A DNA stretch of 33,186 nucleotides. Source: an uncultured Bacilli bacterium (GTDB taxonomy: Bacteria > Bacillota_I > Bacilli_A > RF39 > UBA660). Each line of letters opens with the position of its first letter. Positions within the stretch are counted from its first letter, which is position 1. Below, one piece after another: positions 1 to 33,186 of the stretch. Location of the stretch: NCBI GenBank assembly GCA_947629075.1, contig CANRCI010000003.1, positions 1 through 33,186 of the forward strand. The letters run 5' to 3'. A program made the translations under genes and the position numbers. The notes below the pieces were generated by a model. That model was given only the letters and a program-made list of their open reading frames with translations, was not told where the DNA came from and made no database searches.

Positions 1-2596
1 GTTTAACAATAAAGTTCATGTATTTACCTAAATCATTTTCAAAAACTACTTCTTTAACATTTAATTCTTCTTTAATTAAATCAGTTAAATCTTTAATTAG
101 AGGTTCATTTTTACCATCTAAAATAATTTCACTAATTGGTTGTCTTACTTTTATTTTTACTTCTTCTCTCGCATTTCTTCCTAGAGAAATTAAGTCTCTT
201 ACTAAGTCCATACGCATTTCTATTTTTTCATTAAATTTAGTCTCGTCACATTCAGGATAAGTTGCTAAATGGACACTTTCTTCACCCGTTAAATTAGTAT
301 ATATTTCTTCAACTGTAAATGGTGAGATTGGAGCGATTAATTTACAAAGTCCAATTAAAACTTCATAAGTAGTTTGGTAAACGGCTTTTTTATTATTATC
401 TAATTTACTAGCCCAAAATCTTCTTCGATTACGTCTTATGTACCAGTTAGATAAATCTTCATTTAAAAAGTTATTTAAAGCTTTACAAACTTTGTTTAAA
501 TCGTACTCGTCCATCGCTTTAGTAACATATTGAACTAACTTATTATACTTAGATAGTAACCATTTATCTATTTCTTCTAAATCTTGATAATCTACATGGA
601 ATTCTTTTGGATCTAAATTATCCGTATTGGCATATAGTTGAAAGAAAGTATAAGTATTTTTTAAAGTGCTGAAGAATTTAGAATTAACTTCTTTGATACC
701 TTCTTCGTCAAATTTTAAAGGTGTCCATACTGGCGACGCATTTAACATATAAAATCTAGTCGCATCAGCTCCATATTTTTCTAAAATACCAAATGGTTCC
801 ACTGCATTACCTTTACTTTTATGCATTTTTTGACCATATTTATCAAGGATTAAGTCATTAACTAAAACGTTTTTATATGGTGAACATCCCATAACAAATG
901 TAGAAATAACTAACAATGAATAGAACCAACCTCTCGTTTGGTCAATTCCTTCAGATATGAAATCAGCTGGAAATTGATTTTCAAATAATTCTTTATTTTC
1001 AAAAGGATAATGGTATTGAGCAAAAGGCATTGCACCTGAATCAAACCAACAATCTAGTACATCAGGAATACGCGTCATAGTTTTACCACACTTTGGACAT
1101 TTCAAATGAATTTCATCGATATATGGTTTATGTAAATCGAAATCATCTCCGATTTCTTCAATAGCCATTTCTTTTAACTCTTTGATTGATCCGACCATAT
1201 GAGTATGACCACATTCACATTTCCAATAAGGAATTGGACTTCCCCAATATCTACTACGTGAAACGTTCCAATCACGTGCATTAGCTAACCAATTGGCAAA
1301 TCTTTTTTCTCCGACATAAGATGGATACCAATTAACTTTTGAGTTAGCTTCAACTAATTTATCAGTCATTTCACTAACTTTTATATAGTAACTTGGCATT
1401 GAATAATAGATAAGAGGTGTATCACAACGCCAACAATGAGGATATTCGTGATATATCTTTTGGCGTTTAAATAACTTGTCATTCTCTTTCAAGTAAGCAA
1501 CTACTTCTTCATTGACATCGTGAACAAATTTTCCTTTCCATAATCCACCTGTATAACATCCATCTTTTCCAACTGGATTTAAAGATGGTAAGTCATATTT
1601 TTTACCGACTAAGGCATCATCAGCACCAAAGAATGGCGCAATATGAACGATACCAGTACCATCTTCCATTGTTACATAGTCATCACAAGTAACATAAAAA
1701 GCTTTCTTATCTACTTCAAATGATGGAATTAACTGTTCATACTCTTGATACTCTAAATCTTTTCCTTTATAAGTTTCAAGTACTTTTACCCCATCACCTA
1801 AAACTTGATCGATTAGGGAAGTTGCTAAAATAAATTTTATTCCTTTAGATTCGACTAATGAGTATTCAGCTTCAGGATTTACACACAAGGCTACATTGGC
1901 GATTAAAGTCCATGGTGTTGTCGTCCAAACCAAGAAATAAACATCTTCATCTTTTTTCTTGAACGGAACATAAACAGTAATAGCACTATCCGTTTGATAG
2001 TTTTGAGCTACTTCGTGAGTTGCAAGACCAGTTCCACAATGTGGACAATATGGAACAACTCTAGTACCTTCATAGAACATTCCCTTTTCAAACATCTCTT
2101 TTAATATCCACCATTCGGTTTCTATATACTCATTTTTATATGTTAAATACGGATTTTCTATATCGAAAAATTGTCCCATCTTAGTAGTTAGATCAGTAAA
2201 AGCCGATTCGTTTTCGCGAACACTCTTACGACATTCTTCATTAAATTTAGCTACACCTAATTTTTCAATTTCTTTTTTAGAAGAAATACCTAATTTTTTC
2301 TCAACGTGATTTTCAATTGGTAAACCGTGAGTATCCCATCCAATTTTTCTGATAACTTTTTTACCATTCATAACGTGATATTTAGTCATTGCATCTTTTA
2401 GATTTTTGGCAACCATGTGATGTAATCCAGGAAATCCATTAGCAAATGCTGGTCCATCATAAAAGACATAAGTTTCATCATTTTTATGCATTTCAACTTG
2501 AGTATCATGCATCTTATTCATACTTCCCCATGACTTTGAGATTTCTTCTTCTACTTCACTTACTGGTCTTTTATCTAATTCCTTAAACTTTCTCAT
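1..2596 (-). CDS. ileS: Isoleucyl-tRNA synthetase, type-2 (eukaryotic-like) form, 3' end truncated by window start
   Basis: Manual minus-strand translation from ATG at 2596: MRKFKELDKRPVSEVEEEISKSWGSMNKM...FYDGPAFANGFPGLHHM...GWDTHGLPIE...DCWFDSGAMPFAQYHYPFE...DQTRGWFYSLL...GQKMHKSKGN. Absent from ORF track because it runs off the window edge. Preceded by an Ile T-box. Confidence 0.95.
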   Translation of the reverse strand, partial: MRKFKELDKRPVSEVEEEISKSWGSMNKMHDTQVEMHKNDETYVFYDGPAFANGFPGLHHMVAKNLKDAMTKYHVMNGKKVIRKIGWDTHGLPIENHVEKKLGISSKKEIEKLGVAKFNEECRKSVRENESAFTDLTTKMGQFFDIENPYLTYKNEYIETEWWILKEMFEKGMFYEGTRVVPYCPHCGTGLATHEVAQNYQTDSAITVYVPFKKKDEDVYFLVWTTTPWTLIANVALCVNPEAEYSLVESKGIKFILATSLIDQVLGDGVKVLETYKGKDLEYQEYEQLIPSFEVDKKAFYVTCDDYVTMEDGTGIVHIAPFFGADDALVGKKYDLPSLNPVGKDGCYTGGLWKGKFVHDVNEEVVAYLKENDKLFKRQKIYHEYPHCWRCDTPLIYYSMPSYYIKVSEMTDKLVEANSKVNWYPSYVGEKRFANWLANARDWNVSRSRYWGSPIPYWKCECGHTHMVGSIKELKEMAIEEIGDDFDLHKPYIDEIHLKCPKCGKTMTRIPDVLDCWFDSGAMPFAQYHYPFENKELFENQFPADFISEGIDQTRGWFYSLLVISTFVMGCSPYKNVLVNDLILDKYGQKMHKSKGNAVEPFGILEKYGADATRFYMLNASPVWTPLKFDEEGIKEVNSKFFSTLKNTYTFFQLYANTDNLDPKEFHVDYQDLEEIDKWLLSKYNKLVQYVTKAMDEYDLNKVCKALNNFLNEDLSNWYIRRNRRRFWASKLDNNKKAVYQTTYEVLIGLCKLIAPISPFTVEEIYTNLTGEESVHLATYPECDETKFNEKIEMRMDLVRDLISLGRNAREEVKIKVRQPISEIILDGKNEPLIKDLTDLIKEELNVKEVVFENDLGKYMNFIVK

Positions 2597-2635
2597 AATT
2601 ATCCTCCTTCACAATTTATGACTTATGAAAACAAA

Positions 2636-2860
2636 AAAATCACATCCATAAGGACGTGATTTACGTGGTACCACCTTAATTTGTAGATTGATCTACCTTA
2701 AAACTATAACGCATTACCGTTTCTATCTTATCCATAGAACACAACTTGAAAGTGATCTGAATAAAACCTTTTCTATCCTCTCGCACCAAGTGAGGACTCT
2801 CTTTTAGAAAATTAGTTTTACTCCGTCTTTCGCACTTGTTTTCATCTAAACTAGTTATAA
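2636..2860 (-). promoter_or_regulatory. T-box riboswitch (tRNA-Ile responsive) upstream of ileS
   Basis: Minus strand contains the conserved T-box AAGGTGGTACCACG followed by a terminator hairpin AAATCACGTCCTTATGGATGTGATTTTTTT; Stem I region AAAGAGAGTCCTCACTTGGTGCGAGAGGATAGAAAAGG and candidate specifier ATC (Ile) at 2754-2756 in TCAGATCACTTTC. Confidence 0.93.
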
Positions 2861-2892
2861 ATATAACATAAACAGATTAATTTTTCAATAAC

Positions 2893-2920
2893 AAAATAAA
2901 AAAGCTAGAAAACTAGCTTA
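2893..2920 (-). terminator. Rho-independent terminator overlapping the end of the Lys-rich protein gene
   Basis: Minus-strand AAGCTAGTTTTCTAGCTTTTTTATTT hairpin plus T-run. Confidence 0.7.
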
Positions 2921-3283
2921 TTCACCTAACTGATCAAAATAGAAATAGAAATTGTCTGATATATCTTTTTTAGCTCTTTCAGTACAATCATTCCACAATA
3001 GAACTAAATACATAAAGAAACAGAACAACAACACTATTATCAAGCAAACAAGTGCCGTCTTTCTTTTCTCATGATTCTTAGCTTTTGTTTCAGCAGCTTT
3101 CTTAGCAGCCGCACTTCTCTTAGCGTCAACTGGTTTATCAGCTTTTTTTGTAGTAGAACTTTTCTTTGCAGTTACAGCTTTGGTTGTAGTTGATTTCTTA
3201 CTAGCAGGGGTTTTAGTAGTTGTCTTCTTTGGTTTAGCAGTTCCTTTTTTGCTAGAAGTAGTTTTCTTTTTTGTTTCAGCCAC
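2918..3283 (-). CDS. Lys/Thr/Ala-rich (histone-H1-tail-like) protein with a single C-terminal transmembrane segment
   Basis: ORF 2918..3304; likely GTG start at 3283 (AAAGGAAGTGTACTATT-GTG-GCTGAAACA). About 75 residues dominated by K/T/A/S, then TALVCLIIVLLFCFFMYLVLLW TM helix and short acidic tail. Confidence 0.75.
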   Translation of the reverse strand: MAETKKKTTSSKKGTAKPKKTTTKTPASKKSTTTKAVTAKKSSTTKKADKPVDAKRSAAAKKAAETKAKNHEKRKTALVCLIIVLLFCFFMYLVLLWNDCTERAKKDISDNFYFYFDQLGE

Positions 3284-3396
3284 AATAGTACACTTCCTTT
3301 CCAACTATCACTTTATTATATAAATATAATATCACATTTCGACATTTTTTTACAATATTATTTTTATAAATGTGTAAATATATAGATGGTGATGAT

Positions 3397-3894
3397 ATGT
3401 ATTATTTAAAAATATATTTTTTCTATTCGATATTAGGACACTTAGTTGAGAGTATTGTCAACCCAAAAGTACCTAGTGGTATTCTCTACGGATATTGGAG
3501 TCCAATATATGGAATTGGAGTAATGTTAATTCTTTTAATCTATCACATGATCAGAAAAAGAACCCTATCTAGACAAAAGAGAATTGTTTATCTCTTCATT
3601 CTAGCGGCAGTCATCATTTCTTCAATCGAAGCTATAGGTGGAGAATTAATTGAACTATTCTGTGGCCGTGTATTTTGGAACTATGAAAATCAACTATTTC
3701 ATTTCGGTAAATATACATCGTTAAGAATGGGAATAATCTGGGGTATTTCTAGTGTCTTGTTAGTATACGTTATCCACCCATTTCTAAAACCGTTAATCAG
3801 AAAAATCCCGGATACTTTAATTGTCGTTTTAGCTTCTCTATTAGTTGTCGATTTTCTAATAACAATTCTCCATTTAAAAGGTTTAATATTATAA
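3397..3894 (+). CDS. Putative ABC-transporter type IV / CmpB-like multi-TM membrane protein
   Basis: ORF 3370..3894; start MYYLKIYFFYSILGHLVES at 3397 with upstream GGTGATG. Multi-TM with motif LYGYWSPIYGIGV and IEAIGGELIE...WNYENQ characteristic of this family. Confidence 0.6.
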   Translation: MYYLKIYFFYSILGHLVESIVNPKVPSGILYGYWSPIYGIGVMLILLIYHMIRKRTLSRQKRIVYLFILAAVIISSIEAIGGELIELFCGRVFWNYENQLFHFGKYTSLRMGIIWGISSVLLVYVIHPFLKPLIRKIPDTLIVVLASLLVVDFLITILHLKGLIL

Positions 3895-3925
3895 AAAGAA
3901 GCATCTTAAAATGCTTCTTCAAATA
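3893..3925. terminator. Bidirectional terminator between convergent genes
   Basis: Inverted repeat AAGAAGCATCTTAAAATGCTTCTTC between convergent ORFs ending at 3894 (+) and 3906 (-). Confidence 0.65.
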
Positions 3926-5051
3926 TCTTTTTAATATCTTCTTTGGTTACATCTCTTGGATTACCAGGAGTACAAGGATCGTTTAACGCTTTTTCACTCA
4001 ACATATCGATATCGTCTCTATTACCACCAATTTCTGAGATGTGTTGTGGAATATCTAATCTAATCGCCAAATCTCTTACTTTTGCTACGACGTTGTCGAT
4101 AACTTCATCATCAGTACCGGAAATATCAGCTCCAAAAAGTTTTCCCATTACCTTAAACTTACCGACACAAGATGGACCATTAAATTTCATGACGTATGGA
4201 AGAAGTAAAGCATTAGCTACTCCGTGAGGTGTATCGTACACTGCCCCTAATTGATGAGCCATAGAGTGAACAATTCCTAAACCGACATTGCTAAATCCCA
4301 TACCAGCAATGTATTGGGCAACTCCCATATTCTCAAGTGCGTCTTCATCTTTGTTACAAGCTTTTTCCAAGTTATCATAAATCATTTTCATCGCTTGGAT
4401 GTGGAACATATCAGTCATACTCCAAGCTGCTTTAGTGATGTATCCTTCAATCGCATGCGTTAATGCATCTAGTCCAGTTGATGCTGCAACACTTCGTGGC
4501 AATGTTGCCATTAAATCAGTATCGATAATGGCTAAAACAGGAATGTCATTAGGATCGACACAAACCATCTTAACAACTTTTTCTTCATCAGTAATAACAT
4601 AGTTAATAGTAACTTCTGCAGCTGTTCCATGAGTAGTTGGAAGAGCTATCAACGGAAGAGCTTTATTTTTAGTATCAGCTACTCCTACTAAACTTACTAC
4701 ATCATTAAATTCCGGATTAGTCTTAATAATACTTATAGCTTTAGCAGTATCAATTACACTACCACCACCAACCGCAATGATGTAATCAGCCTCTATATCT
4801 TCGCAAAGCTTCAACCCTTCTTTAACATTGCTAACTGTTGGATTAGGTTTAACATTTGTAAATAATTCATACTTGATATCATTTTCGTCTAAAACGTCTA
4901 AAACCATTTTAGTAACGCCACAATTCATTAGACTTTCATCACTTACTAATAACGCTTTTTTATAATGTCTTTTATTTATTTCTTCAGGTAATATACTTCT
5001 CGCATTCTTACCAAAGTAAGAAGTTTCATTCAATATAATTCTATTTGCCAT
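3906..5051 (-). CDS. fucO: Iron-containing alcohol dehydrogenase, lactaldehyde reductase (FucO)-like
   Basis: 381 aa; GGGSVIDTAKA, HGTAAEVTINYVITDEEK, GLDALTHAIEGYITKAAW, AGMGFSNVGLGIVHSMAHQLGAVYDTPHGVANALLLP motifs match the FucO group. Confidence 0.85.
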   Translation of the reverse strand: MANRIILNETSYFGKNARSILPEEINKRHYKKALLVSDESLMNCGVTKMVLDVLDENDIKYELFTNVKPNPTVSNVKEGLKLCEDIEADYIIAVGGGSVIDTAKAISIIKTNPEFNDVVSLVGVADTKNKALPLIALPTTHGTAAEVTINYVITDEEKVVKMVCVDPNDIPVLAIIDTDLMATLPRSVAASTGLDALTHAIEGYITKAAWSMTDMFHIQAMKMIYDNLEKACNKDEDALENMGVAQYIAGMGFSNVGLGIVHSMAHQLGAVYDTPHGVANALLLPYVMKFNGPSCVGKFKVMGKLFGADISGTDDEVIDNVVAKVRDLAIRLDIPQHISEIGGNRDDIDMLSEKALNDPCTPGNPRDVTKEDIKKIFEEAF

Positions 5052-5071
5052 ATCTTTTCTCCTCTATCTCA

Positions 5072-6508
5072 TTATTTATAAACATCTTTTAAAACAGTCG
5101 TCTTGATTGTCGACATATCTTCAAGTGTCTTTGACACTCCTTCAGTTGAAAATCCAGAATACTTCCATCCACCGAAAGGCATTTCATGAGAACGATACAT
5201 CGGACTTCCATTGATAACGACTGTACCACAATCTAGATATTTGCTAATTTTAAATGCCGTTTTAATATTTTTAGTAAAAACTGAAGCTCCCAAACCGTAA
5301 GGTGAAGAATTGACTATCTCGATGGCATCAATCGTATTTTTAAATGTTATTACTGGAAAGATCGGTCCATTTATCTCCAATGTTGAAAGAATTCTTTTGT
5401 CATCGGTAAAATCAGTTATTACTGTCGGTTCATAAAAATTCTTTCTTCTCTTTCCACCACACATTACGACAGCACCATTATCTACTAATTTCTTGACTTG
5501 TTTTTCTACTTTAATGGCATTTTTTTCGTCTATTAGACATGTCATATCAGTATCGTTTTCAAATGGTGAAGCAATCTTTAGTTTGTCTATTTCTCTAATT
5601 AGACGATTCAAAAATTCAGATTTAATGCTCTCATGAACTAAAATTCTTTTACAAGCCGTAGCTGATTGACCAGAATTGATTATTCTACTCTTTATTATCT
5701 CATCAACTGCTAAATTGATATCCGCATCACTGCAGACAATCGCAGCATTATTACCACCTAATTCGAGATGAACTTTAGTTAAATTGTTACTAGCTTGTTG
5801 CATCACTTTCATACCAGTTACGGTTGAACCCGAAAAAGTGATTAAATTTATATCTGGATGACTAGCCAAAGCTTTACCACTAACCTCTCCAGTTCCGTGG
5901 ATCAGTTGGATAACACTAGTCTCAACTCCAGCACTTCTAAGTAAATAAACTAATTTTGTAATAGTAAGTGGAACTCGGTGTGACGGTTTAACAATAACCG
6001 TATTTCCCATTATTAAAGCAGCTGGAATCTTGTGAGCAAAAGTTAAAATTGGACAATCAGATGGTAAAATAGCAGCGACAATTCCAAGGGGATAACGACT
6101 AGTTATTTCTAACGTATTATTAGATTTAGTACTTATGCCACTAGGTATACTATCTTCATACATATGACGACTTTTTTCCACAAAAGCTGTGGAAATTTCT
6201 ATTAAGGCATCGAACTCCTCACGTGCTTCACGAATTGGTTTACCACTCTCTCTTATATAAAGTCTCACTAACTCTTCTTTTCTCTTAATGACCAAATTTT
6301 TAAATTTAATTAGGATGTCTCCTCGTTCATAAATCGTTTTATTACGCCATCCATCAAGTGCTTGATAGGCATTGCTAACAGCTTCGTTAACATCATCAAA
6401 ATTTGAGTTAGGGATTCTATCGATTAACAAATTTTTATAGGGATTTATTACTTCAATAGTATCTTTACTATACGAATCCTTCCATTCGTTACCAATTAAA
6501 TTCTTCAT
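5072..6508 (-). CDS. Aldehyde dehydrogenase superfamily protein with atypical active site (catalytic Cys absent)
   Basis: 478 aa ALDH fold motifs: GNTVIVKPS, ITFSGSTVTG, HLELGGNNAAIV, MPFGGWKYSGFSTEG; but GQSATACKR and LPSDCP replace the usual GQxCxxxxR and PxNxP. Confidence 0.85.
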   Translation of the reverse strand: MKNLIGNEWKDSYSKDTIEVINPYKNLLIDRIPNSNFDDVNEAVSNAYQALDGWRNKTIYERGDILIKFKNLVIKRKEELVRLYIRESGKPIREAREEFDALIEISTAFVEKSRHMYEDSIPSGISTKSNNTLEITSRYPLGIVAAILPSDCPILTFAHKIPAALIMGNTVIVKPSHRVPLTITKLVYLLRSAGVETSVIQLIHGTGEVSGKALASHPDINLITFSGSTVTGMKVMQQASNNLTKVHLELGGNNAAIVCSDADINLAVDEIIKSRIINSGQSATACKRILVHESIKSEFLNRLIREIDKLKIASPFENDTDMTCLIDEKNAIKVEKQVKKLVDNGAVVMCGGKRRKNFYEPTVITDFTDDKRILSTLEINGPIFPVITFKNTIDAIEIVNSSPYGLGASVFTKNIKTAFKISKYLDCGTVVINGSPMYRSHEMPFGGWKYSGFSTEGVSKTLEDMSTIKTTVLKDVYK

Positions 6509-6554
6509 TATATCGCCCCTTTATTCTAATAATTATTATAACATTATTAATAAG

Positions 6555-6586
6555 AAAAAAAAAGAATGTATTGATACATTCTTATA
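6555..6586 (-). terminator. Terminator after the DUF4272-containing gene
   Basis: Minus strand AAGAATGTATCAATACATTCTTTTTTTTTC. Confidence 0.8.
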
Positions 6587-6589
6587 TTT

Positions 6590-9028
6590 TTATGTACTCA
6601 AATCTACGTTATCCCACTCTTCATCTAGTATTAACCAATTGAGAGCGCGATGACGTTCTAAGACGATTTCAGAATTGATTATATCACTGATATCTTTAGA
6701 ATTAATTCTAGAATCGATACAATACCAATCATAACGATAAGTTAAATCAGCCAGATCTAGTATTTCATTTATATCACGAGGAGTACATTTAGTAATGAAT
6801 TCACTATAATTCTTGTTGGAAGATATTATTGATGTAAGAGCTTGAGAATCGACTACATCATGAGGATAAGGAATTCTATCAACTAAATTCAAACTCCATA
6901 AAAGGATCAATAATCCTTCGAATTGCCATGATATCTGTACAGCTAAAGATTTATCCATCGTATCGAATAACCTTTTTTCATTAGGAGTTAGATATGCTGT
7001 AACACGGTATGTTGCTAGTAACTTATTAAAGAACTTTTTAGAATCTTTAAGTTGTTTTTTCTTTTTTAAACGAATGACATCACAAGCAAAATTACAACTC
7101 AAACACAACGCAATGGCACGCTTAGCTACTTCATCAACCGTTCGCTTATGACAACTGTAACTACTTTCAATTAGTGGTAATTCCTCTAGATAAGATATTC
7201 CTTGTGATTTAAGTATCTCAATACTGTTTAGTTTTCTCTTTAAGGCTTCTTTAAACGATTCATCACTTTCAATTAAACTTACAGTAGCAAGAGCGTAATC
7301 AGCATAAGCAAGATTCATATTACTCAAAACGGAAGATACAGCAATTAAGTATCCTTCAATGTAAGAGACTTTATATATTCGCTCATTATCTAAGACATAA
7401 GTCCTAATAGTACGATCGTTTAACGTCTTTTCATTATAACTCTTTATACCCGTCTGGGAAGAGATAACATTTTTACTCATCCAATCATTTACTTTAATTT
7501 CGTATTCATTATTATTAACACATCTAAAGATAAATACACGATAATTGATATCATCTTTTTCTAAAACATCGAAAACATTGAATTCTCGATCGATTTTAGA
7601 ATCGTTTTCTTTTGGAAAATTAAATTTAAAAATTGGACAGTTCTCAATTATGTGATAGAAAACTTTTACATCACTACTACTAATTTTATTGTAATCTTGT
7701 TCGTGAGTATCGATTATTTCATCTTTTTTATCTTTCTTAGATTTGGTCTTTTTTTTCTTTTTGGCTTCTTTTTCCTCTTCATCAAAAGTTGTAATTTCTG
7801 GATTGACATCTATTTTTACTGGTTTAGGTTTTGACATATCTAAAACATCAGCAATATCCATTTGCATCTTCAGAAGAGAGTCTTCCTCTAACTCTGGTTT
7901 TGGTGTATCATCAACAATATTTATAATTGGTTCCTCTACTTCTTCAATAACCGATATTTTTTCCTCAACTGGTTTGAATTCAGAAGATCCATCTATATTT
8001 TTAAAATCTAATTTATAAGGGAAAATGTCATAATCAGATAGATCGTTTTCAATCTTACCATCGATTAAGTCAAATATTTCCACAAAGATCATCTGTAGAG
8101 TATGTTCATCGAGATTATCTTTACTCAAATCGATTAAAAGGTAATTGTCATCAACCCTAGTAAGAATCAAATCTTTTTTATTAAATGGTAGATTACCATG
8201 GTCCATGATCGATAGATTAGCCAAATTAGAACTGATACAATTCTTAACACGATTTGCTAAATTATACGATTTTTCAATAATTCTTAAATCGCTATTGAGA
8301 ATCTCAAAATATATTTCATCATTAATAATTGATAGATGAGCATCTTTATATTCATATTTAAAATAGAATTTTGGAACTTTAATATTTCGATAACTACTTT
8401 CCTGTTCAATCATTTTTTGAGCAGTATTTTTAACAATTTCTGGTTTAGCTTTAGTATCTATCACTGTCTTTTTCTCTGGTATTTCTTCAGTTGGAATATC
8501 GATTTTAGTTTTCTGTGGTGGATTGACTGGCTTAAATACTTGTAGCGAATTTAAAATTTCATTCATAATTATTACATTTTTATCTTTTCGCAACTGTTTT
8601 GCATTAAATACTCTATCTGCCGTATCTAAGTTAATGGTGAAGTTAATAATCATACCATTTATTAAAACGAAGGACTGTAATAATTTCTTAAAATCTTTTT
8701 CTAATACTACTTGTTTTACATCTAATTCTTTAATTAAATAATCTTCATCAAAGATGACTTTAACATCATCTGGTAATCGCTTGATATTAGCGTGATAATT
8801 TGAATCAAAATTCTTATCACTGGCAAAACCAACAAACATAATACTTAAGGTTGTAAGGTTGTCGATGTTGAACAAATATAATGTATTACTGTTGATATTT
8901 AATTTTTTATATTCACTTCTTTTTACTTGAATCCATTTTGGTGATGCTTTGAACTTAAATCCAATATTTTTAGATCTAATATCAACGTATACTTCTTTTT
9001 CTTCTTTCTTTCTATTCATAGCTATCAC
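6590..9028 (-). CDS. Large multidomain protein of unknown function with C-terminal DUF4272-like domain
   Basis: 812 aa; C-terminus ...SWQFEGLLILLWSLNLVDRIPYPHDVVD...INEILDLADLTYRYDWYCIDSRI...VLERHRALNWLILDEEWDNVDLST resembles DUF4272; basic/acidic low-complexity linkers separate upstream alpha/beta regions. A start a few codons downstream (MNRKKEEK, 9019) is possible. Confidence 0.8.
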   Translation of the reverse strand: MIAMNRKKEEKEVYVDIRSKNIGFKFKASPKWIQVKRSEYKKLNINSNTLYLFNIDNLTTLSIMFVGFASDKNFDSNYHANIKRLPDDVKVIFDEDYLIKELDVKQVVLEKDFKKLLQSFVLINGMIINFTINLDTADRVFNAKQLRKDKNVIIMNEILNSLQVFKPVNPPQKTKIDIPTEEIPEKKTVIDTKAKPEIVKNTAQKMIEQESSYRNIKVPKFYFKYEYKDAHLSIINDEIYFEILNSDLRIIEKSYNLANRVKNCISSNLANLSIMDHGNLPFNKKDLILTRVDDNYLLIDLSKDNLDEHTLQMIFVEIFDLIDGKIENDLSDYDIFPYKLDFKNIDGSSEFKPVEEKISVIEEVEEPIINIVDDTPKPELEEDSLLKMQMDIADVLDMSKPKPVKIDVNPEITTFDEEEKEAKKKKKTKSKKDKKDEIIDTHEQDYNKISSSDVKVFYHIIENCPIFKFNFPKENDSKIDREFNVFDVLEKDDINYRVFIFRCVNNNEYEIKVNDWMSKNVISSQTGIKSYNEKTLNDRTIRTYVLDNERIYKVSYIEGYLIAVSSVLSNMNLAYADYALATVSLIESDESFKEALKRKLNSIEILKSQGISYLEELPLIESSYSCHKRTVDEVAKRAIALCLSCNFACDVIRLKKKKQLKDSKKFFNKLLATYRVTAYLTPNEKRLFDTMDKSLAVQISWQFEGLLILLWSLNLVDRIPYPHDVVDSQALTSIISSNKNYSEFITKCTPRDINEILDLADLTYRYDWYCIDSRINSKDISDIINSEIVLERHRALNWLILDEEWDNVDLST

Positions 9029-11435
9029 CCATCCTTATATCTTCTAATTCAAAATATTCTGAATATATTGGGTATTTCAATTCACCAACGCGGTACTTTT
9101 CACGGAGATTAGTTTCGTATTCGCGGAAGTTAGCATACTCTTTGATACCCCTTCTACAAATTTTAGAGATAAGAAGTGCTAAATCTTCTTCACTAACACC
9201 GATTAAGATAGCCTTTTCAATCTTGTATTTAGCATTTTCTCCAACATATGGATTATGTTTATAAACCAAAGATAGATATTGTAAACACAATTCCAAATTC
9301 TTGGTTCCTTCTTTATCCAAATCTTTAAACAGATTGTATTCGTTAAGAATTTTCTTTAAATAATCGTAAAAAGCACTTTCTTGTAATTTTTCATTTAAAT
9401 CTTCTAGATAGTTTTTTAAGAAAGCATCTTTGGCAAAATAGTTATGAGATCCAAAAATATATCTTGGATAATCTAACCAATTGGAATCAACTAACCCTCT
9501 AACAAAGTTAATTTTTTCTAAAAAGTCTTTCTTATCTTCATATGAAGGAAGAGTATCTTTCTGTTTATAGGCATCTTGTAGGACATAATCAGTTACGAAT
9601 TCTTCGTATTTTTCTTTATCATTTTTAATTATTTTATATAATTTATCAAGTGTATCATAATCTTGTTTCTTCATGACTAAATTCAAGAACAACATAATTG
9701 TCTTTTGTAATTCATATTTTTCTAAGTTACCTAGTTGTGGATAATATTTTGTTTTAGATACCAAAGATAAAATGTTATGGTAATCCAATTCACGTAACTC
9801 ACGCTCGAAGGTTGCCTGATTCATTCTGATCGTCCATGTTTCCATCGCGTCATTTTTATGTAATTTAAAAGTATACTCATCATTTAAACCGATAACTATA
9901 TGACTTTCCTTACGTAACTTAGTACCGTTTTCCATATATATATTCGGAGCAGATTTAACAATTAAATCGACACGGTTATGAGTTAAATCGTGAACTAAAA
10001 ACTTAATTTTATCTATTTTTATCTCTTTACCAGGAATTAGACTATAATCATTCAATTCGATTTCAGGGACTTGAATAATGCCAAATGAATCATTTAATTC
10101 ATAATATGGCAAGTGTTCAACAACTAATTTCTGATGATCATTTAAATTTACAACAAAGTTTTCAAAAGTATTGGTAATAGAACTCAATATATCACTTGGA
10201 TAGTAAACAGCTTCTTTCTCGTCAGTTTTTTCTGTGGCTACTTCAATGTCCTCTTCTTCAAAGGTTTTAACTTTTTGGACAACAGGTTGTAATTTTGGTT
10301 TAAAGATGATAATCTTACCATCTTCTTCAGGAACAACTTCTTCTTCATTTAACTTTTCAATTTCCTGTTCAATTAAATTCATTAACTCATCTAATTGCTT
10401 GCGATCGAGATTGTTATCTTTTACTTGGACATTAGGTAGTTTTTGACTATTATTAGATAAATCTAAGAATTCAATCTCTCTGTCAGATTGTTCAATTTTC
10501 TCTAACTTGGCATTTATTTCATCAGTCAACTTTTCTAATTCTTCATTATCTAGAACTTTGTCAACATTTGGATTCTCTGACTCGTAATGAGTCTCTTCAT
10601 CTTTTACTTCTTCTTTTTCTATTTCATCAGATGATTCTTTAACAATGCCCGCACTCAATCTTTCAATTTGACGATCGATATTATCCAAAACTTTATCGAC
10701 ATCAACTTTTTCCTCTTCGACTGGAACCTCAAGCTTTTCTTCTTTAACCGGAATTTCTTCAAATAAGTTTTCTTCATTCGTAGATTGGGTATCTTCTTCT
10801 ACTTTTTCTGAAGTAACTTCTATAGTCTTATCCTCCTCTGGAACATAACCAAACACCTCATCTAGAGAGACAAAACTATTTCCATCATGATCCATAAATT
10901 TATTTTCAAACGGACTAAAAGTAATGTAATCTTCACCTTTAAAAAGAGGAATTAACCCTTTCTTTTTAAATTTTTTACCTTCGATTATTTCTCGATGTGA
11001 TAAAAAATTAACTTGTTTATCAGTAATAAAACATCCATTTGAAGTATAAGATAAAAGCTTCTTCAAATCTTCTTTGACAACGATTCCATAAAAATTCTCT
11101 ACTTGTTCAACATAATAGTTATTAATAGCAATATCTGTTAAGGCATCGTGAACTTCACTATAAGTTAGATTTAAAAGCTCATCTTTAATACGCTTAATCA
11201 ATTCGATATCATCAGTCTTTATATCTTCTTCGACTAGAATAGCAAAAGAAGTACTAGTATCATCAAATTCACTACTTACAAACCAAGATTTTATTTTTTC
11301 TAACTTTTCACTAGGGATTACAAAGTCTGTTGTGCAATTATCCGTCTCAAAAACTAATACACGTCTTTCTTTTGTTACATAAATCTTTTCATTTTCTAAT
11401 TGAATCAACAATAAAAAGTTCTTACTACCGTCCAT
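9012..11435 (-). CDS. Large protein of unknown function (N-terminal domain, long acidic linker, beta-rich domain, alpha-helical C-terminus)
   Basis: 807 aa ORF, overlaps next gene start by 17 bp (9012-9028); GGAGGG-type RBS (AAAGGGAGGACATAAA-ATG) upstream. Confidence 0.85.
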   Translation of the reverse strand: MDGSKNFLLLIQLENEKIYVTKERRVLVFETDNCTTDFVIPSEKLEKIKSWFVSSEFDDTSTSFAILVEEDIKTDDIELIKRIKDELLNLTYSEVHDALTDIAINNYYVEQVENFYGIVVKEDLKKLLSYTSNGCFITDKQVNFLSHREIIEGKKFKKKGLIPLFKGEDYITFSPFENKFMDHDGNSFVSLDEVFGYVPEEDKTIEVTSEKVEEDTQSTNEENLFEEIPVKEEKLEVPVEEEKVDVDKVLDNIDRQIERLSAGIVKESSDEIEKEEVKDEETHYESENPNVDKVLDNEELEKLTDEINAKLEKIEQSDREIEFLDLSNNSQKLPNVQVKDNNLDRKQLDELMNLIEQEIEKLNEEEVVPEEDGKIIIFKPKLQPVVQKVKTFEEEDIEVATEKTDEKEAVYYPSDILSSITNTFENFVVNLNDHQKLVVEHLPYYELNDSFGIIQVPEIELNDYSLIPGKEIKIDKIKFLVHDLTHNRVDLIVKSAPNIYMENGTKLRKESHIVIGLNDEYTFKLHKNDAMETWTIRMNQATFERELRELDYHNILSLVSKTKYYPQLGNLEKYELQKTIMLFLNLVMKKQDYDTLDKLYKIIKNDKEKYEEFVTDYVLQDAYKQKDTLPSYEDKKDFLEKINFVRGLVDSNWLDYPRYIFGSHNYFAKDAFLKNYLEDLNEKLQESAFYDYLKKILNEYNLFKDLDKEGTKNLELCLQYLSLVYKHNPYVGENAKYKIEKAILIGVSEEDLALLISKICRRGIKEYANFREYETNLREKYRVGELKYPIYSEYFELEDIRMGDSYE

Positions 11436-11573
11436 TTTATGTCCTCCCTTTTTATTCTCCCCTATTTTCAGATATAATAATTATACAATAACATTAGCAA
11501 ATTTTCTATAGATTATTAAAACAAATTCAAAAAAATTAAAATTATCGATTATTAAAAGAGAACTAAATAAATA

Positions 11574-12200
11574 TTAGTTCTCTTTCTTAGTAAACATCTC
11601 TTTCCCAACACCACATATTGGACACTTGAAGTCATCGGGAAGTTCTCCTTCATAGACATAACCACAAACGCTGCAGACATATGAAGTTGATGATTTCTTT
11701 TCTTCAATGTAGGTTGGAGCACTCTTTGGAGCTGTTCCCTTAATGACATCGTGATAGTATTTATAAGTCATCGGTTCATTATCAGTTAATTTGGCACAGG
11801 CTTTAACACGAGCTTTAAAAATATCATGCGTCTCACAATCGATAACTTCTAATAATTCACAGATAAAATATCCACAAGTATCCTCTTTTAAGACTGGTAC
11901 ATTTTCGATTTCTTCATAACTAGTATCGTTAAATTTATCAAAATCTCTTGAAGAGTGGAAACCGAAGCGACCAATAAGTTCGGAATTAGTCTTTTCTGAT
12001 AAAACATTAACGGCAAAACGTTTGCTTTTCTTAATCATTTCATCAGTATAATTTTCTTTATTGACACTTATTGTAATAATCGGATTTTCACTAGTTATCT
12101 GGGTAAAAGTATTAATGGTACAACCACTCTTAACCCCTTCAAAACTAGTAGTAACAATATACATGCCATAAGATACATCTCTAAACAAATTCTTATCCAT
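11574..12200 (-). CDS. Flavin reductase-like domain fused to C-terminal rubredoxin (high-molecular-weight rubredoxin type)
   Basis: 208 aa; N-terminal [35 protein letters not shown] flavin reductase signature; C-terminal [30 protein letters not shown] rubredoxin with two CxxC knuckles. Confidence 0.9.
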
Positions 12201-12208
12201 AAAATCTC

Positions 12209-12853
12209 CTATTCATTACACTCTGTGCACATATTCAAAGCTACAAAAACTTCGTCCATGTATTTAGTCAAAGTAGCCTTTAAATCAGTAACTTCATCTT
12301 TCGTCCAGTATTCTTCTGGGCTCTCTTTACCTTTGGTATCTTTTGATGTTTCATAATCGTTACCAATTATTTTTCCATCAACTACAAAGGCAGCATTAGG
12401 AACGTAAATTCTCGGATTTCCTTCTGGATCATATTGTAACTTATCTTTTAATAGTTCAACAATTTTTTTATAAGTATCCGTATTCTTTTCACGATCTTCT
12501 CTAATGTTGTAATAATATATTTTATCAACACCTAGCTCTCTTGCTACTTCGTCGAGATATGGTGCATACGCTTGACACCATTCACATTCTGGAAAACCTA
12601 AGAATACAACCCCAGTACCATTTTCCAAAATTTTAATAATTTCGTCACTTTTCTTATAGACGTACACATTGTTATCAGCCACTTTAGTATACTCTTTTTT
12701 GAACTTTTTAGCTTCTTCACTAATTTCTTCTTTATTATTACCAGTATCTCTTTCTTTCGATTGGTTAGATAAGTAATAAATACCACCAACCACTGATAAT
12801 CCTACTAGCAAAATTCCAATTATAATTATGATTATTCCCGTCTTCTTTTTCAT
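12209..12853 (-). CDS. Membrane-anchored thioredoxin-like protein
   Basis: Start [18 protein letters not shown] at 12853 with AGGAG RBS; N-terminal TM, then [26 protein letters not shown] with CxxC redox motif. Confidence 0.8.
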
Positions 12854-12893
12854 TTTAATTCTCCTAACTTCTAAATCATTATAGCACAATTTA

Positions 12894-13760
12894 TTATAAC
12901 TTTGCCCATAACATTTTATTATCTTTAAAAATATAACCTATCTCACCATTGGCATTCAGATATGAAAGAAATGCTTTGATCGTATCACCAATTAAGTAAT
13001 ACTGATTTAAATTCATAACCGATTCATAGTGATCAAATAAATATTTAATAATTTCTTCTAGCGTTTTAGGTTCAATACAATATTCACAAATCAAGTTACT
13101 TATCTCATTTATCTTACTGCGGTTAATGGCAATCTTTTCACTGATATCGGATGTTGCTTCACCGTGGGACGGAATGAAAAGTTTACCCTTTAAAGTAGCT
13201 AGAAAATCGAGAGTATTTAAATATTCTTGAACATCATAAATGTAAAACATATGGTATTTATATATAGTATCTATATCTGCTAAAGCATCACCAATAAAAT
13301 AGATGTCATCATCAGTTTTAATACCAATCATATCAAAGCAATGTCCCTTTAAGTCGATTTTTTCTAAACCATTAGGTAATTGTAAGTCTTGACAATTAGA
13401 TGGTTTAGCCATTAAAAATTTATTTCGCAATTCCTTAAGTGGACTTGCTCCATATAATAGACTCGCTTCTAAAAGTGGATGATTAATAATATCTTTTTCA
13501 ATTCCTTCTGAGTAAATCTTACAATTGGTTCGCTTCTCAATTACTTCATTACCACCACAATGATCAGCATGTGAATGAGTATTGATAATTCCTAAAACAT
13601 TCCAATTTTGTTCATCAATAATTTTTAATATTTTCTTACCAGCATCCTTATCATTACCGGAATCGATTAAATAAACATTTTTATCATCAACTAGGTAGAT
13701 ACCAATATTAGTCCTATTTTTTATATAATAAGTTTTATCAGTTAATTTTATAAGTTCCAT
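12894..13760 (-). CDS. Metallo-beta-lactamase fold hydrolase
   Basis: 288 aa; INTHSHADHCGGNEV (HxHxDH), DLKGHCFDMIG, YFIGDALAD, IPSHGEATSD. Confidence 0.88.
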   Translation of the reverse strand: MELIKLTDKTYYIKNRTNIGIYLVDDKNVYLIDSGNDKDAGKKILKIIDEQNWNVLGIINTHSHADHCGGNEVIEKRTNCKIYSEGIEKDIINHPLLEASLLYGASPLKELRNKFLMAKPSNCQDLQLPNGLEKIDLKGHCFDMIGIKTDDDIYFIGDALADIDTIYKYHMFYIYDVQEYLNTLDFLATLKGKLFIPSHGEATSDISEKIAINRSKINEISNLICEYCIEPKTLEEIIKYLFDHYESVMNLNQYYLIGDTIKAFLSYLNANGEIGYIFKDNKMLWAKL

Positions 13761-13807
13761 AAATACCTCTTTATATTTATATATTACACTTTTAATCTTT
13801 TAAAGGC

Positions 13808-13835
13808 AATTAAAAAGCTATCAGATGATAGCTTT
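13808..13835 (-). terminator. Terminator after DUF2207 gene
   Basis: AAAAGCTATCAGATGATAGCTTTT inverted repeat with T-run on minus strand. Confidence 0.75.
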
Positions 13836-13842
13836 TATCTTT

Positions 13843-16002
13843 TTACCAGGAGCTTCCTCCTCCACCACCGGAACCGCCACCGGAGAATCCACCGCCGGAA
13901 AATCCGCCACTAGATCCGCTGAATGATGTAAAGTCATGAGAAGAATTATCACTTGAAGGAGCAACTGCCATAACTGTCTGAACACTACTCATTGTATCGT
14001 TCATAAATCTGTCAAATCGATAATAACTAAACGGATCGTTAGAATAGTACCAATCTGGTGGCTCAATGGCAATACCTTCAAATTTCTTAACCCATTTATT
14101 AGATATTCCTAAAGCATACGTATATGGCAATATATCGTAAAAATATGTTGGATTTTCTGCCACTAATGCTTCTAGGCGATCTTTCTCAGCCGTCTCTAAA
14201 AAGTTGGCAAAACCGCGTACTCTACCAAGTATCCTACTTCCATATTCAGTTCGCTGTGGCATAATACCTGCAAAAATTCCTATAATTAGCATTGAAATAA
14301 TACCAACTACACTGACAATAAAGTACTGACCACCAATGTATTGATAAGCTAAATCAGATCCAAAGCTTCCCCACCTAATAACTAAGATTCCTAAAAGAAG
14401 GTAATACCAAAATTTACTAAACTTGGTTGACAAATTATTACTTGCACTAATTATAAACATAAAAATTAGTAACAGAGTTGTCATATACAACATGCTTGGG
14501 AAACTATCCGGTAAATAAAATATGGCTTGTCGTGCTAAGGTTATAAAGAATATCACAACCATGAATATGAAAGCTAATGTTCTTTTAGAACTAGACTTTT
14601 TATTGTATATTTTATACTTCATATCAGTTTTTTCATTAGATTCAATAATATTAATCGTCTGATAAAAATTATATTTTAATTCATCCAAAACGATTGATTC
14701 ACCAACTTCTCTACTGACAAACAAATTGTCAAAAAAAGTCTTTTCGTTTTTGTTATCACCATCGTATTCTTTAAGTTTGGTAAAACGTATCTGTAAACTT
14801 TCGTTATTTTTTATTTTCTTCAATTCTTTTTTATTAAATTCATAACCAACTGGTTTATCTAACATTTCCCAGAATTTTTTTATATCTTTTAAATTTCTTG
14901 TTTGATAAGCTGCATCAAAAATGCTTTCTTCCTTGATTTTTTGGTCTAACTTATTCAACTCTTCTTTTACTACCTTTGAATATTCGGCAGTCATGACCGG
15001 ATGATCTTCATCGATACCAGAATCATCTATTTTAATATATCCTTTATCAGCTAAATATATAAGTAATGATAAAACTGCTGACGTGTTAGCACTGTTGTGA
15101 TAGATATAGCCAACATCCAAACTGTTAAGTCCCTCTGGTGGATAAAATTCAACTGTTTCTACTATATCGGAATCACGTCCATGTTTATGCCATAGATAAA
15201 CGGTAAAACCAGCTAGTGCAATCGAAATGATTATTGAAAGATAATCGAAAATTCCTAAATGAAATCCAGCTCCGACAAAGTAACCATCTTCTAATTCTAC
15301 TCTAGCTGTTAGAGCGTAACCTGGCAATAAAATTCCATTATATTTACCAGTTACGACTAAATCATTCACTTCATAAACGACATTCTGGGTATTGATCGTA
15401 CCATAACTACCATAAGAAAATCCTAGCTTTGATTCATCGAAGTCTTTGGGAAACGCAATCTCAAAAGTAACATTACCTATTGGAACATCCCACTCATCTC
15501 CGATGATATTATAATAAAATTCGTCGATATCACTCAAAGGATCATTACCAATATTATAAGTATAACTTATTTCATAATTCTTTAGACCAGTTATTGTCTT
15601 ATTGGCATTTCCAATCTGTAAAGTTAGATAGTCATCTGCAAAAGATTTTGTACTTTTTTCATTTACTCGAACGTTGGTAATTCTTGCACGATTGGAATTT
15701 TCCACTGTGGATAACCTCTCGACATTATTTGAAAGTGGTATTGTTCTAATAATACCGTGTTTAGGTTCAAAAAAGTAAGCACTAATCTTTTCAGTAATGT
15801 CATAAGTATTATTTTCGTTTATTTTAATTTTTACGTCATATGCATCGATTACATATTCATATGAAAAATCATTATAAACTTCACTAGGCTTACTAGAACT
15901 AATCGATTTATCATCAACTGCCCAAACCCTATTTGGTAAAATAATTATTACTAATAATAACGCAAAAAGAAAAGAACAAGATTTTTTTAAAATTCTTTTC
16001 AT
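13843..16002 (-). CDS. DUF2207 domain-containing membrane protein with Gly/Ser-rich C-terminus
   Basis: 719 aa; signal peptide, YDVKIKINENNTYDITEKISAYFFEPKHGIIRTIP, Gly-rich tail GGFSGGGFSGGGSGGGGGSSW; adjacent lemA. Confidence 0.85.
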   Translation of the reverse strand: MKRILKKSCSFLFALLLVIIILPNRVWAVDDKSISSSKPSEVYNDFSYEYVIDAYDVKIKINENNTYDITEKISAYFFEPKHGIIRTIPLSNNVERLSTVENSNRARITNVRVNEKSTKSFADDYLTLQIGNANKTITGLKNYEISYTYNIGNDPLSDIDEFYYNIIGDEWDVPIGNVTFEIAFPKDFDESKLGFSYGSYGTINTQNVVYEVNDLVVTGKYNGILLPGYALTARVELEDGYFVGAGFHLGIFDYLSIIISIALAGFTVYLWHKHGRDSDIVETVEFYPPEGLNSLDVGYIYHNSANTSAVLSLLIYLADKGYIKIDDSGIDEDHPVMTAEYSKVVKEELNKLDQKIKEESIFDAAYQTRNLKDIKKFWEMLDKPVGYEFNKKELKKIKNNESLQIRFTKLKEYDGDNKNEKTFFDNLFVSREVGESIVLDELKYNFYQTINIIESNEKTDMKYKIYNKKSSSKRTLAFIFMVVIFFITLARQAIFYLPDSFPSMLYMTTLLLIFMFIISASNNLSTKFSKFWYYLLLGILVIRWGSFGSDLAYQYIGGQYFIVSVVGIISMLIIGIFAGIMPQRTEYGSRILGRVRGFANFLETAEKDRLEALVAENPTYFYDILPYTYALGISNKWVKKFEGIAIEPPDWYYSNDPFSYYRFDRFMNDTMSSVQTVMAVAPSSDNSSHDFTSFSGSSGGFSGGGFSGGGSGGGGGSSW

Positions 16003-16015
16003 CTTTTCCTCCTAA

Positions 16016-16579
16016 TTAAAACTTAACTTCAACATTATTACGCTCATTAGCTTGAGCTTCAAACATTGGATAATTTTTAAATCCAAACATACCTGCAACG
16101 ATATTACTAGGAAACATTTGAACTTTATCATTCATATTTCTTACTGTTCCATTGTAATATTTTCTAGCGTTAGCAATATCTTCTTCAATTTTAGATAACT
16201 CATCACTTAAATCCATGAAGTTTTGATTAGCTTTTAAATCTGGATAATTTTCAGCAAGAGCCATCAATTTAGTAATACCTTGACTTAATTTGTTATTCAT
16301 ATCAATCTTATCATTGATACTAGCACCATCATAAGCACTATTTCGCAATTCAACAACTTCTTTTAGGGTACTTTTTTCATGTTTAGCATAACCTTTTACA
16401 GTTTCAACTAAATTAGGAATCAAATCCCATCTCTTTTTTAGATATACATCCATTGTTGAAAAACCTTCCTCAACACGGTTTCTCATTCTCACTAAACTGT
16501 TATACGTTCCTAAAACATAAAAAACTAAAATTGCTAATATTACGACAACAATTGCAATAACTATATAAATAGTATTCAT
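16016..16579 (-). CDS. lemA: LemA family protein
   Basis: 187 aa; N-terminal TM, YNSLVRMRNRVEEGFSTMDVYLKKRWDLIPNLVETVKGYAKHEKSTL, ARKYYNGTVRNMNDKVQMFPSNIVAGMFGF. Confidence 0.95.
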   Translation of the reverse strand: MNTIYIVIAIVVVILAILVFYVLGTYNSLVRMRNRVEEGFSTMDVYLKKRWDLIPNLVETVKGYAKHEKSTLKEVVELRNSAYDGASINDKIDMNNKLSQGITKLMALAENYPDLKANQNFMDLSDELSKIEEDIANARKYYNGTVRNMNDKVQMFPSNIVAGMFGFKNYPMFEAQANERNNVEVKF

Positions 16580-16720
16580 AATATCCTCCTCTACTAATAT
16601 TCTGAAAAAATTATACCATAAATAAGATTTGTTTTAAATATATTGTTGAGTATTTTTTACTTTTTTAAGTGCCATATTTTATCTCTTAAATTCGTTTTGT
16701 TCGAAGGTTTTAAAACCCAT

Positions 16721-16739
16721 TATTATCATTATGATAATA
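16721..16739. promoter_or_regulatory. Perfect 9-1-9 palindrome, candidate Fur-superfamily (PerR/Fur-like) operator
   Basis: TATTATCAT-T-ATGATAATA; inner 7-1-7 TTATCAT-N-ATGATAA differs by one base per half from the PerR consensus TTATAAT-N-ATTATAA. Confidence 0.35.
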
Positions 16740-16875
16740 GTTATAAAAAAATGACACTCAATCGCTAGAATAAGTGCCTAAACAAAATTATTTGGGGTAG
16801 ACATTCAACTTGCAAAAACTGAACATTCCCTTTTTTTATTTTATGTAAGTTTCCTTGACAAATACTTTCATAACA

Positions 16876-16906
16876 TAAAAGCGACTTTTAAAAAGTCGCT
16901 TCACTT
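16876..16906 (-). terminator. Terminator after NPQTG surface-protein gene
   Basis: AAGCGACTTTTTAAAAGTCGCTTTT on minus strand. Confidence 0.75.
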
Positions 16907-16915
16907 ATTATCTAT

Positions 16916-18106
16916 TTACTTAATTAATAATAGTTTTTTGGTTGTTAAACCTACTAAACTGATTAAACTCATTATTGCCATAGCAATGTAAGCAACAATG
17001 CCATCTCCAGTTTGTGGATTTTCAACATTTTCATCATCTGAAGCTTGTGAATTATCAACAGTTGTATCATCTGAAGTATCTTGGTTATTTAGTTCAGCTT
17101 CCATTTTTTCAGCTTCAGCTTTAGTCATAACAGCGTTGTTTGGACCAACTACTAGATTACCTAGATATGCTTCAGCAGGTTTAGTACCTGTAAAGACTGC
17201 TCCTGCTTTGATTTGAATCTCATCACTAGGATTTTCTTCATTCTCGTAAGCTAGAACTGGGTTTTCATTAGTAGCATTAATTTTAGCACCAGAACTGATT
17301 ACAGCTTTTCCTGTTCCTTTAGTATAACCAGGAGTTTTGTTATCGACGATAACTGCTACACCACCTGGAAATTGTACATCGGCATCACCGATTTGAACGG
17401 GATCAGTTCCTGTTGTTGTAATAGTACCACCAGCTAAATTAACTTCTCCAGCACGAGAAACTATACCAACATAACCAGTAAGATTACCATTAGTGATATT
17501 CAATGTACCAGATTGTGGCATATAAACAACTGCTCCACCAGTAGATTCAATTGTACCACCAGAAATGTTGATAGTTGAATTACCAGAATGTGCACCATTA
17601 CCACTAATAGCGTTTTGAGTAGCTGTGATAGTACCACCTTCAAAATTTAATTTTCCATTGTCACCCCAAAGAGCAACACCAGTATCAGCAATGAAGGTAC
17701 CACCCTTAACTGTAAGAGTACCATTTCCATCTATTGCTAGAGCTTGAGTTATTGAACTTCCCTTACCTGAATAAACAACTTTACCTGTACCTACGCTATC
17801 CTTGATTACTAAAGATCCACCATTGCTAACGGTGATAACAGTATTCCCTTCCTCGTTAGTACGAGTAATTGAACCACCATTTAAATCTAGTGTGATGTTC
17901 TTATTATTTACATCAATCATAGCAGTAGTAGTAATTTTGGCATCTTTTGCTAGCGTAATAGTCTCACAACTATTGATTGCTGCAGTTAGCTCTGTATCAT
18001 TTGCAATGCCAGTACACTTTGGTTCATCAGCATATACATTTGGCATAAAAGCCATACTAACAACAAAAGCAGATACTATACCAAGTAGTAAATTTTTCTT
18101 TTTCAT
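16916..18106 (-). CDS. Secreted, probably cell-wall-anchored beta-helix-like surface protein
   Basis: Start MKKKNLLLGIVSAFVVSMAFMPNVYA at 18106 with AAAGGAA RBS; repeated strands (ITLDLNGGSITRT, GTLTVKGGTFIAD, GKLNFEGGTITAT, STINISGGTIEST); C-terminal NPQTGDGIVAYIAMAIMSLISLVGLTTKKLLLIK sorting-signal-like tripartite end. Confidence 0.8.
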   Translation of the reverse strand: MKKKNLLLGIVSAFVVSMAFMPNVYADEPKCTGIANDTELTAAINSCETITLAKDAKITTTAMIDVNNKNITLDLNGGSITRTNEEGNTVITVSNGGSLVIKDSVGTGKVVYSGKGSSITQALAIDGNGTLTVKGGTFIADTGVALWGDNGKLNFEGGTITATQNAISGNGAHSGNSTINISGGTIESTGGAVVYMPQSGTLNITNGNLTGYVGIVSRAGEVNLAGGTITTTGTDPVQIGDADVQFPGGVAVIVDNKTPGYTKGTGKAVISSGAKINATNENPVLAYENEENPSDEIQIKAGAVFTGTKPAEAYLGNLVVGPNNAVMTKAEAEKMEAELNNQDTSDDTTVDNSQASDDENVENPQTGDGIVAYIAMAIMSLISLVGLTTKKLLLIK

Positions 18107-18355
18107 ATTGTATTTGTTCCTTTCCATTTTATAAATTTGTATTATTAAGATTTTTTCCTCAATGATATTATATATATCAAGTGTTTTAAGGCTTTTTTTA
18201 TTTTACGCCATTTACTTACTGAAATACCAAATCGCAAAATCATCTCAATAATTGCCATCTATAATAATGTTTTTAATAGAAAAAGTCAATACCACTTGCC
18301 TAAAATCAAAAAATCAACCTTATATATCATATTTTTTAGTATATATTCTAATATA

Positions 18356-18394
18356 AAAACAGGTATTATTTTTGATACCTGTTTTCTTTTATAA
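18356..18394 (-). terminator. Terminator after coiled-coil secreted protein gene
   Basis: AAAACAGGTATCAAAAATAATACCTGTTTTT on minus strand. Confidence 0.8.
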
Positions 18395-18406
18395 ACTATT
18401 TAATTA

Positions 18407-19474
18407 TTAAATTTTTTCATATGTTGCTATATACTTACCTGAAAGAACGCCTGAACCTAACTCATTTGAAACAGCTTTTCTTGAAGATATTAATTCCCAA
18501 CCTACAAATCTATAACCATATTTAGGGGCTGGAGCAGTTACTGTATAGCTAGTAATATCAGCACGTCTACCTATTAATAAAGTAGAAACTTGAGCACCTG
18601 TTCTAGAATTAGTAAATCCTTCACATTTGTTTAAATCACATTCTACTTCAACAAACCAAATGTGTCCACTATCACCACAGTAACTTTCTGTACAATGGAT
18701 TGGCAAACTTTTCTTTGTACTATAGAAATGGAATTCAACTTTTTTCTTTTCAGCTTCTTTTTTTATTTCTTCTTCTTGTTCTTTAGTCTTTTTGTTTATT
18801 TTATCTAAAAGTTCTGGATAATCATTAAGATCATACTTAGGTCCTTGTTCTTCTGATTCTTCTTTTGGCTTTGTAGTTGTATTATTTTTAGTACTAGCTT
18901 GTGATTTATTACTAGTTACATTTGAACTAGATTTAGTAGATTCAGATTCTTTGGTCGATTTAGTAGAAACTGTTTGATTTTGTTTATTTTCATTTTCTTT
19001 TACTTCAGCAGCTTTTTCTTCAATATTTTGTTTATTTTGTTCTTTTTCTTCTACTATTTTACTGGCTGTCTCTACTTTCTTTTCAGCTGATTTTTTTGCT
19101 TCTTCAGCTTTCTCGATTTTTGTTGTTGTAGCATCTATTTTTGCTTGTGCTATTTTTCTTTCTTCAGGTGTTTTGGCTTTCTTTAGTTCAAGGATAGCTT
19201 CTTCTTTCTCTTTAGATGCTTTACTAATCGTTTCTTCTGCTTTTGTTACTTCTTGTTCAGCCTTTTCTTTATCTTCTTTAGCTTCTTTTAATTCTTCTTC
19301 AGCTTGTTCCATTTCTTGATTTATATTTTTTGAATAAGAACTCTTTTGAGTAACTTTAGCAGTATTAATTAGTTGATTATCATACTTAATGTAATTTTTG
19401 GCTAAAACACCTGCACCAGTTACCGCACCAATTGATAGAAAACCTATCATCGTCTTAATTAAAATTTTATTCAT
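18407..19474 (-). CDS. Secreted/membrane-anchored coiled-coil protein with C-terminal Cys-containing domain
   Basis: 355 aa; N-terminal hydrophobic segment, long E/K/A coiled coil (residues ~50-155), S/T/K-rich linker, C-terminal CTESYCGDSGHIWFVEVECDLNKCEGF...YGYRFVGWELIS...GKYIATYEKI. Confidence 0.8.
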   Translation of the reverse strand: MNKILIKTMIGFLSIGAVTGAGVLAKNYIKYDNQLINTAKVTQKSSYSKNINQEMEQAEEELKEAKEDKEKAEQEVTKAEETISKASKEKEEAILELKKAKTPEERKIAQAKIDATTTKIEKAEEAKKSAEKKVETASKIVEEKEQNKQNIEEKAAEVKENENKQNQTVSTKSTKESESTKSSSNVTSNKSQASTKNNTTTKPKEESEEQGPKYDLNDYPELLDKINKKTKEQEEEIKKEAEKKKVEFHFYSTKKSLPIHCTESYCGDSGHIWFVEVECDLNKCEGFTNSRTGAQVSTLLIGRRADITSYTVTAPAPKYGYRFVGWELISSRKAVSNELGSGVLSGKYIATYEKI

Positions 19475-19535
19475 AATTAACCCTCCTTAATTATTATATG
19501 TTGCAGCAATAATGCTTTTCCCCGTTGTTGCCCAC

Positions 19536-19564
19536 ATTATACACCTTTTTTGATAAAAAGTAAA
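19536..19564 (-). promoter_or_regulatory. Sigma-A-type promoter for coiled-coil protein gene
   Basis: Minus strand TTTACT-17 nt-TATAAT followed by ~60-nt leader and AAGGAGGG RBS. Confidence 0.55.
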
Positions 19565-19674
19565 GAGGCTTTTGAATTATAATTACTTAAAGACTTAAAT
19601 GCAACTTTAAAATGATAAAACACACCGATTAACTTCAGTTTTTTAAGGTGATTTTAGAAAGAAAGATAAACAAC

Positions 19675-19733
19675 AAAAAAGTCCATAACTCAATGTTATG
19701 AACCTATATTTTTAAATCGCACGGTGCGACTTT
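19675..19733 (-). terminator. Two tandem hairpins downstream of tRNA-Leu
   Basis: TCGCAC-C-GTGCGA hairpin at 19717-19729 and CATAACATTGAGTTATGGACTTTTTT at 19675-19702 (minus strand). Confidence 0.6.
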
Positions 19734-19742
19734 CAAACTATA

Positions 19743-19828
19743 TGGTGCAGGAGATGGGACTTGAACCCACACGGTATTGCTACCAAAGGTGTTTGAGACC
19801 TTCGCGTCTACCATTCCGCCACTCCTGC
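19743..19828 (-). tRNA. tRNA-Leu (anticodon CAA), CCA encoded
   Basis: Minus: GCAGGAGTGGCGGAATGGTAGACGCGAAGGTCTCAAACACCTTTGGTAGCAATACCGTGTGGGTTCAAGTCCCATCTCCTGCACCA; anticodon stem AAGGT/ACCTT, loop CTCAAAC, class-II variable arm. Confidence 0.96.
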
Positions 19829-19874
19829 GTCGTAAAAGATTATATCACAAAACGATAATATTTTACAACATAAT

Positions 19875-20483
19875 TTAAATTATATCTAATTCTTCTGTTT
19901 CTTTGATGTCATCATGTATCTCTAAATTCTCTGTATATTTAGAATGATAAAGGTCAGTATCATCTTCATTTTCAACGATTTTTTCAAACTTTGGTAGATC
20001 ATCCTTACTAGCAAGTCCAAAGTAATCTAAAAATTCACTAGTCGTTTTATAGAGAATTGGTCTTCCTGGTAAATCACTTCGTCCACTCTCTTTTACTAAA
20101 CCCTTGGCAACTAGTTTTTTAATCATCTCACGAGATGACACTCCTCTTATCTCATCGACCATAAGTCTCGTCACTGGTTCGTTGTAAGCGATAATGGCAA
20201 GTGTCTCTAAAGCAGCTTGACTCAAGGTATTAGACTCTGGCGTTTCAATTAATTTCTGATAAAAATCTTTATGTTCTTTTTTAGTAGTAAGTTTAAATCT
20301 ATCACCTAAAAAATTAATTCTTATTCCATAGCTATCACTTTCATAACGTTCTTTCAGTGCTATTACTAATTGTTTAGCTTGATCGTTATCTATTTCTAAG
20401 ATCTCTTCTATTTGGTTGATAGTTAATCCTTCATCACCAACGACAAATAAAAGACCTTCTAATACTCCTTCTAAATTCATCAT
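19875..20483 (-). CDS. scpB: Segregation and condensation protein B
   Basis: 202 aa; LEGLLFVVGDEGLTINQIEEIL, ALETLAIIAYNEPVTRLMVDEIRGVSSREMIKKLVAKGLVKESGRSDLPGRPILYKTT. Confidence 0.96.
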   Translation of the reverse strand: MMNLEGVLEGLLFVVGDEGLTINQIEEILEIDNDQAKQLVIALKERYESDSYGIRINFLGDRFKLTTKKEHKDFYQKLIETPESNTLSQAALETLAIIAYNEPVTRLMVDEIRGVSSREMIKKLVAKGLVKESGRSDLPGRPILYKTTSEFLDYFGLASKDDLPKFEKIVENEDDTDLYHSKYTENLEIHDDIKETEELDII

Positions 20484-21193
20484 ATCGCCTCACAAACTAT
20501 ATCTTCAAAATTATTATCTTGATGAATGCTTATTTCTCTAGTTTTAGCCATTTCTAAAATAGCCAAAAAAGTTACAACTAAATATTCTCTTGTCATAACA
20601 TCAAAAAGTTCAAAGAATCTAACACGTTTCTTACTACTTATCAATTTCTTTATCGATTTTCTTCTCTCTTCGACAGTTATCTCACGCTTAGTTATTTTAG
20701 TATTTAATGGCCTATTCTGTTCTTGTCTCTTTAAGAATTTTTTAAAAGCATCAACTAAGTCATCTAATGAGACATCGGATGTATTGACAAATTTAATGTC
20801 CGGTTCTAACTCTTTTAGATTTTCTGGAGATTTAGTATAAATTAACATTCTCTCTTTTTCAAGTGATTTGAAATCTTCAGTCAAGTCTTTATAATGTTGA
20901 TATTCGATTAATCGGTTTACCAATTGTTCTCGAGGATCTTCTTCTGATTCCTCTTCTTCTTCATGTCTTGGAAGTAACATTTTAGATTTTAATTCGATCA
21001 ATTCACTGGCCATTACTAAGTATGAACTAGCTATATCTAAATTCATTTCTTTCATAGCGTTTATATAATCTAAGTATTGATTGGTTATCACTTCTATCTT
21101 TAAATCAAAGATATCCATTTTCGATTCTTTAATTAGATGAAGTAATAAATCTAATGGGCCCTCAAACTGGTCGATTTTTAATGTGTATTCCAT
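20480..21193 (-). CDS. scpA: Segregation and condensation protein A
   Basis: 237 aa; KIDQFEGPLDLLLHLIKESKMDIFDLKIEVITNQYLDYI, YLVMASELIELKSKMLLP; overlaps scpB by 4 bp. Confidence 0.96.
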   Translation of the reverse strand: MEYTLKIDQFEGPLDLLLHLIKESKMDIFDLKIEVITNQYLDYINAMKEMNLDIASSYLVMASELIELKSKMLLPRHEEEEESEEDPREQLVNRLIEYQHYKDLTEDFKSLEKERMLIYTKSPENLKELEPDIKFVNTSDVSLDDLVDAFKKFLKRQEQNRPLNTKITKREITVEERRKSIKKLISSKKRVRFFELFDVMTREYLVVTFLAILEMAKTREISIHQDNNFEDIVCEAI

Positions 21194-21279
21194 ATCATCA
21201 CTTCCATTATAATAATACCATAACTTTATTTGACAAGCAAAATATTAATCGGAATTTAAGTTTTGTTAGGAAAAAATAG

Positions 21280-21312
21280 CTAAACAAAAAAAGAAGCCAG
21301 ATAGCTTCTAAT
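21280..21312 (-). terminator. Terminator after spoVAE
   Basis: AGAAGCTATCTGGCTTCTTTTTTTG on minus strand. Confidence 0.75.
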
Positions 21313-21658
21313 TTTTTGGTCTAAATATAAGTGTAAAGATAAATGTAAAGAGAATAGCTGCCGTTATTCCACTTGCTGTTAGGTCGAACATTCCCATCAT
21401 GAGACCGATAAAACCGAACTCGTTAGCTTTAGCTAACGCCCCATGAATTAGGGAATGACCAAAACTTGTAATCGGTACTAAAGCTCCACCACCTACATAA
21501 GCGATAATGGTATCATACCAACTAAAGCAATCGAGAAAAGCTCCTAAAACGACAAACATACTAGTAATATGACCAGGAGTTAATTTGGTATTATCTAAAA
21601 TTATTTGACCCAACAGACATAGTGCACCGCTGAATAAAAATGAATATAGATATATCAC
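21308..21658 (-). CDS. spoVAE: Stage V sporulation protein AE (SpoVAEb-like)
   Basis: 116 aa hydrophobic; KLTPGHITSMFVVLGAFLDCFSWYDTI...VPITSFGHSLIHGALAKANEFGFIGLMMGMFDLTASGITAAI. Confidence 0.92.
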   Translation of the reverse strand: MIYLYSFLFSGALCLLGQIILDNTKLTPGHITSMFVVLGAFLDCFSWYDTIIAYVGGGALVPITSFGHSLIHGALAKANEFGFIGLMMGMFDLTASGITAAILFTFIFTLIFRPKN

Positions 21659-22650
21659 TATACCACCTCCAAACTAATCGCATGGGCAATTGAGTTTATC
21701 GGTTCGTGTTGGTAGACAAAAGTTGGGGAAAATAGTGCTCCGGTTGCTACAATCAATACTCTTTTTAACTGATGTCTTTCCATCAGAGGAAATATGTGTG
21801 AATAATTTACTAAAGCAGTACAAGCTGGACCACTTCCACCAGCCATTACTTCTTCTTGCATTTCTAAATCGTAAAGCATTGTACCAGTATCATCATAATT
21901 ATTACTGATATCTATTTTGTATTCACTGTGCAAGTAATCGATAAGTATTTCTTTACCATATCTTCCTAAATCACCAGTTAAAATCAAATCGTAATAAGAA
22001 GCATCTCTCTTTTTATCTTTTAAGTGTTGATAAATTGTATCTCCTGCTGCTACTGCCATAACAGCTCCCATATTAAAGGGATCAGTTTGATTCATATCCA
22101 TAACTTTACCAATTGTTGACGATTCAACTTTAATTTTACTTTTAGTCGAAGTTAGATAACAACTCGCCCCACCCGTTGCGGTAAAAGTAGCTGTCTTAGG
22201 TTTAGGAGCTCCATATTCAGTAGGATTTCTAAACTGTTTTTCACTAGACATGTTGTGAGAAGAAACTGACACGATACTATTTTTTATCTTACCACTATCT
22301 ATTAGAGATGATGCTAAAATCAATCCCTCAACACTAGTTGCACAAGCTGCATATATTCCTAGAAAAGGAAATTCATACTTTAATGCTGCATAACTAGATG
22401 AAGTAATCTGATTTAGAAGATCACCTGCTATAAACATATCAATGTTTTTCTTATCTTTATTGATTTTGTTTAATAAGATATCAATACTATCCTGCATAAG
22501 TTTAACTTCCGCTTTTTCCCAAGTCTTTTCACCATTATATAAATCTGTATAATAACGATCAAACTTACTACCTAGTGGTCCATCTTTTTCATATGGTCCT
22601 ACGACAGTTGAATAATTATTTATATACACATTATTATAATTAAAAGTCAT
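21658..22650 (-). CDS. spoVAD: Stage V sporulation protein AD
   Basis: 330 aa; thiolase-like; GPLGSKFDRYYTD, FIAGDLLNQITSSSYAALKYEFPFLGIYAACATSVEGL, GDLGRYGKEIL, GGSGPACTALV. Confidence 0.95.
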   Translation of the reverse strand: MTFNYNNVYINNYSTVVGPYEKDGPLGSKFDRYYTDLYNGEKTWEKAEVKLMQDSIDILLNKINKDKKNIDMFIAGDLLNQITSSSYAALKYEFPFLGIYAACATSVEGLILASSLIDSGKIKNSIVSVSSHNMSSEKQFRNPTEYGAPKPKTATFTATGGASCYLTSTKSKIKVESSTIGKVMDMNQTDPFNMGAVMAVAAGDTIYQHLKDKKRDASYYDLILTGDLGRYGKEILIDYLHSEYKIDISNNYDDTGTMLYDLEMQEEVMAGGSGPACTALVNYSHIFPLMERHQLKRVLIVATGALFSPTFVYQHEPINSIAHAISLEVV

Positions 22651-23093
22651 TATACCCCTCCTAATAACAAGTATCTAATCATCCCGAAGAACCATGCCGA
22701 AACTACACCATAGAGGATAACTGATCCAGCTAATTTAAATATATTACTTCCAATACCATATATTGGTCCTTCTTTTCTATATTCCATACCACTACTCATC
22801 ATCGAATGAGCGAATCCCGTAATAGGAATAATGAATCCACATTTACCGAATGATACCCATTTATCAAAGAAACCTAAAGCTGTAAACAGGCACGATACAA
22901 ATATTAGAGTTACACTCATAAAGACAGTTGCGTCTTTAGTTGATATATCGAATATATAAGTGTAAAACTCAATTAGGAGTTGTCCTAAAACGCCAATCAT
23001 TCCACCGATCACAAATGCTATAAAAGCATTTTTTAATCTGGGTTCTGTAGGTTTATGGCGATCAACAATTTTTTGATATTCTCTTTTTTCCAT
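22650..23093 (-). CDS. spoVAC: Stage V sporulation protein AC
   Basis: 147 aa; NAFIAFVIGGMIGVLGQLLIEFY, VSFGKCGFIIPITGFAHSMMSSGMEYRKEGPIYGIGSNIFKLAGSVILYG. Confidence 0.95.
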   Translation of the reverse strand: MEKREYQKIVDRHKPTEPRLKNAFIAFVIGGMIGVLGQLLIEFYTYIFDISTKDATVFMSVTLIFVSCLFTALGFFDKWVSFGKCGFIIPITGFAHSMMSSGMEYRKEGPIYGIGSNIFKLAGSVILYGVVSAWFFGMIRYLLLGGV

Positions 23094-23137
23094 ATTATCA
23101 CCACTAATATTGTGATAACTTTTCTATTTTTTATACA

Positions 23138-23797
23138 CTACGATAATAATTTATTTTTTATTTTGTTTTTTATTTTAGTTTCCCGTCTCGATACTTGAAC
23201 TTGATTGATATTTAATTTTTTACTGACTTCACTCTGACTTAAATCATCGTAATAGCGATATTTGATCAAATCTTGTTCTTCTTGTGGTAATGAATCAATT
23301 GCATCTTTTAACATTATTACTTCTTCGTCAAATCCTTTTTCTTCATATTTAATCGAGTCGTATAAATTCATCGTCTTATTTTCATCATCACTCAATTCGT
23401 AATCGAGACTTTTAACATAATCACTAGCTTTAATGGCATCATCAACTTCTTCAATACTTTTACCTAGAGCAAGAGCAATTTCCTCATTAGTTGGTTCACT
23501 CAAAAATTCCTGTTGCAGTTTCTCTTTCATCCTGCGAATATCTCTTCCCAGTTTCAAAGTATCTTTCCCAATCTTTAAAAGTCGGTTTTCCCGAACGTAT
23601 TTTAAGGCTTCACCCATTATGTACAATCTAGCAAAAGTAGAAAACTTGGTATTATATTCTTCTTTATAATTTTCTTTAGCTTTTAAAAGAGCCATGAGCC
23701 CTACTTGTACTAAATCTTCATAATCATTATTGTATGCATATTTATAGACAATACTTGATACATATTTTCGATAACTCTCTATTTCTTCGTTAGTCAT
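23138..23797 (-). CDS. sigF: Sporulation sigma factor, SigF/SigG-like
   Basis: 219 aa sigma-70 family; YEDLVQVGLMALLKAKENY...KFSTFARLYIMGEALKYVRENRLLKI (region 2), LPQEEQDLIKYRYYDDLSQSEVSKKLNINQVQVSRRETKI (region 4). Upstream of spoVAC as in the spoIIA-spoVA arrangement. Confidence 0.75.
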   Translation of the reverse strand: MTNEEIESYRKYVSSIVYKYAYNNDYEDLVQVGLMALLKAKENYKEEYNTKFSTFARLYIMGEALKYVRENRLLKIGKDTLKLGRDIRRMKEKLQQEFLSEPTNEEIALALGKSIEEVDDAIKASDYVKSLDYELSDDENKTMNLYDSIKYEEKGFDEEVIMLKDAIDSLPQEEQDLIKYRYYDDLSQSEVSKKLNINQVQVSRRETKIKNKIKNKLLS

Positions 23798-23805
23798 TTT
23801 CCCTC

Positions 23806-24000
23806 CTATATCAAATAGCTAAAATAATTACTATCTAATCCACTACAACAATTTCTATCGATAAATATTACATTGATACCACCAATTCTTACTACTTCTG
23901 TTAACGACTTTCTAATCTCTAAAAGATTATTCTTATTTACTCTTCCCTCTATCCTTAAAAACATTACCCCTTTCTTATACTCATATTCTAAATTTATCAT
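23806..24000 (-). CDS. Truncated STAS-domain protein, SpoIIAA-like (anti-anti-sigma)
   Basis: 64 aa from ATG at 24000 (AGGGACGTGGTTGTA-ATG): MINLEYEYKKGVMFLRIEGRVNKNNLLEIRKSLTEVVRIGGINVIFIDRNCCSGLDSNYFSYLI; aligns to the N-terminal half of SpoIIAA up to the phospho-Ser region, then stops. Confidence 0.6.
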   Translation of the reverse strand: MINLEYEYKKGVMFLRIEGRVNKNNLLEIRKSLTEVVRIGGINVIFIDRNCCSGLDSNYFSYLI

Positions 24001-24140
24001 TACAACCACGTCCCTAATATAAAATGTTAAAAAACTCTTTTATAGTTTTTCGACAAAAGAAATTAATTTTTTCTTTCGACAAAGTGTCTACCTATATTAT
24101 TACAATCGATAATTAAATTTACTCAAAAAAAAGAAATAAA

Positions 24141-26417
24141 TTATTTTTTATTTCTCTTTTTATTATTTCGTTTTTTACCGTTAGTTTTTTTCTTACCCGT
24201 CTTCTTTTTCTCAATTGTAAGTTCGCGGTAACTAGCAAAGATAATTAAGAATAGTCCTATTACTAATAAGAAAATAGATATTGGGGTTTTTTCTAACCAA
24301 TTATATATATTATATAGAATGTTAACTATTACTAAAGCAATACCTAGTAGGAATAGTTTGTCGTATTTTTTGTTTACAAAACCGAAGAAAGCTACTCCAA
24401 TCGATAGAACAATGGCATAAATAGATAAGTAAAGACTTTGATCAAACATGACAATTAATACGGAAATTAGTGAGCCTGCTACAGCAATATATTGACGATA
24501 GTCTTTGTTCTTGACAAATTTATTAATGACAAATGTTAGATATAAAACTAAAACGGAAAGGAAAAAAGTATTCCATATTTCTGAGTTATAAGCATCGATT
24601 AATGAATAGATAGGTATGGCGATTGCAACTAAAGTTATGTTTTTCTTAGTCTTATCGTCATCGTGATAAAAGACTGATATCATATATAACAATAGAGCAA
24701 TGACATTAGCAACGATATAATTATCATTAGTACTCTCAATGAAGTGTTGATCGATAGCATAACTTCCTAAATAAATCGTAAACAGTAAAATAGCAAAAGC
24801 CACATTAGTAAGTTTAGGATCATCTTTTTTATATATTCCTACTACGTAATAATAACCGATAATAGTTAATATAACTAATAGAATTGCATAAATATTTCCA
24901 AAAGTCGCTACTTTTATGACTGATATCAAAGCTAGAACCAAACTTATATATTTATACATATTGATAAGTTTTTTATTTTTAAATACGCCATAAAGAATAA
25001 CGCTGATTAAGAATAAGATACCGATTAACAATTCATAAAGATCAAATGCAAAATAATTATTGAAGAATAGTAAGAATCCTAAAACGAACATAAATACTTT
25101 AACAGGATGGATATAAGCTTCAAAAGCATACTCATCTAAAGATTCAAAACTCATACATGCCAGACACATAAACATCGATACTACTGAGATAATAATTGGT
25201 AACCAAGTAGGATTGTGTAGTGATAATATAAAAGCAAATAAAGTTAGTATGTCAGCTGTTATAAGTGATGACGTTATCAGTAATTTTCGCTTGTACAATA
25301 GTGCTACTAGATATACGAAAACAGCATAAACCGTTATTCCTAAAGCCCAAAGTTCAATCGAAAAGTTTAACGTTAAAAACAATGGTATGACAAACAAGAA
25401 AGACGCTAGTGGTGCAAAATAATTTAAATCACTATCTTCATTCTTTTTAACCCAACTGTATATCTCATAAACGAATAAAATGGTAAGTATTAATACAGAT
25501 AAATAGTTGTCAAAAAAGAATTGAAAAGTAACAAAACATAACATTGAAATAAGAGTTATTATCTTAGAGAAAGCATAGAGAATTTTACTTCTAAACTTCT
25601 CACTGTAATAAGTAAATTTACCAAGTAAAATAAACAATGGTGCAATGGTAAACAACGTATCTTCAACACTCAAAGCTAAAAAGCGATCCATTTGGAAAAT
25701 AGCAAGTAGTAATAATGTGTACAATATGTATAAAATGTTATCTTTTTCAAAATTGCAATAAGATATGAATGTTAAAAAAGCTGCTAAAAGATAGAAAGAA
25801 ACGTAATAAAAACTGCGACCAGCTCCTAAAAGAGAAAACCAATTGCCAAATATTCCGGCATATCCAGCTGATAGAAAAGCAAACAAGATAAAGATCATTC
25901 CTAATGTCCAAGATACATAAGCACTAGATTTAATTCCTACTCTATTTTTACTAAATCGATATATCGCAAACAGAATAATACTACCTAAAATAAAAATAAA
26001 TATTCGCGATAAATAGTTAACTCTAGCCCAAGACGATGTAGCAAATAAAAACCCAGCTACACTTATTAAAACAATTCCTAATTTTAAGAACATGTCCAAC
26101 TTCTTTATTTCAGGATCTACTTGTTCTTTTTTTACTTTCTTTTTCTTTTTTTCAATATCCGATACAGCCCAAACAGTTAAAATTGATCCCACAATATTAA
26201 AGAGCAACAATACAATAGCAACGCCATACAAAACATTTTCTTTTTTTATCAAAGTCGCATAATTTTCAGAACTAAAATATAATAAAAAGATTGAAACTCC
26301 CGATAAAACAATAGATGGAATAGATACTAAACCAAACAACCCGACTGAAATGAACAAAGCTAAGATGTTACTAATCAAAACAACATCTAGCTTGGACTTT
26401 ACGCTCACTATACTCAC
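24141..26417 (-). CDS. Large polytopic membrane protein (DUF2157/DUF2339-like)
   Basis: 758 aa, ~20 hydrophobic segments, basic C-terminal tail KKKTGKKKTNGKKRNNKKRNKK; MFLKLGIVLISVAGFLFATSSWARVNYLSRIFIF resembles DUF2157 core. Confidence 0.65.
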   Translation of the reverse strand: MSIVSVKSKLDVVLISNILALFISVGLFGLVSIPSIVLSGVSIFLLYFSSENYATLIKKENVLYGVAIVLLLFNIVGSILTVWAVSDIEKKKKKVKKEQVDPEIKKLDMFLKLGIVLISVAGFLFATSSWARVNYLSRIFIFILGSIILFAIYRFSKNRVGIKSSAYVSWTLGMIFILFAFLSAGYAGIFGNWFSLLGAGRSFYYVSFYLLAAFLTFISYCNFEKDNILYILYTLLLLAIFQMDRFLALSVEDTLFTIAPLFILLGKFTYYSEKFRSKILYAFSKIITLISMLCFVTFQFFFDNYLSVLILTILFVYEIYSWVKKNEDSDLNYFAPLASFLFVIPLFLTLNFSIELWALGITVYAVFVYLVALLYKRKLLITSSLITADILTLFAFILSLHNPTWLPIIISVVSMFMCLACMSFESLDEYAFEAYIHPVKVFMFVLGFLLFFNNYFAFDLYELLIGILFLISVILYGVFKNKKLINMYKYISLVLALISVIKVATFGNIYAILLVILTIIGYYYVVGIYKKDDPKLTNVAFAILLFTIYLGSYAIDQHFIESTNDNYIVANVIALLLYMISVFYHDDDKTKKNITLVAIAIPIYSLIDAYNSEIWNTFFLSVLVLYLTFVINKFVKNKDYRQYIAVAGSLISVLIVMFDQSLYLSIYAIVLSIGVAFFGFVNKKYDKLFLLGIALVIVNILYNIYNWLEKTPISIFLLVIGLFLIIFASYRELTIEKKKTGKKKTNGKKRNNKKRNKK

Positions 26418-26465
26418 CTCTATTATAATTTTAACATAAATGAGACAAATAAAAAAGATACTAAA

Positions 26466-27608
26466 TTAAAATGGATATAAAGTATCTTTTAACACTCTTA
26501 AAAACAGATTAAAAATATTTATTTTATTTACATCTTCTCTGGTGACAATGTTTATTTCATCCACTACTTCGTCATTTAATTTAATATACATTTTACCGAC
26601 AACATCACCTTTTTTTAATGGCAATTTGACTTCATTAATTTTTTTGTCCAAATCGTATTTTAAACTTTGTTCACTTATTTTTTTTAAAATGGTCGCATCT
26701 TTTTCAAGATAGAGATTGGTCTTTCTGGTATCACCTTTTTCGAATTGAATGGTATCGATTACTTCATCTTTCGATTTTAATAGATCAATTTGGTAATTAT
26801 TAAAACCATAATCTAAAAGAGCCATTGTCTCATTGTTTCGTACCTTTCCTTCTTTTTCTCCTAAAACAATGGCGATCAACCTAGTATCATTTCTTTTAGC
26901 AGTTACAGCCATACAATAACCAGCAGCGTCGGTAAATCCTGTCTTTAAGCCATCAGCTCCAGCATAAAATCTTATCAACTTATTGGTATTGACTAGCCAA
27001 AATTTGTTATTGGAATCTACTCTTAAGTAATCTTCATAAATAGAAGTATATTTTAGAACCGTTTCATGTTTTAACAATTCTCTAGCAATTACTGCCATAT
27101 CATAAGCAGTCGAATAATGTCCTTCTTCATCAAGACCAGTTGCATTTTTAAATACCGTATCTTTAAGTCCCAAATCCTTTACTTTTTTATTCATCATTTC
27201 GACGAACTTCTCTTCAGTTCCAGCAATTCTTTCAGCCATTGCTACTGTTGCATCATTGGCACTAGCCATAACAATACCTTTAAAAAGTTCTTCAACCGTC
27301 ATAACTTCACCAGTCTCTAAGTATATTTGACTACCACCCATACCAGATGCATTTTTAGACGCCGTTACTTTATCGCTCCAAGACAATTCACCAGCTTCGA
27401 TATATTCCAGAATTATTATTTGACCAACCATCTTAGTCATCGAAGCCACTGCCAATTTTTCATTGCGATTTTTTTCGTAAATTATTTTACCAGTTGACGC
27501 CTCCATAAGAAGAGAACTTTTAGCATTAGGAGTTGGATCTTCACTAGCGTAAACCCTTGGAATTAAAAGAAATAACGCCATCATTGCAATCAAAAACTTC
27601 TTTTTCAT
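26466..27608 (-). CDS. dacF: D-alanyl-D-alanine carboxypeptidase (peptidase S11, DacF-like)
   Basis: SxxK motif ASMTKM, SAND, KTG in GADGLKTGFTDAAGYCMAVTA; likely start MKKKFLIAMMALFLLIPRVYA at 27608. Confidence 0.88.
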   Translation of the reverse strand: MKKKFLIAMMALFLLIPRVYASEDPTPNAKSSLLMEASTGKIIYEKNRNEKLAVASMTKMVGQIIILEYIEAGELSWSDKVTASKNASGMGGSQIYLETGEVMTVEELFKGIVMASANDATVAMAERIAGTEEKFVEMMNKKVKDLGLKDTVFKNATGLDEEGHYSTAYDMAVIARELLKHETVLKYTSIYEDYLRVDSNNKFWLVNTNKLIRFYAGADGLKTGFTDAAGYCMAVTAKRNDTRLIAIVLGEKEGKVRNNETMALLDYGFNNYQIDLLKSKDEVIDTIQFEKGDTRKTNLYLEKDATILKKISEQSLKYDLDKKINEVKLPLKKGDVVGKMYIKLNDEVVDEINIVTREDVNKINIFNLFLRVLKDTLYPF

Positions 27609-27691
27609 CAATTCACCTCTCATTAATAAATATGTCAAAATATGTTTATATATTATCTTTTTTTGAGTATAATTATCTTGAGGTAGAGATA

Positions 27692-28549
27692 ATGAAAAAA
27701 TTTATATTGAGCATATTTTGTATCCTAGTTATTGTATTCGGAGGATTGCTTTCTTACAAGATGTTTTTTACTGATAATGAAGAAAAGAGTACCAATAACC
27801 CAGACAATAATAGTAAAATTGAAAAAAGTAGTGATGAATGGGAAAAAATAGATATATATAAAGAAGAAAATAGAGATAGGTACATAAATTATAAAGATAA
27901 AAATAAAGAACTATCGAATGAACGAGTTGTGCTTCTCGTAAACATTGGGATTGATCAAGATTTTTATACGAACGTCAAACCTGCTTTGAGAAAAGATACT
28001 AATTTAGTCCTTACTAATAAGTTTTATTCTTTAGAAAAAGATTACGTACCGAAGAACTTGGAAACTATCGATTCAAAATATCAAGTTGGTGGAAAAATGC
28101 TTACCCACGATGCGAGAGTTGCCTTTGAAAAGATGGCTCAAGCAGCCCGCGATGATGGATACAACATAAGAGCAGTTTCGACATATCGCAGTTACAACTA
28201 TCAGAATAATTTGTACAACAACTATGTCAATCGTGATGGTAAAGAACAAGCTGATACCTATTCTGCCCGTCCGGGATATTCCGAACATCAAACAGGACTA
28301 GCTGCCGACATCGATAACAATAACACTAGTTACACTTCATTTGGACTTACTAAAGAGTTTACCTGGATGAAAGAAAATGCTTATAAGTACGGATTTATTT
28401 TGCGATATACATCTGAAAATGAATACATCACTGGTTATAAGAACGAACCATGGCATTATCGCTATGTCGGTGTCGATGTTGCAACTAAAATGATGAAAGA
28501 AAACATCTCGAGTTATGAAGAGTATTATTTCAAGTATTTGGACAAATAA
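27692..28549 (+). CDS. D-alanyl-D-alanine carboxypeptidase, VanY/peptidase M15 family
   Basis: Start MKKFILSIFCILVIVFGG at 27692 with GAGGTAGAG RBS; RAVSTYRSYNYQNNLYNNYV, GYSEHQTGLAADID (HxxxxxxD), NEPWHYRYVG (ExxH). Confidence 0.92.
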   Translation: MKKFILSIFCILVIVFGGLLSYKMFFTDNEEKSTNNPDNNSKIEKSSDEWEKIDIYKEENRDRYINYKDKNKELSNERVVLLVNIGIDQDFYTNVKPALRKDTNLVLTNKFYSLEKDYVPKNLETIDSKYQVGGKMLTHDARVAFEKMAQAARDDGYNIRAVSTYRSYNYQNNLYNNYVNRDGKEQADTYSARPGYSEHQTGLAADIDNNNTSYTSFGLTKEFTWMKENAYKYGFILRYTSENEYITGYKNEPWHYRYVGVDVATKMMKENISSYEEYYFKYLDK

Positions 28550-28581
28550 AAAGAATTTAGCCAAAAACTAAATTCTTTTTT
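28549..28581. terminator. Bidirectional terminator between vanY-like gene and pdp
   Basis: AAAAAGAATTTAGCCAAAAACTAAATTCTTTTTTTATT between convergent ORFs. Confidence 0.75.
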
Positions 28582-29807
28582 TATTCAATAGTAAATGCTT
28601 CTAGTGGATCGTCATATTCTTCTTTAGCTCCGATATACAAAGTACAGATGACGTCTCCCTCTTTTACTTCATCACCAACTAATTTATTTAGATAAACTCC
28701 AACGGTAGGATCGATTTCATCTTCTAGTTTAGTTCGCCCTGCTCCTAATTGGTTAGCAATTGTACCGATTTTTAAAGCATCGATGGCAGTTATTACTCCA
28801 CCTTTAGGACTCTTTATTTCTATTGTCTTGTCACTTACTTTTAACTGTTCTATATCGCCATCTTGTTCTTTTACAAATTCCAAGAATTTCTGATATGCCT
28901 TACCACTGGACATTGCTTCTCCCGCTTCTTTAATAGCTTCTTCTTCAGAAATGTTTTTAGCCATCATTAAGATATCTACGATAATTTTAGAACATAACTT
29001 AGTTAGATTATTTCCTTCTTTTCCTTGTAGAACATTGATTGCTTCTAAAACTTCAAGACTATTTCCAACACTATTTCCGAGTGGTGTATCCATATCACTA
29101 ATCTCAGCTCTTACTTCTTTTTTATAACGATAACCGATTCTTTCAACGATATCCTTAAATCGCAATGCTTCATCGTGACTTTTAATAAATGCACCCTTTC
29201 CCAATTTAATGTCGATAAATATCTTATCAGCTCCACTAGCTATTTTTTTACTCATGACACTGGACGCTATTAAAGGGATTGAATCAACTGTTCCCGTTAC
29301 ATCTCTTAAGGCATAAACTTTTTTATCAAGTGGTGTTAACTCATCACTACTCTCACAGATACTAAATCCAACACGATTAGTTTTATCGATAAATTCATCT
29401 AGTGTTAGATTAGTTTTAAATCCAGGAATACTTTCCAATTTATCAATTGTACCACCAGTTACTCCTAGACCACGGCCACTCATTTTAGCAACTTTTAAAC
29501 CACAACTAGCAAGAACAGGAGCTACCACTAAAGTCGTCTTATCCCCAATACCACCAGTTGAATGTTTTTCAACCTTAATGCCATCAATCTTACTCAAATC
29601 CAATTTAGTCCCACTGTCAATAAAAGTATCAGTCAAATGGAATATTTCCATATCTGTCATATCTTTTAAACATATAGCCATAAGTAAACTACTCATTTGA
29701 TAATCTGGTATTTCACCATTTAAGTAACCATTAAAAAAGTATTTAATTTCGCTGCTCGTTAATTCTTGACCAGCTTTCTTTTTATTAATTATACTAACTG
29801 CATCCAT
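28581..29807 (-). CDS. pdp: Pyrimidine-nucleoside phosphorylase
   Basis: 408 aa; EVEKHSTGGIGDKTTL-type (VEKHSTGGIGDKTTLVVAPVLASCGLKVAKMSGRGLGVTGGTIDKLESIPG) signature of thymidine/pyrimidine phosphorylases. Confidence 0.96.
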   Translation of the reverse strand: MDAVSIINKKKAGQELTSSEIKYFFNGYLNGEIPDYQMSSLLMAICLKDMTDMEIFHLTDTFIDSGTKLDLSKIDGIKVEKHSTGGIGDKTTLVVAPVLASCGLKVAKMSGRGLGVTGGTIDKLESIPGFKTNLTLDEFIDKTNRVGFSICESSDELTPLDKKVYALRDVTGTVDSIPLIASSVMSKKIASGADKIFIDIKLGKGAFIKSHDEALRFKDIVERIGYRYKKEVRAEISDMDTPLGNSVGNSLEVLEAINVLQGKEGNNLTKLCSKIIVDILMMAKNISEEEAIKEAGEAMSSGKAYQKFLEFVKEQDGDIEQLKVSDKTIEIKSPKGGVITAIDALKIGTIANQLGAGRTKLEDEIDPTVGVYLNKLVGDEVKEGDVICTLYIGAKEEYDDPLEAFTIE

Positions 29808-29818
29808 AAAACAATCAC

Positions 29819-30400
29819 CTATTTTCTATAATCTATTTTTTCTACTTGTCTTGCTCTTGCCAAAGCGAGACTGTTTTCTTTGACATCATCTGTTATTGTC
29901 GAACCAGCTCCCACCAAAGAATTTTTCTTCAATGTAACTGGTGCAATGATACTCGAATTACTACCGACAAAGACTTTACTTTCAATTGTCGTATCGTATT
30001 TTTGACTATCCAGTGGATTATAGTTGGCCATTACTACTCCTGCTCCAATATTCACCATATCATCCATCTTGGTATTACCAATATATGAAAGATGTTTAAT
30101 TTTATTTTGATCATTGATAATGCTATCTTTAATTTCAACAAAATTACCAATTATATTTTTATCACCGATAACTGTATTACTATGAATATGAGCAAATGGT
30201 CCAATTGTATTATCATTTCCAATTTTACTATCGACTATAACAGTATTGGATTCAATAACATTGTTTTCACCAATAACAGTTTTACCTCTAATAGTCACAT
30301 TGGGATATATTATTGTACCTTTACCGATTACGACATCATTTCCTATGTAAGTAGTATTTTCATCAATAATCTCAACATCATCAAAAACCATAACCTTCAC
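29819..30400 (-). CDS. Stand-alone left-handed beta-helix acyltransferase, GlmU C-terminal-domain-like
   Basis: 193 aa; hexapeptide repeats (IGNDVVIGKGTIIYPNVTIRGKTVIGENNVIESN), KHLSYIGNTKMDDMVNIGAGVVMANYN...TTIESKVFVGSNSSIIAPVTL parallel GlmU KHLTYIGDA..GAGT..NYDG..VFVGS. No uridylyltransferase domain. Confidence 0.85.
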   Translation of the reverse strand: MKVMVFDDVEIIDENTTYIGNDVVIGKGTIIYPNVTIRGKTVIGENNVIESNTVIVDSKIGNDNTIGPFAHIHSNTVIGDKNIIGNFVEIKDSIINDQNKIKHLSYIGNTKMDDMVNIGAGVVMANYNPLDSQKYDTTIESKVFVGSNSSIIAPVTLKKNSLVGAGSTITDDVKENSLALARARQVEKIDYRK

Positions 30401-30465
30401 CTATTATTAATTATAACAAATTTTTTCATAATAAAACACAAAAAGAATTCATAATGAATCCTTTA

Positions 30466-30747
30466 CTACATTTCTGGTAGATATATCTCTTCTAAAAGCG
30501 ATAAATTAGAACTGATCATATCGATTAAATTTTCGCCATATCTTTCTTTTAAACCATTATATCGCTCGACAAAATTAGGATATTCAACAGAAAACAGTAC
30601 TAGACAATTCTCTATAAGTTCTTCGATAAAAGAACAGTTTTCATCCAATAAGAAAGCAATTATTTTTTTTATATTTTCAACATCTAGGCTAGATATAAAA
30701 CTTTCTTCGTATTTACTTAATAGTTCTTCGACTATCTGCTCGGCCAT
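30466..30747 (-). CDS. Small helical protein of unknown function
   Basis: Start MAEQIVEELLSKYEESF at 30747 with AAAAAAGGAAATGATAAAA RBS; start lies inside the 3' end of the upstream repeat gene. Confidence 0.7.
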   Translation of the reverse strand: MAEQIVEELLSKYEESFISSLDVENIKKIIAFLLDENCSFIEELIENCLVLFSVEYPNFVERYNGLKERYGENLIDMISSNLSLLEEIYLPEM

Positions 30748-31834
30748 TTTTATCATTTCCTTTTTTATATTTTACCAATTTTTTTAAATCAATACCGTAT
30801 TGTGCTTTCAATCCCTCATTTGAAGTATTGATTATCGGATTTATTTTCCTATCTTTAAAGAAAGGAATTTGATTATCATCCATATATTCAAATAAAGCTC
30901 TTCTCTCATTTGCGTTGAACTGGATAGCAGTTGGGGTTACAAAGTTATCTATACCATACTCTTTGTAGAGTTCAAAAATATTAACTATCGTTTCTAGTTT
31001 TACTCTAAAAATGATTGAGGTAAACAGATGACTGTAACCATCTGCCCAGTATGATAGATTTATTTTCTTACGAATACTTTCAGGTTTGTCTTTCCAAATA
31101 CCTGGTTTAAGAAGGTGCTGGTATTGTTTGTTTTTCCACTCGGGCATCGATAAAATGTTAAATACTTTTTCTTTACTATTACCCCAGATACTACCAGTAA
31201 GTAGATTTTTAAACACCGGATCGTCCCAAACTGATTGTGCTTTTAATATTTCATCCTTTTCCCAACTTTTCTTCATATGCAGTATTTCTACTACATCGCG
31301 GTAGTTACTTTTCCAAATATTTTTTGTCAATAACGGTCTAAATTTAGGATCTTGCCATTCTGGTAGGGATAAAATTTTTTTTACTTCTTCATAACTACAA
31401 CGCCAGATATTAGAACTCAATACCTCTTCAAAATCAGAATCTTCCCATTCTTTCATATGAAGGATTCCATTGACGTCTTCATAATTACTATTCCAAATAT
31501 TGGGTGTCAAAAGCTTTTTAAAACGAAACTCATCCCACTCCTTCATATCCACAATTTTAGAAATATTTTCATAATTGCTATTCCAGATAGTCGGAGTTAA
31601 TAAATTTTTAAACTTTGCATCTTTTAACTTTGCAATCGATAAAACATTTTTTATCTCTTCGTAACTACTGTTCCATATATTACTACTAAGTAAAGCGTTA
31701 AAAGGTTCCTCTTGCAATTCGGACATTGCCATTATTTTAGTTATTTCATCGATACTTCTTTCAAAAAAACGATCATTGATTAAATCGGTTCGGCCATTCA
31801 AAGCTCTAATTTTTTCATCTCTCAACTGATCCAT
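30713..31834 (-). CDS. Tandem 30-aa Trp-rich helical-repeat protein of unknown function
   Basis: 373 aa; consensus xDxxFxxLLTpxIWnSnYEdVxxILxMxEW repeated in exact 30-residue register. Confidence 0.85.
   Translation of the reverse strand: MDQLRDEKIRALNGRTDLINDRFFERSIDEITKIMAMSELQEEPFNALLSSNIWNSSYEEIKNVLSIAKLKDAKFKNLLTPTIWNSNYENISKIVDMKEWDEFRFKKLLTPNIWNSNYEDVNGILHMKEWEDSDFEEVLSSNIWRCSYEEVKKILSLPEWQDPKFRPLLTKNIWKSNYRDVVEILHMKKSWEKDEILKAQSVWDDPVFKNLLTGSIWGNSKEKVFNILSMPEWKNKQYQHLLKPGIWKDKPESIRKKINLSYWADGYSHLFTSIIFRVKLETIVNIFELYKEYGIDNFVTPTAIQFNANERRALFEYMDDNQIPFFKDRKINPIINTSNEGLKAQYGIDLKKLVKYKKGNDKNGRADSRRTIK
30956..31804 (-). repeat. Nine diverged 90-bp (30-codon) coding repeats, one 13-codon insertion after the fifth core unit
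   Basis: Units at residues 11-40, 41-70, 71-100, 101-130, 131-160, 161-191 (+192-203 insert), 204-233, 234-263, 264-293 of the 373-aa protein. Confidence 0.8.
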
Positions 31835-31895
31835 ACTATCACCTACACTAAAATTTTACTTTGTTTAATTAGTGATGTCAATTGTAAAAAAAATA

Positions 31896-31918
31896 AAAAG
31901 AGATAAACATTATCTCAA
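31896..31918 (-). terminator. Terminator after XRE regulator gene
   Basis: TTGAGATAATGTTTATCTCTTTTTATTTTTTTT on minus strand. Confidence 0.75.
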
Positions 31919-32266
31919 TTTTTTCTCTAATAATTCTATTCCTCTTTTAGGGTTAACCATTATCATTTCGTATAAGTGATGATGGTTTCTTATTTCTTTA
32001 ATAAATTCTATTTCGGAATTGGACATTTTGATAGTATAACTATCATGATTATCACTGATAACATATTTATCATTACCTAGGAAATAATCGATGTTGACGT
32101 TGAAGATATTTGATAAATCTAACAAGGTTTCAAGCGACGGAATTCTTGTCCCCTTTTCATAGCAACAAACACTGACCTTCGTTACATTTAACAAATTACC
32201 TAGTTGTTGCTGCGTCATATTTTGATTTTTTCTCAATTCTTTTATACGTTTACCAAGTAAAATCAT
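31910..32266 (-). CDS. XRE-family helix-turn-helix transcriptional regulator
   Basis: 118 aa; GKRIKELRKNQNMTQQQLGNLLNVTKVSVCCYEKGTRIPSLETLLDLSNIFNVNIDYFLG. Confidence 0.93.
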   Translation of the reverse strand: MILLGKRIKELRKNQNMTQQQLGNLLNVTKVSVCCYEKGTRIPSLETLLDLSNIFNVNIDYFLGNDKYVISDNHDSYTIKMSNSEIEFIKEIRNHHHLYEMIMVNPKRGIELLEKKLR

Positions 32267-32351
32267 ATAAACACTTCCTAGTAATTTTGATAAACCAATT
32301 ATAAATAAACGAAATTTGCTTTTGTTTGAAGTTAACTAAAAAGAAACAATT

Positions 32352-32678
32352 CTAGTTATTTTTGCTACTTAAAAACGTAACTTTTTCAGCGATTACTTCT
32401 AAAACGCTTTTCTTTTTATCATCTTCTTCAACTACTCTACTCTGTAAACGTCCACGAATGCCAACGATATCTCCTTTATTGCAATACTCCCTAGTATTTT
32501 TAGCAACCGCATCCCAGAGAATACATTCAATAAAATCAGTATCGTATTCACCATTCATATTTTTAAAGCTCCTTGGTACCGCCAGTGTAAGATAAGATAG
32601 TGTTTTGTTATTAGTATCATTGTTATAGAGCTCTGGTTTTTTAACCACTCTTCCTACTAAAACAATTTGATTCAACAT
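32352..32678 (-). CDS. ssb: Short single-stranded DNA-binding protein without acidic C-terminal tip
   Basis: 108 aa; MLNQIVLVGRVVKKPEL...LTLAVPRSFKN...DFIECILWDAVAKNTREYCNKGDIVGIRGRLQSR; ends TFLSSKNN. Confidence 0.93.
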   Translation of the reverse strand: MLNQIVLVGRVVKKPELYNNDTNNKTLSYLTLAVPRSFKNMNGEYDTDFIECILWDAVAKNTREYCNKGDIVGIRGRLQSRVVEEDDKKKSVLEVIAEKVTFLSSKNN

Positions 32679-32712
32679 ATTATTCCTCCTTTCAGAGAGG
32701 TACTATAACACA

Positions 32713-32743
32713 TTAAAAAAAGCACCTCAAATGGTGCTTTTTC
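32713..32743 (-). terminator. Terminator between sufB and ssb
   Basis: AAAAAGCACCATTTGAGGTGCTTTTT on minus strand. Confidence 0.7.
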
Positions 32744-32840
32744 CAAATTAAATAACTTAATTTTTATAAAATATTTTTTTCTATATAAGAAATTTTGAAA
32801 GTTAATAATTATTGTGTATAAAATATTTAAAACTTAAGTT

Positions 32841-33186
32841 TTATAAATTATTTTTTAATAGTTGATTTAATTCAACAGCATACTCCATTGGCAATTCTTC
32901 ACGAAATTTCTCAATGAATCCTAGAATGATTAATTCAATAGCTTTTTCCCTAGGGAGACCACGGCTCATCAGATAAAACAATTTTTCTTCACTTACCTTT
33001 GAGACGGTTGCTTCATGTTCTAGTGAACTAGTAGTGTTTCTCACAATATTAGTAGGATAAGTATCGCTTTTTGACAACTCATCCAATATCAGAGTATCAC
33101 ATTTAACCATAGCTTCACTACCAACAGCTTTTTCTTTAATATCTACTTTACCGCGGTAATTGCTCTGGCCACCGTCACGGGCAATA
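32841..33186 (-). CDS. sufB: Fe-S cluster assembly protein SufB, C-terminal part (runs off window)
   Basis: Open to window edge: [44 protein letters not shown]...[57 protein letters not shown]. Confidence 0.93.

What the first reader, a model, noticed from the sequence alone, without database searches (positions are those of the whole stretch)
30956..31804. Exact-register 30-aa Trp-rich tandem repeat protein, candidate undescribed helical solenoid
Nine units align without gaps at 30 residues (e.g. KDAKFKNLLTPTIWNSNYENISKIVDMKEW / DEFRFKKLLTPNIWNSNYEDVNGILHMKEW / DDPVFKNLLTGSIWGNSKEKVFNILSMPEW), with one 13-residue insertion. Each unit looks like two short helices separated by a variable 2-3 residue turn (NSS, NSN, RCS, KSN, GNS, KDK), with conserved F, LL, IW, Y/E, IL and EW packing positions. 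The architecture is reminiscent of two-helix solenoids such as mTERF or TALE-like repeats, where the inter-helix turn can contact nucleic acid, but I do not recognise the consensus. Binding function is inference only.
Basis: partly seen in the sequence, partly recalled or inferred. Interest (0 to 1): 0.72.

Follow-up and report, generated by a model that had tools for sequence, protein, structure and literature searches.

The report
Bacterial mTERF-like tandem repeat array protein
This gene encodes a spring-shaped repeat protein, probably a sequence-reading DNA- or RNA-binding protein akin to mitochondrial mTERF and plant-pathogen TAL effectors; its relatives swap repeat arrays while keeping the same end cap and small partner protein.

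Summary
The 373-aa ORF (30713-31834, -) has seven canonical 30-aa IW units plus two degenerate ones in exact register, with one 13-aa insertion. AlphaFold2 gives a confident solenoid (pLDDT 90) with 3-4 short helices per unit, not two. Its best PDB fold matches are TAL effectors, then MTERF4, all below significance. No library names the repeat by sequence. Relatives, confined to one bacterial family, tie it to a bacterial mTERF superfamily: one 26-aa array protein has a PF02536 (mTERF) N-terminus above cut-off. A published kind, pTERF (Hu et al. 2024, PMC11417379), is tandem, mostly Bacillota, and DNA-binding; membership could not be tested by sequence. Apparently undescribed: (1) in relatives two residues flanking IW (xIWz, positions 12/15) are hypervariable amid conserved sequence, also at equivalent places in 26- and 29-aa arrays, like a recognition code; (2) a conserved acidic ~90-aa partner gene overlaps the array gene (here 30466-30756); (3) the same cap and partner follow SF2 helicases with HA-domain arrays. 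Target and biological role are unknown.

The parts
30713..31834 (-). array gene, 373 aa, mTERF-like tandem repeat protein
   Evidence: ORF; period test; AF2 model pLDDT 90.2
31715..31804 (-). degenerate first unit (residues 11-40)
   Evidence: register with the canonical units; helices 21-25 and 28-35 in the model
31265..31714 (-). canonical units 1-5 (residues 41-190), 12/15 pairs NN TN NN NR NK
31226..31264 (-). 13-aa insertion (residues 191-203), low confidence in the model
   Evidence: spacing 43; pLDDT 58 in residues 191-200
31046..31225 (-). canonical units 6-7 (residues 204-263), 12/15 pairs SG GK
30956..31045 (-). degenerate last unit (residues 264-293), start of the conserved C-terminal region
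   Evidence: alignment A6
30761..30955 (-). conserved C-terminal cap (residues 294-358, ...KINPIINTSNEGLKAQYGIDLKKL...)
   Evidence: alignment A6; profile hits
30466..30756 (-). partner gene, 96 aa, acidic (pI 4.1), overlaps the array gene by 44 nt (35 nt if the second ATG is the start); mTERF-like fold suggested
31853..31881 (-). promoter-like site TTGACA-17-TAAAAT, 19 nt before the array start codon (best of its region, consensus match only)

Best explanation
A bacterial mTERF-superfamily solenoid that reads a nucleic-acid sequence, most likely double-stranded DNA, with unit positions 12 and 15 (xIWz, one face of the first short helix) as the reading residues and the invariant I-W as core. 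Its conserved C-terminal cap recruits or is stabilised by the acidic ~90-aa partner made from the overlapping gene, and the complex acts as a regulator or roadblock at its site. Shown: the repeat, a confident solenoid model, the hypervariable pair in relatives, rapid array turnover between orthologues, the conserved cap and the linked conserved partner. Inferred: binding, DNA rather than RNA, the unit-to-base code, cap-partner contact and the cellular role.
For: AF2 pLDDT 90.2; best PDB folds are TAL effectors, then MTERF4, no such match among viral models. In 21 arrays of relatives positions 12 and 15 differ in 67% and 79% of within-protein unit pairs, and in 56% and 71% of near-identical pairs against mean 9.8% and maximum 29% elsewhere; equivalent hot spots in 26- and 29-aa arrays. 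Orthologues L097/L098: flanks 95% and partner 91% identical, but 12 versus 7 units with different pairs. PF02536 above cut-off in the N-terminus of a 26-aa array protein and a 122-bit mTERF in the same genome; cap profile also matches that mTERF. Partner next to 37 of 49 cap-bearing ORFs, fold nearest MTERF4/3/1. Published pTERF proteins bind specific DNA (PMC11417379).
Against: Fold matches do not reach E 0.001. In the window's own array every position has diverged and the 12/15 pair does not stand out. Many arrays are net negative, up to -1.9 per unit. A shared-code search for autoregulatory sites was null. Positions 12 and 15 do not covary (p 0.20). The pTERF sequences could not be compared.
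Confidence: 0.55

Rival explanations
1. The array reads single-stranded RNA (or ssDNA) in the way PPR or PUF proteins do, controlling stability or translation of transcripts, with the 12/15 pair as an RNA code.
For: The residue sets resemble RNA-repeat codes (position 12 is N/T/S/G in 130 of 137 units; comparison with PPR position 5 and PUF positions 12/16 is from memory). Best Pfam lead, though far below cut-off, is PPR_3. Eukaryotic mTERFs act on RNA as well as DNA (established knowledge; PMC4005652 is one example).
Against: The nearest solved folds are dsDNA readers; pTERF1 and pTERF2 bind dsDNA with nM affinity (PMC11417379), though RNA was not reported as tested in the section read.
Confidence: 0.25
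2. The solenoid binds a protein ligand (for example a phage or host protein) and the variable face is shaped by an arms race, with no nucleic acid involved.
For: Solenoids commonly bind proteins; arrays are often net negative; fast turnover.
Against: Hot spots are two small polar positions with restricted residues rather than a broad variable surface; the mTERF relation and SF2 helicases sharing the cap point to nucleic acids; no defence-family match of substance.
Confidence: 0.13
3. A decaying or neutral repeat gene whose unit changes reflect slippage and drift.
For: The window's units are well diverged and the pair is not a hot spot there; distribution is sporadic.
Against: Open frame with conserved cap and conserved linked partner across many genera. 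In relatives amino-acid change at 12 and 15 (67%, 79%) far exceeds synonymous change at other codons while W14 is invariant in 137 of 137 units.
Confidence: 0.07

Closest known systems
pTERF, prokaryotic mTERF-like tandem repeat proteins (Hu et al. 2024, PMC11417379)
   Same: Tandem helical units, about three helices each, few to a dozen units, from uncultured bacteria, resemblance to mTERF
mTERF family (PF02536; MTERF1/3/4)
   Same: Partner model and array model match MTERF structures weakly; relatives of the same module have PF02536 above cut-off; shared C-terminal cap
   Different: Window protein itself has no PF02536 match; its units are regular and tandem, those of mTERF degenerate
TAL effectors and TALE-likes (dHax3, BurrH/BATs, MOrTL, STAR)
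   Same: Tandem units with a conserved body and a hypervariable residue pair near the first helix; best Foldseek matches
   Different: 30 rather than 33-35 aa, no sequence similarity detected, pair spaced i/i+3 around I-W rather than adjacent, fold match not significant
PPR and PUF RNA-binding repeats
   Same: One unit per base logic with two reading positions, as a working analogy
   Different: No family match above cut-off; different unit length and helix layout
SF2 helicases with HA domains (PF03457)
   Same: In this bacterial family they carry the same C-terminal cap and are followed by the same partner gene
   Different: Their array is HA domains (about 75 aa) behind a ResIII/DEAD ATPase, not mTERF-like units

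Membership tests
pTERF (Hu et al. 2024) | sequence similarity to pTERF1/pTERF2 repeats | not testable with these tools
   Sequences are only in figures and supplements, which could not be read
pTERF (Hu et al. 2024) | tandem units of about three helices, confident model | tested here: met
   AF2 pLDDT 90.2, three to four short helices per unit
pTERF (Hu et al. 2024) | 3-11 units, uncultured bacterial genome | tested here: met
   seven canonical plus two degenerate units; the window's contig is one of 100 in a fragmented, about 93% complete genome, which fits a metagenome assembly; taxon not named
pTERF (Hu et al. 2024) | sequence-specific DNA binding | not testable with these tools
   needs SELEX/EMSA
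mTERF (PF02536) | PF02536 above the curated cut-off in the protein itself | tested here: not met
   no match in the window protein or its genome; met in a 26-aa array relative, 29.7 against 23.1 bits
mTERF (PF02536) | mTERF-like fold | tested here: inconclusive
   MTERF4 rank 18, E 1.2; partner best matches MTERF4/3/1, E 1.5-6.5
TALE / TALE-like | significant similarity to TALE repeats in sequence or fold | tested here: inconclusive
   no sequence hit in the PDB search; fold match E 0.075, TM 0.46
TALE / TALE-like | adjacent variable di-residue at positions 12-13 of a 33-35 aa unit | tested here: not met
   variable residues are 12 and 15 of a 30-aa unit
PPR | 35-aa two-helix motif, Pfam PPR above cut-off | tested here: not met
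   PPR_3 12.5 bits against a cut-off of 25, E 0.16

The most novel reading that the evidence does not exclude
A modular nucleic-acid targeting system confined to one family of small-genome, low-GC bacteria. A common C-terminal cap and its acidic partner are kept while the recognition array in front is exchanged among 26-, 28-, 29- and 30-aa mTERF-like units with a two-residue x..z code, or replaced by an SF2 helicase with an HA-domain array. It would be a naturally programmable reader with a dedicated partner, distinct from TALE, PPR, PUF and organellar mTERF.
Probability: 0.4. Interest if true: 0.85.

Novelty: new variant of a known kind. Interest (0 to 1): 0.62.

Why it matters
If the 12/15 pair is a base code, this is another compact programmable reader (30 aa per unit) built on an mTERF-like fold, useful for engineering and for understanding how mTERF specificity arises. 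The conserved partner, and the cap shared with helicases, give a handle on what bacterial mTERF-like proteins do. Bacterial mTERFs above the Pfam cut-off also bear on the origin of organellar mTERFs.

Tried and rejected
Pfam, NCBIfam, PHROGs, PADLOC and PDB sequence searches of the window protein gave only sub-threshold or implausible hits. Viral-contig scans returned no answer. Phages and plasmids: no match. Covariation of positions 12 and 15 within arrays: none (MI p 0.20), so they may act independently. Autoregulation test with a shared code fitted to upstream regions: null, 26 of 60 permutations as good. pTERF1 motif ACTNNNAGTC in the window: 3 matches against 2.9 expected. Inverted repeats upstream of the array gene: not unusual. 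L087 (U32-peptidase-like protein of the own genome) rejected as a chance cap hit. Partner compared with cap by profile: weak (prob 36), so common origin is not claimed. Many Pfam hits to the 26/29-aa arrays are artefacts of many near-identical repeats: no single stretch passes on its own for most.

Full report
Observation. The minus-strand ORF 30713-31834 encodes 373 aa. Identity at lag 30 is 22% against at most 13% at any lag in 2000 shuffles. The 13-aa insertion lies between canonical units 5 and 6.

Structure. AlphaFold2 on an alignment of 15 relatives gives pLDDT 90.2 and pTM 0.78. Units fold into short helices SxxIW / YEDVxxIL / xEWx / xxFxxL, so the unit is not a two-helix hairpin. In the PDB the first 16 matches are all TAL effectors (best E 0.075, prob 0.99, TM 0.46), and MTERF4 is rank 18. 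None passes E 0.001, so this is a resemblance, not proof. The same query against viral models found nothing with a comparable TM-score.

Relatives and distribution. A plain protein search finds relatives in 3 of 60 related genomes (this tally counts the own genome). A unit profile finds 21 of 293 in the family, about half of them strong. The C-terminal cap profile finds 67 of 385 in the order, all in the window's own family (the weakest are chance, e.g. L087). It finds only the own genome among 391 sampled at phylum level at E 1e-6. A partner profile at class level found 20 of 397, all in the family but one weak hit. Phage and plasmid collections had no match. The own genome has one copy of the module.

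The partner gene. A second ORF, 30466-30756, overlaps the array gene by 44 nt (35 nt if the second ATG is used). Of 49 cap-bearing ORFs examined, 37 have a homologue of it adjacent, almost always immediately downstream with a short overlap or gap (-44 to +18 nt); in one genus it lies upstream. Of the 12 without, four are cut by contig ends, one (L054) has its partner upstream on another contig, six are extra copies in genomes with several arrays, and one is the plain mTERF L132. The partner is strongly acidic (pI 4.1-4.6 in ten of ten), while the array C-terminus is neutral to basic. Its model (pLDDT 84.9) matches best MTERF4, MTERF3 and MTERF1, weakly. That the partner docks on the cap is inference from linkage and charge.

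A hypervariable pair. In relatives with near-identical units the differences concentrate at positions 12 and 15, on either side of the I-W pair. They differ in 67% and 79% of 446 within-protein unit pairs. In 126 near-identical pairs they differ in 56% and 71%, against mean 9.8% and maximum 29% at other positions. Position 15 is the most variable, alone or tied, in 13 of 19 arrays. Position 12 is N, T, S or G in 130 of 137 units; position 15 is mostly N, Q, H, K, S, T or R; W14 is invariant. Arrays with 26-aa and 29-aa units have hot spots at the equivalent places (xVFz, xTLAz); the 28-aa array varies there too, but also elsewhere. In the window's own array all positions have diverged and the pair does not stand out, so the code reading comes from relatives.

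Turnover. Between two orthologous loci (L097, L098) the flanking genes are 95% identical, the partner 91%, and the ends of the array protein 86% and 91%, yet the arrays have 12 and 7 units with different pairs. Several assemblies break inside these arrays (L048/L049, L054/L055, L056, L065), as expected of near-identical repeats.

mTERF connection and swapped arrays. The cap and partner also go with 26-, 28- and 29-aa arrays, and with SF2 helicases carrying HA domains (PF03457, E 1e-79 to 1e-117). The cap match in helicases is E 1e-7 to 1e-9 (hhalign prob 89). The helicase-type partner matches the array-type partner (hhalign prob 98.7). The N-terminus of a 26-aa array protein matches PF02536 above cut-off (29.7 against 23.1 bits), and another protein of that genome is a full mTERF of 122 bits. 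PF02536 is above cut-off in 15 of 195 family genomes and in 0 of 14 controls. The cap profile also matches that bacterial mTERF's C-terminus (hhalign prob 79; HMM E 2e-6). HA units too have variable spots, not followed up.

Comparison with the literature. Hu et al. 2024 (PMC11417379) describe pTERF: tandem mTERF-like proteins from metagenome-assembled, mostly Bacillota, genomes with 3-11 units. pTERF1 binds ACTNNNAGTC with Kd 1.87 nM and pTERF2 binds another motif. What could be tested agrees with the window protein being of that kind, but the pTERF sequences could not be read, so membership is open. No paper found mentions the partner gene, the pair or the helicase variants; absence from this library is not proof. 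An earlier screen for TALE-like repeats (PMC5472282) does not mention Firmicutes or uncultured sources in its text.

Judgement. The finding is real and better than ordinary. The kind (bacterial mTERF-like, probably DNA-binding) was published in 2024. The two-gene module, the x..z hot spots shared across unit lengths, and the cap and partner reused on helicases are, as far as could be checked, new. DNA versus RNA, the code and the biological role are unproven.

Noticed in passing
L090 5804-9073 (-), L091 5805-8897 (-), L092 1974-5030 (+): About 1000-aa SF2 helicases with tandem HA domains (PF03457) carry the same C-terminal cap and are followed by the same partner gene; their HA units have their own variable spots (P-x-x-F and LGxW..xxQRxx).
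   Followed up: partly
L132 3676-4752 (-): A bona fide bacterial mTERF protein (PF02536, 122 bits); PF02536 is above cut-off in 15 of 195 genomes of this family.
   Followed up: partly
L115, L116, L118, L119, L122, L123, L125: A weakly similar ~95-aa partner-like protein follows a different, apparently common gene pair (partly coiled-coil protein ending in ...GLDPKKVPLIAY plus a second protein), suggesting a wider partner family.
   Followed up: no
L088 1-1785, L089 3091-5562: Arrays of 26-aa units (about 20 and more near-identical copies) with the same cap and partner.
   Followed up: partly
L058 5323-6162 (-): A PD-(D/E)XK nuclease family transposase (PF12784) sits next to the module; L062 has a serine-recombinase-like gene nearby. 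Possible link to mobility or array recombination.
   Followed up: no
window 31910-32266 (-): A Cro/C1-type HTH regulator (PF01381) lies 75 nt upstream of the array gene, preceded by a small SSB gene; the relatives examined do not share this context.
   Followed up: no
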